A stretch of 64,000 nucleotides of DNA from an uncultured Gammaproteobacteria bacterium (lineage in GTDB: Bacteria; Pseudomonadota; Gammaproteobacteria; Steroidobacterales; Woeseiaceae). Shown one piece after another: positions 1-64,000 of this stretch. The first letter of the stretch is position 1. Each line of letters starts with the position of its first letter. The notes under the pieces are model-generated. The model had not been told where the DNA came from and made no database searches. It saw only the letters and a list, made by a program, of their open reading frames with translations. The stretch covers positions 1 through 64,000 of the forward strand of contig CALBPI010000002.1 of the NCBI GenBank assembly GCA_937899415.1. Direction: 5' to 3'. The translations under genes were made by a program, and so were the position numbers.

Positions 1-800
1 GCTGTGGGGAGGTCGAGGCGGGCTACTCGGAGCCCGTCGATGTCGACGCCGTTCGACAGCAGCGCGCCGACGCCGGCTACACCGATGCGCAGGTGATTTA
101 CTTCGGTACGCAGCGCGACATCATGATCCGGATTCCGCCCAGCGAGGCGTCCGATGGCACGGAGTTACGCGAAGCCCTGCTGAGCGTGTTGCAGCAGACG
201 GCGCCTGACGTCGAGTCACGCAGCTTCTCGGTGGTGTTCCCGCAGATCGGTGGCGAAGTGGCTGAGGCCGGTAGCCTGGCCATGATCTTCGTGTTGATCA
301 TGATCTTCATCTACATCATGTTCCGCTTTCAGTGGCGTTTCTCGGCGGGCGCCGTGGCCGCGCTGGCACACGATGTGGTCATCACCGTGGGTTTGTTCGC
401 GCTGTTCCAGTTTCCGGTCGACTCGTCCGTGATTGCGGCCTTGCTGGCCGTTATCGGTTATTCACTGAACGACACCGTCGTCGTGTTCGACCGTATCCGA
501 GAGAACTTTCTGTCGCTGCGCGGCGAGGCATCTGACGGGGTCATCGATCGTTCGATCAACCAGATGCTCGCACGTACGATTATTACTGGCGTGACCACGC
601 TGCTCGTGCTGACGGCGCTGTTGGTGCTGGGTGGTGAGTCTGTACGCTCGTTCTCGATCGCATTGATCGCCGGTATCGTGATCGGTACCTACTCGTCGAT
701 CTACGTGGCCAGCGCGGTGGCGTTGCAACTCGGTGTCAGCGCGCGCGACCTCTTGCCGCCCGAGCCTGTCGACGGCGACGAGATCGACGAGTTGCCCTAG
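1..800 (+). CDS. secF: SecF, protein translocase subunit (5'-truncated by window edge)
   Basis: SecF works with SecD at the SecYEG channel in the inner membrane, using the proton gradient to complete protein export. The frame is open from base 3, so the start and first membrane segment lie outside the window; about 265 residues remain. The end of the first periplasmic domain is visible (EPVDVDAVRQ, YFGTQRD), followed by five hydrophobic segments and the family signatures AHDVVITVGLFALF and GYSLNDTVVVFDRIREN. The tail is acidic (DGDEIDELP). secD is expected just upstream. The next gene, suhB, points the other way, and a repeat-filled gap separates the two stop codons. Confidence 0.95.
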   Translation, partial: CGEVEAGYSEPVDVDAVRQQRADAGYTDAQVIYFGTQRDIMIRIPPSEASDGTELREALLSVLQQTAPDVESRSFSVVFPQIGGEVAEAGSLAMIFVLIMIFIYIMFRFQWRFSAGAVAALAHDVVITVGLFALFQFPVDSSVIAALLAVIGYSLNDTVVVFDRIRENFLSLRGEASDGVIDRSINQMLARTIITGVTTLLVLTALLVLGGESVRSFSIALIAGIVIGTYSSIYVASAVALQLGVSARDLLPPEPVDGDEIDELP

Positions 801-816
801 CGGCGCGACGGCGTCA

Positions 817-857
817 CGAGATTGCCGCGGTCCCTTCGGGCCCTCGCAATGACGGTG
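817..857. repeat. Palindromic intergenic repeat, copy 1
   Basis: An imperfect hairpin: ATTGC at 821-825 pairs with GCAAT at 846-850 around a CCCTTCGGG core. It shares its outer sequence (GAGATTGC ... GCAATGACGG) and its core with the copy at 1057-1096. It begins 17 bases after the secF stop codon and has no T run, so it is not a typical intrinsic terminator. Confidence 0.75.
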
Positions 858-858
858 G

Positions 859-1018
859 CGTCAACGCGAGCTGGCGCAGTTAGAGTCTGTCATCGCGAGG
901 CGGCGCAGCCTTTTTCCGTCATCGCTATATGGCGCAGCCCTTTTTTTTCGTCATCGCGAGCTGGCGCAGCCCTTTTTTTTCGTCATCGCGAGCTGGCGCA
1001 GCCAGCGTGGCGATCTCC
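859..1018. repeat. Tandem repeat, about 32-33 bp unit, with T runs
   Basis: Three good units (889-916, 917-948, 949-980), a final unit at 981-1018 that diverges after GCAGCC, and a degraded one at 859-880. The unit reads CGTCATCGCGAGCTGGCGCA followed by GCC and a run of five to eight T. The last unit runs on into GCGATCTCC, which is the inverted form of the GAGATTGC end of the flanking palindromes. No protein-like composition is seen in any frame. The whole gene-free interval 801-1120 consists of this array, the two palindromes and short unremarkable spacers. Confidence 0.75.
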
Positions 1019-1056
1019 ATCCGGTTGTCGTGCCGTTGAAACGCGCGAAGGCGTTG

Positions 1057-1096
1057 AGAGATTGCAGCGGGCCCTTCGGGCCCGCGCAATGACGGG
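1057..1096. repeat. Palindromic intergenic repeat, copy 2
   Basis: A strong hairpin: ATTGC (1061-1065) and GCGGGCCC (1067-1074) pair with GGGCCCGC (1078-1085) and GCAAT (1086-1090) around a TTC loop, with one bulged A. It lies 25 bases from the suhB stop codon, between convergent genes. Together with 981-1018 it forms an inverted pair (CGTCATCGCGAG...GCGATCTCC against GAGATTGC...GCAATGACG), as expected of a short non-autonomous mobile repeat. Confidence 0.75.
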
Positions 1097-1120
1097 TGCG
1101 CCGTTTGGCGTCTCGCGGCC

Positions 1121-1942
1121 TTACGTTTTTCCGAGCATCGCCCGGACGGGCGCGCGACCTTCGTTGGCGAACAGCTTGGCCAGCGCGGCGTAGATCTTGG
1201 GCGTGCCCGTCATAATGTGGCCGCCGTGCAGGTAGTCTTCGCCGCCGTCCACGCCACTCACGATGCCGCCGGCCTCGCGGATGATCAGTGCGCCCGCAGC
1301 CACGTCCCAGGCCTTCAGCCCAAACTCCCAGAACGCGTCAAGCCGGCCCGCCGCCACGTAGGCCAGGTCAAGCGCCGCGGCACCGGGGCGGCGCACACCT
1401 GAGCTTGCCAGCAGCACCGTCTTGAGCAGTGCAAGGTAGTTGTCGACGTCTTCTTCCTGGCCGGCGCGGAACGGGAAGCCCGTGCCCAGCAATGCGGTCT
1501 TGAGGTGCTGTCTCCCGCTGACGCGAATCTTGCGGCCGTCGAGCTGCGCACCCGCACCGCGTGAGGCTGTGAACAGCTCCTGGCGCAGCGGGTCGTAGAC
1601 CACACCATGCGAGAGCCGCCCGCCAATCTGACAGGCGACGGAGACACAGAACACGGGGTTGCCATGCAGGAAGTTGCTGGTGCCGTCGAGCGGGTCGATG
1701 ATCCAGGTGACGTCTTCCTGCCCGTCGTGGGCACCCGTTTCCTCCGCAAGGATGGCGTGGTCGGGATAGCTCTTGCGAATCTCATCGATGATCTTCGCTT
1801 CAGCCAGGCGGTCGGCCTCGCTGACGAAATCGTTGCGGCCCTTGCTCTGAACATTGAGATCGCCAAGCCGGCGTTGGCTGCGAATCAGGGAGTCGCCACC
1901 CTTTCGCGCAGCGGCGACAGCGACGTTGAGCAGGGCGTGCAT
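1121..1942 (-). CDS. suhB: Inositol-1-monophosphatase family protein SuhB
   Basis: Mg2+-dependent phosphatase of the inositol monophosphatase family; in E. coli SuhB also takes part in rRNA transcription antitermination. From the ATG at 1942 the product is 273 residues (E. coli 267). The metal and phosphate motifs are present: ILAEETG (E67/E68), IIDPLDGTSNFLHG (D83, D86) and WDVAAGALIIREAGG (D213). I chose this start because MHALLNVAVAAARKGG matches the family N-terminus and a GAGAG lies upstream; the longer open frame has no family resemblance. It is divergent from trmJ, the same neighbourhood as in E. coli. Confidence 0.93.
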   Translation of the reverse strand: MHALLNVAVAAARKGGDSLIRSQRRLGDLNVQSKGRNDFVSEADRLAEAKIIDEIRKSYPDHAILAEETGAHDGQEDVTWIIDPLDGTSNFLHGNPVFCVSVACQIGGRLSHGVVYDPLRQELFTASRGAGAQLDGRKIRVSGRQHLKTALLGTGFPFRAGQEEDVDNYLALLKTVLLASSGVRRPGAAALDLAYVAAGRLDAFWEFGLKAWDVAAGALIIREAGGIVSGVDGGEDYLHGGHIMTGTPKIYAALAKLFANEGRAPVRAMLGKT

Positions 1943-2041
1943 GGTAGGGGCTCTCTCGAATACAGGACACGCCGGGCGGTGCCGGCGTGCAAAGGGGCGG
2001 TAGAATAACATGTTGACGAAGCCAGACGACGGAGCCCCCTG

Positions 2042-2767
2042 GTGCTCGACGCAGTCCGCATCGTGCTTGTAGGCACGACGCACCCCGGAAATATCGGCGC
2101 CACCGCGCGCGCCATGATGAATATGTCCTTGTCGGACCTCGCGCTTGTGCGCCCGCGTACGTTTCCGAGTTCTGAGGCCGTGGCCCGTGCGTCGGGTGCG
2201 ACGGGGATTCTCGACAATGCGAGTGTGCACGAGACGCTGGCTGATGCGGTTGCAGACTGCAGCTTCGTCGTCGGCACGAGCGCCCGACAGCGCAGCATCG
2301 CCTGGCCGCAACTCACGCCGCGGGAGGCGACGCAGGAGGTGTTGTCGCGGACAGACGCAGGTCGCGTCGCTATCGTGTTTGGCCCCGAAAAGACAGGCCT
2401 TGGTAACGAGGACATGGATCTGTGCAGTTCACTGGTCGTCATTCCCACGACGACCTTCAGCTCGCTGAATCTCGCGATGGCTGTGCAGGTCATCGCCTAC
2501 GAGCTGTTCCTGGCCACGGATCCGGAACCACGTCTGCAGGACCCCGAGTCCCCGCCGGCGACTGCCGAAGAGATGGCGCATTTCTACGACCACCTGGAGC
2601 GGCTGTCGCTGGAGTCGGGCTTTCTGAACCCCGAGAATCCGCGTTACCTCATGCGCCGCGTACGGCGGCTGTTCAACCGGGCTGAGCCCGATCGCAATGA
2701 GGTCAATATCCTGCGCGGCATTCTGGCGGCGCTCGAGTCCAAACGCTGGCGCGGAGGGGAGCGCTGA
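2042..2767 (+). CDS. trmJ: tRNA (cytidine/uridine-2'-O-)-methyltransferase TrmJ
   Basis: SPOUT-class enzyme that 2'-O-methylates position 32 of the tRNA anticodon loop using S-adenosylmethionine. 241 residues (E. coli 246). The N-terminus (IVLVGTTHPGNIGATARAM) and the SAM-binding knot motifs (FGPEKTGLGNEDMD; SSLNLAMAVQVIAYEL) are intact. It starts at GTG with GGAG 8 bases upstream. A -10-like TAGAAT at 2001-2006 may drive trmJ and the iron-sulfur genes; I could not find a -35 for it. The stop codon overlaps the ATG of the following desulfurase. In E. coli trmJ also precedes the isc operon, but iscR is absent here. Confidence 0.93.
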   Translation: MLDAVRIVLVGTTHPGNIGATARAMMNMSLSDLALVRPRTFPSSEAVARASGATGILDNASVHETLADAVADCSFVVGTSARQRSIAWPQLTPREATQEVLSRTDAGRVAIVFGPEKTGLGNEDMDLCSSLVVIPTTTFSSLNLAMAVQVIAYELFLATDPEPRLQDPESPPATAEEMAHFYDHLERLSLESGFLNPENPRYLMRRVRRLFNRAEPDRNEVNILRGILAALESKRWRGGER

Positions 2768-3948
2768 TGTTCGGGCTCGCGCCAGTCGATGCGATCTACA
2801 TGGATTACGCGGCCACCACGCCCGTGGCGCCCGAGGTCATGGCGACGATGCAGGCGGCCCTGGCTGATTTCGGCAACCCGTCTTCAAGCCACGCCTGGGG
2901 GGCACAAGCGGACGCGCATGTTGAGGCGGCCGCGGCTGCACTGGGCGCGGCATTGGGCGTCGCGTCCGACACGCTGGTCTGGACCTCGGGTGCGACCGAG
3001 TCGGACAACCTCGCCATTATGGGCGCAGCACGGTACCGCGCGGCGCGGGGCAAGCATGTCATCACGAGCCGCACCGAACACAAGGCGGTCATTGACGCCT
3101 GCAAGCAGCTCGAACGTGAGGGCTTCGAGGTCACCTGGCTGACGCCGGAGGCGGATGGCCGCGTCACACCGGGGGCGCTTGCAGCCGCCTTGCGCGATGA
3201 CACGGTGCTCGTCTCGCTGATGTGGGTGAACAACGAAATTGGCACGATCAACGACATTCCCGCTCTGGCCGCCGTCGTGGCCGAGCACGATGCGTTGTTC
3301 CACGTCGACGCCGCGCAGGCGTTCGGGAAGGTGCCCGTGGCGCCCGCCGAGCTGGCCATTGATCTCATGTCCGTGACGGCACACAAGTGCTACGGGCCGA
3401 AGGGCATCGGAGCGCTCTACGTGGCGCCGCGCCACGGTGTGCAGTTCGAGCCCCTGTTGTTCGGTGGCGGACAGCAGGGCGGACGCCGCCCGGGCACGCT
3501 GCCCGTGCACCAGATCGCGGGATTTGGCCGCGCCGCGGCGCTCGTCAGCGAACAGCTTGAGGCTGACCGGGTGCGTCTCGATGCGCTGGGCCGGGACCTC
3601 GCTGCGCGTGTGTTGGCTGTGCCGGGCGTCGTGCTGAATGGCTCCGCGACCGAGCGCCTGCAGAGCATCGTCAACGTGTCGATCGAAGGCGTGGCCGGGG
3701 AGGCCCTGGTGGCCGCCATGCAACCGATCGCGCTCGCAACCGGATCGGCCTGCAATTCACGCGACGTGGCGCCTTCGTTCGTGCTGCGTGCCCTGGGACG
3801 GGACGATGTGCTCGCAGGCGCGTCGCTGCGCTTCTCTCTGGGGCGCTCGTCGACGCCCGAGGACGTCGACACGGCTGCGACACGCTTTGAGGCTGCCGTC
3901 ACACGACTGCGCGACATGGCCGGCGATCTGGCCCGGGTGTTGCCTTGA
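2767..3948 (+). CDS. Cysteine desulfurase, IscS/NifS family
   Basis: PLP enzyme that takes sulfur from cysteine as a protein persulfide for Fe-S clusters and tRNA thiolation. 393 residues; E. coli IscS is 404. Key residues align one position from E. coli: H105 (TEHKAVID), K207 for PLP (VTAHKCYGPKG) and C329 for the persulfide (ATGSACNS). The N-terminus (IYMDYAATTPV) is typical. It overlaps trmJ by one base and the next gene by four, so translation is probably coupled. The cluster is trmJ, this gene, an IscU-like gene and an IscA-type gene; iscR, hscBA and fdx are missing. The residues favour an active IscS-type desulfurase, but its delivery partners cannot be told from sequence. Confidence 0.9.
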   Translation: MFGLAPVDAIYMDYAATTPVAPEVMATMQAALADFGNPSSSHAWGAQADAHVEAAAAALGAALGVASDTLVWTSGATESDNLAIMGAARYRAARGKHVITSRTEHKAVIDACKQLEREGFEVTWLTPEADGRVTPGALAAALRDDTVLVSLMWVNNEIGTINDIPALAAVVAEHDALFHVDAAQAFGKVPVAPAELAIDLMSVTAHKCYGPKGIGALYVAPRHGVQFEPLLFGGGQQGGRRPGTLPVHQIAGFGRAAALVSEQLEADRVRLDALGRDLAARVLAVPGVVLNGSATERLQSIVNVSIEGVAGEALVAAMQPIALATGSACNSRDVAPSFVLRALGRDDVLAGASLRFSLGRSSTPEDVDTAATRFEAAVTRLRDMAGDLARVLP

Positions 3949-4292
3949 ATCCTGCGGAGTTGCGCACATCTTTACTGGAGGCGCCCAGGCACTATGGGTC
4001 CGCGATCCCGGGTACGTTTACCGGCGCTTCCGGCAGTGTTGCCCGGGCATGTGCGGTACAATTCTCCGCAACGGTCGGCGCTGACGGGCTTCGGGACATC
4101 CGATACCTCGTCTTCGGCGGCCCCGACGCCATCGCGGCCTGCGAGTACGTGGCCCGACGGGCGCTGGAAACAACAGCCGTCGGGTCGGCGCAGGACTGGC
4201 TCGAGGCTCTGGCTTTATCGCGCGACGCGCTGTCGACCTTGCTGGTCGTCGAGGACGCGTGGCGTGCCCTGGTCGCGGCGGCGACTCCATAA
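3945..4292 (+). CDS. IscU/NifU-N-like protein lacking two of three cluster cysteines
   Basis: 115 residues with the size and layout of the IscU scaffold. It has the YGSA/GSVARACAVQF stretch matching the first ligand loop of IscU, the LRDIRYLVFGGPDAIAACEYVA stretch split as LRDIRYLVFGG and PDAIAACEYVA (second loop), and ALSTLLVVEDAWRALVA matching the third. Cys is kept at the first ligand (C36). It is replaced at the second (FGGP where IscU has YGCG) and the third (STLL where IscU has HCSI). The TTG start overlaps the desulfurase stop codon (TTGA). It sits between the desulfurase and the IscA-type gene, exactly where iscU is found. It may be a regulatory or delivery partner of the desulfurase rather than a scaffold. 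Confidence 0.75.
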   Translation: MNPAELRTSLLEAPRHYGSAIPGTFTGASGSVARACAVQFSATVGADGLRDIRYLVFGGPDAIAACEYVARRALETTAVGSAQDWLEALALSRDALSTLLVVEDAWRALVAAATP

Positions 4293-4310
4293 ACGGGAAC
4301 GGACGACATC

Positions 4311-4643
4311 ATGGCGGTTTCGCTTTCTGACAATGCAGCGGCACGGGTGCGCAGCTTCCTCGACAAGCGGGGCGGTGGGGTTGGTCTGCGGCTGGGTGTT
4401 CGCAAGTCCGGCTGCAACGGTTGGGCCTACGTCATCGACTACGCGGACGTCGTCGAGGCCAACGACGCGGTGTTCGAGCAGGACGGTCTGAAAGTGCTCG
4501 TCGACCGCGACAGCCTGCCCATGCTCGACGGCACCCAGGTGGATTTCGTCAAGGACGGCCTCAACGAGGTCTTCCGCTTCGTGAACCCCAACGTGGCCGG
4601 CGAATGCGGCTGCGGTGAGAGCTTCAACGTCGACGGCGACTGA
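4311..4643 (+). CDS. A-type iron-sulfur cluster assembly protein (IscA-type)
   Basis: 110-residue A-type carrier that binds Fe or an Fe-S cluster and passes clusters to target enzymes. The three ligand cysteines are present as C35 (RKSGCNGW), C99 and C101 (GECGCGES), the same numbering as E. coli IscA. It starts at ATG 18 bases after the IscU-like stop codon, so it is probably in the same transcript. ErpA and SufA share this motif; synteny favours IscA. Confidence 0.9.
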
Positions 4644-4648
4644 GCGCG

Positions 4649-4677
4649 TTGTCGCCGGGACGACCCGGCGGTAGAAT
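4649..4677 (+). promoter_or_regulatory. Sigma70-type promoter upstream of ndk
   Basis: TTGTCG at 4649-4654 and TAGAAT at 4672-4677 are separated by 17 bases. The expected transcription start near 4684 leaves a leader of about 78 bases before ndk. Confidence 0.6.
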
Positions 4678-4713
4678 TCCGCCGCCCGGCGAGACCGGGC
4701 ACCCGATTTTTCC

Positions 4714-4735
4714 CGGCCGGTCTGTGCACCGGCCG
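4714..4735 (+). promoter_or_regulatory. Stem-loop in the ndk leader
   Basis: CGGCCGGT (4714-4721) pairs perfectly with ACCGGCCG (4728-4735) around a 6-base loop. The AGAGGAAA ribosome-binding region of ndk lies just downstream and is left free. There is no T run after it, so it is more likely a stabilising or regulatory leader hairpin than a terminator. Confidence 0.4.
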
Positions 4736-4761
4736 TTCCGTATCAAGAGGAAACAGAACCG

Positions 4762-5193
4762 ATGGCCATCGAGACCACCCTTTCCATCATCAAGCCCGAC
4801 GGCGTGCAGAAAAACCTCATCGGCGAGATCTACGGCCGCTTCGAGAAGGCTGGCCTTGAGATCGTGGCGGCACGCATGATGCAGCTGACGCAAGAGCAGG
4901 CCGAAGGCTTTTACGCGGTTCACAAAGAGCGCCCGTTCTTTGCCGACCTCGTGAGCTACATGATGTCGGGCCCCGTGATCGTGCAGGCGCTTCATGGTGA
5001 GAACGCTGTTGCCGTCAACCGTGACCTCATGGGCGCCACCAACCCGGCTGACGCTGAAGCAGGCACGATTCGCGCAGACTTCGCCGACAGCATCGAAGAG
5101 AACATCGTGCACGGCTCGGACGCGACGGAAACCGCGGCCGTTGAAGTCGCGTTCTTCTTCCCTGAAGGCATCAGTGAGCGCACGCGCGGCTGA
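4762..5193 (+). CDS. ndk: Nucleoside diphosphate kinase
   Basis: Transfers the gamma phosphate of ATP to NDPs and dNDPs through a phosphohistidine. 143 residues, the usual length. The catalytic histidine is H117 in [11 protein letters not shown], with the nucleotide-site stretches ERPFF, ATNPADA and GTIRADF. The ATG follows AGAGGAAA at good spacing. Its 3' end overlaps the rlmN start by 20 bases, and ndk-rlmN adjacency is conserved in Gammaproteobacteria. Confidence 0.97.
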
Positions 5194-6295
5194 TTCCGCC
5201 CAGGACGCCGCCACCGTTGCGGCCGACGGCGACAACCTGCTCGGGCTGCCGCGCGCGGCACTCGAGCAGTGGTTCGCCGAGCGCGGGCACAAACCGTTCC
5301 ACGCGCGCCAGCTCATGCAATGGGTGCACCAGCGCCAGGTTCTCGACTTCGAGTCCATGACGGACCTGGCCAAGCCGCTGCGCGCAGAGCTCGCAGCGAA
5401 CGCGACGCTCGAGCTGCCGCGCATCATCAACCGGCACAAGTCCACCGATGGCACCTTCAAGTGGCTCATGGCGGCGAAGAACGGCCAGGCCATTGAAACC
5501 GTGTTTATCCCCGAAGCTGATCGCGGCACGCTGTGCATTTCTTCGCAGGTCGGCTGTGCGCTCGACTGCGCGTTCTGTGCGACCGCCAAGCAGGGCTTCA
5601 ACAGCAACCTGACCACGGCCGAAATTGTGGGCCAGGTATGGACGGCCATTGCCGAGTTGCCGCGCCGCGCCAACGGTGAATCGGCCATCACCAATGTGGT
5701 GTTCATGGGCATGGGTGAGCCGCTGGCCAACTACCGTAGTGTGGTGCCCGCGCTGCAACTGCTGCTCGACGATCACGCTTACGGCTTGTCGCGTCGCCGC
5801 GTCACCCTGAGCACCTCGGGCCTCGTGCCGCAACTCGACAAGCTGGCGCAAGAGTGCAATGTCGCACTGGCCGTGTCGTTGCATGCGCCCGACGACGACC
5901 TGCGCGACCGGCTCGTGCCGATCAACAAGATCCACCCCATCGAAGATCTGCTCGACGCCTGCTGGCGTTACGTGGCCGCATTCGGCAACCGACACGTGAC
6001 CTTCGAGTACGTCATGCTCGATGGTGTGAACGACCAGCGCGAACACGCCGATGCGCTGGCCCGTCTGCTGGCCGGCAAACCCGCCAAGGTCAATCTCATT
6101 CCCTTTAACCCGTTCCCGGGTACCGAGTTTGAGCGCAGCCCTGATGCGGTCATCGACCGCTTCCGCGACCGGCTGCGGTTTCGTAATGTAGTGACCACCG
6201 TTCGGCGGACGCGAGGCGACGACATCGATGCCGCCTGCGGCCAGTTGGCCGGGCGCGTCAAGGACCGCGTACGCCGGCGTCTGGGAGACCGCTGA
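5174..6295 (+). CDS. rlmN: Dual-specificity rRNA/tRNA C2-adenosine methyltransferase RlmN
   Basis: Radical SAM enzyme that methylates C2 of A2503 in 23S rRNA and A37 of some tRNAs. The [4Fe-4S] cysteines are C128, C132 and C135 ([10 protein letters not shown]). The methyl-carrying pair are C121 (TLCISS) and C355 (DDIDAACGQ). I place the start at GTG 5174, inside the end of ndk, because GAAGG lies 5 bases upstream. This gives 373 residues (E. coli 384); the upstream extension in frame reads as ndk antiframe sequence. Confidence 0.95.
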
Positions 6296-6323
6296 GGTCA
6301 CGGCACGCCTGCCGCGTCTCCTG

Positions 6324-6329
6324 TAAACT
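6324..6329 (+). promoter_or_regulatory. -10-like element upstream of pilF
   Basis: TAAACT lies exactly 6 bases before an ATG (6336) and 30 before the preferred pilF ATG (6360). Initiation near 6336 would give either a leaderless start at 6336 or a 24-base leader carrying GAGGA. Confidence 0.4.
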
Positions 6330-6359
6330 CCGCGCATGTTCGATGCGAGGACGAATTCC

Positions 6360-7106
6360 ATGGTGCGCGCACTTCTGCTAACCGTCGCAGCCTTGCTGTG
6401 TACCGCCTGTGTGACCGAATCCGGTGGCCGGGTGCTCAAGGAATCGCCCGAGGACGCGGCCGCTTACAACTTTCGCCTGGGCGTCGAGTACATGCGCTCG
6501 GGCAAGTTACGCCAGGCCCGCGACCGGCTCGAGAGCTCGGTCAAACAGAACCCCGACTTCGCCCAGGCGCACGTCACGCTGGGTCTCCTGTACAAGCGTA
6601 TCGACGAACCCAAGCTCGCCGAGAAAGCGTTCCGCGATGCCATCCGCGTGGCGCCGGGTGAGGCCGCCGTGCAGAACAGCTACGCCATCTTCCTTTGCGG
6701 CAAGCGCCGGTTCGACCAGGCCGAGAAATACTTCGTACGCGCGGCACGTAATCCGCTCTACTCGACACCTGCCGCCGCGTTAACCAACGCGGGCGTGTGC
6801 ATGCGCAACAAGCCCGACACCGAGGCTGCGGAGCGGTATTTTCGCCAGGCGCTCGACGTCAACGCCACCTTCGGTGACGCACTCATCCAGCTCGCCGATC
6901 TCAAGATGACGACGGGCAATCCGCTCAGTGCACGCGCCTTCCTGGAGCGGCTGATGCAGGGTGCGGACCCGGCCGCAGAGACCTTGCTGATGGGATGGCG
7001 TATCGAAACGGCGCTGGGCGATCAGCGGGCCGCAGACGATTACGCGGACCGGCTTGTCGAGCTGTTCCCGGAGTCCCGCGAGGCCGAACAGTTCAAGGGC
7101 GGCTAG
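6360..7106 (+). CDS. pilF: Type IV pilus biogenesis lipoprotein PilF/PilW (TPR protein)
   Basis: Outer-membrane pilotin needed for PilQ secretin assembly in type IV pili. 248 residues: a lipoprotein signal with the lipobox LCTAC followed by about six TPR-like helix pairs. ALFP-type TPR stretches such as AAYNFRLGVEYMRSGKL and AQAHVTLGLLYKRI are visible. Start choice: the ATG at 6360 has GAGGA 8 bases upstream and gives a compact signal MVRALLLTVAALLCTAC; an in-frame ATG at 6336 adds eight residues. The position between rlmN and rodZ is the standard pilF location in many Gammaproteobacteria, so pilus genes should exist elsewhere in the genome. Confidence 0.88.
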   Translation: MVRALLLTVAALLCTACVTESGGRVLKESPEDAAAYNFRLGVEYMRSGKLRQARDRLESSVKQNPDFAQAHVTLGLLYKRIDEPKLAEKAFRDAIRVAPGEAAVQNSYAIFLCGKRRFDQAEKYFVRAARNPLYSTPAAALTNAGVCMRNKPDTEAAERYFRQALDVNATFGDALIQLADLKMTTGNPLSARAFLERLMQGADPAAETLLMGWRIETALGDQRAADDYADRLVELFPESREAEQFKGG

Positions 7107-7115
7107 GCGCCGGCG

Positions 7116-8012
7116 ATGACGGACGACGCGACGCAGGACGCTGCGGCCGACGCAGCCGAGGCTGAACCGGCGCTGGGCGCCTGGCTGCGTGAGGGCCGCG
7201 AATCGGCCGGCCTGGGCGTGGAGGCCGTCGCCGCCGCGCTGCACCTGGACCCGGGTGTCATCACAGCGCTCGAGAGCGATGACTTCAGCGCACTGGGTGC
7301 ACCCGTGTTCGTCAAGGGACACCTCAGGGCGTTGGCCGGCCACGTGGGTCTCGACGTTGACGAAGCGATGCAGCGCTACGCCGACACCGTGGGCGATTCG
7401 GGCGCTGAGCCGCCCGAGCTCGTGGTGCAGTACCAGCAGCCGATTCGTCGAAACCGTGTGGCGCCACTGCTGACCTTGCTTGCGGTGCTGGCCGTCGTCG
7501 CCGCGCTTGTGGCAGCGTTTCTACTCTGGCCGCGCGGTATGGAGACTCCGGCGGCAACGGCAGCGTCAACCACGGAATCCACTACAGAACCGGCCGTCGA
7601 GCGCAGCGAGGCATCGACGCCCGGCACCGGCGCCGAGTCCGCGTCGGCCACTACAGATTTCGCCTCCCGCCTGGCCGAGGCCCGCGAGCGCGCCTCGCAG
7701 ACCGCGACCGAGCCGGCCACAACGGCGCCTGAGCCCGTTACAGCGACCCCGGCATCGAGCGTGGTCTCAAAGACAGCAGGGCTTCAAATACGCTTCACCG
7801 CGGAGTGCTGGTTCGAGGTGCGTGATGCCGAGGGTCGTCGGCTGGCGACAGGCCCGGCGCCTCAGGGTGACTCGCGTCGGCTTGATGGTCCGCGGCCCGT
7901 GACGGTGACACTGGGCGTCGCGGATGCCGCGACGCTGATCCTCGACGGTGAAGCCGTGTCGATTCCCGCCAGCGCCCGCCGCGGCCGCAGCGCGAGACTC
8001 ACGCTGCGTTAG
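7116..8012 (+). CDS. rodZ: RodZ-like cytoskeleton-associated membrane protein
   Basis: RodZ links the MreB cytoskeleton to the elongation machinery. 298 residues in the RodZ order: a cytoplasmic helix-turn-helix domain (about 20-90; LGAWLREGRESAGLGVEAVA, APVFVKGHLRALA), one membrane segment (about 112-132), an Ala/Thr/Pro-rich linker, and a C-terminal DUF4115 beta domain (from about 225; IRFTAECWFEVRDAEG). The first residues are unusually Asp/Ala-rich. It follows pilF by 9 bases. E. coli has rodZ in the same rlmN-to-hisS interval; ispG, which lies between rodZ and hisS there, is missing here. Confidence 0.9.
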   Translation: MTDDATQDAAADAAEAEPALGAWLREGRESAGLGVEAVAAALHLDPGVITALESDDFSALGAPVFVKGHLRALAGHVGLDVDEAMQRYADTVGDSGAEPPELVVQYQQPIRRNRVAPLLTLLAVLAVVAALVAAFLLWPRGMETPAATAASTTESTTEPAVERSEASTPGTGAESASATTDFASRLAEARERASQTATEPATTAPEPVTATPASSVVSKTAGLQIRFTAECWFEVRDAEGRRLATGPAPQGDSRRLDGPRPVTVTLGVADAATLILDGEAVSIPASARRGRSARLTLR

Positions 8013-8024
8013 GCAGAAGCCGCG

Positions 8025-8030
8025 TATAAT
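8025..8030 (+). promoter_or_regulatory. Consensus -10 element upstream of hisS
   Basis: A perfect TATAAT, 46 bases before the hisS ATG, lies in the short gap after rodZ. No good -35 is visible at 16-18 bases. Transcription would start near 8037. Confidence 0.5.
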
Positions 8031-8076
8031 GCGCGGCTGTCCGGCTCACCACGCGCCCTTCCAGGGCCCCAAGATC

Positions 8077-9354
8077 ATGGCTCAGAACATCACGCCCGTA
8101 CGGGGCATGAACGACATCCTGCCGCCCGATGGCGACACCTGGCTCGCGCTCGAAGGCATCGTGTCGGAGCTTTTGGCCGGCTACGGCTACCGGCACGTGC
8201 GACTGCCGCTGCTCGAGCGCACGGAGTTGTTTCGCCGCTCGATCGGTGATGCCACGGATATCGTCGAGAAGGAGATGTACACCTTCGATGATCGCAATGG
8301 CGAGAGCCTGACGCTGCGTCCCGAGGCCACGGCGGGGTTGGTTCGCGCGGCGATCTCGAATGGCCTCACGCACAACCAGAAGCACCGCATCTGGACCGCC
8401 GGGCCGATGTTCCGTTACGAGAAACCTCAGAAAGGCCGTTACCGGCAGTTCCACCAAATCGATATCGAAGCCTTCGGCTACGAGGGTCCCGATGTCGACA
8501 TTGAGATGATCGTCATGTCGGCGCGACTCTGGCAGCGACTCGGCATCTCGAGGCTGTCTCTTGAAGTCAACTCGCTGGGCAGTGCCGAGGCGCGTGCCGC
8601 CTACCGTGATCAGCTTGTGACCTATTTCGAGGGCCACCGCGATGTGCTCGACGCCGACAGCCTGCGCCGCCTGGAAAGCAATCCGCTGCGCATTCTCGAC
8701 AGCAAGAACCCCGCGATGACCGAAGTCATCGCCGGTGCGCCGTTGCTGCTCGACCACCTGGACGCCGAGTCGCAGGCGCATTTTGATGCCCTGCGCGCGG
8801 GGCTCGATGCCGTCGGCGTGGCCTACACGGTCAATCCACGCCTGGTGCGCGGCCTCGATTATTACTCGCGCACAGTGTTCGAATGGGTGACCGACGCGCT
8901 GGGGTCGCAGGGTGCCGTGTGCTCGGGCGGGCGCTACGACGGCCTGTTCGAGCAACTGGGTGGCAAACCCGTGCCTGCGATCGGCTGGGCCATTGGCGTG
9001 GAGCGTCTCGTGGCGCTCTGCGAAGCGGAACAGGCGCGTCCGGCTGCGGTCGAACCCCACGCGTACCTGATCTCGGTGGGCGCGGACGCCGACGCCGCAG
9101 CGCTGGCACTCAGCGAGCGTCTGCGCGACGCGGTTCCGGGGCTTCGGCTTGAACGCCACCTGGGTGGCGGCAGCATGAAATCGCAGCTCAAGCAGGCCGA
9201 CAAGAGTGGCGCCGAACTGGCGCTGATCGTGGCTGAGCGTGAGCTCGCGGACGGCGTGGTTTCGGTCAAGCCGCTGCGCGACCGCCGCGAGCAGGAAAGC
9301 CTCGATGAGGCGGGCCTATCACGCCTGCTTGTTACCGAAGTCGGATCGCGCTAA
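8077..9354 (+). CDS. hisS: Histidine-tRNA ligase
   Basis: Class II aminoacyl-tRNA synthetase charging tRNA-His. 425 residues (E. coli 424). Family motifs: RGMNDILPPD near the N-terminus, ELFRRSIGDATDIVEKEMYTF split as ELFRRSIGDATDIV and EKEMYTF (motif 1 region), MFRYEKPQKGRYRQF (motif 2), LVRGLDYYSRTVFEW (HisA motif) and GGRYDGL. The anticodon-binding domain occupies about 330-425. The ATG at 8077 gives the family N-terminus MAQNITPVRGMND; the longer open frame overlaps rodZ. Confidence 0.97.
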   Translation: MAQNITPVRGMNDILPPDGDTWLALEGIVSELLAGYGYRHVRLPLLERTELFRRSIGDATDIVEKEMYTFDDRNGESLTLRPEATAGLVRAAISNGLTHNQKHRIWTAGPMFRYEKPQKGRYRQFHQIDIEAFGYEGPDVDIEMIVMSARLWQRLGISRLSLEVNSLGSAEARAAYRDQLVTYFEGHRDVLDADSLRRLESNPLRILDSKNPAMTEVIAGAPLLLDHLDAESQAHFDALRAGLDAVGVAYTVNPRLVRGLDYYSRTVFEWVTDALGSQGAVCSGGRYDGLFEQLGGKPVPAIGWAIGVERLVALCEAEQARPAAVEPHAYLISVGADADAAALALSERLRDAVPGLRLERHLGGGSMKSQLKQADKSGAELALIVAERELADGVVSVKPLRDRREQESLDEAGLSRLLVTEVGSR

Positions 9355-9370
9355 ACACCGGGTCGCGCCG

Positions 9371-9399
9371 TTTCGCGGGGCGCCCGAAACCGCTAGAAT
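9371..9399 (+). promoter_or_regulatory. Likely promoter upstream of the yfgM-like gene
   Basis: TTTCGC (9371-9376) and TAGAAT (9394-9399) are 17 bases apart. The -10 is good and the -35 is weak. The leader would be about 63 bases. Confidence 0.45.
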
Positions 9400-9468
9400 T
9401 GCCGGCTGATTCGCGCCGGGTGCCGCTGGCCCCGACGCACGACATGACGATGGATAGGTGATGAAACC

Positions 9469-10134
9469 GTGAGCGATTACGAAGACGCGGAACAAGTCGA
9501 GAAACTGAAGGCCTTCTGGGACGAGAACGGCAAGCTGCTGATCAGCGCCGTGGTCCTCTCAACGGCCGGCCTGTTCGGCTGGAACTGGTGGAAGGGCGAG
9601 CAACGCGCTTATGCAGAAGGCGCCTCACAGGTCTTTGAGCAGGCCGTCGATGCCGCCCAGGCGTCCGACCTGACCATGCTCGTGTCTCACCACAGCACGC
9701 TAAGCACGGACTTCCCGGACTCGCCTTACGTGACACAAGCTGGCCTGCGGCTTGCCGGGCTCTACATGCAGCGCGGTGAGACGGAATCGGCCGAAACGAC
9801 GCTGCGCGATGTTCTCGCGCGCGAGCGCGGCAACCTGCTTGAGCCTGTTGTGGCCTCGCGACTGGCCCGTGTGCTGTCCTACCGCGGCGATGCGGCGCAG
9901 GCGCTCGAGGTGCTCGACAGCGTCGGCGATGAGGGCACCTACGCGCCGCTACTGGCTGAGACGCGGGGCGATGTACAGGTTGCCCTGGGCAACACGGAAG
10001 CGGCACGCGCAGCATTCGAATCAGCTCTGACGGCCACCGGTCAGTCCCAGCTGATCGATGTGCGGCTTGTGGAAATGAAGCTCGCCGACCTCGGCGCCGC
10101 ACCCGTCGTTGCTACGGAAGCGGAAACCCCGTGA
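9469..10134 (+). CDS. yfgM: YfgM-like TPR membrane protein (SecYEG-associated ancillary protein)
   Basis: Single-pass inner-membrane protein with a periplasmic TPR domain; E. coli YfgM associates with SecYEG and periplasmic chaperones. 221 residues. The N-terminal charged segment (YEDAEQVEKLKAFWDENGK) is typical, followed by one membrane helix (about 24-42) and TPR-like repeats (about 85-205). It starts at GTG with AGGTGA 7 bases upstream. Its end overlaps bamB by 4 bases (GTGA). The order hisS-yfgM-bamB-der is the same as in E. coli. Confidence 0.9.
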   Translation: MSDYEDAEQVEKLKAFWDENGKLLISAVVLSTAGLFGWNWWKGEQRAYAEGASQVFEQAVDAAQASDLTMLVSHHSTLSTDFPDSPYVTQAGLRLAGLYMQRGETESAETTLRDVLARERGNLLEPVVASRLARVLSYRGDAAQALEVLDSVGDEGTYAPLLAETRGDVQVALGNTEAARAAFESALTATGQSQLIDVRLVEMKLADLGAAPVVATEAETP

Positions 10135-11300
10135 CCCGCTCACTGCGCCTCTTGGCGCTGGCAACGGCCGTTCTGGCCGTGTCCGGCTGCTCCATTTTCG
10201 GCGGTGACGACGAAGAGGCAGCGCTGCCGCCCACGCCGCTCACCGACTTTTCGCCGACGCTTCGGCTCGATCGCGTGATTAACGACGGTATGGGCGGCGG
10301 CGGGGGCGTGCTGCGCTACGCATTGCGCCCGTCGGGCGACGGTACGCGCGCCTATGCGGCGGGTGCTGATGGCACGGTGGTGGCTTACGACGCCGTCTCG
10401 GGCAAGCGCACCTGGCGCGCAAAGCTTGATGCAACCATCACGGCCGGCCCCGGTGCCGGTGACGGCCGACTCGCCGTTGCGGATCGCAGCGGCGGCATTA
10501 CGGCGCTGGACGCGCGCACGGGCGACGTCCTGTGGCGACAGGACATCGCGGCAGAAGTGCTCGCGCCGCCTGTTTTGGGTGGCGAACGCGTCATCGTGCG
10601 CAGCGTTGACGGCCGTTTGCTCGCGTTGTCGGGTACAACGGGCGAGTTGCTCTGGTTCGTGGAGCAGCCCGTACCGAGGCTGTCGCAACGCGGCACCGGC
10701 GCACCCGTGATCGTCGGTGACGCCGTCGTCGCGGGCTTCGACAACGGGCGCATCCTGGCCGCAGACCTGCTCTCGGGCGAGGTGCTCTGGGAGCTGCCTC
10801 TGGGGATCCCCTCGGGGCGCAGCGACATCGAGCGCATGGTTGATGCGGACGGTGCACTGGCGGCATCGGGCAACGACCTTTACGTCACGGGGTTCCGGGC
10901 CCGGACAGCCGCCATTGCCGCAGAGTCGGGACAGGCGCTCTGGGCGCGCGAACTCTCAAGTTACTCGGGTCTTGGAATCGACTGGACGAACGTCTACATG
11001 ACGCTCGAGGGCGACCAGGTCATCGCGCTCTCGCGCAGTAACGGCACTCAACAGTGGTCCAACGAGCAGTTCTTGCGCCGGCAGCTGACGGCGCCCGTCG
11101 CCTTTGGCGAGTACGTTGTCGTGGGTGACCTTGAGGGCTATCTGCATTTCCTGAGCGCGCGCAGCGGCACACTGGCGGCGCGGGTTCGCGTCGACGACGC
11201 GCCGATCGTGCAGCGCCCCTATGTGATGGGCGAGACGCTGTACGCGCAGTCCAGCGAAGGCACACTGGTCGGCTACCGCGAGCGCGGCGAGCGCCGCTAA
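10131..11300 (+). CDS. bamB: Outer membrane assembly lipoprotein BamB
   Basis: BamB is the beta-propeller lipoprotein of the BAM complex that inserts outer-membrane beta-barrels. 389 residues (E. coli 392). The signal peptide has a lipobox ending at C20 (VSGC), then an acidic linker and seven or eight PQQ-like blades ([42 protein letters not shown] and similar). GTG start, translationally coupled to yfgM. Confidence 0.93.
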
Positions 11301-11307
11301 CGCCGCG

Positions 11308-12696
11308 ATGCTGCCCGTCGTCGCACTCGTCGGTCGACCCAATGTCGGCAAGTCGACGCTGTTCAATCGACTGACGCGCACCCGCGACGCACTCGTCGCG
11401 GACTACCCGGGGCTGACCCGCGATCGTCAGTACGGCTACGGCAAGGTCGGCGGCCGTGACTATCTTGTGGTCGATACGGGCGGTCTTGGCGATGACGACG
11501 AGGGGGTCGCCGCGCTCATGGCGGAGCAGGCGCGTCTGGCTATCGATGAGTCGGACGCGGTCATCTTCCTTGTCGACGCCCGCGAAGGCTTGCTGGCCGG
11601 CGACTACGACATTGCGGATCGTGTGCGGCGCAGCGATAAACCGGTGTTCGTGGCCATCAACAAGGCCGAAGGGCTGGACGCCGACGCCGTGGCATCGGAC
11701 TTCTACGCGCTCGGTCTTGGCAATCCCGCGGTGATCTCAGCGGCACACGGCGATCGCGTGGTCCCGCTCATTGAACACGTGCTGGCCGCGTGTCCCGAAG
11801 GCGACACTGAGCCTGAGCCCGACGCGGCCATCATGATTACCGTGGCGGGTCGACCCAATGTCGGTAAGTCGACGCTCATCAATCGCCTCATTGGTGAGGA
11901 GCGATTGGTTGCATTCGACAAACCGGGCACCACGCGCGACAGCGTGCGCGTCCCGTTCGAGCGCGATGGCAAACACTATGTACTCGTCGATACGGCGGGC
12001 GTGCGGCGACGCACGCGGGTAACCGAGGCCATCGAGAAGTTCAGCATCATCAAGACGCTGCAGGCCATTGAGCAGAGCAACGTCGTGATCGGGGTCATTG
12101 ACGCGCGTGAGGGCGTGACGGACCAGGATGTCTCGTTGTTCGGCCTGATCATCGAGCGGGGCAGGGCGCTTGTCGTTGTCATCAACAAGTGGGACGGGCT
12201 CGACCCGGACCGCCGCCGCGCCCTGCGCGATGGGCTCGAGCTCAAGCTTGGCTTCACGGAGTTCGCCCCGCGTCATTTCATTTCGGCCAGGCACGGCACG
12301 GGTGTGGGCAAGCTTTTGCCCGAGGCCGACCGGGTGCACGAGGCAGCGTGTCGTGAGCTGCCGGCATCGGCGCTCACCCGGGCACTGGAAACGGCGATCA
12401 GCGCGCACCCGCCACCGCTGTCGCGTGGACGTCGCCCGAGGCTGCGCTATGCACACCAGGGCGGGCGCAACCCGCCTGTCATCGTGGTGCACGGGACGCA
12501 GGCGGAACGCCTGTCGGCCAGTTACCGGCGCTACCTCGTCAACTACTTCAGAAAGACCTTCAAGCTGCGGGGCACACCCATTCGCCTGCAGCTCAAGTCG
12601 GGCAAGAACCCCTTTGAGGGGCGGCGCAACACGCTGACACCGCGTCAGCAGGCGCGTCGCAAACGCCTGCTCAAGCACGTCAAGAAGCGCTCGTAA
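11308..12696 (+). CDS. der: Ribosome biogenesis GTPase Der (EngA)
   Basis: Double-domain GTPase needed for 50S subunit maturation. 462 residues. Two G domains each carry G1 ([12 protein letters not shown] near residue 9; [12 protein letters not shown] near 181), G3 ([18 protein letters not shown]) and G4 (NKAE; NKWD). A KH-like domain lies at about 355-440, followed by a basic tail ([13 protein letters not shown]). It starts 8 bases after bamB. Confidence 0.97.
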
Positions 12697-12764
12697 GTGA
12701 CGCCCCGCGGGTGCAGCGTGGTAGGCTCTCGCGACTGATACACAGGGGATAGTGGGAGAGAACA

Positions 12765-13316
12765 ATGAGCATCCTCGAGACAATTCTCAATTCGGGCAAC
12801 GGTGCCCTCGTGGGCCAGGTTGCAGACAGCCTGAAACTCGATAAGGGCAAAGCGGGCGCCGCCATTGCGGAGCTGTTGCCGGCACTCAAAGGCGGCATCC
12901 GCCGCAACGCCGAGAAGCCCGAGGGCCTCGGTGCGCTGATGTCGGCGCTACAGGGTGGTCATCACTCGGACTACGTCGAGAAGCCTGACCTGTTGAGCCG
13001 GGCTGCGACGATCACCGACGGCAACGCGATCCTGGGCCACCTGCTGGGCAGCAAGGATGAAAGCCGCAAAGTGGCCGCCGAGGCCGCCTCGCGCACCGGA
13101 GTCGATGTGGGCACGCTCAAGAAGATGCTGCCCATGGTCGCGGCCATGGCGATGGGCTCGCTGAGCAAGGAAAGCAAGGGCGGCGGTGCGCTGTCTTCGT
13201 TGCTTGCCGGTGGCGCGTCCTCAGCGGGCGCCGGCCTGTTGTCGAGCTTCCTCGATAAGGATGAGGGCGGTTCGGCCGTGGGTAACCTGCTGGGTATGGC
13301 CCGTAAGTTCTTCTGA
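12765..13316 (+). CDS. DUF937 family protein
   Basis: 183 residues of Ala/Gly/Leu-rich helical sequence matching the DUF937 family, whose function is unknown. Repeated helical blocks such as AAIAELLPALKGGIRRN, LLSRAATITDGNAILGHLLG and ASRTGVDVGTLKKMLPM are followed by a Gly/Ser-rich segment and GGSAVGNLLGMARKFF. No signal peptide or clear membrane segment; probably cytoplasmic. The ATG follows a GGGAGAG. A hairpin with a short T run follows 10 bases after the stop codon, so the gene is probably monocistronic. Confidence 0.8.
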   Translation: MSILETILNSGNGALVGQVADSLKLDKGKAGAAIAELLPALKGGIRRNAEKPEGLGALMSALQGGHHSDYVEKPDLLSRAATITDGNAILGHLLGSKDESRKVAAEAASRTGVDVGTLKKMLPMVAAMAMGSLSKESKGGGALSSLLAGGASSAGAGLLSSFLDKDEGGSAVGNLLGMARKFF

Positions 13317-13326
13317 CGATGTGTAA

Positions 13327-13359
13327 GCGCGCCACGCGTCACGGCGTGGCGCGCGCTTT
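13327..13359 (+). terminator. Hairpin after the DUF937 gene, touching the metX-family start
   Basis: GCGCGCCACGC (13327-13337) and GCGTGGCGCGC (13344-13354) form an 11-bp perfect stem with a 6-base loop, followed by GCTTTC. The T run is short, so termination may be partial. Only 3 bases separate it from the next start codon at 13363. Confidence 0.6.
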
Positions 13360-13362
13360 CCT

Positions 13363-14472
13363 ATGACCGCCTCTGCAGCCGGCGCGCGCCAATTCCTCCA
13401 GTTGCCGGGTTCGTTCGAGCTGCGCCGTGGCGGCGTCCTCGAGCGGCCTGTGCTCGCCTATGAGACCTGGGGGCAGCTCTCGCCCGAGCGCGATAACGCG
13501 ATCGTGCTGTTTACGGGCTTGTCGCCGTCGGCGCATGCCGCCTCGTCGCCCGGAGACCTGTCGCCGGGTTGGTGGGAGGAGATGCTGGGTCCGCAACGCC
13601 CCATCGACACGGACCGCTTCTTTGTCGTGTGCGTGAATTCTCTGGGCAGTTGCTTTGGCTCGACGGGGCCTTCGAGTGATAATCCCTCGAGTAATGCGCT
13701 ATACGCAATTGATTTTCCGGTCCTTTCTCTGGAAGACATTGCGAATGCGTCGTTGCCTGTACTCGATGCGTTGGGCATCGACCGGGTGTTTGCGGCGATC
13801 GGCTGCTCCATGGGTGGCATGACGGCCCTGGCTTTCGCTGCGCTGCACCCGGCGCGTTGTGGCCGACTCATCTCTGTGTCCTCCGCGGCGCGTGCGGCCC
13901 CGTTTGCGATCGCGCTGCGCTCGCTGCAACGCGAGATGGTGCGCCGCGACCCGGACTGGCAGGACGGGCGCTACCCGGCCGGTGCCGGCCCGATCACAGG
14001 CATGCGCATGGCACGCAAGCTCGGCATGATCACCTACCGCTCCGCGCAGGAGTGGGTGCAGCGCTTCGGGCGCGAGCGGGTGGCCGCCGAGCATGGCGCC
14101 AATGACCCGTTTTGTATCGATTTCGAGGTCGAGTCCTACCTCGAGGCCCACGCGCTCAAGTTCACGGGCGCCTTCGATGCCAACTGTTACCTGTTCCTGT
14201 CACGGGCCATGGACCTGTTCGATATCGCTGACTACGGGGGCTCCGTGGCCAGCGGTGTGGGCCGAACGGCGCTCGACGAGGCACTCGTCATCGGCGTGGG
14301 CAGCGACATCCTGTTCCCGCTCTGGCAGCAGCGGGAGCTTGCCGATGCACTGGGTGCGACGGGCTGCGACGTGAGCTTCGAGGCGCTCGATTCGATCCAG
14401 GGCCACGATTCGTTCCTGGTTGATATGGACCGGTTCCGGCCCGTTATTGGCAGCTGGCTGGCCAACCGCTAA
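13363..14472 (+). CDS. MetX-family O-acyltransferase, probably L-serine O-succinyltransferase
   Basis: Alpha/beta-hydrolase acyltransferase, 369 residues. Catalytic triad: S149 in GCSMGGM, D315 in GVGSDILFP and H348 in QGHDSF. The family includes homoserine O-acetyl- and O-succinyltransferases and serine O-succinyltransferases. Here VNSLGSCFGSTGPSS and GMRMARKLGMITYRSAQEW resemble, from memory, the xanthomonad serine O-succinyltransferases more than true MetX (NVLGGCQGTTGP type). That would make it an entry step to cysteine. A thiol dioxygenase lies directly downstream, consistent with sulfur amino acid metabolism. No ribosome binding site is visible; a hairpin ends 9 bases before the ATG. 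Homoserine acylation cannot be excluded. Confidence 0.82.
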   Translation: MTASAAGARQFLQLPGSFELRRGGVLERPVLAYETWGQLSPERDNAIVLFTGLSPSAHAASSPGDLSPGWWEEMLGPQRPIDTDRFFVVCVNSLGSCFGSTGPSSDNPSSNALYAIDFPVLSLEDIANASLPVLDALGIDRVFAAIGCSMGGMTALAFAALHPARCGRLISVSSAARAAPFAIALRSLQREMVRRDPDWQDGRYPAGAGPITGMRMARKLGMITYRSAQEWVQRFGRERVAAEHGANDPFCIDFEVESYLEAHALKFTGAFDANCYLFLSRAMDLFDIADYGGSVASGVGRTALDEALVIGVGSDILFPLWQQRELADALGATGCDVSFEALDSIQGHDSFLVDMDRFRPVIGSWLANR

Positions 14473-14486
14473 ACCGTTTCCGGTGT

Positions 14487-14492
14487 TAGACT
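14487..14492 (+). promoter_or_regulatory. -10-like element, leaderless spacing
   Basis: TAGACT, then exactly 6 bases, then the ATG of the thiol dioxygenase. No Shine-Dalgarno sequence lies between, so the mRNA would start at or next to the A of ATG. Confidence 0.45.
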
Positions 14493-14498
14493 CGCGTC

Positions 14499-15101
14499 AT
14501 GGTTATCGCCGCGGATGAGCCCAATGCCCGCGGGGCGGCAGGTCTGGCCCCGCTGATCGCACTATGCGATGAGGCCGTCGCGTTGCCCGACGCCACCGCA
14601 ATCGTCGACCGTATCAAGTCCGAACTCTGCCGCATGATCCGCGGCAATGCCTTTGAGCTGCCTGTTGCTGTCATGCAGCCGCTCCCGGACCGTTATGCGC
14701 GCCGGCTGCTGCATCGCGACCCGGATCGCGGCTACTCCATCGTGGCCATGACCTGGGGTCCCTGCCAATCGACACCCATTCACGACCATGCGGGGATGTG
14801 GTGCGTCGAGGGTGTCTGCGCGGGCAGCATCGACGTCCTGCAGTACGAGCTCATGGAGCAGGCGGACGGTGAACGCTATCGCTTTGAACCCCGCAATTCC
14901 TACATGGCCGGCATCGGCAGCGCCGGGTGCCTGATTCCGCCCTACGAATACCACCTCATCGCGAATCCCTGCGATCGTAGCCCCGCAGTCTCGCTGCACA
15001 TTTACGGCGGCGACATGGATTACTGCCACGTCTTCGTTCGTGAGGGTGAGGGCAGCGACTGGCACCGTCGCGCGCAGCGCGCGCTGTCATTCGACGACTG
15101 A
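14499..15101 (+). CDS. Cysteine dioxygenase family protein (thiol dioxygenase)
   Basis: Cupin Fe(II) enzyme that oxidises the thiol of cysteine or a related compound to a sulfinate. 200 residues. The 3-His site is H95 and H97 (TPIHDHAGMW) with H152 (YEYHLIANP). The Ser-His-Tyr triad of the family is S165, H167, Y169 (VSLHIYGG). Cysteine dioxygenases and 3-mercaptopropionate dioxygenases both use this fold; substrate is not certain. The stop codon is 2 bases from the convergent xseA stop codon. The start has no visible ribosome binding site but a -10-like element 6 bases upstream. Confidence 0.85.
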   Translation: MVIAADEPNARGAAGLAPLIALCDEAVALPDATAIVDRIKSELCRMIRGNAFELPVAVMQPLPDRYARRLLHRDPDRGYSIVAMTWGPCQSTPIHDHAGMWCVEGVCAGSIDVLQYELMEQADGERYRFEPRNSYMAGIGSAGCLIPPYEYHLIANPCDRSPAVSLHIYGGDMDYCHVFVREGEGSDWHRRAQRALSFDD

Positions 15102-15103
15102 GC

Positions 15104-18044
<2,941 letters not shown>

Positions 18045-18045
<1 letters not shown>

Positions 18046-19631
18046 TGGCGCCAGCAGCGCGTGATATTCACGCTGACCGCGTACTGATCCTCGATTTTGG
18101 CGCCCAGTACACCCAGCTGATTGCGCGCCGGGTGCGCGAGTCGGGCGTCTACTCGGAGATCCATCCCTGGGACATGGACCCCGATGCAATTCGCGAATTC
18201 GGCGCGCGCGGGATTATCCTGTCGGGCGGCCCCGAATCCGTAAATCAGAGCGCGCCGCCGCGTGCCGCGCAGTTGGTCTTCGAGCTGGGTGTGCCCGTGC
18301 TGGGCATCTGCTACGGCATGCAGACCATGGCCGCGCAACTGGGTGGTGAGGTCAGCGCCGCGTCGCACCGTGAGTTCGGTTACGCCGAGGTCGACGAGAC
18401 CGTCGAATCGGAACTGCTCACGGGCTTTGCCGATGAACGCAACGACGCAGGGCAGGCCCGGCTCAAGGTCTGGATGTCGCACGGCGATCGTGTCGATGCG
18501 CTGCCGACTGGTTTTTCCGGCATTGCCGCCAGCGCCAACGCGCCGCTGGCAGCCATGGAGGATCGCGAGCGCCAGTTCTACGGCGTGCAGTTTCACCCCG
18601 AGGTGACGCACACGCTCCAGGGTGCGGCCATCCTGCACCGGTTTGTCCGCGAGATTTGCGGCTGCTCTGGCGACTGGACCACGGGCAACATCGCGAGCGA
18701 CGCCATCGCGCGGATTCGAGAGGCCGTGGGCGACGATCACGTCCTGCTGGGCTTGTCGGGCGGCGTCGACTCGTCGGTTGTTGCGGCCATGCTGCACGCG
18801 GCCATCGGCGACCAGCTCACCTGCGTTTTTGTTGATCACGGTTTGCTCAGGCTCAACGAAGGCGACCAGGTCATGGACACCTTCGCGCGACACCTGGGCG
18901 TCAACGTCATTCGGGTTGATGCTGCCGAACGTTTTTTCGGTGCGCTTGACGGGGAGGCCGACCCCGAGGCCAAGCGCAAGATCATCGGGCGCGAGTTTGT
19001 CGCGGTCTTCGAAGCCGAAGCCGACAATCTCGACAACGTGCGCTGGCTGGCGCAGGGCACGATCTACCCCGACGTCATCGAGTCGGCTGGCAGTGCCACG
19101 GGCAAGGCCCATGTCATCAAGAGTCACCACAACGTCGGCGGCCTGCCCGAGCACATGAACCTGAAGTTGCTCGAGCCCTTGCGCGAGCTGTTCAAGGACG
19201 AGGTGCGTCGTGTCGGCGTCGAGCTCGGCCTGCCGCACGACATGGTCTACCGCCACCCGTTCCCCGGCCCGGGCCTCGGGGTTCGCATCCTGGGCGAGGT
19301 CAAGGCCGAGTACGCCGCGCTCCTGCAGCGCGCCGATGCCGTGTTCATCGACGAACTGCGTGCTGCGGGTCTTTACGAGGAAACCAGTCAGGCGTTTGCC
19401 GTGTTCTTACCGGTACGCTCTGTGGGCGTCATGGGTGATGGGCGCACCTACGACTATGTGATCGCATTGCGGGCCGTCGAAACCGTCGATTTCATGACGG
19501 CACGCTGGGCGCGCTTGCCGTATGAGTTTCTCGAGCGTGTGTCGCTGCGTATCATCAACGAAATCGAGGGCATCTCGCGCGTGACCTACGATATCTCGGG
19601 TAAACCCCCCGCCACCATCGAGTGGGAGTAG
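18045..19631 (+). CDS. guaA: GMP synthase (glutamine-hydrolysing)
   Basis: Converts XMP to GMP using ATP and glutamine-derived ammonia. 528 residues (E. coli 525). The class I amidotransferase domain has the nucleophile C89 ([10 protein letters not shown]) and HPEVTHT; the ATP-pyrophosphatase domain has [11 protein letters not shown]; and the C-terminal dimerisation domain ends with [12 protein letters not shown] 18045 overlaps the guaB stop codon (TGATG); a GTG one codon earlier is possible. Confidence 0.97.
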
Positions 19632-19633
19632 CC

Positions 19634-20068
19634 ATGACGGCACTGCAGGTGCTGTTCGCACTCAACGCCATCTGGTTTGGGATGGCGTTCGATGCCTTTT
19701 ACCGGCGGCGCGCTATTTTCGGCAAGGTCCTGGTGCCCGTCCAGGCGGATCGCGACAACACAGCCTACGCCGCGCTCGTCGAGTCGGGGCGCTTCATGGG
19801 CGGATTCAACCTCGCACTGTCACTGTTCAACGTGCTGCTGGTCTTCAATGTGGGCGGCTTCGACACGCCCGCGCAGTGGGCCACGCTGCTGGTCTTCAAT
19901 GCGGTGGCGCATGGCTCGCAGTTTGTTGGCAACATCCCGATGGCGATTGCGAATCGGCGGGGTGGTGGATTGTGGCCTGTATTCAGGGGGGTGATGTTGC
20001 GTATCTTTGTCATCGACTGTGTGTTGATGGTGGCTAATGCAGCGCTCGCCGCAGCGCTGCTGCTTTAA
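19634..20068 (+). CDS. Small integral membrane protein, unknown function
   Basis: 144 residues with about four hydrophobic segments (LQVLFALNAIWFGMAFDAFY; FNLALSLFNVLLVFNVGG; ATLLVFNAVAHGSQFVGN; FVIDCVLMVANAALAAALLL). I do not recognise a named family. It starts at ATG 19634 with GGGAG 5 bases upstream, 3 bases after guaA, so it probably shares the guaBA transcript. There are no charged catalytic motifs. Confidence 0.75.
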   Translation: MTALQVLFALNAIWFGMAFDAFYRRRAIFGKVLVPVQADRDNTAYAALVESGRFMGGFNLALSLFNVLLVFNVGGFDTPAQWATLLVFNAVAHGSQFVGNIPMAIANRRGGGLWPVFRGVMLRIFVIDCVLMVANAALAAALLL

Positions 20069-20121
20069 AGGCGATTCACTGCTGTGTACACGCTACGTCA
20101 CCGCGATGCCGAGGTCCTGAT

Positions 20122-20610
20122 GTGAGCGATCAGGCGAGCCATAGCGCGTTCAGTGACGACGACCACCGCTGGATGGCCGAAGCCCTGGCCCTGGCCGACG
20201 CGGCCGAGGCCGACGGTGAGGTGCCTGTGGGTGCCGTGGTCGTGCGTGGCGACGAGATCGTCGGCCGTGGGCGAAACGCACCGCTTGCAAGCCACGACCC
20301 GAGCGCGCACGCGGAGCTCCTGGCCGTGCGCGATGCGGCCGCGCGGCTGGGCAACTACCGGCTCACGGGCTGCCGCGTTTACGTCACGCTCGAGCCCTGC
20401 CTCATGTGCGTGGGCGCTATGGTGCACGCGCGCGTCGCCGAGGTGGTGTTTGCAGCGCCCGATCCGAAGTCGGGCGCGCTGGGGGGTGTCACGGACGCCC
20501 TGGCGCTGCCGGGCCTTAATCACCGATTCGCGGTACGAAGCGGGCTCATGGCCGACGTGGCTGGCGAGCGGCTCCGGCTGTTCTTTCGCAACAAGAGACG
20601 CGCAACATGA
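20122..20610 (+). CDS. tadA: tRNA adenosine(34) deaminase TadA
   Basis: Converts A34 to inosine in the tRNA-Arg anticodon. 162 residues. Zinc deaminase motifs: H63 and E65 (SAHAELLA) and C93, C96 (EPCLMCVGAM), with the RNA-binding stretch PKSGALGG. GTG start with GAGG upstream. It is followed by a 4-base overlap with a GNAT gene. In E. coli tadA is next to mltF; here mltF lies two genes further, on the other strand. Confidence 0.93.
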   Translation: MSDQASHSAFSDDDHRWMAEALALADAAEADGEVPVGAVVVRGDEIVGRGRNAPLASHDPSAHAELLAVRDAAARLGNYRLTGCRVYVTLEPCLMCVGAMVHARVAEVVFAAPDPKSGALGGVTDALALPGLNHRFAVRSGLMADVAGERLRLFFRNKRRAT

Positions 20611-21089
20611 TTACGATTCGGGCAGCCCGGGTGGACGATGGCCCCGCGCTCATGGATCTGTTGCCGGGCCTTGCTGATTTTCCCGTGCCTAACGACCGCA
20701 ATCCGGACGATCTCTGGCGCGGCGATGCGAAGGTGGTGGCGCAGCACCTGGACGGCTCACGCGATGACACGCTATTGCTTGTGGCTGCCGACGAACAGGA
20801 TCGGCCTTTGGGGCTGGCGCTCGTGTCGCTTCGGCCCGAGTTGCTCAGTGGTGCGCCGAGCGCGCATCTCGAAGCGATCGTGATTGGGCCCGGAGCCCGG
20901 GGGCAGGGCGCCGGCCGCAGCCTGCTGGAGGCAGTGGAGCACGCTGCGGCCGATCATGGCGCCCAATCGATCACCCTGCATGCGTTTCGCAAGAATGAAC
21001 GCGCGAGGGCATTATATGAATCAGCGGGTTATGACGGTGAGCTCATCCGCTACATGAAGCCGCTGCCGGCGCCACAAGAGCGCGACTGA
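20607..21089 (+). CDS. GNAT family N-acetyltransferase
   Basis: 160 residues with the acetyl-CoA-binding GNAT motif A (VIGPGARGQGAGRSLLEAVE) and motif B (ALYESAGYDGELIRYMK). Substrate unknown. It overlaps tadA by 4 bases, so the two are probably co-translated. Its last 69 bases overlap the 3' end of the convergent GlyGly-CTERM gene; both reading frames look genuine. Confidence 0.85.
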   Translation: MITIRAARVDDGPALMDLLPGLADFPVPNDRNPDDLWRGDAKVVAQHLDGSRDDTLLLVAADEQDRPLGLALVSLRPELLSGAPSAHLEAIVIGPGARGQGAGRSLLEAVEHAAADHGAQSITLHAFRKNERARALYESAGYDGELIRYMKPLPAPQERD

Positions 21090-21791
21090 GAGCAGTCCGA
21101 GCAGGCCCAGGCCCGCGCTACCGCCACCTTCTTCGGTAACCACGACAATGGGCTCGACGGGCGCGTCGACGGTTTCGCTTTCAAGCGGCAGGTCGAACAG
21201 GTCGGCCGATTGAGCCGGACCAAACGTGGCCACGAGCCTGCCATCGAAGTCGTCGTAGAGCTCGATGAGGACGTCGTAGTAGCCCGTGGGGAAGCCCGAG
21301 ACGAGATCGGCGTCGAAGTAGTATTCGTCGCCGCCACTGGCACCGTAGATGTCGAACACGGCGGTTTCGCCATACTCGACCCAGTCACCGCCCTCGAGAG
21401 AGAGATACACCACAGCGTAGACCCAAGCCTGGTCGTAGACCGTGTCGGCATCGAAGTCGAGCTCCAGGCGCGTGTAGAAGCCGTCACCGTCAAGGTCGCC
21501 GGCAATCGCGGTGGTGGCATCGAAGATCCAGAAGTCCTGGTTGATGGACTGGGCATCGGCCGCCGTCGGCGCTTTTCGCTGCAGGCGTGCGCCCGCGCCG
21601 CGCGTCGGTGCGGTCGATTTACTCGAAAGCTGGGCGTCTTTGCCGGGCTTGCGTTGGCTCTCGTCGGCTTTCTTGCCCTGTTCCGCGAGGACCTGGACGC
21701 CGGCGGGGGCCGGTGACTGAGCGATCGCGGGTGCCGCGAGCGCGAGGCTGGCTGCGACAATCAGGGTGCGGAATTGGCGAATTGCGGTCAT
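21021..21791 (-). CDS. Secreted GlyGly-CTERM protein (choice-of-anchor-H-like)
   Basis: 256 residues. An N-terminal signal peptide (cleavage near AIAQ, residue 25), a low-complexity basic region, then a beta-rich acidic domain rich in Asp, Tyr and Gly (DGDGFYTRLELDFDAD, GYYDVLIELYDDFDGRLVA) resembling choice-of-anchor-H proteins. The C-terminus is a GlyGly-CTERM sorting signal: GGGSAGLGLLGLLSVALLW followed by RRQRL. Such tails are cut by rhombosortase and route proteins to the surface via type II secretion. The ATG at 21791 has AAGGGAG 8 bases upstream. A rhombosortase gene is not in the window. Confidence 0.85.
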   Translation of the reverse strand: MTAIRQFRTLIVAASLALAAPAIAQSPAPAGVQVLAEQGKKADESQRKPGKDAQLSSKSTAPTRGAGARLQRKAPTAADAQSINQDFWIFDATTAIAGDLDGDGFYTRLELDFDADTVYDQAWVYAVVYLSLEGGDWVEYGETAVFDIYGASGGDEYYFDADLVSGFPTGYYDVLIELYDDFDGRLVATFGPAQSADLFDLPLESETVDAPVEPIVVVTEEGGGSAGLGLLGLLSVALLWRRQRLHVADELTVITR

Positions 21792-21875
21792 GGTGCTCAC
21801 TCCCTTTCAGATGGGTCTGGGCACCATTAGGCAGGTGGGACGCTGAATGCGGCCTGAATGCCGCGAGGCCTGGGC

Positions 21876-23291
21876 TCAGGCGCGGGTTTCGGTGCGCTGC
21901 GAGGGGTCTTCCTCGGGCGTCTCAGGCACCGTTTCATCGGCCTCAGAGGCGTTTTCCCGGTTCTCGAGCCAGTGCAGGATGTCGCGATAGTTGCGGATGT
22001 TCTCGACGTAATCGACGGGCTCCCAGCCCCGCGCGTAGCCGTAGGGCACGCGTGAGTACCACTTCTTTCGCGCCAGTAGTGGCAGTGCGTCGCGGACATC
22101 CACCCAGCGGTTGGGGTCGCCGTCCTGCATCTCGACGATCTTGCGGGCGTCTTCAACGTGGTAGAAGCCCACGTTGTAGGCGGCCAGCGCCATCCAGGTG
22201 CGGTCGGGCTCGGGGATGCTGTCGTTGAGGCGCGCCTTGAGCCGTGCATAAAAGCGGGCGCCACCGCTGATGCTCGACGCGGGGTCGGTGCGGTCTTCGA
22301 TGCCCAGGTAGTCAGCGGTGGCCTGCGTGAGCATCATGATGCCGCGCACGCCTGTGGGCGATACGGCTGAGCGGCGCCAGTGCGACTCCTGGTACCCCAT
22401 GGCGGCCAGCAGCTGCCAGTCGAGCTCATTGGCGCTGGCGGCCTCGAGGAACAGATCGCGGTAGCGCGGCAGTCGTGATTCGTAGTGGCGAATGAAGCTG
22501 CGCGTGCCGACGTAGTCGAATTCGTCGTTGTGACCGTAGTAGCGGTCCAGGATTCGTGTGAGTTCGCCGTTGCGGCGAATCTTCTGCAGGTACTGGTTGG
22601 CGCGCACGATGAGCGTGTCGTCGCCATCCGGTGGGAAGGCCCAGGCGATCGAGTCCGCGACCTCGAGCTCAAGTGCAATGCGCAGCTCCGGGTGGAAATT
22701 GCGGTGAATGCTGAAATCCGTGGAATCGGCGACCGTGTAGTCGATGTCGCCTTCGGCCACCTGCTCGAGCAGGTCCGCAGCGTCGACACTCGCGTCCTCG
22801 CGCCAGCGCAAGAGCGGCAGATCGGGCTGTAGCGCGCGCATCGTGTCGGCGTGGCTGGAGCCTGCGACAACAACAATCTCCCGGTCCTGAACTTCTACCA
22901 GGGACTGTGGACGCCCCGTACCTCGACGGTAGATCAGGTGCTGCTCGACCTGCTGGTAGGGCTGTGAGAACCGCACCAGCGCAAGTCGCGGCTCGGTGAT
23001 CGACAGCGCACCCGCCGCCATGTGCGCGTCACCCTGGGCAACCGAAGGCACGAGCTCCGAAAAGCTGTCCATGGGGACCATCTCGAGTTCAACGCCAAGG
23101 TCCTCACTGAAGCCGCGCACGAGGTCGTACTCGGGACCCGTGGGACCGTCGCTGCCGATGTACCAGGCGGTCGGTGCGTTGCGCGTGACCACGCGCAGGC
23201 GACCCGTCTCGAGGACCTGCTCGAGAATGGGGGGCGGGAAGTGTGGCGTGGTAAGCAACGCCCCCGCGATGAGGGCCAGCACGAGTCTCAT
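21876..23291 (-). CDS. mltF: Membrane-bound lytic murein transglycosylase F
   Basis: Peptidoglycan-cleaving enzyme: an N-terminal solute-binding-like (PBP3) domain (about 25-260) and a C-terminal SLT domain with the catalytic Glu in YQESHWRRSAVSPTG. MLTQATADYLGI and MALAAYNVGFYHVEDA are standard family motifs. 471 residues. The N-terminus is a plain signal (MRLVLALIAGALLTT) with no lipobox cysteine. The acidic tail (EADETVPETPEEDPSQRTE) is unusual. A TATAAT promoter lies upstream on this strand, followed by a tiny frame that ends on this start codon. Confidence 0.93.
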   Translation of the reverse strand: MRLVLALIAGALLTTPHFPPPILEQVLETGRLRVVTRNAPTAWYIGSDGPTGPEYDLVRGFSEDLGVELEMVPMDSFSELVPSVAQGDAHMAAGALSITEPRLALVRFSQPYQQVEQHLIYRRGTGRPQSLVEVQDREIVVVAGSSHADTMRALQPDLPLLRWREDASVDAADLLEQVAEGDIDYTVADSTDFSIHRNFHPELRIALELEVADSIAWAFPPDGDDTLIVRANQYLQKIRRNGELTRILDRYYGHNDEFDYVGTRSFIRHYESRLPRYRDLFLEAASANELDWQLLAAMGYQESHWRRSAVSPTGVRGIMMLTQATADYLGIEDRTDPASSISGGARFYARLKARLNDSIPEPDRTWMALAAYNVGFYHVEDARKIVEMQDGDPNRWVDVRDALPLLARKKWYSRVPYGYARGWEPVDYVENIRNYRDILHWLENRENASEADETVPETPEEDPSQRTETRA

Positions 23292-23326
23292 GCCGGCACC
23301 CGAAGTCGCGTGCTGCAGACGGCCAT
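23288..23326 (-). CDS. Possible 12-codon leader frame upstream of mltF
   Basis: An ATG (23326-23324) lies exactly 6 bases after the TATAAT on this strand. It opens the frame MAVCSTRLRVPA and ends at TGA overlapping the mltF ATG (ATGA). If the transcript is leaderless, ribosomes would translate this peptide first and reach mltF by coupling. No homology support is possible at this length. Confidence 0.25.
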   Translation of the reverse strand: MAVCSTRLRVPA

Positions 23327-23332
23327 GCTCGG

Positions 23333-23338
23333 ATTATA
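23333..23338 (-). promoter_or_regulatory. Consensus -10 element for mltF
   Basis: TATAAT reading toward mltF, 41 bases before its start codon. No clear -35 is visible. Confidence 0.5.
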
Positions 23339-23403
23339 CCGCGCCAGGCGCCCCGGCTCGCCCCGAGCTTGAAATCGGGGGTGAATCCCCGGTCACGCCT
23401 TGA

Positions 23404-23409
23404 GATACT
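23404..23409 (+). promoter_or_regulatory. Extended -10 element for the SRP RNA
   Basis: GATACT preceded by TGA (TGN extension). The predicted initiation at about 23416 coincides with the 5' end of the RNA fold. Confidence 0.5.
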
Positions 23410-23416
23410 AGTGCCT

Positions 23417-23522
23417 GGTCCGTGTCGGCTGCCCCGCGACGGTCAGCCGTGAACCCCGTCAGGCCCGGAAGGGAGCAGCGGCAGCGGTCACACCGGGTGC
23501 CGGGACACAGCTGGCACGGGCC
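23417..23522 (+). ncRNA. ffs: Signal recognition particle RNA (4.5S, small bacterial type)
   Basis: About 106 nt. The conserved domain IV tetraloop region reads CAGGCCCGGAAGGGAGCAG (23460-23478), and the distal GTGCCGGGA is present. The 5' end (GGTCCGTGTCGGCTG, 23417-23431) pairs with the 3' end (CAGCTGGCACGGGCC, 23508-23522) with G-U pairs, giving the long hairpin of the 4.5S RNA. It lies immediately upstream of dnaX, an arrangement seen in several proteobacteria. The ends are approximate. Confidence 0.95.
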
Positions 23523-23573
23523 CTCGAATTCACTCGTGCTGCCGCGGCGGCGCGCCCCGGCGCATTGGTCTCC

Positions 23574-25187
23574 ATGAGCTATCTCGTTCTCGCCCGAAAA
23601 TGGCGGCCGCAACGTTTCGAAGACGTTGTGGGCCAGCATCACGTCCTTCGCGCGCTATCGCATGCGCTCGAAAGCGACAAACTGCACCATGCGTACCTGT
23701 TTGCGGGCACGCGCGGCGTCGGCAAGACCACGCTCGCGCGTATTCTGGCCAAGGCGATGAACTGCGAGCGCGGCGTCTCGGCCACGCCGTGCGGTGAGTG
23801 CAGTGCCTGCACCGAAATCGACGAAGGCCGCTTCGTGGATCTCATTGAGGTCGATGCGGCCTCGCGCACCAAGGTCGACGACATGCGGGAGATGCTCGAT
23901 AACGTGCAGTACCGGCCGACGCGCGGGCGCAAGAAGGTCTACCTCATTGACGAGGTCCACATGCTCTCGACGCACTCGTTCAACGCGTTGCTGAAGACGC
24001 TTGAGGAGCCGCCCGAACACGTGACGTTCTTGCTGGCGACGACGGACCCGCAGAAGTTGCCCGTGACGGTGCTGTCGCGCTGCCTTCAGTTCAACCTGAA
24101 ACGGCTCACGCCACAGCTCATCGCGGAGCGCATGGCGTTCATCGCGAAGGAGGAGGGCCTCGAAGCCGATGACCAGTCGCTGTCGCTGATTGCGCGCGCG
24201 GCCGACGGCAGTATGCGCGACGCGTTATCGATTATGGACCAGGCCATCGCCTACGGGGGCGGGCGCCTCGAAGGCGACGCCGTTGCCGGCATGCTCGGCG
24301 CGCTCGATCGCAATGCCGTGGCACGGATCGTCGACTGCCTGGCTGACGGCGATGCGCAGGGTCTGCTCGACCTCATTGAGGACGCTGACGCGCAATTCCC
24401 CGACTACGGCCGCCTGCTCGATGAACTGGCGGCCCTGCTGACGCGCATCGCAGTATTCCAGGCGACAGGCTCGGGTGATGCGGATGCAGCAGCTGCCGCC
24501 GAGGTTGAGCGCCTCGCGGGCCGTATCTCACCCGAGGACGCCCAGCTCTATTACCAGTTCGCCGTCGTCGGCAAACGCGACCTCTACCTGGCGCCCGACC
24601 CGCGCTCAGGTGTTGAGATGACGCTGTTGCGCATGCTGGCGTTTCGGCCAGGTGCACCGGTCGCTGCGCCGGCACCAGGGGCTGCGGGTGGCGGAAAGGC
24701 GGCAACGCCCAAGACGACGCAGCACGCGGTGGCGGAACCTGCGCCTGCCGCGCCCTCGGCAGCGCCGGCGCCGAAGCCCGCGCCGCGCAGCGCCAAAGAG
24801 GCGGCCACAGGCCTTGAGGACTGGCACCGGCTCGTGGGGCAATTGCCGCTGAGCGGTGTGGCCCGCCTCTTGGCCGCCAATTGTGCATTTGCAGGCCGCG
24901 AAGACACGCTCGTACGGCTGTCGCTGGATCGGCGCAGCGAGTCGATGCTCAAGCCCGAGCGCGTCGCAGAACTCGAATCGGCGCTGTCTGACTATCTCGG
25001 TGACACGATCAACGTGCGCGTCGAAATCGACGGGCGGGCGGCTGGCGAGACACCCACGCAGCGCGTGGCGCGCGAAGCGGCTGAGTCCCAGGCGGCCACG
25101 CGCAACGCACTCGACAGCGATGCCGGTGTGGCTGCAATCAAGAACATGTTTGACGCAGAGCTCGTCGAACGAAACGGAGAGCCATGA
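23574..25187 (+). CDS. dnaX: DNA polymerase III subunit tau/gamma
   Basis: Clamp-loader ATPase. 537 residues. [20 protein letters not shown] is the family N-terminus; Walker A is [12 protein letters not shown] (about 45-56), zinc cysteines are C64, C73, C76 and C79, and the DEXX-type motif is LIDEVHMLS. Domain III is followed by an Ala/Pro-rich linker (about 360-415) and a tau C-terminal domain. I see no A-rich slippery heptamer of the E. coli type, so a gamma form by frameshift is not indicated. The ribosome binding site is poor. It overlaps ybaB by 4 bases. Confidence 0.96.
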
Positions 25188-25510
25188 TGAAAGGTGGAAT
25201 CGGTCAGCTCATGAAGCAGGCCAAGGCCATGCAGGCCAATATGGAAAAGGCCCAGGCCGAACTGGCCGAAACCGAAGTGACAGGTGAGTCGGGCGCCGGT
25301 CTCGTGCGTGTCACGATGACGGGTCGTCACGAGGTGCGCGGCATCGCGATCGACGACAGCTTGCTCGGCGAGGACCGCGAGATGCTTGAGGATCTCGTGG
25401 CGGCGGCGTTCAACGACGCGCTGCGCAAGGTCGAGGCGCTCAGCAAGGAAATGATGTCGGGCCTGGCCGGTGGCATGGGCCTGCCGCCCGGAATGAAGCT
25501 GCCGTTCTGA
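25184..25510 (+). CDS. ybaB: YbaB/EbfC nucleoid-associated protein
   Basis: 108-residue DNA-binding protein. [20 protein letters not shown] and the strand [20 protein letters not shown] are family hallmarks; the Met/Gly-rich tail ([19 protein letters not shown]) is typical. Coupled to dnaX by ATGA and followed after 1 base by recR: the conserved dnaX-ybaB-recR operon. Confidence 0.96.
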
Positions 25511-25511
25511 T

Positions 25512-26120
25512 ATGGCGTTCACGCCGCTTCTGACAGACCTCATTGATGCGTTGCGCTGCCTGCCCGGTGTCGGGCAGAAGTCGGCGCAACGGATGGCCTT
25601 TGCGTTGCTCGAGCGCGACCGCGATGGCGCCATCCGACTGGCAGACGGTCTTCGAGCCGCAGCCGAGGGCATTGGTCACTGCGAACGCTGTCGCATGTTC
25701 TCCGAAGACCCACTGTGCCCGATCTGTTCCGATGCGGCCCGCGACGACAGTCAGCTTTGCGTGGTCGAGTCACCTGCAGACGTACTTGCGCTCGATGCAG
25801 CGACGGGGTTTCGTGGGCGCTACTTCGTGCTCATGGGACATCTGTCGCCGCTCGACGGCATTGGCCCCGAAGAGCTGGGCCTTGATTTGCTGATGACGCG
25901 GCTGCGCGATGACCGCCTGCGCGAAGTCATCATCGCGACGAACCCGACGGTGGAGGGTGACGCCACGGCGCATTACGTGGCCGATCTCGCGGCGCGATCC
26001 GGGGTCGCGGCCAGCCGCATCGCGCACGGTGTACCCGTGGGTGGCGAGCTCGAGTACGTCGACGGGGGTACGCTGTCACATGCATTCACAGGTCGGCGCA
26101 GCGTCGAGGCCGCAAGTTAA
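25512..26120 (+). CDS. recR: Recombination protein RecR
   Basis: RecFOR component for gap repair. 202 residues: helix-hairpin-helix ([17 protein letters not shown]), a C4 zinc finger (HCERCRMF ... LCPICSD), a Toprim domain ([14 protein letters not shown]) and the C-terminal [16 protein letters not shown]. It starts 1 base after the ybaB stop codon. Confidence 0.97.
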
Positions 26121-26134
26121 CGGGAAGCACTGGC

Positions 26135-26497
26135 GTGAGCACCGATAAAAACTGCTTGTTCTGCAAAATCATCCGGCGAGAGATCCCGGCGGATTTCGTC
26201 TACGAGGACGACGAGATCGTCGCGTTCCGTGACATCAACCCGCAGGCACCCGTACACAATCTGTTCGTGCCCCGGCGCCATATTGAGTCCGCCAATGCGC
26301 TTACCGAGGAAGATGCGGCGCTCATGGGGCGTCTGGTCCTTGCGGCGCGCGGCCACGCCGCCGAGCAGGGCTTTGCGGACTCGGGCTTCCGGCTCGTCAT
26401 GAACACCAATGCGCACGGTTGCCAGACCGTGTTCCACATGCACCTGCACTTGCTGGGTGGCGGGCAGCTTGCGGGCGGTTTCGGCGCCACGCGTTAG
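26135..26497 (+). CDS. HIT-family purine nucleoside phosphoramidase (HinT-like)
   Basis: 120 residues with the histidine triad HMHLHLLGGG and the N-terminal CLFCKIIRREIPADFVYED of HinT-type hydrolases of AMP-lysine and related phosphoramidates. GTG start with GGGAAG 8 bases upstream, 14 bases after recR and probably in its transcript. Convergent with rsgA, 12 bases apart. Confidence 0.92.
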   Translation: MSTDKNCLFCKIIRREIPADFVYEDDEIVAFRDINPQAPVHNLFVPRRHIESANALTEEDAALMGRLVLAARGHAAEQGFADSGFRLVMNTNAHGCQTVFHMHLHLLGGGQLAGGFGATR

Positions 26498-26509
26498 CCC
26501 GGGCGACAG

Positions 26510-27433
26510 CTACCAGTCGCGCCGCAACTGCTCTGTGAGTTGGCGGAGTCGCCGGTAGCTGTCGTAGCGCCGCGGATCGATGGCGCCTGACTCAACGGCT
26601 GTCTTGACGGCGCAGCCCGGTTCGGACCGGTGTTGGCAATCCGCGAACCGACAGTGCTCCGCGTAGTTCGCAATCTCTACGAATCCCGAGCTGACATCAC
26701 GCAGGGACTCGATGCTAGGTGCATAGTCGCGCACCCCGGGTGAATCGATAACGGCGAGCCCCGTCTCGATGCGAATGAGTGCCGCGGTCACGGTGGTGTG
26801 TCGGCCCTCGCGGCTACCCTCGGATACGGCACCGATGCGTTGGCGCGCATCCCCGGTAAGCGCATTGATCAGCGACGATTTGCCGACGCCCGATTGACCA
26901 ACGAGGATGCCCGTGTGGCCCTGCAGTAACGACGCGAGTGCCTCGATGCTGTCGCCGCTGCGCGCGCTGCAGGTCAACACGGGGTAGTCGAGGGCTGCGT
27001 AAGTCTCGAGCGCCTCGGGCGGGTCGCCGAGGTCTGACTTGCTCCAGACAATGGCCGCCTCGCAGGGCATGAGACGCGCTGCTGCGAGATAGCGGTCGAC
27101 GATGTAGAAATCAGGTGCGGGTTCCGGGGCCACAACGACCACCATGAGGGACACGTTGGCGGCCAGCACTTCACGTCGACCTCGGCTGTCGGGGCGTGCC
27201 AGTTCGTTGTCGCGCGGCAGCAGGGACTCGATGAGCCAGTCGTCCTCATTGGCGAGTGGGCTCGCCCTGACGTGGTCACCGGCAACAGGGCGCAGGCGCT
27301 TTCCACGGGTGCGTGCCTGGTGCTCGGGTGCGCCCGGATCACCGGGCGCAGCGAGACCAAATCGGCGGCCGAAGCACGCCGTCACGAGCATGTCGCGGCT
27401 TGCGTCCGTCTCTGTGTTGCGAGGTCCAGCCAT
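26510..27433 (-). CDS. rsgA: Small-subunit ribosome assembly GTPase RsgA
   Basis: Circularly permuted GTPase for late 30S maturation. 307 residues from ATG 27433 (E. coli 350, with a longer N-terminus). OB-fold region (PVAGDHVRA), G4 before G1 (VWSKSDL), G1 [13 protein letters not shown]3 DSPGVRDYA, and a zinc module ([16 protein letters not shown]). Divergent from orn as in E. coli, with 60 bases between start codons. A weak -10-like CATACT lies 7 bases before the ATG, and no ribosome binding site is seen. Confidence 0.94.
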
Positions 27434-27481
27434 GGCGCACAGTATGCCGTCGGACCGCGTCGAATCAATGCAGGCGTCTGC

Positions 27482-27487
27482 TACACT
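27482..27487 (+). promoter_or_regulatory. -10-like element, leaderless spacing
   Basis: TACACT, then TTCGCG, then the ATG of orn: 6 bases, with no Shine-Dalgarno sequence. Confidence 0.5.
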
Positions 27488-27493
27488 TTCGCG

Positions 27494-28090
27494 ATGACAT
27501 CGCCGACACACGCTGCTGCAGAGCCGCAGGATACGCGCGCCACGCGCCTGATCTGGATCGATCTGGAAATGACGGGATTGGATCCCGCCGAAGATCGCAT
27601 CATCGAAATCGCAACGATCGTGACGGATGGACTACTCGAAGAGATCGCCGAGGGGCCCGTCATTGCGATTCACCAGCCGCGCGAGCGGCTCGACACCATG
27701 GACGCCTGGAACACGCGGCAGCACACGGGTTCCGGCCTCGTTCAGCGTGTTCTCGACAGCAGCCACGATGCGCGTGCGGCAGAGCTTGCCACGCTTGAGT
27801 TTCTGTCGATGCACCTGGAGCCGGGCAGCTCACCCATGTGTGGCAACAGCATCTGCCAGGACCGTCGCTTTCTGGCCAACTACATGCCCGAACTCGAGCG
27901 CTTTTTTCACTACCGCAACCTCGACGTGAGCACGCTTAAGATTCTGGCAAAGCTCTGGTCCCCCAGTGTCGCCGCGGGCGTGCGCAAAGGTTCGCAGCAC
28001 CTGGCGTTGGCCGACATCCGCGATTCGATTGCGGAGCTGCGCCACTACCGCGACCACTGGCTCGAGGCGCCCACGGCCGATCTGAGATGA
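27494..28090 (+). CDS. orn: Oligoribonuclease
   Basis: DEDDh exonuclease that degrades nanoRNAs and pGpG, finishing RNA turnover and c-di-GMP breakdown. 198 residues (E. coli 181); the N-terminus is about 15 residues longer. Motifs: [20 protein letters not shown] (Exo I), [16 protein letters not shown] (Exo II) and [15 protein letters not shown] (Exo III, with the DEDDh His). The start lies 6 bases after a TACACT element. Confidence 0.95.
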
Positions 28091-28710
28091 CGGCTGCGCG
28101 CGCGCCGCGTTCGGCACCCGCGGCCGCGCGCAACGCGGCGCCCATCGGGCAGGTGGTTGCTGACTGGCTAGCCCCGTTCGAAGGCACCGTGCTGGAGGTG
28201 GGCTGCGGCACGGGCGAGCATGCGGCCGCCTGCAGTGCGCTTACACCCCATTTGTGCTGGCTGCCAACGGACCGCGAGCCCGATGTGGCAACGATCATGG
28301 CGTGGCGCGAACGTGCTGCGCATCCCGAACGCGTGGCCGCGCCGGCCGCGCTCGATGTTGACGATGTATCGCACTGGCGACGCTTCGAGCAGGTGGCCGC
28401 CGTGTTCTCGGTTAACACGCTGCACATCATGAGCTGGAACAGCGTGACCCGACTTTTTGCGAGTGCCGCAGCAGCATGTCGTGCCGGCGGGCTTCTGCTC
28501 ATCTATGGGCCGCTGCATGTCAGGGGTCAGGCAACATCGCCCGGTAACGCCGTCTTCGATACGCAGCTACGGGATGCCGATGTCGGTATGGGTATTCGCG
28601 ACCTTGAGGCGGTTCGCAGCGAGGCGTCCGGGCGGGGTTGGATCGAACGCGCGCACTACGCCATGCCCGCAAACAACCAGATGCTGGTTTGGCAGCGCGA
28701 CGACACGTGA
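28087..28710 (+). CDS. DUF938 family SAM-dependent methyltransferase
   Basis: 207 residues matching the DUF938 methyltransferase family. The SAM-binding glycine motif is [15 protein letters not shown] (about 36-50), followed by [10 protein letters not shown] and [12 protein letters not shown]. Substrate unknown. It overlaps orn by 4 bases (ATGA) and the next gene by 4 (GTGA), forming an orn-led operon. Confidence 0.88.
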
Positions 28711-29117
28711 GCGCCCAGGCGACACGCACGGTGACGGGTGCCTGCCACTGCGGTGCCGTCAAGTTTCGCGCGCGACTCAAGGACCCCGCGCTTGCACACC
28801 GCTGCAACTGTTCGATGTGCGACGCGTCCGGATTCGTCGGCGTCATCGTGCCCGCAGACGCGTTTGAGCTCCTGACGGACCCGGCAGCGCTCACGGAGTA
28901 CCGATTCAACACCGGTACGGCGCGCCACTGGTTTTGTGCCACCTGCGGCGTGAAGTCCTTCTACCGGCCGCGCTCCAACCCCGACGGCTACAACCTGAAT
29001 CTCAATTGCCTGACGCTTGATCCCGGGCACATCGTGCAGATTGAGGATTTTGACGGGCGGAATTGGGAAGCTCACGCTGCCGACCTCAGGCATCTCTCAA
29101 AGCCTGCTTCGGAATAG
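28707..29117 (+). CDS. GFA (CENP-V) family zinc protein
   Basis: 136 residues of the glutathione-dependent formaldehyde-activating (GFA) fold. The zinc-site cysteine pattern is CHCGAVKF, CNCSMCDASGF and CATCGVKSFY. Members bind zinc and some act on S-hydroxymethylglutathione, but most are uncharacterised. GTG start overlapping the preceding stop codon. Confidence 0.9.
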   Translation: MSAQATRTVTGACHCGAVKFRARLKDPALAHRCNCSMCDASGFVGVIVPADAFELLTDPAALTEYRFNTGTARHWFCATCGVKSFYRPRSNPDGYNLNLNCLTLDPGHIVQIEDFDGRNWEAHAADLRHLSKPASE

Positions 29118-29222
29118 ACTGTTGCCAGTCGGCGACAGTGTACAAACGCGGGGTCAGGGCTTTTCCTGCGGCGCTCAACGGTGCGTCGCTGCGCGCCGCG
29201 CGACAGGGAAACGACCAGCAGT

Positions 29223-29951
29223 ATGAATACGCCATTTTCGGGGCCGCGCCCGCTGCGACATTGGGTCGCCGGCCTGCTCACCGTGCTCGCCGCGACGGCG
29301 GTGGCCGCAACGGCCCGCGCGCAGAACCCGACCAATTACGTTACCGACCAATTTGAGGTCACGATGCGCCGGGCGCCCAGCGCGGGCAACACGGCTATTG
29401 TCCGGGTTTTGCGCTCGGGGACGCCGCTCGTCGTGCTCGAGCGCGATGCCGGTAACGGTTGGTCGCGCGTCCGATTGACCACCAGCGACACGGAAGGCTA
29501 CGTCCTCACGCGCTACCTCATGAGCGAGCCCGACGCCCGCAGTCAGCTCGCGAGTCTGCGTGAGCGTGTCGACACCTTGCGCAACGAGAGCGGGGATCAG
29601 GGCAGGGAGCTCGACGACCTGCGCCAGGCCAGTGCCGAGTCGGCGCGTCGCATCGCGGCGCTCGACCAGGAAAATCAGCGCCTCGAAATCGAGCTCAGCG
29701 ACTTGCAGGCCAAAGCCGCAAACGTCATCAGCATTGACCGCGAGAACACCTCGCTGCGCAAGGAACTGACCGATACGCAGATCGTGCTTGAGGCCTTGCA
29801 GCAGGAAAACGACGAGCTCTCGAGCCGTCGCATCATGCACTGGTTCCTGATTGGTGCTGCGGTATTGCTCGCCGGCGTTGTTGTTGGCCTGGTGTTACCC
29901 GGCCTGCGTCGCCGCAAGCGTGGCGGATACGGTAGCGGCGACTTGCTGTAG
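29223..29951 (+). CDS. TIGR04211-type SH3 domain membrane protein (YgiM-like)
   Basis: 242 residues: a signal sequence (about 12-33), a bacterial SH3 domain (about 40-100; VTMRRAPSAGNTAIVRVL, DTEGYVLTRYL), a long coiled coil (about 105-205) and a C-terminal membrane helix (WFLIGAAVLLAGVVVGLVLP) with a basic tail. E. coli YgiM has the same order. The protein is anchored in the inner membrane facing the periplasm; its role is not established. About 105 bases separate it from the GFA gene, with no other gene in that gap. Confidence 0.88.
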   Translation: MNTPFSGPRPLRHWVAGLLTVLAATAVAATARAQNPTNYVTDQFEVTMRRAPSAGNTAIVRVLRSGTPLVVLERDAGNGWSRVRLTTSDTEGYVLTRYLMSEPDARSQLASLRERVDTLRNESGDQGRELDDLRQASAESARRIAALDQENQRLEIELSDLQAKAANVISIDRENTSLRKELTDTQIVLEALQQENDELSSRRIMHWFLIGAAVLLAGVVVGLVLPGLRRRKRGGYGSGDLL

Positions 29952-29971
29952 CGTGACGCCGCCGCGCCCCG

Positions 29972-32335
29972 TCAGATCGTCTGACCGGCCAGGTACAACC
30001 AGGTTTCGATCACGGTATCAGGGTTCAGCGACATGCTTTCGATGCCCTGATCGAGTAGCCAGCGTGCAAGCTCCGGGTGGTCCGACGGCCCCTGGCCGCA
30101 GATGCCCACGTACTTGCCGGACTCGCGGCAGGCGCTGATAGTCATCTCGAGCAGTCGCTTCACAGCTTCGTCCCGCTCATCGAACAGATCAGCAATCAGG
30201 CCTGAGTCGCGGTCGAGCCCAAGCGCGAGCTGGGTCATGTCGTTTGAACCAATCGACATGCCGTCGAAGTACTCGAGGTACTGATCGGCGAGCAGGGCGT
30301 TGGTGGGCAGCTCCGACATCATGATGAGCCGCAGTCCGTTTTCACCGCGGGCCAGCCCATTCTGGGCCAGCAGTTCAGTAACCTGGCGCGCCTGCTCGAC
30401 GGTACGTACAAACGGCACCATGAGCTCCACATTGGTCAGGCCCATGTCATTGCGCACGCGCTTGATGGCCTGGCACTCGAGTTCGAAGCAGGGCTGGAAG
30501 TCCCGGTCCAGGTATCTTGCTGCACCGCGGAAGCCCAGCATGGGGTTTTCTTCGTTGGGCTCGTAGAATTCGCCACCGATCAGGTTCGCATACTCGTTCG
30601 ACTTGAAGTCGGACAGACGGACGATGACAGGCTCGGGGTGGAACGCCGCTGCAATCGAACTCACGCCCTCGGCGAGTTTGGCCACGAAAAATTCGATGGG
30701 GTCGGCGTAGCCGGCCATCTGCTCGTCGATCATCTCACGCGTATTTGCTTCGATGTCGTCGTACTCGAGCAGCGCCTGTGGGTGCACGCCAATCATACGA
30801 TTGATGATGAACTCGAGGCGCGCAAGGCCCACACCCCGGTTGGGGATCGAGGCGAAGTCGAAGGCGCGATCAGGGTTGCCGACGTTCATCATAATCTTGA
30901 CGGGTACGTCGGGCAGCTTGTCGAGCTCGATCTGCTGCTTCTCGAATTCGAGGATGCCGTCGTAGATGAGGCCTTCATCGCCTTCTGCACACGACACGGT
31001 AACTTCGGCGCCGTCGGCAATCGTCTCCAGCGCATCACCGCAGCCGACCACGGCTGGGATGCCCAGCTCTCTGGCAATGATCGCCGCGTGGCAGGTGCGC
31101 CCGCCGCGGTTTGTGACGATGGCCGCCGCACGCTTCATGACAGGTTCCCAGTCGGGATCCGTCATGTCCGCAATGAGCACGTCACCGCTTTGCACGCGCG
31201 CCATTTCCTTTACATCGCGAATAACGCGCGCTTTACCGGTACCGATTTTCTGGCCGATGCTGCGGCCGCGGCAAATGACGTCGGAGCGGCGCTTGAGAGA
31301 AAACCGTTGCACCGTGCGGCCGCTGCGGCTTTGTACCGTTTCGGGTCGTGCCTGCAGGATGTAGAGCTTGCCGTCCGCGCCGTCTTTGCCCCATTCGATG
31401 TCCATGGGGCGACCGTAGTGTTCCTCGATCGTCAGCGCGTAACGCGAGAGCTCGATGACGTCCTCATCGGTGATGGAGAACCGCGTGCGGTCTTCATCAC
31501 TGACATCAATGGTCTCGACGCTCTTGCCGGCCTCGGCCTGTTCCGAGAAGACCATCTTGATGGCCTTGCTGCCCAGGTTGCGGCGCATGATCGGGGCGTA
31601 GCCCTCACGCAGGCCGCGCTTGTAGACGTAGAATTCATCGGGGTTCACGGCACCCTGAACGACCGTCTCGCCAAGGCCCCAGCTCGAGGTAATGAAGACG
31701 AGGTCGCGGAAGCCCGATTCGGTGTCGAGCGTGAACATCACACCGCTGGCACCGCGGTCGCTACGCACCATGTGCTGGATGCCAGCTGACAGTGCGACCT
31801 GCTCGTGTGAGTAACCCTGGTGCACGCGGTAGGCGATGGCGCGATCATTGAACAGCGAGGCAAACACCTCGTGCAGCGCCGTGACGACATTGTCGAAACC
31901 GCGGATGTTGAGGAAGGTCTCCTGCTGGCCCGCGAACGAAGCGTCGGGCAGGTCTTCTGCCGTAGCCGAGGAGCGAACGGCGACAGAGATGTCTTCACCG
32001 CCCGACATCTTGTCCCAGGCAGACTTGAGATCTTCGTGCAGCTTTTTCGGCAGCGCCTCCGCACGAATCCAGTTGCGGATGTCGCCGCCCGCCGCCGTCA
32101 GTGCTGCAATGTCGTCGACATCGAGGCCCTTGAGACGCTCGGCGATGCGGGTGTCCAGGCCCGTCTCGCCCAGGAACACGCGGTAGGCCTCGGAAGTCGT
32201 GGCGAAGCCGTTGGGCACCGACACGCCCAGCCGCGTGAGGTTACTGATCATTTCCCCGAGTGAGGCGTTTTTGCCGCCCACGAGCTCGACGTCGCCCATG
32301 CCAAGCGACTCAAAGGGAATGACGTATGGATCCAC
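29972..32335 (-). CDS. ppsA: Phosphoenolpyruvate synthase
   Basis: Converts pyruvate plus ATP to PEP, AMP and phosphate. 787 residues from GTG 32335 (E. coli 792). N-terminal ATP-grasp domain ([32 protein letters not shown]), the phosphohistidine loop [19 protein letters not shown], and a C-terminal TIM barrel ([30 protein letters not shown] with the catalytic Cys). GAGAGG precedes the GTG. Divergent from its own regulator gene ppsR. Confidence 0.97.
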
Positions 32336-32438
32336 GGCGGCCTCTCTTGTTGCTCGGTCGTCCCTGCAGCGCGACAGCCTGCAGGACGCGCCCCAGCGGG
32401 GCGGATTCCGGGGCGCAGCCCGGTGCTGGAACGCGCGC

Positions 32439-32444
32439 ATTATA
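32439..32444 (-). promoter_or_regulatory. Consensus -10 element for ppsA
   Basis: TATAAT on the minus strand, predicting a leader of about 97 bases rich in GC stems. No good -35 is visible. Confidence 0.5.
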
Positions 32445-32529
32445 GCGGTTGCACCAGCAAAACGCTTGCCGTGCCCCGGGGGCTTCGGTTGCGTTATGGT
32501 AGCTGGCGCTGACAGCCTGGGAGCGCGCG

Positions 32530-33354
32530 ATGGTACAGCGCACCGTATTCTTCATTTCCGACCAGACCGGCGTGACGGCCGAGACCCTGGGGCACAGCCT
32601 GCTGACCCAGTTTCCCGACCTCGAGTTTCGTCGCGTCACGGTGCCGTTCGTCGACAACGAGGCTCGGGCGCACGATTTGAAGGCCAAGATCGACGCTGCG
32701 GCCGAGAAAGACGAGGAGCGCCCCATCGTGTTCAGCTCACTCGTGCACGGGCCGCTGCGCGAGATCATTCGCACGGCCGATGGGCTCTACCTCGATATCT
32801 TCGACGCCCTCGTGGGGGCGCTCGAAACCGAGCTGTCGACGAAGGCCTCGTACGCCGCCGGTCGCGCACACGGCATGTCGGATACCGAGACCTACATGAA
32901 GCGGATTGAGGCCACCAATTTCGCGTTGGCCAACGATGATGGCGGCATGACGCGCGACTATGAGCAGGCGGACGTCATCCTGCTCGGTGTGTCGCGGTCG
33001 GGCAAGACGCCCACTTGCCTCTACCTCGCCTTGCAGTACGGCATCTTTGCGGCCAATTTTCCGCTGACCGACGACGAGTTCGAGAGCGGCAAGCTGCCCG
33101 ATAAGCTCATGACCAACCGGAAAAAGCTGTTCGGGTTAACGATCACACCCCGTCGGCTGCAGCAGATCCGGCGGGAGCGGCGCTCGGCGGGTAAGTATGC
33201 GAGCGCGCAGCAGGTGAATTTTGAGCTCAGAACGGCGGAGCGGTTGTTCCAGAAGTTTCGTATTCCGTTCGTCGACACCACGGAGTTTTCGATCGAGGAA
33301 ATCGCCAGCCGTATTCTCGAAACCACAGGCGTTGAGCGCCGCGTTGCGCCCTGA
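32530..33354 (+). CDS. ppsR: PEP synthase regulatory protein (kinase/pyrophosphorylase), DUF299 family
   Basis: Bifunctional regulator that inactivates PpsA by ADP-dependent threonine phosphorylation and reactivates it by phosphorolysis. 274 residues. [15 protein letters not shown] at the N-terminus and the P-loop [15 protein letters not shown] (about 155) are diagnostic. The ATG has GGGAG 7 bases upstream. The divergent ppsA confirms the partner. Confidence 0.96.
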
Positions 33355-33418
33355 TTTGTCAAGCGTTTTTTGGCTTTATTTCGTGCACTGCGTCGCCGGT
33401 GGGCGCAAGGCCCTGTGG

Positions 33419-33424
33419 TAAGCT
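33419..33424 (+). promoter_or_regulatory. -10-like element, leaderless spacing
   Basis: TAAGCT, then CCGGGC, then the ATG of the DUF1249 gene: 6 bases. No Shine-Dalgarno sequence. Confidence 0.4.
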
Positions 33425-33430
33425 CCGGGC

Positions 33431-33946
33431 ATGCACACCGACAGCCTCATCGTCCCGGAAACCGTCGTCAAAGCGCGCAGCTTTTCGGGTCTCATGAGCC
33501 TGTATGAAAGCAACTTCATCCGTCTCCGACAGCTTGTCGACGACATCGAGAACCTCGACGGTGCCCATTGTTCGGTCGTCGAGCAGGACCTGCCGTTGCA
33601 CCTGGAAGTGCTCGAGCGCACACGCTACACGGCGACACTGCAGCTCACCTACCTGTTTGCCCTGCACGGCGACTCAAGTATCTGCTCGGAGCAGGCTGGC
33701 GATGCCGCGGATACCGATCAGTGGCTCGCCGACCCGGACTTGCGCCTGCGCGTATACTTCGACGGGCGCCTGGCTGAGGCCATGAGCCTGACCTCACGCC
33801 ACCGTCACGCGATCCTGCGCCGGATCGCGACTTGCCACCGTGAGGAACTCGATACGCGCTGGCGGCACAACATGATGCTCAACAAGTGGCTCGAGTACTG
33901 CATCGACGCTGGCCACCACTTCAGCGGGCGTACGTCACACCGCTGA
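33431..33946 (+). CDS. DUF1249 family protein (YqiB-like)
   Basis: 171 residues of the DUF1249 family found in Gammaproteobacteria, function unknown. Conserved stretches: LMSLYESNFIRLRQLV, YTATLQLTYLFA, DLRLRVYFDGRLAEAM and a C-terminal NKWLEYCIDAGHHF. Soluble, no signal. The start codon follows a -10-like element by 6 bases. Confidence 0.85.
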   Translation: MHTDSLIVPETVVKARSFSGLMSLYESNFIRLRQLVDDIENLDGAHCSVVEQDLPLHLEVLERTRYTATLQLTYLFALHGDSSICSEQAGDAADTDQWLADPDLRLRVYFDGRLAEAMSLTSRHRHAILRRIATCHREELDTRWRHNMMLNKWLEYCIDAGHHFSGRTSHR

Positions 33947-34022
33947 GCCCCCAAGCGGCCCGAGCGGCCGCAATGTGCACCTCGTCACCGTTCCGCCGCA
34001 CCTTATGTGCAATGCTCGGCGG

Positions 34023-35081
34023 ATGGCACTCAGCGCTATATTTGGTAATTCCGGACGACGCTCGGGCGGCAGCGAGGACGATCGCCTGCTCGAGTTGTTC
34101 TCCAATCGGGTCAAACTCAAAAAGGAGTTTGCCCGGCTGCGCAACGAGCGATACGACCTTGAGGCCGCCCTGGGGCGTGCCGAGTCCGAAACCGCGAATA
34201 TGAAGCGCCGTCTCGAGTACCTCGAGGACCTGCTCACTGAGCAGCAGACCGTCGTGACCACGACGCTGTTCTACCACTTGCGTGGGCTCTGGCGCCGTTG
34301 CCACCAGCGTTTGTGCCACCTGGCCAACGACATGGGCCGCCAGATCGCCGGTCGTCGTCAGATTATGCAGATCGAGCAGTGGCAGACGTCGCGCAAACAG
34401 CGACTCGAGAAGTCGCGCGAGCTCGCCGTGGAGCAGGAGCACGCCATCGAGCTCACAAAGCAGGCGCTCGTCGAATGCGTGGAGCAGCGTCGTGCTGCGT
34501 CGCGGATCTGGCACTTCATGCGCCGGCGCCGCCTCGACGAGCAGCGCGAGGCGCTTGCCATGGATCTCAAGCAGCAGATGATCGCGCACGGTCAAACCAT
34601 CGAACAGGTGCGTCAGCTCAAGAAAGCCAAGCCGCCTGAGCTCGCCGAGTTACCCGTCGAGGACCGTCGGGTGATCAACCTTCACGTGCTCGCCATGTCG
34701 CAGTTTCTGCACGCACATTTCGATGAGTACGGCCTCGTGGAAAAGGCAGCGGCGGCCATCAACAAGCAAGTGGGTACGATCGAGTACGGCAGCGACGACG
34801 ATTGCCGGGCGATCATGCGCCAGTCGGACAATGCCTTCCAGTCGCTGCTGGCGCTGGAGCGCGGCCCGGAGTTTCGCCCACACCTGTTGCGCCAGGCCGA
34901 TCACCTGAAGCGCAACGCCACTTACGCCACTGAGAAGTCGGTGATCCCGGAACCGTTCGACGTGCTAGACGGCGCGGCCGATGGCGTTACCGCCTCGCTG
35001 GTCGTATCGGAACACTTCTCGACGCCGGGACAGGTGCTCGGCAGCGACGTCTGGTCGATTTCGAAGGCGTTTACCCTGTAG
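34023..35081 (+). CDS. Uncharacterised coiled-coil protein
   Basis: 352 residues from ATG 34023; a GTG at 33975 would add 16. I do not recognise a family. Three parts are visible: a charged N-terminal coiled coil (about 20-80; KKEFARLRNERYDLEAALGR), a central very basic, Arg- and Gln-rich helical region (about 90-215; SRKQRLEKSRELAVEQEHA, RIWHFMRRRRLDEQREALA), and a more globular C-terminal part (about 220-352; VINLHVLAMSQFLHAHFDEY). No signal or membrane segment. Base composition and codon use are like the neighbours. The last 11 bases overlap the convergent RND gene. Confidence 0.75.
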   Translation: MALSAIFGNSGRRSGGSEDDRLLELFSNRVKLKKEFARLRNERYDLEAALGRAESETANMKRRLEYLEDLLTEQQTVVTTTLFYHLRGLWRRCHQRLCHLANDMGRQIAGRRQIMQIEQWQTSRKQRLEKSRELAVEQEHAIELTKQALVECVEQRRAASRIWHFMRRRRLDEQREALAMDLKQQMIAHGQTIEQVRQLKKAKPPELAELPVEDRRVINLHVLAMSQFLHAHFDEYGLVEKAAAAINKQVGTIEYGSDDDCRAIMRQSDNAFQSLLALERGPEFRPHLLRQADHLKRNATYATEKSVIPEPFDVLDGAADGVTASLVVSEHFSTPGQVLGSDVWSISKAFTL

Positions 35082-38000
35082 CCGGCGTCGGTCGTGCCCC
35101 CGAGGCATTCCAGATCGCGCTGCTCCAGTTCTTCAGCTTGTCGAGCCCGATGTACACCATGGGCACGACGAACAGCGATACGAGCGTGGAGAAGGCGAGG
35201 CCGCCGATGATGGCGCGCGCCATGGGGTAGTACGCGGGCCCGCCTGAGCCCACCTGCGTGTCACCCACGGCCAGCGGCGTCAGACCCAGAATGGTTGTAG
35301 CCGCCGTCATCAGGATGGGTCGCAAGCGATCTCGTGCGCCCTGCAGCACCGCCGCGTCGCGCGTCATACCGTCACGACGCAGGTTGTTGATGTGGTCGAC
35401 GAGCACAATGCCGTTGTTCACCACAACCCCGATGAGAATCATGAGCCCGATCATGGCCATGAAGGTCATGGGCGTAGCCGTGAGTGTCAGGAACCACACG
35501 ACGCCCACAAACGAATAGACGAGCGACACCATGATCGAGAGCGGGTAGAGCAGCGATTCGAACAGTGCGGCCATCACGATGAGAATCAGCAGGATGCCGA
35601 GCAGGATGTTCTCGACCAGGACGTTGCGCGTTTCATCTGCCCGGTCGAAGCCGCGACCGAAGTTCCAGGCGTAGCCGGCGGGCAGGTCGAGTTCATCGAG
35701 AACCGCCTTCACGCGGGGTTTGACCTCGTCAAGCGTGGCGTCGTCCACGAGTGCAGCGTTGATCGATACCGAGGTCCTGCGATCCGTGCGACGGATGTTG
35801 CGCGGCGCGCGCAGCTGTTCGAGCGCCGCGATGCGCGACAGCTCTACGGTGCTCACACCAACGCTTGGGTCGGTGACGGGGATCGGCAGACCGGCCAGCT
35901 GGTCGATGGTCTGACGATCGTCGTCGCTGAACGCGATCCGCATTTCGACCTCGCCATTCTCGCCGCGGAATTCACGTAGCCGTTCGCCACGCAGTGCAAT
36001 ACCGACGGCCTGGCCCACAGACTCTGCCGTCATGCCGTAACGCGCGGCGCGTTGCTGGTCGATACGAATCTGTACCTCGCGCTGGCCGGCGGAAAGGTCT
36101 GTCGAGAAGTCATCAAGGCCTTCGATCTGCTGCAGCAGGGCATAGGCGTCTCGCGTGACGCCGATCAGTCGGTCCGTAGACTCGCCCGTTAGCGTGACGC
36201 TAAAGCCCTCGCCGAATCCCTGATTGTTCCGTTCGAACGAGGGCTCGCCCACGGCGATGTCGGGCAGGTCCTCAAGAATGCTGGCCATGATGTCGCGTGA
36301 ATCCGTCGCCGGGCCCTCGTCGGTCAGCAACAGCGTCGTTTCGGCGCGACCACGTTCCCAGTAGCTGTACACGGCCTTGATCTCGAAGCGCTCCTGGTTC
36401 TCAAACAGGAACCCTTCGATGCGGTCGACGGCGGCCTCCACGCGTTCGAGCGCGTACACGTCGTTGAGGTTGTAGTGGAGCATGACGCGTCGCGTCGGCT
36501 CTTCGGGGAACATGTCCTGCTTGAGCATGCCAGTGCCCATCGGAACGAACATGGAGACAAGGATCAGCACCGCGACGATAGGCGCGATGATGCGGCGCCA
36601 GCCGCGCGCATGTACGATCCGACCGAGCCAGTGCGTGTAGCGCTCAGTGAGCCACGTAATCGATTTCGTGGTGCTCAGCGTCGCGGTGTTCTTGACGCGG
36701 CTCGTGAGCATGGGAATCAGTGTCTGCGCGACGATCAGCGAGCAGACAATCGCGACAGAAATGGTGATGCCGACATGGCGCAGGAACACCATGATGTCGA
36801 CTTCCTGCCCAAACACGAGCGGTGCGAACACGCACACCGATGTGGCCGTGCTCGCGATCACCGCGATGCCGACCTCGTTGACACCCTCGCGCGTGGCTTT
36901 CTCGGGATCGTCGGGATGCATCTGCCGATATCGGAAGATGCTTTCGGTCACCACGACCGAGTTATCGACGAGCATCCCTACAGCGAGCATGAGACCCATG
37001 AGCGTCAGGATGTTCAGCGACAAGCCAATGAAGTGCATCGCGCCCAGCGTGATGATGAGCGAGAGCGGTACCGACAGCGTCACGATGAGCGTCGAGGTCA
37101 TGTGTCGCAGGAAAAAGTACAGCACGACGATGGCGAGCAGGGCGCCGATGATGCCCGATTTCACGAGGTCGATGAGCGAGGAGCGCACCGAGTCAGCCTG
37201 ATTGTAGAGGTCGAAGATCTCAATGCCGGTCATCTCGGGTTCGTCGCCGATGGCTGCCACTTCGGCTTTCACGCGGTCGGCAACGTCGACCATGTTGTAG
37301 CCGGTCGCACGGCTTACCGAGATGCCGATCGCGTAGTTGCCATCGAGGTGTCGACCGTAGGTTCTTTCTTTTGGTGTTTGTGTGACCTCTGCGATATCGC
37401 CGAGGCGCAGGCTGCGGCCGTCGACAACCAGGTTGCGAATGTCGTCGAGGCTACGGAATTCATCGCTGGGTCGCAGTGACCAGCGTTCGTTGCCGGCGGT
37501 AATCTGGCCGCCGCTGACGACGAAATTGCTTCGCCGGAGCAGTTCACCCAGCTCACCCAGATTAATGCCGTGCGCTGCGACACGTCCCGCATCGAGGCGA
37601 ATCTTGACCTCGGGAGGCTCGACCCCTTCGATGCGCACCTGCGAGACACCCTCCAAGCGTTCGAGGCGGCGCTTCACCAGTCGATTGAGCATCTCGTACT
37701 GTTCTGACAGGTCGCGGTCGCTAGATACGCGCAGGTTCATGATGGGCTCATCATTGAGCGAGCCGCTAAACACCTGGATTCGCTCGAGGTCTGTAGGCAG
37801 CTGGTCGCGAATCGCGTCGAGTTTCACGCGCGCCTCAACAGCTGCGGTTTTCTGGTTGGAGTTGAAGCCGTACTCCATCCAGATCTGGCTGCCGTTCTCG
37901 CGCGACCAGGAGTACATGCGCTGCACACCGGGCAGGGTGGCCAGCGCCTCTTCGGCCGGGCGCGTGATTTCGCGTTCCGTCTCCGAAGGTGTGGAGCCCT

Positions 38001-38154
38001 CGTAGGGGATGTTCACGAAAAAGCCCGGCCATTCGATGTCCGGGAATTCCTCGAGCGGCAACAGGCGACTGGAGATCAGGCCGATGGCGGCGAGTGCTGC
38101 GAACACCATGGTGATGGTGACCGGGCGGCGCAGTGAGAATTCCGTGTGAATCAT
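35071..38154 (-). CDS. RND efflux transporter subunit (second of a pair)
   Basis: Inner-membrane resistance-nodulation-division pump of the AcrB/HAE-1-like type. 1027 residues with the duplicated layout: a TM helix (VTITMVFAALAAIGLISSRL), a large periplasmic loop, six TM helices, and the same again. In TM4 the proton-relay region reads AVGMLVDNSVVV, with one Asp followed by Asn where AcrB has two. The C-terminal half has LILIGVVVNNGIVLVDHIN. It overlaps the upstream RND gene by 4 bases; together with one adaptor they form an MdtABC-like unit. No outer-membrane channel gene is present. The substrate cannot be told from sequence. Confidence 0.93.
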   Translation of the reverse strand: MIHTEFSLRRPVTITMVFAALAAIGLISSRLLPLEEFPDIEWPGFFVNIPYEGSTPSETEREITRPAEEALATLPGVQRMYSWSRENGSQIWMEYGFNSNQKTAAVEARVKLDAIRDQLPTDLERIQVFSGSLNDEPIMNLRVSSDRDLSEQYEMLNRLVKRRLERLEGVSQVRIEGVEPPEVKIRLDAGRVAAHGINLGELGELLRRSNFVVSGGQITAGNERWSLRPSDEFRSLDDIRNLVVDGRSLRLGDIAEVTQTPKERTYGRHLDGNYAIGISVSRATGYNMVDVADRVKAEVAAIGDEPEMTGIEIFDLYNQADSVRSSLIDLVKSGIIGALLAIVVLYFFLRHMTSTLIVTLSVPLSLIITLGAMHFIGLSLNILTLMGLMLAVGMLVDNSVVVTESIFRYRQMHPDDPEKATREGVNEVGIAVIASTATSVCVFAPLVFGQEVDIMVFLRHVGITISVAIVCSLIVAQTLIPMLTSRVKNTATLSTTKSITWLTERYTHWLGRIVHARGWRRIIAPIVAVLILVSMFVPMGTGMLKQDMFPEEPTRRVMLHYNLNDVYALERVEAAVDRIEGFLFENQERFEIKAVYSYWERGRAETTLLLTDEGPATDSRDIMASILEDLPDIAVGEPSFERNNQGFGEGFSVTLTGESTDRLIGVTRDAYALLQQIEGLDDFSTDLSAGQREVQIRIDQQRAARYGMTAESVGQAVGIALRGERLREFRGENGEVEMRIAFSDDDRQTIDQLAGLPIPVTDPSVGVSTVELSRIAALEQLRAPRNIRRTDRRTSVSINAALVDDATLDEVKPRVKAVLDELDLPAGYAWNFGRGFDRADETRNVLVENILLGILLILIVMAALFESLLYPLSIMVSLVYSFVGVVWFLTLTATPMTFMAMIGLMILIGVVVNNGIVLVDHINNLRRDGMTRDAAVLQGARDRLRPILMTAATTILGLTPLAVGDTQVGSGGPAYYPMARAIIGGLAFSTLVSLFVVPMVYIGLDKLKNWSSAIWNASGARPTPATG

Positions 38155-41100
38155 GACGAGGCCACCGCAGCGTCACCACCCTGTGCTAGCTGAGGTTCGG
38201 GTGCCGGCGATGGTGTTTTTTCGCGGTCGAGCAGGTCGTACACGACGGGGATGACCACGAGCGTCAGCAACGTCGAGGTGACGAGGCCGCCAATGACCGT
38301 GATGGCCATGGGGGTGCGTACCTCGGCGCCCTCGCCAAAACCAAGCGCCATGGGCAACAGGCCCAGCGCTGTGGTCAGTGTGGTCATGAGGATCGGTCGC
38401 AAGCGCGCGCGTGCCGCGTCGCGAATGGCCTGGCCCCGAGCAAGTCCCGTATTGCGCATCTGATTGATCGTATCAATCAGGACGATCGCGTTATTGACCA
38501 CAATGCCCGCCAACATGATCACCCCGATGAACGCGACGACGTTGATCGTGGTGCCGGTGATAAACAGCGCGAGCACGGCGCCGACGAGCGCCAGCGGGAT
38601 CGTGAACAGGATGACGAAGGGATGGATCAGCGACTCAAACTGCGAGGCCATGACCAGGTAGACGAGGAACACGGCGAGAATCAGTGTGAACTGCATCGAT
38701 GCCAGCGAGTCCTGCATGTCCTCACTCTGGCCCAGCACTTCGGCGTTGATACCTTCGGCCAACGGCGTGGTGCTCAGGATGTTCTCGAGGCGTGCTGCCG
38801 CAGAACCCAGGTCGCCGAAGGCCAGCGATGCCGACACGACGGCGACGCGATCCTGATCGAAGCGGCGGATTTCCGAGGGGCCAGTTGCCAGTCGGATGGT
38901 GGCCACGTCAGACAGACTCACAGGGCGCGCGCTGCCCGGGTTGACGATCAGTGCGCGCACGTCCTCGATGGACGCGTCGTTGGTTTCCACGCTGCGTACG
39001 GTCACGTCGATCTTCTTGTCGCGCCAGCTGTAGCGTGTTGCCACATTACCGCGCACGTTACCGACCACGCGATCCGCGATGTCGCGTACCCGCAGGCCCA
39101 GCGCGGCAGCGCGTTCCTGGTCAAACTCGATCTGAATTTCGGGGTTGCCGCCCTCGATATTTGACCGCACGTCGGTGAACTGCGGGTCCGAGCTCATCTG
39201 CGCGGCCATGGCTTCGGCATGCGTGCGCAGTGCCTCGAGGTTGTAACCGCGGAAGACGACTTCTACCGGTGTACTCAGGGCGAGCAGGGCAGGCCGTTCG
39301 AAGTCATAGCTCAGGCCCGGAATGGCGTCCAGTCCCGTACGCAGCTGGTTCATGGCGCGCGTCTCGTCTTCGCGCGTGGCACCGGCCTTCATGCGGATCG
39401 TCAGAACGCCCGTGTGCTCACCGGCATCCACAGGGTTCGCGTCCAGACGGTTGCCCGTACCCGTCACCGAGAAGGACTGCTCAATGTCTGAGACCGTCTC
39501 TGCCGCGTCATAGGCGCGGAGTACCACAGAATCGGTCTTGGCCAGTGGGGTACCCGGCGCCAGGCGCAGGTTGATTGAGAACTCGCCCTGAGACAGCTGC
39601 GGGATGAGCTCTGTACCCAGTCGAGGCACCAGCGACATTGTTGCGGCGAACAGCGCCGCAGCCGCGAGGCAGACGACGGCACGGTGTCGTAGGGACCACT
39701 CGAGCACGGGCGTGTAGAGGCGTGAGATGACGCGGTAGAACCCGCCAAACACAAACACGGGAATCAAGCCGAAGAGTCGGCCAATCAGTGCGATGGCGCG
39801 CCCGACGGCGCGAAAGCCGCGCATGATGGCGGCCCACATGCGTGCCATGAAGCCCAGGCGCCGGGACGCTTCGCTTTCCACAAAGCCGCGGCGTGCACCC
39901 GAGGACGCCATCATCGGAATGAGCAGTACGGCCAGCAGCAACGAGAACAACAGCGCGTAGGTGACCGTCAAAGACTGATCGCGGAACAACTCACCCGCAA
40001 CGCCTGTGACGAATACCATGGGGAAAAACACAGCGATTGTTGTCAGCGTTGCGGCAAATACGGCACCCGCCACTTCGCTCGTACCCTGTTGCGCGGCCTT
40101 GAGCAACGGAACCCCTTGCTCGCGTTTGTCGACGATACTCTCAAGCACGACGATCGCGTTGTCCACGAGCAGACCGATCGCAAGCGCAATGCCGCCCAGC
40201 GACATGATATTGAGACTGAGGTCCGACAGATGCATGAGCGCAAAGGTGCCGATCACCGAGATCGGGATGGCGAGACCGATAATCACCGTTGCGCGCGCGT
40301 CGCGCAGGAACCCGTAGAGCACGATGACCGCGAGGATGCCGCCCAGCAGAGCAGCTGACTTTACGTTGTCGACGGCTTCGCTGATGAACTCCGACTGGTC
40401 GGCGAGCACCGTGAGACCCGTGCCCTCCGGCAGGTCTTCGCGCAGACGATTGAGCCGTCGTTCGATGTTGCTGGCAACCAGCACGGTGTTCGCATCGCCT
40501 TCCTTGTAGAGGGCGATTTCGATGACCTCGCGGCCATCAACGCGTGTGATCGCCTCACGGTCCTTGTAGCCGCGCGTGACGACGGCCACGTCGCGCAGGT
40601 AAATGGGTTGCCCGTTGCGGTTGGCAATGATCGCGTCGGCGAAGGCCTCGACGGAGTCAAACTCATTGACGGTGCGCACGAGGAAGCGGCGCAGGCCCTG
40701 TTCCAGTCGACCGCCCGCGAGGTTCACGTTCTCCGCGCGCAGACGCTCGGCCACTTCGCTGATGGACAGGTCGAGCTGCGCCAGTTTTTGCTGGTCGACA
40801 CGGACCTGAATCTCGTCTTCAAGGCCGCCTGAGACTTTGGCCGCAGCCACGCCTTCGACGCTTTCGAGCTGGTCCTTGAGGTCGTCTTCACCGAACTGGC
40901 GCAGCGTCTTCAGTGTATCGACGTCGAGGGGTATGGCGCTCTCATTCTCCGGGCCGACCGCAATGCGCATGACGGGTTCGCTCGAGGGGTCGAAGCGCAG
41001 CAGCAGCGGGCGGCGGGCTTCGAGCGGCAACTCGAGGATGTCGAGCTTCTCGCGCATGTCGACGCTCGCGAGGTTCATGTCGGTGCCCCAGTTGAACTCG

Positions 41101-41411
41101 ACGATCACGTCGGACTGTCCCGTACGCGACACCGAACGCACCTGGCGCACGCCACTGATCGTTCCGACCGCCTCTTCGACGGGTTTCGTCACGAGGCTCT
41201 CGATTTCCTGCGGTGCGGCGCCTGTCAGCTCCGTACGCACGGTCAGGGTGGGGTAGGAGAGGTCGGGCAGCAGGTTGACCGACAGTCGGGTCAACGACAC
41301 GTAGCCAAACATGATGATGGCGACGAAGAGCATGAGCACTGTCACCGGGCGCTCGGTCGCCTTGCGTACGATCCAGAGGCCGTCGCGTGCTGTGCGTTCG
41401 GATTTGGCCAC
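38151..41411 (-). CDS. RND efflux transporter subunit (first of a pair)
   Basis: 1086-residue RND pump. N-terminal TM (TVLMLFVAIIMFGYVSLTRL), a periplasmic domain with LLPDLSYPTLTVRTELTGAA, and TM4 region LAIGLLVDNAIVVLES. A longer loop between halves (about 500-560) carries two extra hydrophobic stretches (AIALIGRLFGLIPVFVFGGF). C-terminal half signatures FIGVIMLAGIVVNNAIVLID and GLLPMALGFGEGAE. It lies 3 bases after the adaptor gene. It is quite different from the second pump, which suggests a heteromeric transporter as in MdtBC. Confidence 0.93.
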   Translation of the reverse strand: MAKSERTARDGLWIVRKATERPVTVLMLFVAIIMFGYVSLTRLSVNLLPDLSYPTLTVRTELTGAAPQEIESLVTKPVEEAVGTISGVRQVRSVSRTGQSDVIVEFNWGTDMNLASVDMREKLDILELPLEARRPLLLRFDPSSEPVMRIAVGPENESAIPLDVDTLKTLRQFGEDDLKDQLESVEGVAAAKVSGGLEDEIQVRVDQQKLAQLDLSISEVAERLRAENVNLAGGRLEQGLRRFLVRTVNEFDSVEAFADAIIANRNGQPIYLRDVAVVTRGYKDREAITRVDGREVIEIALYKEGDANTVLVASNIERRLNRLREDLPEGTGLTVLADQSEFISEAVDNVKSAALLGGILAVIVLYGFLRDARATVIIGLAIPISVIGTFALMHLSDLSLNIMSLGGIALAIGLLVDNAIVVLESIVDKREQGVPLLKAAQQGTSEVAGAVFAATLTTIAVFFPMVFVTGVAGELFRDQSLTVTYALLFSLLLAVLLIPMMASSGARRGFVESEASRRLGFMARMWAAIMRGFRAVGRAIALIGRLFGLIPVFVFGGFYRVISRLYTPVLEWSLRHRAVVCLAAAALFAATMSLVPRLGTELIPQLSQGEFSINLRLAPGTPLAKTDSVVLRAYDAAETVSDIEQSFSVTGTGNRLDANPVDAGEHTGVLTIRMKAGATREDETRAMNQLRTGLDAIPGLSYDFERPALLALSTPVEVVFRGYNLEALRTHAEAMAAQMSSDPQFTDVRSNIEGGNPEIQIEFDQERAAALGLRVRDIADRVVGNVRGNVATRYSWRDKKIDVTVRSVETNDASIEDVRALIVNPGSARPVSLSDVATIRLATGPSEIRRFDQDRVAVVSASLAFGDLGSAAARLENILSTTPLAEGINAEVLGQSEDMQDSLASMQFTLILAVFLVYLVMASQFESLIHPFVILFTIPLALVGAVLALFITGTTINVVAFIGVIMLAGIVVNNAIVLIDTINQMRNTGLARGQAIRDAARARLRPILMTTLTTALGLLPMALGFGEGAEVRTPMAITVIGGLVTSTLLTLVVIPVVYDLLDREKTPSPAPEPQLAQGGDAAVASS

Positions 41412-41414
41412 GGA

Positions 41415-42563
41415 TCAGGTCCCGGCGACGGTTTCGACGCTTTCGGCAGCGGTCGCCAGCGTGGAGGTTTCCTCGCCGATGACGCGGACCTTGCTGCCTG
41501 TTTTGAGTGCGGCCTGCCCGACGACGACCACCTGGTCCTCATCGGCCAGACCCTCGAGAACGGCCACTTCGCCTTCCCAGGCGTAGCCCGTTTCGACGTC
41601 GACGCGTTCCGCGACACCGTCACGAACCACGAACACGCTGCTGCCGCTGGTCGTCTCAATGAGTGCGTCGCGCGGCAACAGTAAGGTATTGCGTTGCTGG
41701 TCGTAGATGACCGCCAGACGCCCGAACATGCCGGGCTTGAGTCGCGACTCTGAGTCGCTGATTTCAACGGTGGCTTTAAAGGTGCCCGTTTCCGGGTCCA
41801 CGGTCGGGCTGATGCGGGCGACGGTGCCTTCAAACAGCTTGCCCGGCAGCGCGTCGATGCGCATACGCACGGGTTGCCCCGCGTCGATGCGGCCGAATTC
41901 GCGCTCCGGCACGTAGAGGTAGGCCACCAGCGGATCGAGTGCTGTGATCGTGAATGTCGGCGCGTTGCGCTCGATCGTGTTGCCGACTTTGATGTCGCGC
42001 GTGGAGACAACGCCCGAGATCGGTGCCCGGATCGTCGTGTAGGCGTATTCCAGCTTGGCGAGCTCAAACTGCGCCTTGAGGCCGTCGAGTTCGTACTTGG
42101 TCGTTTCGAACGCGCTGGCCGCGACCAGGCCTTTCTGGTTGAGCTCTACGCTACGCTCGTACTCTTGCTCCAGCCGCGCCACGTTGGCACGAGACTGCTC
42201 GAGCTCGAGTCTGAGGCGGTCGCCGTCGAGTCGCGCAAGCACGTCGCCGCGTTGCACGAAATCACCTTCCTCTACGAGGATCTGGCGTACTTCACCGCCC
42301 ACCTTGGCCACCACGCTCGCCTCGTCAAAGGCTTCGAGCGATGCGCTGCCCGTGTAAGCCGCGAAGATGTCGCCGCGTCCGACGGTCATGACTTCAACGG
42401 GGATGATGGTCTCGGGCTGCTCAGACTCGCCGTTCTCGGCGACAGTCTCATCGCCGTCAACATCGCCGTCCGTGTTGCCGTCGCCACCGCCGCAGGCCGC
42501 GAGCGTCAGCGACAGCAGGAGCAGGGCGATATTTCGGTGGGCAGGTCGCATTGGGTGGTTCAT
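41415..42563 (-). CDS. RND efflux periplasmic adaptor lipoprotein (HlyD/MFP family)
   Basis: Periplasmic adaptor linking the RND pumps to an outer-membrane channel. 382 residues. Lipoprotein signal with lipobox LAAC (cysteine near residue 24), then an unusual Gly/Asp/Glu-rich linker (GGGDGNTDGDVDGDE), a lipoyl half-motif (VVAKVGGEVRQILVEEGDFV), an alpha-helical hairpin (about 110-160), the second lipoyl half (IRAPISGVVSTRDIKVGNTI) and beta-barrel and membrane-proximal domains. The stop codon is 3 bases before the first pump gene. Confidence 0.92.
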   Translation of the reverse strand: MNHPMRPAHRNIALLLLSLTLAACGGGDGNTDGDVDGDETVAENGESEQPETIIPVEVMTVGRGDIFAAYTGSASLEAFDEASVVAKVGGEVRQILVEEGDFVQRGDVLARLDGDRLRLELEQSRANVARLEQEYERSVELNQKGLVAASAFETTKYELDGLKAQFELAKLEYAYTTIRAPISGVVSTRDIKVGNTIERNAPTFTITALDPLVAYLYVPEREFGRIDAGQPVRMRIDALPGKLFEGTVARISPTVDPETGTFKATVEISDSESRLKPGMFGRLAVIYDQQRNTLLLPRDALIETTSGSSVFVVRDGVAERVDVETGYAWEGEVAVLEGLADEDQVVVVGQAALKTGSKVRVIGEETSTLATAAESVETVAGT

Positions 42564-42600
42564 GGTGTAGCCGTCCAGAGGTCGTTTGATTGTGTTGTCG

Positions 42601-42876
42601 TCAGAACGTATCGGGTTGTAGCGGCAGGTCGCGTGCAGGCTCCAAGTCGAGCGTCGTGGTCAGCGGTGCAAACTCAAGTTCGGCGCTTGGCGGCTCCTGC
42701 AACGGATATACGCTCGCATTTCCCTCTTTGATGCCGCCGGCGCCCAAATGGATGCAGACAACCGCAATGAAGGCCGTGCCCGTTGTCAGGGCAAAAGAAA
42801 GCAGTGGGCGTAGTCCCGCGGCCAGGCCATCGTGTCGTCGCGTCGCGTTTGGGGGGTTGCTGGGGCGCGTCAGCAC
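42601..42876 (-). CDS. Small membrane protein at the head of the RND operon
   Basis: 91 residues, GTG start with GGGAG 8 bases upstream. One hydrophobic segment (LLSFALTTGTAFIAVVCIHLG), then a short periplasmic-like tail rich in Pro and Glu. No family recognised. It ends 37 bases before the adaptor start and is the first frame after the AT-rich promoter region, so it is probably co-transcribed with the pumps. The coding status rests on position and the ribosome binding site. Confidence 0.55.
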   Translation of the reverse strand: MLTRPSNPPNATRRHDGLAAGLRPLLSFALTTGTAFIAVVCIHLGAGGIKEGNASVYPLQEPPSAELEFAPLTTTLDLEPARDLPLQPDTF

Positions 42877-42902
42877 GAAGTCGCTCCCGATTTACTGTTC
42901 TA

Positions 42903-42935
42903 GTGTTGTAGTAACATATAACACCATAACAACAC
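42903..42935 (-). promoter_or_regulatory. AT-rich promoter/operator with dyad symmetry
   Basis: GTGTTGT (42903-42909) and ACAACAC (42929-42935) are perfect inverted arms around a 19-base AT-rich centre, in a strongly GC-rich neighbourhood. On the minus strand TTGTTA and TACAAC, 16 bases apart, could be promoter hexamers within the dyad. This fits a repressor-controlled promoter for the RND operon; no regulator gene is adjacent. Confidence 0.5.
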
Positions 42936-42954
42936 GCGCAAGCCTTGATTCGGG

Positions 42955-42982
42955 CAAAAAAAAGCCCCGCAATGCGGGGCTT
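42955..42982 (-). terminator. Rho-independent terminator of prc
   Basis: On the minus strand AAGCCCCGC and GCGGGGCTT form a 9-bp stem with a 3-base loop, followed by a run of eight T (the A run at 42956-42963). It lies 32 bases after the prc stop codon and insulates prc from the RND operon. Confidence 0.9.
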
Positions 42983-43013
42983 GGGTACGTGTCTAAGTGA
43001 CGTCTGCGTCGGA

Positions 43014-45137
43014 TTAGCGTTCGTTTCGCGCCATTTCGGTGCGCTGCAGCGACACCATATCCGCCACGACGTCAGCCGCTTCATTGAGCACGATATCGGG
43101 CAACTCGGCTTCTTCGAGGGCTTCCATGCTGTCGAGCGGCTCGAGGCCGGCGGCTTCGCGGCGCGCGTTTTCGCGGTCAAGGCGTGCCTGGCGGAACGCT
43201 TCGCGTTCCACCTTGCGGGTCTCGAGATTCAGCGACACGGTGTCACGCTCTCGGTTGGCGCGAATCGCCTCAAGATCCGACAGGAGGAACTCGTGATCGG
43301 CGTCACCCCGCAGGCGCGCCTCCAGATTCTGCGCCAGCACCGAAATGCTGTCATCCAGTGAGGAGCCGGGCCGGAAACGTGTGCGGCGAATCTGGTCCCA
43401 GGGCAGGGCCCGTGGCCGCGTGCTTTCACCGAATTCCTCGGCATCAATCAGCGACGGCAACTCGATGTCGGGCAGCACGCCGCGGTTCTGGGTGCTGTCA
43501 CCCGTGACGCGGTAGTACTTGCCGATGGTCAATGTGAGCTGTCCCAGACCGTCGCCTTCACTGCGCGGTACAAACTGGTCGAGGTTGTAAAGGTTCTGAA
43601 CAGAGCCCTTGCCGAACGTTTGCTGACCCAGCACCACACCGCGTTCGTAGTCCTGGATGGCGCCCGCGAAAATCTCCGAGGCCGAGGCGCTGAAGCGGTC
43701 GACCAGCACCGCGAGCGGGCCGTTGTAGGCGACGCTGGGTACGGGGTCCTTGAGAACTTCGACGCGGGCGTGGCCGTAACGCAGCTGCACAACGGGGCCC
43801 TGGTCGATGAACAGGCCTGAGAGCATCGTGGCTTCGGTCAGGTGGCCGCCACCGTTGCCGCGCAGGTCAACGACGATGCCGTCGACGCCTTCCGCCTGAA
43901 GCTCGGCCAGGATGCGCTGAACGTCGCGCGTGGTGCTCTTGAAGTCTTTGTCGCCGGCCTGCTGCGCCTGATAGTCGCGGTAAAAGCTCGGGATCTCGAT
44001 GACGCCGATTCTGAGGTCGCGGTCTTCACGCGGCACGGTCAGCACTTCGCTTTTGGCGGCTTGTTCCTCGAGCTTGACCTGACCGCGAACGAGTTCGATG
44101 ACGCTTTGCGAGTCACCGGGCAGGGCGCCGCCAGGCAGTACCTGCAGTCGCACGACGGTGTCCTTAGGACCGCGAATAAGCTGCACGACGTCATCAAGAC
44201 GCCAGCCGATGACATCGACGATCTCACCTGAGGCGCCTTCACCGACACCGACAATCCGGTCTGCAGGCTGTAACGTGCCGTCACGTGCCGCAGGGCCGCC
44301 GGTGATCACATTCATGACTTTGACGTACTCGTCTTCGGTCTGCAGCGAGGCGCCGATACCGAAGTACGACAGGCTCATCTGGATCCGGTATTCCTCCGAA
44401 TTGCGTGGGCTCAGGTAGCTGGAATGCGGGTCCAGCGTTCGAGCAAAGGCATTCATGAAGACTTCGAACACGTCGTCCGAGTTGACCTGGTTAAGCTGGC
44501 GCTCAAAGCGCTGGTAACGCTTGCGCAGCTTCTCCTGGGTATCGGGCCAGGTCGTTTCCGTCAGCAGGAGATTCAGTGCGTCGTTCTTGACACGCTTGCG
44601 CCAGATTTCATCGAGCTCGGCCTTATTACTCGGCCAGGCGGTGTCTTCTCGGTCGAACTGGAAGCTCTCATCGACGCCGAAGTCCGGTTCCTGCTCGAGC
44701 GTCGCCACGGCGTACTGCCAACGTTCCGCGGCGCGCGCCTGGTAGGTTCGGAAGATCTCGAAGACCGGGTCGAGCGACGCGCCGACGACCATGTTGTCGA
44801 TGCGGTCGCGGTACTGCTCGAAGCGTTCGATGTCGCTGGCCAGGAAATAGAGTCGGTTGCCGTCGAGCGCTTCGATGTAAGTATCGAGCACTTGCGCTGA
44901 GAGCTGATCATCGACAGGTGTTCGACTGTAATGCGACTTCTCGACGAAGCGCGTGACCAGCGAGCTGATGCGGTGGTGCTGCGGTGTCGGTTCCAGCACT
45001 TCGTCGGTGATGAGGTCTGCCGAGGCCATGCCCGCCAGCACGCAGAAAGCTGCGGCGCCGGAAGTCAGTGCAATAAGGCGGTGACGAAGGCTCTTAAATG
45101 AAGGCGCTGGGTTGCGTTCTCGGGTCGCTGTCTGCAT
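43014..45137 (-). CDS. prc: Tail-specific carboxy-terminal protease Prc
   Basis: Periplasmic S41 protease that trims or degrades proteins from the C-terminus, including peptidoglycan hydrolases and penicillin-binding protein 3 in E. coli. 707 residues from ATG 45137, which has AGGAAG upstream and gives a signal peptide cut near ASA-D (residue 40). PDZ domain about 250-340 (YFGIGASLQTEDE, AARDGTLQPADRIVGV); catalytic S485 (RFSASASEIF) and K510 (FGKGSVQ). The substrate-binding GNGGGHLTEA loop is at about 428. The tail is charged and helical. A terminator follows. Confidence 0.95.
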   Translation of the reverse strand: MQTATRERNPAPSFKSLRHRLIALTSGAAAFCVLAGMASADLITDEVLEPTPQHHRISSLVTRFVEKSHYSRTPVDDQLSAQVLDTYIEALDGNRLYFLASDIERFEQYRDRIDNMVVGASLDPVFEIFRTYQARAAERWQYAVATLEQEPDFGVDESFQFDREDTAWPSNKAELDEIWRKRVKNDALNLLLTETTWPDTQEKLRKRYQRFERQLNQVNSDDVFEVFMNAFARTLDPHSSYLSPRNSEEYRIQMSLSYFGIGASLQTEDEYVKVMNVITGGPAARDGTLQPADRIVGVGEGASGEIVDVIGWRLDDVVQLIRGPKDTVVRLQVLPGGALPGDSQSVIELVRGQVKLEEQAAKSEVLTVPREDRDLRIGVIEIPSFYRDYQAQQAGDKDFKSTTRDVQRILAELQAEGVDGIVVDLRGNGGGHLTEATMLSGLFIDQGPVVQLRYGHARVEVLKDPVPSVAYNGPLAVLVDRFSASASEIFAGAIQDYERGVVLGQQTFGKGSVQNLYNLDQFVPRSEGDGLGQLTLTIGKYYRVTGDSTQNRGVLPDIELPSLIDAEEFGESTRPRALPWDQIRRTRFRPGSSLDDSISVLAQNLEARLRGDADHEFLLSDLEAIRANRERDTVSLNLETRKVEREAFRQARLDRENARREAAGLEPLDSMEALEEAELPDIVLNEAADVVADMVSLQRTEMARNER

Positions 45138-45368
45138 GTGCTTCCTGGCTGACTCGGTTAGGGGGACGTTCTTGAATCTGTGAGGCGGACCACCGCAATG
45201 GTTTTCCACGCGGCGCGGGCGCCGTACACTCTCGCCCGCGGGGCGGAACTGTCGTGCCGCACAGTCTTTCTTGTAGCACCTTCGGTGCCGTAAAAGCTAG
45301 TCACAGGGCGCATTCCGGCCGATTGACCGCTGCGGGCGCCGACCGCGTCGGAACGCGACAAATCCAAC

Positions 45369-45656
45369 ATGAAACCATTGACCATAATCACCGGTGTCGT
45401 CCTGGGCTCCGCTGCCGCCATCACGCTGGGCCTTGCAGTCGTCATGCTGATCTTCGTGCTCAGCGGGCTGGACCAGCCCCGGATACGCGACGAATTCTCG
45501 CCACTGGCCGGAAGTGTGGCCCTGTTTGCGCTATTGACCGCCGTCAGCGCCGGGAGTTTCGTGGGCCTCGTAAAGGAGACGCCTTGGCGCTGGTCGGCGC
45601 AGGCTGCGATGTGGGTCTTGCTCGTCGCTATCGGCGTCTATTACTGGCCGTCCTAG
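45369..45656 (+). CDS. Small three-helix membrane protein, unknown
   Basis: 95 residues, mostly hydrophobic: ITGVVLGSAAAITLGLAVVM, then LAGSVALFALLTAVSAGSF, then AAMWVLLVAIGVYYWPS. No family recognised. The interval 45138-45368 between prc and this gene holds no other gene; a short AGCACC/GGTGC stem at about 45277-45289 is the only structure I noticed. Confidence 0.7.
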   Translation: MKPLTIITGVVLGSAAAITLGLAVVMLIFVLSGLDQPRIRDEFSPLAGSVALFALLTAVSAGSFVGLVKETPWRWSAQAAMWVLLVAIGVYYWPS

Positions 45657-45659
45657 CGT

Positions 45660-45956
45660 CTAACGGGCGCCGCCGATCTGTCCGGCTTGCGCGTAGGCTT
45701 CGGCCAGAATACCCAGGAGTTGTTGCCGGGAAACAGCGTCAGTGAGTTCGGGTGCGAGCTGGCGCCATGCCGAGTAGGCGCCGTCTGCATGTCCGGGGAG
45801 CTCGTCCATAAGCTGAAGCGTGCGGTAGTCCTCGGCCAGCACGGCAAAGTCGCGACGCAAAGCATCCGCGCGCGACGCCTCAGCGTCGTCGATGTGCTGT
45901 CGAAGCTTTTTGGTGAGTTCAGCCTGCAGCGTTGCCGCCGCACCCCGATCGCTCAC
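45660..45956 (-). CDS. Small helical protein, unknown
   Basis: 98 residues from GTG 45956, entirely helical and charged (LQAELTKKLRQHIDDAEASR, RRDFAVLAEDYRTLQLMDEL, RQQLLGILAEAYAQAGQIGG). No family recognised. The start lies 7 bases after the stop codon of the DUF1232 gene, so the two are probably co-transcribed. No strong ribosome binding site. Convergent with the preceding small membrane gene, 3 bases apart. Confidence 0.6.
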   Translation of the reverse strand: MSDRGAAATLQAELTKKLRQHIDDAEASRADALRRDFAVLAEDYRTLQLMDELPGHADGAYSAWRQLAPELTDAVSRQQLLGILAEAYAQAGQIGGAR

Positions 45957-45963
45957 GAGCGTT

Positions 45964-46545
45964 CTAGAAGATTGAGAACGGCGACTTGAAGCTGCGGCCC
46001 GAGCCCGACGAGCGGGAGCGGCGGCCGCCACGGCGGCGGCGGCGCATGCGCGAGTGGAGCTCGGCCCGACGGCCCGACAGCCATTCTTCACGCGAAACTT
46101 CGTCTTCCTCGTTGCCGCGGCGCGTCTCTTCGCGGGCGCGGAATGCGCAGAAGTCTTCATAGGCGTCGATCTCGTGTTTGAGTTCGCGCACCACGAGTTC
46201 GACCATGATCGCGTCGTCAAGGAAGCCGAGTCCCGGAATGTGGTCGGGAATGAGATCTTCTTCCTCAGTGAAGTAGGCGAGTGCGTTGAGAACGCGGTTG
46301 GTCTCTTCCTTGGGCAGCTGCCATTCGCTGTCGCGCAGCATCGCCGTCATCGTTGAGAGCTTGTAGAACCGTTCGCGGATGAAGTCGGGTGCGTCGCTCG
46401 TGTTGACTTCTTCAAGCAGCGCGTTCGCCGCGTCAACGATTTCCGACTCAGAGAGTGTATCCGCAGACTTTTGCGCCTGCCGCATGATCAACCGGAAGTG
46501 TTCCAGGTCGTTTTCGCTCAGATCAAAGGCGATCCGGATGGACAT
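45964..46545 (-). CDS. DUF1232 (YkvA-like) domain protein with Arg-rich tail
   Basis: 193 residues. The centre matches DUF1232: EDLIPDHIPGLGFLDDAIM with VELVVRELKHEIDAYEDF. The N-terminal third is helical (AANALLEEVNTSDAPDFIRE). The C-terminal 30 residues are strongly basic (RMRRRRRGGRRSRSSGSGRS) and end FKSPFSIF, resembling a nucleic-acid-binding tail. The ATG follows GGGGAGAG. Function unknown. Confidence 0.8.
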   Translation of the reverse strand: MSIRIAFDLSENDLEHFRLIMRQAQKSADTLSESEIVDAANALLEEVNTSDAPDFIRERFYKLSTMTAMLRDSEWQLPKEETNRVLNALAYFTEEEDLIPDHIPGLGFLDDAIMVELVVRELKHEIDAYEDFCAFRAREETRRGNEEDEVSREEWLSGRRAELHSRMRRRRRGGRRSRSSGSGRSFKSPFSIF

Positions 46546-46637
46546 CAGCGCTCTCCCCGAAGATTGATGATCCTAAACTGGGATGAAGCCTATGCCACGC
46601 CAGTCGGGCGCGTCAACGCGCCCGGCCAGCGCCCTGG

Positions 46638-47108
46638 CTAGCCTGCGAGCAGGCTACGCAGCATCCAGGCGTTTTTCTCATGCACCTGCATCCGCTGGGT
46701 CAGCAGGTCTGCGGTCGGCTCATCACCGGCGCTTTCGGCCAGCGGCATCACCTCCCGCGCCGTGCGCGCGATGGTCTCCTGGGCCGTCACGAGCTGGCGC
46801 ACCATGTCGAGCGCCTCGGGATGCCCCGTCTCATCGGCGACGTTCGAGAGCTCCGAGTACGCGGTGTAGGACCCCGGTGCGGGCTCGCCCAGCGCGCGGA
46901 TTCGCTCGGCGATGTCATCAACGGCCGTTGCGAGTTCCACGTACTGCGTCTCGAACATGGTGTGCAGGGTCGCAAACATGGGCCCTTCGACATTCCAGTG
47001 AAAGTTGTGCGTCTTCAGGTAGGTGGAATAGCTGTCCGCGAGCAGGCGTGACAGTCCCGCGGCGATGGTCTTGCGGTCGGTGTCGCTGATGCCGATGTCG
47101 ATCTGCAT
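46638..47108 (-). CDS. dps: Dps-family ferritin-like DNA protection protein
   Basis: Dodecameric ferroxidase that stores iron and protects DNA in stress. 156 residues from ATG 47108 with AGGAGA upstream. Ferroxidase ligands lie in KTHNFHWNVEGPMF and FETQYVELATAVDDIAERI. The N-terminus is short with few lysines, so direct DNA binding is uncertain. A -10-like TATGAT on this strand lies at 47153-47158. Confidence 0.92.
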   Translation of the reverse strand: MQIDIGISDTDRKTIAAGLSRLLADSYSTYLKTHNFHWNVEGPMFATLHTMFETQYVELATAVDDIAERIRALGEPAPGSYTAYSELSNVADETGHPEALDMVRQLVTAQETIARTAREVMPLAESAGDEPTADLLTQRMQVHEKNAWMLRSLLAG

Positions 47109-47226
47109 GGCTGTGATCTCCTGCGAGTGGTTTGCGTTGCGGCGAAGCATGAATCATACGCGCGCACAACGAGCTCAGCAGTTGAAACTGCCGATCGCAG
47201 CGATAGATCGAATCGATGATCCGGGT

Positions 47227-47742
47227 CTAGTGCGGGAACAGCTTGGGCGGTTCGGGAAAGGTGGCGCGACGCTCGCCCGTGAGCTCCGCGTAGAGCGCAC
47301 CGACGCTGCTATCAGTATCAACGTCCGTCGGGCGCTTGGCACGCCGCAGCTTTACAAAGTTAAACCCGGCACGGCCGCGGTCATTGATGCCGAAGAACAG
47401 GCAGCGGCCGGCGCCTTCCCAGAGCGTGAGGAAGGGCAGCCCGCGACGCGCGCGGACGGTGTTGATGAAGGAGCCGCGGTCAGCCACATAATCAGCCTCG
47501 AGCAACTCGGTGCGGTAGTCGAGCGTGCTTGCGGGTTCAGGTGCCGAGAAGGGCGCAGACTCGACGGGCAGCGCAGGGGGCGCCGGGCGATATTGCCATC
47601 GCTCGGGTACGAGCGACAGGCCACCGGTCACCGGCGCTAGGTTGGACGCGGCGGGTGCTGTCGCGTCGGCGCAAGTGGGTCCACATACCATGGCGAGTGC
47701 GGCGGCGATTAGCCCTGCAAACACTGTATTGCGTGTGACCAC
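47227..47742 (-). CDS. Secreted protein of unknown function
   Basis: 171 residues with a signal peptide (VFAGLIAAALAMVCGPTCA, cut near residue 25). The mature part is Pro-rich at first, then carries LDYRTELLEADYVADRG, GRCLFFGINDRGRAGF and a short C-terminus with no known motif. GTG start with GAGGT upstream. No family recognised. The interval 47743-47874 to the next gene contains nothing I can name. Confidence 0.65.
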   Translation of the reverse strand: MVTRNTVFAGLIAAALAMVCGPTCADATAPAASNLAPVTGGLSLVPERWQYRPAPPALPVESAPFSAPEPASTLDYRTELLEADYVADRGSFINTVRARRGLPFLTLWEGAGRCLFFGINDRGRAGFNFVKLRRAKRPTDVDTDSSVGALYAELTGERRATFPEPPKLFPH

Positions 47743-47874
47743 GTGCTGACCTCAATCGTCCCCCCAGGAACACAGGTACAGCCTAGCCGCGACGGCGCTG
47801 CGGCGCGTCGATGAGGTTCTCTGTTTTGGAGGTGTTGCCGAGCTTATGTCAGCTCCGGCGGCGCTCAGGACCAA

Positions 47875-48204
47875 TCAGTCGCGGCGCCAGATCCCGCTGG
47901 TACGAAAGCTGCCCGTGTTGTAGGGGTCCATACCGTTATCGTCGGGGTCGCACAGCGCGTCTTCCGAAAGGGTGAGCAACTCTTCGGTCCGCTCCTCGGG
48001 CTGATCGAGCACCTGGTCACGATCGTTTGGAGACCGCACATGGCCCTGCAGTGGTGCACCGGCGCGCGGCGCTTCGCCCGGCAGGCGGCGGATGGGCTGC
48101 AGCGTGCGGGAAAGACCCGTCGGGATATGGGCGTCGGGCGGCGCGACATCCTTGACGCGTCGATCCGACACGTATTGCTTCAATTTGTCGATCAATCCAG
48201 CCAT
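47875..48204 (-). CDS. Small hypothetical protein
   Basis: 109 residues, hydrophilic and charged. Starts MAGLIDKLKQYVSDRRVKD and ends with DPYNTGSFRTSGIWRRD, a tail pattern (DPYNTG.F) I associate with small conserved hypothetical proteins. No signal or membrane segment. Coding status is supported by composition and by the lack of competing frames. Confidence 0.55.
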   Translation of the reverse strand: MAGLIDKLKQYVSDRRVKDVAPPDAHIPTGLSRTLQPIRRLPGEAPRAGAPLQGHVRSPNDRDQVLDQPEERTEELLTLSEDALCDPDDNGMDPYNTGSFRTSGIWRRD

Positions 48205-48316
48205 GTCAGTTCACATCGACGTCTCCGAATGGACGTCCGCTTATGAAAAGTTATCTCCGACGGGGCATATCGGCCAGCAGGCCGGGCCGGAACTGTGAGG
48301 CAGTTCACATTTGGCG

Positions 48317-48577
48317 TCAGATTTTGCGGGCCAGTGCAATGCCCGCACGAAGTACGGTGATGGCAAGCAGTGGCGACAGCGTGAAGAACCAGATCGCCGG
48401 GCTGCCCGCAGCAAGCTCTCCGAAGAGCGATCCGAGCCAGCGGCCCAGGGTGCCGTTGTCGCCGAAAGGACCAAACGTCTTGGTCCCCGCGAAGTAGGCC
48501 GCGGGAAAGACGAGCACGATCGTGGCCAGCAGGATGCAGCCCGCGATAATCGCTTCTCGTTTGATGAATTTGCCCAA
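48317..48577 (-). CDS. Small two-helix membrane protein, unknown
   Basis: 86 residues from TTG. Two membrane helices (IIAGCILLATIVLVFPAAYF; AIWFFTLSPLLAITVLRAGI) with a polar, Gly-rich loop (GTKTFGPFGDNGTLGRW). No family recognised. Confidence 0.6.
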   Translation of the reverse strand: MGKFIKREAIIAGCILLATIVLVFPAAYFAGTKTFGPFGDNGTLGRWLGSLFGELAAGSPAIWFFTLSPLLAITVLRAGIALARKI

Positions 48578-48644
48578 CGCACCGACCCGTGTTCGCAGTG
48601 GCCGCGATGCTCGGGCAATCGCAGCGCCGGGTCAAGCCGTGTGT

Positions 48645-48947
48645 CTAGCCCTCTGGGGCTTCCTCGTCGCGGTTGGTGCTGCGGTAGCGGAAGCGCCGGT
48701 ATAGCGTGTTCACGCCGAAATGCAGGCACAGCGCCGTGAACAGGATCCAGTGCGGGACCACCCAGTACCACGCGTTAATGTAGAGCGTAGCAAACAACGC
48801 GGCGAAGCCGGCGAGGATGTAGAAATAGGGCAGGCACTCGTACACGAGGCGCGGCAGCCACACTTTGCGCGTGGCCGCCTGGCCGATTCGCTCGGGCAAA
48901 ACGCTCGTGTGTTCGAGGCTGTCTTCGCTCAACGTGCTGCTCTCCAA
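48645..48947 (-). CDS. Small two-helix membrane protein, unknown
   Basis: 100 residues from TTG. Acidic N-terminal segment, then two adjacent helices (CLPYFYILAGFAALFATLYI; YWVVPHWILFTALCLHFGV) and a basic/acidic tail (RRFRYRSTNRDEEAPEG). No family recognised. It lies 67 bases from the gene at 48317-48577 on the same strand, possibly one transcript. A TAATAT at 48960-48965 on this strand could be its -10. Confidence 0.6.
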   Translation of the reverse strand: MESSTLSEDSLEHTSVLPERIGQAATRKVWLPRLVYECLPYFYILAGFAALFATLYINAWYWVVPHWILFTALCLHFGVNTLYRRFRYRSTNRDEEAPEG

Positions 48948-49028
48948 AGGCTGCCAGAGATATTAGCGACTCGGAGCCAGGCGTTCCGTGAGGCGACTCA
49001 CAAAACGCGGCAGCCCGGGCGTCGGCGG

Positions 49029-50519
49029 TCAGTCGGCCGGAACGGTGCGCGATGCCGCCCACTGGCGCAGCCCGGCGATGCGCTCGGCCATGACCACGGA
49101 GAGCGGCCGCGTGCGTGCGGCTTCCTCCACCAGGTGGGTGGTCTCGACTGGCGTGTTAGCAGCGTCCGCCGCAAACAGGCTGCCCACGATGAGCTGCTCG
49201 AGTTCAGCACCCGAAAAGCCATCGGTGCCGGCGGCTACGGCGGACACGTCCACGGCGCCCGGCGGCACGTCACGGCGTTTGAGGTGGATGCCGATGATCT
49301 CGCGGCGCACGTCCTCGCTCGGCAGATCGACAAAGAAGATCTCGTCAAATCGCCCCTTGCGAACCAGTTCAGGCGGCAGGCGGTCGATGTCATTGGCCGT
49401 CGCGACCACGAACACGCCGGGTGGGCGCTCGGCCATCCAGGTCAGGAACTCGCCCAGTACGCGCTGCGAGGTGCCCGTGTTGTCCTCGCCCGGCGACAGG
49501 CCCTTCTCGAGCTCATCGATCCAGAGCACGACGGGCGCCATGGTTTCAGCGATCGACAGCGCCTCGCGCAGGTTGCGCTCGGTCTCACCCTGCCACTTGT
49601 TGAACAGTGCGCCGAACTCAAGGCGCAGCAGCGGCGTCCCGAAGGCGCCGGCCGTGGCTTTGGCGGCGAGGCTCTTGCCACAGCCCTGCACGCCGAGCAG
49701 CACCACGCCGCGCGGTGCGTCCAGGCCTGCGCGCTTGGCTTTGCCCAGGAAGGCGCTGCGGCGCTGCGAGAGCCACTGCTTGAGTGCTCGCATGCCGGCC
49801 ACGTCGCCGAAGTGCGCAGTTTCATATTCGTAACTCAGCATGCCCTCGCGATTGAGCAACCGGTACTTGGCCTGCATCACGCCACGAATGTCTTCCTGGC
49901 AGATCACGCCGTCATCGGCGATTGCGTTGTGCGCCAGGCGTCGCACGTCCACGTCACCCAGGCCCGCGAGGTTCTGAACCAGCAGGTCGAACGCGTGCGG
50001 GTCGGTCTTGACGCGCTCGCCCGAGTTACCCGAACGCCATTGTGTGGCCACTTCACGCACGATCTCCTCGCGCCGTGCGACGTCGGGTACGGCCATCTCG
50101 AAGCTCGCGCTCAGGTGCTTGAGTTCGGGCGGCAGCTTCAGCGAGGGGCTGATCATGACGAGCTTGCCGCCGCTCTCCATAAAGTCGAGGCAGATGTCCT
50201 TGAGCTGGCGGACGTGCACGGGGTCCTTGAGGTAGGGGTGGAAGTCGAGCAGCGCGTAGATTCCAGGTTTACTCACCGCGCGGATGTGGCCCAGCACATC
50301 GGCGGGTTCGGCATTGATGGCCTGCGGCGCCAGATCGATATCGACGCGCTGCAGACCGTCCGTGACCGTCCAGCGGAAGAGCGGCATGTGATCTGCCGCG
50401 CGACCGCCGATGACATAGTCGGATAGCTGGCGCAGCGCAGCGCGCTCATCGCGCGTCTCCACGAGGATCAGCGGGATGCGCGAGCGCAGCAGCAGGGCTA
50501 AGTCACGACGGTCTGGCAT
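49029..50519 (-). CDS. AAA+ ATPase, Ycf46-like
   Basis: 496 residues. The N-terminal domain (about 1-230; RIPLILVETRDERAALRQL, PGIYALLDFHPYLKDP) is the one found in Ycf46-type AAA proteins. The AAA module has Walker A GVQGCGKS (276-283), Walker B VVLWIDELEKG (D336, E337), sensor 1 FVVATANDIDRLPPEL and a small lid domain with DGFSGAELEQLI. Ycf46 members are uncharacterised or linked to photosynthesis and CO2 regulation in cyanobacteria; here the role is unknown. A CACAAT on this strand 7 bases before the ATG, with no ribosome binding site, suggests another leaderless start. Confidence 0.85.
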   Translation of the reverse strand: MPDRRDLALLLRSRIPLILVETRDERAALRQLSDYVIGGRAADHMPLFRWTVTDGLQRVDIDLAPQAINAEPADVLGHIRAVSKPGIYALLDFHPYLKDPVHVRQLKDICLDFMESGGKLVMISPSLKLPPELKHLSASFEMAVPDVARREEIVREVATQWRSGNSGERVKTDPHAFDLLVQNLAGLGDVDVRRLAHNAIADDGVICQEDIRGVMQAKYRLLNREGMLSYEYETAHFGDVAGMRALKQWLSQRRSAFLGKAKRAGLDAPRGVVLLGVQGCGKSLAAKATAGAFGTPLLRLEFGALFNKWQGETERNLREALSIAETMAPVVLWIDELEKGLSPGEDNTGTSQRVLGEFLTWMAERPPGVFVVATANDIDRLPPELVRKGRFDEIFFVDLPSEDVRREIIGIHLKRRDVPPGAVDVSAVAAGTDGFSGAELEQLIVGSLFAADAANTPVETTHLVEEAARTRPLSVVMAERIAGLRQWAASRTVPAD

Positions 50520-50595
50520 GGGCTGCGATTGTGCCCGTCAGCACGGGCATTGCCAGCCTTCGGCCGGCAATTTGTGACGCCGGGCACAAGCCGTC

Positions 50596-51855
50596 TCAGC
50601 CGTAGCCGGGCAGGTTCGCATCAGCAAGGGCGTCGGCATCCCGGCCCAGCAACGTCCGTACGGCCCCACGCAGTGCGTCGAGCGTCAGCGGGCCATCGCC
50701 CGCGGCCAGCGTTCGCACGGCGTCGTCGAGCGAATAGGTGCCGCCCGAGCGGCGCCGGATCTCGGCGTCCAGGGCGCTCAGCACGGTCGCGGCGCGCGCG
50801 GTCACGGGGCCCGAAGACGCATCAGTTCGCAAGGAAGTGACGTCTTGGCCCCATTCACGCAAGTGCCGCAGCGTGTTGCGATGCCGCCGCCGGGTCACGC
50901 TACCGGCGCGGTAGAGCAGCGCCAGGCTGTAGTACTCGGCGATGCCCTCGACGATCCAGTCTGCCTCGGGGCCTGCGCTTCGACCGAGGCCGACGTGGAT
51001 CAGCTCATGCAGCAGCGTGCTGGTGCCGTTGCCGCTCACAAGCGGCCGGTCGCTGTGCAGGAACAGCGAATTAGGAGCCGACAGCCCGCCGCGGAAGAAC
51101 GGATCATCGGCCATGGCCACCAGCAGCCGTTCGGGGAACCCGGGCATGAGGTCACGTACGTGGCTCAGGTGCCAGTTGAGAAAGGTCATGACATCGAGGC
51201 GGCGGGCCGCCTGGTCGCGGGGCGCGGCAATGGCCACGGTGGTGTTGGCGATGCGGTCGTAGCGCACGCCAATGTCGCCGGCAACGATCCAGCCGTCGGG
51301 ATGATCCAGCCGGCGGGCGCTGTCTTCGACGGGGAAGCCTCCGGCGATGCGCGGATAGGGGGTCACGATGCTCCAGCCGTCAGGCAGCTCGAACACCAGG
51401 CGCGCGTCGGATTCGGCGCCGGGTCGCGTGGCGCTGGCGACAGGTGGCACGAGGTCCTCGATGCGCAACAGCATCCAGGTGTCGGTTTTCATGGCGTCAA
51501 CGCTGCCGTTGGTGCGTCGGCGGTCCAGCGAGGCGGTCCATGACAGTCGTCCGCCATCCGCATCAACGGTCCAGACCCAGTCATCGCCCTCGCGTGTCAG
51601 GTTGCCGCTGTCTTCGTGGAAGTCCGTGAATTCGGGGCCTGGGTCGGGTATTCGCAGCCGTCGCAGCGTGCGCGTTTGCTGCGTGACCTCGAGCGAGACC
51701 TGGGCCATTGTGCCGGCGCCCACCTGGACTCGGTACTCGATCGCGTAGTGGGGTGGCCCCTCGGCATCGTCTTGCGCGGCGCCGGAACTCGGCCATAGCG
51801 CGGGCAGGAGCAGTGCCAGGAGTTGTGATGCGGTGCGTTGGAGGGAGGCGCTCAT
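50596..51855 (-). CDS. Secreted M61-like zinc metallopeptidase
   Basis: 419 residues with a signal peptide (LLALLLPALWPSSGAAQ). An N-terminal beta domain (about 35-210) precedes the protease core: H283, E284 and H287 in TLLHELIHVGLG and the likely third ligand E303 in ADWIVEGIAEYYS. This pattern (HExxH then EGxxEYY) resembles M61 glycyl aminopeptidases and other gluzincins. No PDZ domain is seen. Start chosen at ATG 51855, 6 bases after TATGAT; the longer frame upstream overlaps the divergent gene. Confidence 0.8.
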   Translation of the reverse strand: MSASLQRTASQLLALLLPALWPSSGAAQDDAEGPPHYAIEYRVQVGAGTMAQVSLEVTQQTRTLRRLRIPDPGPEFTDFHEDSGNLTREGDDWVWTVDADGGRLSWTASLDRRRTNGSVDAMKTDTWMLLRIEDLVPPVASATRPGAESDARLVFELPDGWSIVTPYPRIAGGFPVEDSARRLDHPDGWIVAGDIGVRYDRIANTTVAIAAPRDQAARRLDVMTFLNWHLSHVRDLMPGFPERLLVAMADDPFFRGGLSAPNSLFLHSDRPLVSGNGTSTLLHELIHVGLGRSAGPEADWIVEGIAEYYSLALLYRAGSVTRRRHRNTLRHLREWGQDVTSLRTDASSGPVTARAATVLSALDAEIRRRSGGTYSLDDAVRTLAAGDGPLTLDALRGAVRTLLGRDADALADANLPGYG

Positions 51856-51861
51856 TGCGCG

Positions 51862-51867
51862 ATCATA
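51862..51867 (-). promoter_or_regulatory. -10-like element, leaderless spacing
   Basis: TATGAT on the minus strand, then CGCGCA, then the ATG of the M61-like gene. It lies in the 18 bases between two divergent start codons. Confidence 0.4.
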
Positions 51868-51873
51868 GGGCAG

Positions 51874-52419
51874 ATGAGGCCCAAACTCCCGACAAGTCGG
51901 CGTGGCCTGAAGGTCGCGCTTACCGTCACGCTCTGCGTCGCGGCGGCGGCCTGTTCCTGGCAGGACCCGCCACCCGGCGACGCCCGGGAGGTTGTGGCCG
52001 CCAGGGCCGAGCCGGGCGCAGCACGGCCCGAACCCACGAATCGGGCGCCGGGTCGCCACACGGACGCCGCGGCAATGGCACTGGCGCAGGTCGGAGAGCC
52101 TTACCGCTACGGGGGCGCCGCACCGGGCGGCTTCGACTGCAGCGGGCTTGTGCAGTACGCCTACGCCCTGACCGGAGTGTCGCTGCCCCGCACCACGCAG
52201 GCGCAGTGGCGCCAGCTGCCACGAGTGGCCGTCAACGATCGACGCGTTGGCGACCTGCTGTTTTTCCGCATTGACGGCCGCCTGTCGCACGTGGGCATGT
52301 ACCTGGGCGGTGGGCAGTTTGTGCACGCGCCCCGGACGGGCACGCGTGTGCGGGTCGAACGCCTCGACGCGCCGTTCTACGCCAATCGCCTGGCCGGTGT
52401 GGTCCGCCCGTCGCCCTGA
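51874..52419 (+). CDS. NlpC/P60 family lipoprotein (cell-wall endopeptidase)
   Basis: 181 residues. Lipoprotein signal ending in AAAAC (C27), an Ala/Pro-rich linker, and an NlpC/P60 domain with C89 (GGFDCSGLVQY), H139 (LSHVGMYLGGG) and H151 (FVHAP). It would cut D-gamma-glutamyl-diaminopimelate or related peptide bonds in peptidoglycan, as E. coli MepS does. Only 18 bases separate its start codon from the divergent M61-like start, so its promoter must lie inside that gene. Confidence 0.9.
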   Translation: MRPKLPTSRRGLKVALTVTLCVAAAACSWQDPPPGDAREVVAARAEPGAARPEPTNRAPGRHTDAAAMALAQVGEPYRYGGAAPGGFDCSGLVQYAYALTGVSLPRTTQAQWRQLPRVAVNDRRVGDLLFFRIDGRLSHVGMYLGGGQFVHAPRTGTRVRVERLDAPFYANRLAGVVRPSP

Positions 52420-52435
52420 CGCTACCCGATCTTGT

Positions 52436-52465
52436 TTGAGCGCGCTTTGCTGTCGCTGTTAAGCT
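52436..52465 (+). promoter_or_regulatory. Likely dodecin promoter
   Basis: TTGAGC (52436-52441) and TAAGCT (52460-52465) with an 18-base spacer. Initiation near 52472 leaves a leader containing GGGGAG. Confidence 0.45.
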
Positions 52466-52510
52466 GCCCGCGGGACAACAAGAGCCGGTCATACCGGTGG
52501 GGAGCACACA

Positions 52511-52711
52511 GTGAGCGTAGCCCGCGTTACCGAAATTATTGCATCGTCTTCGAAGAGCTTCGAGGACGCCGTCAAGCAAGGCATCAAGCGTGCCAACGAG
52601 ACCCTCGACAACATCGAGGGCGCCTGGGTCAAAGACCAGAAGGTCGTCTGCGACGACGGCAAGATCGTTGAGTTCCGCGTGGTGCTCAAGGTCACGTTTA
52701 TTCTCAAGTAA
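52511..52711 (+). CDS. Dodecin flavin-binding protein
   Basis: 66-residue dodecameric flavin-storage protein. The sequence fits the family throughout: SSSKSFEDAVKQGIKRANET, the flavin-stacking W39 in EGAWVKDQKV, and DGKIVEFRVVLKVTFIL. GTG start with GGGGAG 7 bases upstream. Followed 25 bases later by the BON-LysM gene. Confidence 0.95.
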   Translation: MSVARVTEIIASSSKSFEDAVKQGIKRANETLDNIEGAWVKDQKVVCDDGKIVEFRVVLKVTFILK

Positions 52712-52736
52712 GCGACCCTGGGGGAGGGGAAGCACC

Positions 52737-53228
52737 ATGGATCTATTTGGATTTGCAAAGGACGTCGGTCGGCGCCTGTTTAACACCGAAGACGATGCGG
52801 TCGACAAGATTCGCGAGCTCATCGAAGAGAACAACCCGGGCGTAACGAACCTCGGGGTTGAGTACAACCAGGGCATCGTCAGCCTGTCGGGTGAGTGTGC
52901 GTCTTCGGCTGCCATGCAGCAGTGCGCGCTGCTGGCCGGCAACGTGCAGGGTGTGGCAGACGTCTACGTCAACCGCATGACCGTCAAAGCACCTGCAACG
53001 CCGGTTCAATCGCCGACAGCGCCGCCTGCGGCAGCCACGCCCGCGGCGCAAGCCGAGCCCGCAGAGCAGACCTACGTCATCAAGAGTGGTGACACGCTGG
53101 GCAAGATCGCTAAGGAATTCTATGGTAAAGCAAGCGCTTACATGAAGATCTTCGAAGCGAATCGAGGAATTATCGAAAACCCCGACCGCATCTACCCGGA
53201 GCAGACCATCCGCATTCCGCGAGACTAA
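52737..53228 (+). CDS. BON-LysM protein (Kbp/YgaU-like)
   Basis: 163 residues: a BON domain (about 20-88; DDAVDKIRELIEENN, GVEYNQGIVSLSGECAS), an Ala/Pro linker, and a C-terminal LysM domain (about 112-160; YVIKSGDTLGKIAKEFYG, ANRGIIENPDRIYPEQTIRI). E. coli Kbp has this order and binds potassium in the cytoplasm. No signal peptide. The ATG follows GGGGAGGGG. A terminator follows the stop codon. Confidence 0.9.
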   Translation: MDLFGFAKDVGRRLFNTEDDAVDKIRELIEENNPGVTNLGVEYNQGIVSLSGECASSAAMQQCALLAGNVQGVADVYVNRMTVKAPATPVQSPTAPPAAATPAAQAEPAEQTYVIKSGDTLGKIAKEFYGKASAYMKIFEANRGIIENPDRIYPEQTIRIPRD

Positions 53229-53249
53229 TCGGGTCCTGCAGACAGACCG

Positions 53250-53289
53250 CGGCCGCGCTGGCGTTCAGGCTGGCGCGGCCGTTTTCTTT
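53250..53289 (+). terminator. Rho-independent terminator after the BON-LysM gene
   Basis: CGGCCGCGC (53250-53258) and GCGCGGCCG (53273-53281) form a 9-bp stem with a 14-base loop, followed by TTTTCTTT. It overlaps the last codons of the convergent DUF2878 gene. Confidence 0.8.
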
Positions 53290-53792
53290 GGCAGCAGGCG
53301 ATTGCTCAGTGTGACCAACGCAAAGATGGCGGGCATCCAGGTCGCGGCGGCAACGCCCATGGCGAACCAGAGTCCGCGCGGGAATTCGACGGCGCCAAGC
53401 TTGTAACCCGCATAATAGGACAGCGGCGCGGAGACGCCGGCCATGAGGCTGCCCATGAGCCGGCGATCGCGCATCCACCCCATGGACTCCGTCAGCGTCA
53501 GCGCGAAGACCACCCAGAGCCCCAGAATCCACCAGGGCGCCAGTGGTCCGGCCGGAAGCTCGTAGGCGACCACGCCGCTGAGCGCGTAACCACCGTCCAC
53601 GACAATGCCGCCAACGACGGCCAGGGCGACCAGCAGTGCGAGTCCACTCGGGTTTTCGCTGCGACGAAGCTCCCAGCCGAGGAACAGGGCGGTGAGCAGC
53701 ACACCGGGAATCAACAGCCCATTGGCCGCGCCCGCAACGAGCGCCACCCAGGACGCCTGGAACAAGGCGAAATTGGCGATGAGATAAGGCAT
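53265..53792 (-). CDS. DUF2878 family membrane protein
   Basis: 175 residues with about six hydrophobic segments. Family landmarks: ANFALFQASWVALVAGA, PWWILGLWVVFALTLTESMG and PLSYYAGYKLGAVEFP. Function unknown. The ATG follows GGAG by 7 bases. Its 3' end contains the terminator of the convergent BON-LysM gene. Confidence 0.85.
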   Translation of the reverse strand: MPYLIANFALFQASWVALVAGAANGLLIPGVLLTALFLGWELRRSENPSGLALLVALAVVGGIVVDGGYALSGVVAYELPAGPLAPWWILGLWVVFALTLTESMGWMRDRRLMGSLMAGVSAPLSYYAGYKLGAVEFPRGLWFAMGVAAATWMPAIFALVTLSNRLLPKKTAAPA

Positions 53793-53859
53793 GTCAAAGC
53801 TCCGGCAGCGTTGCCGAAGCTTTCGCCCGGGTCAGGGCCGCGGATGCAGGGCCTTGGCG

Positions 53860-54528
53860 TCAGGCGCCGGACGCGATAAAGGTCTGCAGCTGCTGCGACA
53901 GGTCCTTGCAGGCGGTGGACTGCGTTCGTGCGATCAGCGGGATCGGCACAATGATCGCGGGCAGGTAGGAAGTGCCGTTGACGCGCGTCTCCACGTTGCC
54001 GGCCTCACGGGTGCCCTCGAGGTCCCAAACCACGGCGTCGTAGTCCGAGTCCGACTCCCACCAGGCGAAGCCGAAGCAGCCCGCGCCACCCGGTCCTGCG
54101 GCACAGGATACGGACCCGCCACCGTTGGGGGTGTCGGTATTGCCATCGAGCCACACAACGTAACGCACGCCGGTTTCCCGCATGCGGTCGGCAATCATGG
54201 GGTTGTTGAGCAGCTTGGGCAGCGCGCTGATGTCGTTGGGCACCGTGCGTGGCTCAAACCAGGGGTACATGGCGTCAACGAATTGCGCCTTGGGCATGAT
54301 GTTGATGGCATTGCGGCCCGAGCGCAGCTGGCTGGCGACACAGTCTGTGAAGTCCTTCTCGGTCGCGTTACCCGTGTGGTAGCTGCGCGCCATGACCACG
54401 ACGGACTCGCCGTCGTACTCGTCCATGGACACGGTATTCAGCATTTCGGTGCGGCTGGTCGAGCAGGCGCTTAGCGCAACGGCGGCTGCAAACAGCAGCC
54501 CTCTGCTCAGAATCTGGGTCGCGTTCAC
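53860..54528 (-). CDS. Lipoprotein of unknown function
   Basis: 222 residues. Lipoprotein signal with lipobox LSAC (C22). The mature part has VVVMARSYHTGNATEKDFTDC, split here as VVVMARSYHTGN and ATEKDFTDC, and AQFVDAMYPWFEPRTVP, a Gly-rich segment (GNTDTPNGGGSVSC) and several cysteines. No family recognised. It overlaps the upstream lipoprotein gene by 4 bases, so the two are translationally coupled. Confidence 0.75.
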   Translation of the reverse strand: MNATQILSRGLLFAAAVALSACSTSRTEMLNTVSMDEYDGESVVVMARSYHTGNATEKDFTDCVASQLRSGRNAINIMPKAQFVDAMYPWFEPRTVPNDISALPKLLNNPMIADRMRETGVRYVVWLDGNTDTPNGGGSVSCAAGPGGAGCFGFAWWESDSDYDAVVWDLEGTREAGNVETRVNGTSYLPAIIVPIPLIARTQSTACKDLSQQLQTFIASGA

Positions 54529-55253
54529 AGGAATTTCTCCGAGTTGTCGGTGGGTGTCGGCGCCTGTTCGGGCGTAGTGGCTGGCTTGGGCGGGGTCTCC
54601 GCACCCGCCGGGGCGGGTGGTTGCTGGGCTTCAGCGAGCCCGGCGAGCTGGTGCTTCGCCAGCGCGGCTTCGCGCTCAAAGCCGAGCAGCATCAATACGG
54701 CGGCGTCACGAATGGCCAGGCTCGCCGCTGATCGCAGTGCGGACTCAGTGCCGCCCATGAGCGATTCACGCGCCGCCTTGCCGTAGGCTGACAACGGATA
54801 CTCCGCCTGGAGGGTGCCCTCGCTGTCATAAACGCGGATCTGGTAGCGAATCCAGACCGCATAGTCTTTGGTGACCGTCTGCGCGGGGATGGCGAACTCG
54901 AGCGCCACGAGGGACGGTTCAATGAGCAGGTCGATGCCTTCGGGGACGAGCGCTTCGGGCGTCACGGGCACCACCTCTGCGAACATGTCCTCGAGGGTAC
55001 CGGTGAACATCAGCGCTGACGCGCGACCGAGATCGATGGTGTAAGTGCCGCCCGTGGGAAGCGTTTCTTCGTAGACGAAGGCCTCCACGTCCTTGCCAAA
55101 GCGCACGGCGGCGGTCAGCGGATACGGCTCGACGAGCGCCTCGGGCAACTGCATGTTGTCGAGTTTTACCGTCGTGCCGCAGCCTGCCAGCAGCCCCACC
55201 GAGGCTGTCGCAAGCACCGCCCTGAGACGGGTGAGACGCAGCGATCCTGCCAT
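54525..55253 (-). CDS. Lipoprotein of unknown function with Pro-rich tail
   Basis: 242 residues from ATG 55253. Lipobox LAGC (near residue 26). Mature domain: GTTVKLDNMQLPEALVEPYP, GKDVEAFVYEE and IRYQIRVYDSEGTLQAEYPL, then a helical segment (ALRSAASLAIRDAAVLMLLG), and a C-terminal Pro/Ala/Glu linker ending DNSEKFL. A start at 55307 is possible but would bury the signal peptide. No family recognised; it probably works with the coupled lipoprotein downstream. Confidence 0.75.
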   Translation of the reverse strand: MAGSLRLTRLRAVLATASVGLLAGCGTTVKLDNMQLPEALVEPYPLTAAVRFGKDVEAFVYEETLPTGGTYTIDLGRASALMFTGTLEDMFAEVVPVTPEALVPEGIDLLIEPSLVALEFAIPAQTVTKDYAVWIRYQIRVYDSEGTLQAEYPLSAYGKAARESLMGGTESALRSAASLAIRDAAVLMLLGFEREAALAKHQLAGLAEAQQPPAPAGAETPPKPATTPEQAPTPTDNSEKFL

Positions 55254-55501
55254 TTGCGCTCCACGATTACCGGTTTTGACCAGGTCCGCCCGGTCGTACC
55301 AACTCATTCGAATCTACCGTGGCGCCGGGCAACCGGCAAGCCGGCCCGTGGGCGCCACATCATGTTTCGGGGCCTCGGTGACCTGCACGGCAAAGCGGCG
55401 CCAGCACTGGGCTTGTCCTGTCTAAAGTTCGCTGTCCGCCGGTCGCTAGATTCATATCTGCCGTGTGACGAGGCCTCAGCACTGCAGGGGGAGACCGGGA
55501 T

Positions 55502-57523
55502 TTGAGCAGGAATGTCACAGCGCACGTCATTGTGGCCAGCGACGCGGCGGCCGCGCCCACGCTCGAGCCCATGCTGCGCGCGCTTGAAGCCGCGGACTGG
55601 TGCGGCACGGACCACATCGACGCCAACACGGCCCTCGAGGACCCCGATGCACTCCGTGGCGCGGCCTGTATTGTGCTCGTGCTGTCCGACATGCAACCCC
55701 ACGTGGCGGGCGACGCCTTGCCGACTCTGACGCGGCGGATCACGCCGACGCCCGTCATCGTCATGGCGCCGCAGATCGAATCCTGCGAATCGAGCCTGTT
55801 TGCTTGCGGTGTCGACGACTGCCTGAACCCTGATGTCATACCGGTACCGGCAACGCTGCGCGTGATCCGTCGATCGATCGAACGCGCATCACAACGCGTC
55901 CACGTCGAAACCGCGACGCAGCAATATCACGACCTTTTTGACCACATGCCGGTCGCAGCGTTCAGTGTGGACGCCAAAGCCAGCGTGACCGCCGCCAATC
56001 GTGAATTCCTGAACATGCTGGGTGCGGCCGACGCCGGTGCCGTCACCGACATCCATCTCAACGGTCTGATGACGGGCCTCGCCAATCTTCTGAAACGCGC
56101 GAGCGACGGGGAAATCGTTGAGTACAAGCAGGGCCACATTGTCGAGTCGCTCGACGGCTTCTCGCGCCACGTGGTCGTCTTCGCGCGCCGCTCCGCCGAT
56201 AACGGCGAAGCGCCCGTCATGGACGTCTACCTCACCGATGTGACGGAACAGGAAGTCCAGACGCGGCGTGTCGCCGCTGCCGAAAGCCGTTTGCGACAGC
56301 TCACGGACAACGTGCCTGTGATGATGTTTCTGCTCGATCGGGACCGGCGCGTATTTGACGCCAACCGGAGGCTTGTCGATGCGCTGGGGCTGGAGCGCCA
56401 TGCACTCGAGGGCATGCCATTCACGTCACTGCTGCATCCCGATACCGATATTGCCGCGGTGAGAAGCAGCATCGATCGCGTGTTCGGCGGCGGCGCGGAG
56501 CACGAACAGCCCGTGTCGATGCTGCGCCCTGACGGCAGCGAGATGGAGTGCCTGTTCAGTGCCCAGCCCGGCAGCGATGGCGCGGGCCGCGTGTCGGTCG
56601 CCCACGCCATGCTCGTCGATGTCACGGATCGCAATCATGCGCAGCGCGACCGGGACCGACTTCAGGAACAGTTGCAACTCACACGCAAGCTCGAGTCGAT
56701 TGGCGAGCTGGCCGCAGGTATTGCGCACGAGATCAACACGCCGGCGCAATACGTGAGCGATAACCTCTCGTTTCTGCGCGAGGGCTTTGAGGATCTGCAC
56801 GCGCTGCTGGAAACGCTGCCCGGCGTGGTTACGTCGCTGCGTGCGCTCGAAGACCCGGCACCAGCCGATGCGCTCAACAGCGCTGTCGACGCGGCGGATC
56901 TCGAATACCTCGTGGCCGAAATCCCCGCGGCGCTGGCACAGGGCCAGGATGGCATCGCCAAGATCCGCGAGATCGTGCTCGCACTCAAGGAGTTCTCGCA
57001 CCCGGGCGGGGGCGACATGGAAGCCGCGGACCTGAACCGTGTCATTGAGAGTACGGTGACCGTGGCGCGCAACGAGTGGAAGTACATCGCCGAGATCGAG
57101 CGCGACCTGGCCGTCGATTTGCCGCGCGTCGAATGCTACCCGTCAGCCATAGCGCAGGTGGTGCTGAATTTGCTCGTCAATGCCGCCCATGCGATTGGCG
57201 ACACGCGCGGCGAGGGTGATCCGCTGGGCCAGATTCGCATCGCCTCAGCACGGCACGGTGACGACGCCGTGTGCTTTCGAATATCCGACAACGGTCCTGG
57301 CATACCCGATGAGATCCGGCACAAGGTGTTCGACCCGTTCTTCACCACGAAGGAAGTCGGCCGCGGGACGGGTCAGGGGCTCGCGATCAGTCGCAGTGTG
57401 ATTACCGAGCAGCACGGTGGAGACATCCTGCTCGATTCGGCGCCCGGTCGCGGGACGACCTTTACGGTCATCCTGCCGCTTAGCGGTGCAGGCAAGAATG
57501 GCATCAGGGAGGCTGCCGCGTGA
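55502..57523 (+). CDS. Soluble PAS sensor histidine kinase with receiver-like N-terminus
   Basis: 673 residues, no signal or membrane helix. Residues about 5-128 look like a receiver domain (IVLVLSDMQPH, PTPVIVMAPQIE, GVDDCLNPDVIPVPATL) but lack the acidic pocket. Two PAS domains follow (about 138-255 and 262-378), then an unusual dimerisation region with H409 in AAGIAHEINTPAQYVSDN and a long insert, and an ATPase domain (NLLVNAAHAIGD, SDNGPGIPDE, GRGTGQGLAISRSV). The TTG start follows GGGGGAG. It overlaps the next regulator gene by 4 bases. It probably senses a cytoplasmic signal. Confidence 0.9.
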   Translation: MSRNVTAHVIVASDAAAAPTLEPMLRALEAADWCGTDHIDANTALEDPDALRGAACIVLVLSDMQPHVAGDALPTLTRRITPTPVIVMAPQIESCESSLFACGVDDCLNPDVIPVPATLRVIRRSIERASQRVHVETATQQYHDLFDHMPVAAFSVDAKASVTAANREFLNMLGAADAGAVTDIHLNGLMTGLANLLKRASDGEIVEYKQGHIVESLDGFSRHVVVFARRSADNGEAPVMDVYLTDVTEQEVQTRRVAAAESRLRQLTDNVPVMMFLLDRDRRVFDANRRLVDALGLERHALEGMPFTSLLHPDTDIAAVRSSIDRVFGGGAEHEQPVSMLRPDGSEMECLFSAQPGSDGAGRVSVAHAMLVDVTDRNHAQRDRDRLQEQLQLTRKLESIGELAAGIAHEINTPAQYVSDNLSFLREGFEDLHALLETLPGVVTSLRALEDPAPADALNSAVDAADLEYLVAEIPAALAQGQDGIAKIREIVLALKEFSHPGGGDMEAADLNRVIESTVTVARNEWKYIAEIERDLAVDLPRVECYPSAIAQVVLNLLVNAAHAIGDTRGEGDPLGQIRIASARHGDDAVCFRISDNGPGIPDEIRHKVFDPFFTTKEVGRGTGQGLAISRSVITEQHGGDILLDSAPGRGTTFTVILPLSGAGKNGIREAAA

Positions 57524-58710
57524 AGAGAATTGTTTTTGTCGACGACGAACAGAACATCCTGCAGGGCCTGAGACGCATGTTGCGTCCCATGCGCCACGAG
57601 TGGGAGATGCATTTTGCCGACAGCGCGGATGCGGCGCTCGAGATCATGCGTGACGGAGAGTTCGACGTCGTGGTCACGGACATGCGTATGCCCGGTAAAG
57701 ACGGCGCCGCGCTGCTTGAGATCGTGCGCCGGGAACACCCGGGCACGGCGCGCATCATTCTGTCGGGTCACGCCGAACAGGAAATGGCGATTCGCTCCGT
57801 CGCGGCCACGCACCAGTTCCTGGCCAAGCCCTGTGACGCCGACACGCTTCGCAACACCGTGCAGCGCACCTGCCAGTTACGGGGCATGTTGGCCAGCGAG
57901 CGGCTGCGCAGGCTCACGGCCGAGGTGGGGCAGATGCCCAGCGTGCCTGAGGTCTATGAACGCATCAGCGCCGAGATGGGCAAGGACGAACCATCGCTGG
58001 CCGAGATCTCGACAATCGTCAGTGAAGACCTGGGGATGACGGCCAAGCTGCTGCAACTCGTCAATTCCGCCTTCTTTGGTTTGCGCCGGCACGTGGCGTC
58101 CGTGGATCACGCCGTCGCCTATCTCGGTATGGACGTGATTCGCTCACTGGTCCTCTCAGAATCGGCCTTCAAGGCTTTCGACCATGCGAAAGGTGGTGTG
58201 TCGCCCGACACACTGATGCGTCGGGGGCGCCGCGTCGCGGCGCTGGCCAAGGCCATCGCGCGCCACGAGTCCGACAACAAAGTACTTGCGGACGAGGCGT
58301 TCCAGGCCGGCATGATGCACGAGCTCGGCAAGCTCATCCTCGCGGCAGAACTGCCCTCCGAGTACCAGCGCGTCAGCGAGGCCATGGATGCGGGCGCGCT
58401 TCAGGATGCTGCGGAACGCGACGCTTTCGAGGTCACACAGGGCGAAGTCGGCGCCTACCTGCTGGGCCTGTGGGGACTGGCCGACGGCATCGTCGAGTCG
58501 CTGGCTTACCACCGGGAACCATCACGGACTGAGGTTTCCGGGTTTGCGCCCATCGTTGCCGTTCACGCGGCTGCCGCGCTTACGAGTGTTGGCGAGCCTG
58601 ACGCGCTGCCGCTGGACGACGCCTGGCTCGAGAGCATTGGTCTCGCAGAGGCTGTGGAGACCTGGCGGGATCTTGCGTCGATTCAGCCCAATGAGAGGGA
58701 CGCGGCATGA
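57520..58710 (+). CDS. Response regulator with HDOD output domain
   Basis: 396 residues. Receiver domain with D54 (VVVTDMRMPGKDG), the acidic pair in FVDDEQN and the Lys in FLAKPCD; then an HDOD domain (about 135-330; QMPSVPEVYERI, LVNSAFFGLRRHVASVDHAV, AGMMHELGKLILAAELP). HDOD proteins relate to c-di-GMP and motility signalling but lack phosphodiesterase activity. GTG start inside the kinase gene end; overlaps the next gene by 4 bases. Confidence 0.92.
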   Translation: MKRIVFVDDEQNILQGLRRMLRPMRHEWEMHFADSADAALEIMRDGEFDVVVTDMRMPGKDGAALLEIVRREHPGTARIILSGHAEQEMAIRSVAATHQFLAKPCDADTLRNTVQRTCQLRGMLASERLRRLTAEVGQMPSVPEVYERISAEMGKDEPSLAEISTIVSEDLGMTAKLLQLVNSAFFGLRRHVASVDHAVAYLGMDVIRSLVLSESAFKAFDHAKGGVSPDTLMRRGRRVAALAKAIARHESDNKVLADEAFQAGMMHELGKLILAAELPSEYQRVSEAMDAGALQDAAERDAFEVTQGEVGAYLLGLWGLADGIVESLAYHREPSRTEVSGFAPIVAVHAAAALTSVGEPDALPLDDAWLESIGLAEAVETWRDLASIQPNERDAA

Positions 58711-59888
58711 ACCAGCGTGTGTTGTTCGTCGACGATGAGCCCAACGTCTTGCAGGCCATCAAGCGCGCCATCCGCAAAGACTTCGATGTCGCCACCGCTG
58801 AGGGGCCTGAGGCGGGCCTTGCGTTGCTCGCGGGCGAGGACGACTTCGCAGTGATCGTGTCCGACATGCGCATGCCGGGTATGAGTGGCGTCGAGTTTCT
58901 TCGCGCGGCGCAACAGCTGTCGCCACGCTCTGTGCGCATGATGCTCACGGGCAACGCCGACCAGCAAACGGCCATCGATGCCGTCAACGACGGCGCCGTG
59001 TTTCGGTTTTTGACCAAGCCCTGCGATGTCGACCGCCTGCGCGTCGTGGTGAGCCAGGCGCTCGAGCATTACCGCCTGCTCAACGCGGAACGGGAGCTGC
59101 TCGAGGAAACCCTGCAGGGCAGCCTCGGTGTCATGAGCGAGTTGCTTGCCATCTCGCGCCCCGACACGTTTGGACGCACCCGACGGCTGCGCTCAGGGGT
59201 TTTCGCGCTGCTCGAAGGTCGCGACGAACTGGACGCCTCGGGTCGCTGGGTGATCGAAACGGCGATCATGCTCTCGCAGCTCGGCGTCATGGCCCTGCCT
59301 GAGTCGATTGCCGAACAGGCCAACAGCGGGCAGCCACTCAATGAGCAGGATCGATGTGACTACGAGCACACCGCCGTGACCGTGGCCGACATGCTGGCGC
59401 GAGTGCCCAGGATGGCGCCCGTGGCCGCAATTATCCGCTACCAGCACAAGCACTACGACGGCTCGGGCAGCCCGTCAGACGCGGTTCGCGCCGAAGCCAT
59501 CCCGCTGGGCGCGCGTGCATTGCACCTCGCACAGGTGACCGATGCGCTGCGCTGCAGGGGCTTCGACGCCACGGAAATCGACGAAGAGTTGCGCACGCGG
59601 CGCAAGGAGTTTGATCCGCGCCTGCTGAAGCGAATTCTCGAAGCCGGGAACGCATCGGAATCGCCGCGCCCAACCCGAATGGTCTCAGTAACGGACCTCG
59701 ACGTCGGCATGGCGCTGGCACAGGATTTGTGCACCGAGACGGGCAGCCTGATTGTGTGCGAAGGCCAGCGCGTCACGCCGGCCGTGCTCGAGCACGTGCA
59801 ACGTTTCGTGCGCGAGGGTGCGGTTTCCGGCGCGTGTGCCGTTCTCGATGGGCCCGTGCCGGAGACGGCGCGCGCGGCGAACTACTAG
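58707..59888 (+). CDS. Response regulator with degenerate HD-GYP-like domain
   Basis: 393 residues. Receiver domain with D53 (VIVSDMRMPGMSG) and Lys in FLTKPCD. The second domain aligns with HD-GYP regulators: IETAIMLSQLGVMALPESI sits where active proteins have a LLHDIGK-type HD motif, and IRYQHKHYDGSGSPSDA where they have HHERWDGTGYP. Both the HD pair and the GYP are lost, so c-di-GMP hydrolysis is unlikely and a binding or docking role more likely. The C-terminal 60 residues form a small extra domain (VTDLDVGMALAQDL). Confidence 0.88.
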   Translation: MNQRVLFVDDEPNVLQAIKRAIRKDFDVATAEGPEAGLALLAGEDDFAVIVSDMRMPGMSGVEFLRAAQQLSPRSVRMMLTGNADQQTAIDAVNDGAVFRFLTKPCDVDRLRVVVSQALEHYRLLNAERELLEETLQGSLGVMSELLAISRPDTFGRTRRLRSGVFALLEGRDELDASGRWVIETAIMLSQLGVMALPESIAEQANSGQPLNEQDRCDYEHTAVTVADMLARVPRMAPVAAIIRYQHKHYDGSGSPSDAVRAEAIPLGARALHLAQVTDALRCRGFDATEIDEELRTRRKEFDPRLLKRILEAGNASESPRPTRMVSVTDLDVGMALAQDLCTETGSLIVCEGQRVTPAVLEHVQRFVREGAVSGACAVLDGPVPETARAANY

Positions 59889-61162
59889 GCCTCGGCGGCG
59901 CTCGACGCCGCCTCATCCACTTCGAAAGTGACACCCGCGTTGCGCTGCAACCGCTCGATCAGTGCGTCGCCCATGGCGGCGGCCGGTGTTGAGAAGCCAC
60001 CCCGTTCACCAGGGCCGCGCGGTGCACTGCGGGCGAGGCAGACGGCGGCTTCGCCAAGCATTCGACTAGTGCTGCCGTAACCCGGATCACGATCGCCGGT
60101 CACCGTAGCCTGCAGCGTCCGACCGTCCTCGGCGACGCCGGCGAAACGAATCCGGTAGTGGCCGTTCTCGCGTGCCTCGGCATTGGGGCCGTCACCCTGA
60201 TCGGGAAAGACAAACCGGCTCAGGAACGCGCGTCCGGGTGCCGTCACAGCGCCGGCGAGCAGGCTCGCGAGCGCGCCGCTTATGGCTGCAGCCTTGGCGA
60301 GCCCCAGCGCGCCGCCGCCCGTGGCCATGTACTCGGCGTAGCGGAAGTCACGGCCGTAGGCATCGCCCATGAGAGCATTGGTGCGTCGTACGATGCGCGT
60401 GTTGATTGACGCCATGAGAAACGGCGCAACCCAGCCGTCGATGAACTGATCGCGGTGGAATCCCAGGCCCTCGTTTTCGTCCGCGCCCTGACTCGCATTA
60501 CGCGGGTTGAGCGCGTAGGGGTCGGTCAGCAGACGCGCCGTTCGGCGGTCGCTGCGGGCCTCCTTGGCCACTTCGAGCATGCTGGCGGCTGTGCCACCGC
60601 TAAAGCCACCGCTCATCCGTTCCACGTAGCCGTGCACGCGCTGCAGGGGCTGCTCAAATCGCGCCTGCGCCTCCCGTTGCAGGAACCACACGCCAATGTC
60701 GGACGGGATCGAGTCGAAGCCGCAACAGTGCACGATCACCGCGCCCGAGCGTTTCGCAGTGCCACCGTGCGCGTCCATCATGCGCCGGATCCAGGGCAGC
60801 TCGCCGGCGAGGTCGCAGTAGTGGGTTCCGTTGCGTGTGCATTCAGCCACGAGCTCACTGCCCAGGCGAGAGTAGGGCCCGACCGTGGTCGCGACCACAC
60901 GGGTGCGTTGTGTGAGTGTCTTCAGGGATTCCGCGTCCTGGCTGTCGGCAAGGACGATGGGCGGCTTGCGCCTGCCACGCGCAAGCTGGTCGCGCAGGGT
61001 TTCGAGTTTGTCAGGGTCGCGCCCCGCGATAGCCCAGCGCAGCTCGCCTGCGACGCCATAAGTGTCCGCGAGATGTTCGGCCACGAGTTGCCCCGTGAAG
61101 CCCGTTGCACCCCAGACGATGATGTCGAATTCCCGTGAATTCTCTTGCGCGTTTCCGGTCAT
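59885..61162 (-). CDS. Saccharopine dehydrogenase-like NAD(P)-binding protein
   Basis: 425 residues. N-terminal Rossmann fold with [19 protein letters not shown]; then [40 protein letters not shown] and [19 protein letters not shown]. This is the saccharopine-dehydrogenase-like oxidoreductase family that includes trans-acting enoyl reductases of mycobacteria. Lysine metabolism is not implied. ATG 61162 assigned; a TTG at 61192 is possible. The stop codon overlaps the convergent regulator gene by 4 bases. Confidence 0.85.
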
Positions 61163-61181
61163 AAGTCTTGTAAACGTTGCG

Positions 61182-61211
61182 TTGTGCCGCAATCAAAACC
61201 ACCATTATAGA
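61182..61211 (+). promoter_or_regulatory. Likely deoB promoter
   Basis: TTGTGC (61182-61187) and TATAGA (61206-61211), 18 bases apart, in the gap between divergent genes. The leader is about 27 bases. Confidence 0.45.
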
Positions 61212-61244
61212 GAAGCCGCCGACGCTGACATCTTCGGAGTGCAC

Positions 61245-62462
61245 ATGGGTAAGGCCATCATCCTCGTTCTCGATTCCTTTGGCCTGGGTGCCACGGACGA
61301 CGCCGACCGCTACGGCGACGCCGGGGCCAACACGCTGACCAGCATCGCACGCCACTGCCGGCGCGCGTTTGAGGCGGGCGAACGCCCGCAGCCACTGACG
61401 CTGCCAAACCTGAGCCGCTTGGGACTGATGCACGCGGCCGAGCTTGCGAGCGGCGAGTGGCCCGACGGTCCCGTCGCCGATGACATCGTCGGCGCCTGGG
61501 GCTGTGCCGCCGAGCGCTCGAGCGGCAAGGACACGCCCTCGGGCCACTGGGAGATCGCCGGGGTTCCTGTGCTCTTCGACTGGGGCTATTTCGACAAAAA
61601 GACCAACACGTTCCCGCCCGAGCTGCTCCAAGCACTGATCGAACGCGCCGATTTGCCCGGGGTTCTGGGCAACTGCCACGCGTCGGGCACGGACATCATT
61701 CGCGACCTTGGCGAGGCACACCGCCGCACGGGCAAGCCGATCGTTTACACCTCAGCCGACAGCGTGTTCCAGATTGCGGCACACGAGGCATCGTTCGGCC
61801 TTGATCGGCTGTACGCGCTCTGCGACATCGCGCGGGATCTCGTTGACGACTACAAGATTGGCCGCGTCATCGCGCGACCCTTCACGGGCGACAGCCCGGA
61901 GACCTTTGTGCGCACGGGTAACCGGCGCGATCTCACGACGCCACCGCATGCCCCGACAGTGCTCGATCGGCTCGTGGATTCCGGCGGTGACGTGGTTAGC
62001 GTGGGCAAGATCTCGGATATCTTTGCCCATCAGGGCATTACCAAACGCGTGAAGGCGACCGGCAACGAAGCCCTCGTCGACGCCACGCTGGGCGCCATGG
62101 CGGAAGCCCGCGACCGGTCTATCGTGTTCACAAACCTCGTGGATTTCGACATGCTCTACGGACACCGGCGCGATGTTTCAGGTTACGCGCAGGCGCTCGA
62201 AGACTTCGACGCGCGACTGCCCGAGGTGATGTCGGCCATGGCGGATGACGATTTGCTCATCCTCTGTGCCGATCACGGTTGCGACCCCACCTGGCCCGGC
62301 ACGGACCACACACGCGAGTATATTCCGGTTCTGGCCTACGGTAAGGCCGTGGGGCAGGGCGGTATCGGCCGTCGCGGGACCTTTGCTGATATCGGCCAGA
62401 CGCTGGCCGAGTACTTCGAGCTGCCCGCGCTCGACTACGGCGACTCGTTCCTCGCCGCCTGA
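61245..62462 (+). CDS. deoB: Phosphopentomutase
   Basis: Mn-dependent alkaline-phosphatase-superfamily enzyme that interconverts ribose (or deoxyribose) 1- and 5-phosphate in nucleoside salvage. 405 residues (E. coli 407). Metal-site motifs: [20 protein letters not shown], split as [12 protein letters not shown] and [18 protein letters not shown], and the C-terminal [20 protein letters not shown], where a Cys replaces the more usual Asn. The ATG has GGAG 5 bases upstream. No other deo genes are adjacent. The last 28 bases overlap the convergent amidohydrolase gene. Confidence 0.94.
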
Positions 62463-63889
62463 GCCGGCCCGCCCGTCGCGGCGATGATGCGTTCACGCCA
62501 TTGCGCGACGTCTCGACGCAGCGCCTCGGCGTCCATCCCCGGGATCTCTCGCTCGCGCATGAGCACTTGCCCGTCAACAATGGTCGTCACGACGTCGTCC
62601 GCGTCGGTCACGTAGACGAGGTGTGATGCGGCATCAAATCGTGGTGAAGCATCGAGCTCGGTGAGATCTACCTGGATCACGTCGGCGCGCTTGCCCGGTA
62701 CGAGCTGGCCCACAAGTTCGCCGAGGCCAATGGCTCGCGCACCACTGCGCGTGGCCATGTCGAGCACTTGGCGCGCGGGCAGTGCGGTCGGGTCGCCCGT
62801 GGAGACTTTTGACAGCAGTGCGGCGAGTCGCACGTCTTCCCACATATCGAGGTCGTTGTTGCTCGCAGCGCCATCGGTGCCGATGCCCACGCGCACGCCA
62901 GCCTCAAGCATGGCCGCAACCGGGGACACGCCCGAGGCCAGCTTCATGTTTGAGGTCGGGTTGTGCACAACACCGACGCCGTGCTCGGCGAGCAGCGCCA
63001 TATCGGACTCGGACGGGTAGACCATGTGCGCGGCGATCAACGGCAGGTCGAGATAGCCCATGTCGTCGAGCAGCTCGACAGGCGTCATCCCGTGATTGGC
63101 GGCCGTGACCTGGATCTCGAACGCCGACTCCGAGACGTGGATCGAGACAGGAACGCCTTCGGCGGCCGCAGCGGCCTGGATTTCCTCGAGACGCGGCCGC
63201 GAGAGGGTGTACACCGAGTGCGCGCCAATGGCCGGAATGATGCGTCCGTCGCGGTCGCGCCAGCGACGTACAAAGTCGACGGCCTGGGCCAGCGATTCTG
63301 CGCCCGTCTCGGCGTCCGGGCTTTTCTGCTCGATGACTGAGGGCACGATGACACCGCGCAGGCCGCAGGCCAGGGTCTCTTCGGCCATGGCATCGGGGAA
63401 GTAATACATGTCGACGAAGCTTGTCGTACCGCCGCGGATCATTTCCCAGCAGGCCAGGCGCGTGCCGATGCGAACGAATTCCTCATCGACGACCGCCACC
63501 TCTGCCGGGAAGATAAAGCGCTCAAGCCACTCGATGAGCTCGAGGTCATCGGCGATGCCGCGCAACAGACTCATCGCGGCATGCGTATGCCCGTTCACAA
63601 GACCGGGCATGACGACGCGGCCGTCCCCGGAGACGGTGTCGGCTGCTGTGAACGTCGCATCGATCTCGCTTGCGGTGCCGACGGCGATAATGGCGCCGTC
63701 ATCGATGGCCACCGCACCGTCGGCGATTTCCGTGCCATCCACGTCCATGGTCATGACGACATCGCCGTAGACGATCAGGGCAATCTCGGTGCGGTCCTCG
63801 GTGGCTGGTGCCTCGGCGCCGCAGGCGCAAAGGCTCAGACCAAGACACAGGGCCGCAAGACGGCGGGCGGCGACGCTTAGGCTTCTCAT
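62435..63889 (-). CDS. MtaD/SAH-deaminase-family amidohydrolase with a lipoprotein signal
   Basis: 484 residues. The body matches 5'-methylthioadenosine/S-adenosylhomocysteine deaminases and related TRZ/ATZ hydrolases: zinc site [52 protein letters not shown] and [18 protein letters not shown]. Unlike usual members it begins with a signal and lipobox ([13 protein letters not shown]) plus an acidic spacer, so it is predicted to be a periplasm-facing lipoprotein. Substrate therefore uncertain. The ATG follows TAACAT by 6 bases, with no ribosome binding site. Confidence 0.88.
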
Positions 63890-63895
63890 CCCGTG

Positions 63896-63901
63896 ATGTT
63901 A
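63896..63901 (-). promoter_or_regulatory. -10-like element, leaderless spacing
   Basis: TAACAT on the minus strand, then CACGGG, then the ATG of the amidohydrolase gene. Confidence 0.35.
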
Positions 63902-63927
63902 GCCCAGCGCCGGGGCCGCGTGCCGCG

Positions 63928-64000
63928 TTACTCGAGATTCCTGTAGCAGCCGGGCGTGAAGCGGGGCAGGCAGAGGCACTGGAAGATCAGGTCTTCGCTA
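63928..64000 (-). CDS. Possible C-terminal end of a gene running off the window
   Basis: On the minus strand one frame is open from the window edge to TAA at 63928 and reads about 24 codons ending CYRNLE, with three cysteines (FQCLCLPRFTPGC). The length is too short to judge and no family can be named. Confidence 0.3.
   Translation of the reverse strand, partial: SEDLIFQCLCLPRFTPGCYRNLE

Follow-up and report, generated by a model that had tools for sequence, protein, structure and literature searches.

A ligand-less IscU-derived protein next to IscS in a Woeseiaceae genome and its relatives as putative non-scaffold partners of the desulfurase

IscU is the protein on which bacteria normally assemble iron-sulfur clusters, and its two roles, binding of the cysteine desulfurase IscS and holding of the cluster, are hard to separate. 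In E. coli, hscBA-fdx-iscX come after iscA, and the LPPVK segment of IscU is the motif for HscA. SufE shares the IscU fold, while SufU is an IscU-type desulfurase partner in the SUF system. The exchange K103E abolishes the binding of E. coli IscU to IscS, C328 of IscS has been seen disulfide-linked to C37 of IscU in Azotobacter or to C63 in E. coli, and D39 of IscU is situated between the three ligand cysteines (PMC2854127, partial text). Most bacteria carry one cluster-building system, mainly SUF (PMC11559095, partial text). ISC and SUF tend toward mutual exclusion in Gammaproteobacteria, and IscU was dropped as a marker, clear monophyletic groups being wanting (PMC10631705, partial text). 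Mycobacterium tuberculosis is a SUF organism that keeps IscS, its isc operon being truncated to iscS; unlike this single-gene operon (PMC10848736, partial text), the locus described here retains an altered iscU and iscA together with iscS.

The window, that is, the whole stretch of 64,000 nucleotides analysed here, comprises positions 1 to 64,000 of the forward strand of contig CALBPI010000002.1 (assembly GCA_937899415.1) from an uncultured Gammaproteobacteria bacterium of the order Steroidobacterales and the family Woeseiaceae. The gene of interest, termed X, and its surroundings are listed below; order sequences are those from Steroidobacterales.

2042..2767, forward strand: gene that we take to be TrmJ-like, 5' of iscS, within the conserved neighbourhood
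2767..3948, forward strand: IscS-type cysteine desulfurase by family search, catalytic residues retained
3945..4292, forward strand: X, IscU-derived protein with 0/3 cluster ligands, 115 aa, TTG start
4050..4052, forward strand: codon of C36, aligned to D39 of IscU and not to C37
4119..4121, forward strand: codon of Gly59 (GGC), C63 position, Cys in 104/107 order sequences
4125..4127, forward strand: codon of Asp61 (GAC), a position with His in 86/107 and Asp in 6/107 order sequences
4227..4229, forward strand: codon of Ala95, K103 position of IscU
4311..4643, forward strand: gene of an IscA-type carrier protein by family search, 3/3 cysteines retained
4762..5193, forward strand: presumably an Ndk-like gene, immediately after iscA

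The sequence-only reading had described an intact IscU-like frame coupled to a desulfurase gene, and this picture of the locus holds. The frame is real and open throughout, overlaps the desulfurase gene by the four bases TTGA, adjoins iscS and precedes iscA as expected for iscU, and reads FGGP (residues 57-60) and STLL (97-100) at the second and third ligand motifs. The family search identified both neighbours clearly (Aminotran_5, 9e-73, for the desulfurase; Fe-S_biosyn, 2e-19, for the IscA-type protein). As had been read earlier, the desulfurase appears to be active, judged from its catalytic Lys and His and its loop Cys, and the protein encoded after X carries all three IscA cysteines. The same three IscS residues were retained in 101/101 aligned rows of the relatives' loci (rows L148-L177 lay outside that check).

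Taken by itself, X is hardly recognizable as an IscU. It scored 15.1 bits against NifU_N, below the cut-off of 22, an NCBIfam search with it returned nothing at E <= 1, and a sequence search of the PDB gave only four weak, unrelated chains. The AlphaFold model, obtained from an alignment of two sequences (the window copy and L032), was weak (pLDDT 45, pTM 0.27), and a PDB search with it had no match at E <= 0.001, IscU being absent from the 50 matches listed. Given that its own scores lie below the cut-offs, the kinship of X with IscU is supported by its family and by gene order. The window copy matched A2, a profile of its relatives, with E = 4.0e-11; this profile matched IscU structures of the E. 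coli type in the PDB (best E = 2e-12), and at E <= 0.1 all 27 A2 relatives matched NifU_N (best 2.1e-11) as well as the IscU model TIGR01999 (best 2.9e-9). The homology extends to the C-terminal EDAWRAL stretch. The named IscU, NifU and SufU models fail to describe the 27 relatives, whereas the general NifU_N does: the equivalog-type cut-offs of the IscU and NifU models lie at about 190 bits, and against the 192.4 bits of TIGR01999 one A2 member reached 29.1 and two f16 genomes 81.0 and 78.7. The best E value of the relatives was 3.9e-10 with the named NifU model, and with that for SufU 9/27 gave E <= 0.1 (best 5.5e-4). As judged from these family comparisons, X is a descendant of IscU and not a lone oddity.

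With IscU (TIGR01999, PF01592) X thus shares homology through the family over near full length, a gene position between iscS and iscA and the C-terminal ED motif. It differs in its ligands. The earlier claim that C36 is the remaining first ligand has to be corrected, as C36 falls into the D39 slot, two residues past that of C37, in the MAFFT alignment, along the profile route that links the window copy with IscU by way of A2, and in the large alignment. In the latter, the slots of C37, C63 and C106 are occupied by R34, G59 and T98. By register, therefore, all three ligands are missing from the window copy; its second cysteine is C66. In addition, LSRDA stands in place of LPPVK. At the second site, GCPH is found in most order relatives, and the window copy reads GGPD; the other two of the 107 distinct order sequences without this Cys are L115 and L121, and the Cys is present in all other rows read from the window's own family. 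A frameshift as the cause of FGGP was ruled out on reading the sequence: AIAAC and EDAW, the family stretches on either side, share one frame.

The losses in the window copy are part of a wider pattern. Altered IscU-like proteins were compared in 141 distinct copies, obtained from 171 domain rows that were reduced to 156 by near-duplicate removal and became 157 with E. coli IscU, after which 12 canonical rows (E. coli included) and the truncated rows L105, L122, L147 and L167 were left out (L147 and L167 being cut-off canonical IscU). C37 was present in none of the 141, C63 in 113 and C106 in 12, and 25 had no ligand at all; most relatives thus retain just one of the three ligands. The copies without C63 (28, from 20 families) had none of the three ligands in 25 cases. 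K or R occupied position 103 in 111/113 copies with C63 versus 7/28 copies without it. This fits a putative C63-K103 sulfur-transfer unit that was lost jointly. On 6 independent pairs, the coupling fell short of significance (median p 0.25), and this test is weak because the poor quick tree behind it was a search artefact. A third-ligand Cys (in HC, NC or AC) together with C63, and without C37, was seen within the order in L092, L096, L126 and L107, and the same state occurred in five rows outside it (L150, L154, L160, L161, L171). Such copies are possibly intermediate stages of loss.

Within the window's family, 29/61 genomes matched at E <= 0.01, and iscS, X, iscA and ndk were found together in 28/30 listed loci, the window included, as well as in L032 from a Steroidobacteraceae MAG; L026 and L031 showed no X in the order iscS-X-iscA-ndk. 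Across Steroidobacterales, the A2 profile matched 271/296 genomes and 67/68 genera. Reading of sequences covered 60 genomes from 56 genera, with an X domain in 60/60, and further searched loci, the remaining matches being counted by profile alone, so that some weak ones could be SufU. Nine genomes of family f12 (G071, G084, G095, G106, G115, G122, G128, G137, G142) gave no match to the X profile. Canonical IscU exceeded its cut-off in 2/296 order genomes, G117 and G123, both of which also matched A2. Their loci (L144 and L145) encode a canonical three-cysteine IscU, with no HscA above cut-off and no iscS in the 4.4 kb around it.

At the class level, 93/185 genomes matched A2 at 1e-6, many of them scoring like the canonical IscU row L139 and most of them unread. 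Outside the order, 35 more altered IscU-like proteins were collected, 25 of them without C63, from loci chosen mainly for odd scores; they show recurrence and not frequency. Profile A4, made for altered IscU forms, was tried as a discriminator and failed to separate altered from canonical IscU, and it is for this reason that odd scores guided the choice of rows from other orders, whose counts give no prevalence. A literature search gave no altered IscU proteins of the X type in titles and abstract openings; the main phylogenomic survey may note them.

The association with the desulfurase is close. In order loci, iscS lay immediately 5' of X in 93/106 and was fused to it in 12/106, and L110 had no iscS in the stretch read. 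Among the 35 copies from outside the order, iscS was immediately 5' in 28 and fused in 2, and five had no iscS directly upstream. In total, 14/141 loci encode an X-IscS fusion, three of which lack C63 (L121, L165, L176). Two genomes of one genus also hold TrmJ, IscS and X domains in one open frame (L119:20-2416, 799 aa; L122:2-2365, 788 aa, cut at the contig side), an apparent triple fusion as far as the frames can be read.

The X-bearing genomes tested mostly have another system for cluster assembly. HscA was above its cut-off in 0/296 order genomes, that of the window included, while the E. coli control was above it. Among 19 X-bearing genomes, none had HscA and 17 had SufB above cut-off; in G415, SufB is in two pieces below cut-off, and G339 (81% complete) has no SufB. 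Canonical-IscU controls were few and mixed, with HscA and no SufB in G398 and neither above cut-off in G334 (86% complete). In the window genome, contig C28 carries SufB together with an IscR-like gene, sufC, sufD, sufS, a SufU with three cysteines and sufT, all except SufB read by eye from translations, and a NifU_N search of this genome found SufU alone. With SufB and a three-cysteine SufU in the genome, the lack of any other scaffold, which the sequence-only reading had named as part of a possible refutation, does not apply. A SufE-family protein is encoded at C84:55742-56101 (L127/L129), so that with SufU two other likely desulfurase partners exist in the genome.

X itself differs from both SufE and SufU. 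The relatives would be analogous to SufE (PF02657) as one-cysteine partners of a desulfurase, but PF02657 was matched neither by the window X (E <= 1) nor by the 27 relatives (E <= 0.1), SufE is represented in the window genome by a separate protein, and the window X lacks C63. Like SufU, X is an IscU-type protein; in contrast to it, X has no ligand cysteines, lacks the SufU insert in an alignment with the genome's own SufU, and is found in a genome whose three-cysteine SufU is encoded separately, beside sufS.

The reading that we favour on balance, although by no wide measure of confidence, is that the family represents IscU turned into a non-scaffold partner of IscS, acting as a sulfur acceptor in most members and as a docking or regulatory subunit in the window copy. 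X would then be the iscU of an isc operon that has shrunk to iscS-X-iscA in a host with SUF, and its scaffold role would have been lost along with the ligands. Most relatives, which retain one cysteine (C63) together with a lysine (K103), are predicted to dock on IscS; in the manner of SufE with SufS, they would most likely accept the persulfide sulfur of the IscS loop and pass it to another acceptor. The window copy, if it works, would be a subunit without ligands that docks on or regulates IscS, shaping the activity of the enzyme or its choice of partner. A non-scaffold desulfurase partner had already been proposed from the sequence, and for the family this is the best-supported part of that proposal, given the near or complete absence of canonical IscU and HscA from the 296 order genomes searched, the presence of SUF where tested, the position of X beside or fused to IscS and the retention of just one ligand in most relatives. 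The sulfur relay named with it fits the relatives that have C63 and K103 and does not extend to the window copy, where both are lost; since the neighbouring His is gone as well, the latter cannot work as a one-cysteine acceptor of that kind. For the window copy docking or regulation is likeliest, followed by decay and then by an acceptor relocated to C36, and the replacement of K103 by Ala95 speaks against docking there.

More tentatively, we suggest that where SUF replaced ISC in gammaproteobacteria, IscU may repeatedly have become a C63/K103 acceptor and then, many times, a ligand-less, IscS-regulating pseudo-scaffold, sometimes fused to IscS, of which the window X would be an endpoint. The removal of the cluster site with retention of the partner gene recurs in many lineages and is graded, from the third ligand with C63, over C63 only, to no ligand and to fusion with IscS. 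If X proteins still bind IscS, they would be separation-of-function forms that show effects of IscU on the desulfurase beyond scaffolding, and they would also show a role of the leftover IscS in SUF bacteria. Found beside or fused to IscS in many bacteria with another cluster-building system, the relatives offer a route to non-scaffold roles of IscU.

The most serious rival, which we regard as unlikely but well worth weighing, is that the window copy is decaying: SUF would have taken over, selection on X would have ended, and the frame would survive because the loss is recent or through its overlap and co-translation with iscS. The window X retains only 14/29 of the positions with a conservation of at least 90% in the family, while each of 45 relatives, left out in turn, retains at least 79%, and the genome's own IscS is much better preserved (103/122). 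Four residues of the VPVEKTGR stretch (P, K, G and R) are among the losses in X, as are the Cys at C63, the His two residues further along and the second Cys. The TTG start points in the same direction, as does codon usage: GC by codon position is 0.69/0.58/0.75, and the periodicity is clear in the last two thirds of the gene and absent from the first third. Poor conservation and partial periodicity are therefore what makes relaxed selection a serious rival, the genomes searched having all come from outside the window's genus. However, the 115 codons are open and homologous through to the C-terminal EDAWRAL, and copies without C63 are intact in 20 families, with three of them fused to IscS, which favours a working subunit.

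Alternatively, the acceptor thiol may have moved, with C36 in the D39 slot replacing C63 as the persulfide acceptor and X remaining a sulfur relay, which we consider improbable. The location of D39 between the three ligand cysteines (PMC2854127, partial text) would suit such a shift, and positions 39-42 hold a Cys in 8/28 copies without C63 versus 3/113 copies with it (Fisher p 1e-4). This stretch was, however, one of six tried post hoc, and the 8 copies stem from 5/20 families, so that the p-value is inflated by relatedness. K103 is lost in the window copy, and L115, which lacks C63, has no Cys anywhere. That X is still an iron-sulfur scaffold with other ligands (C36, C66, Asp61, His16) is highly improbable. 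By alignment, these two Cys, one Asp and one His do fall within the former site or close to it; against this, all three ligand positions are lost, HscA is above cut-off in 0/296 order genomes, and SufB and SufU are encoded in the same genome.

In a tree of IscS with 108 tips (IQ-TREE LG+G4, 150 iterations, stopped short of convergence, long row L118 omitted), the C63 state of X changes at least 13 times, compared to a mean of 22.8 with shuffled labels, and these changes are taken as losses because canonical IscU has C63. Pairs that differ in C63 joined at well-supported nodes in four cases: L115/L107 (99), L158/L135 (99), L166/L160 (100) and L176/L071 (98). The window IscS groups with its 17 family tips, all of which bear C63, and the next larger node (27 tips) has a support of 98. 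Horizontal transfer of iscS-X-iscA into the window genome had come into consideration, as in quick trees the window IscS joined L146 (98) and the window IscA was nearest to L081 (95). It was rejected for IscS by the AU test, which favours the window inside its own family by 137 log units, in agreement with the fuller search that gave the tree of 108 tips; the placement of IscA is that of the quick tree only. The window Ndk was nearest to the window's own family in a quick tree, with no starred set.

Apart from the ligand positions, two columns of the A2 profile, the Glu of E62 and the second Cys, C65, lie 8 and 11 residues past the C63 position. Both are invariant in 27 family members, and in the order sequences they are found in 58/107 and 50/107, respectively.
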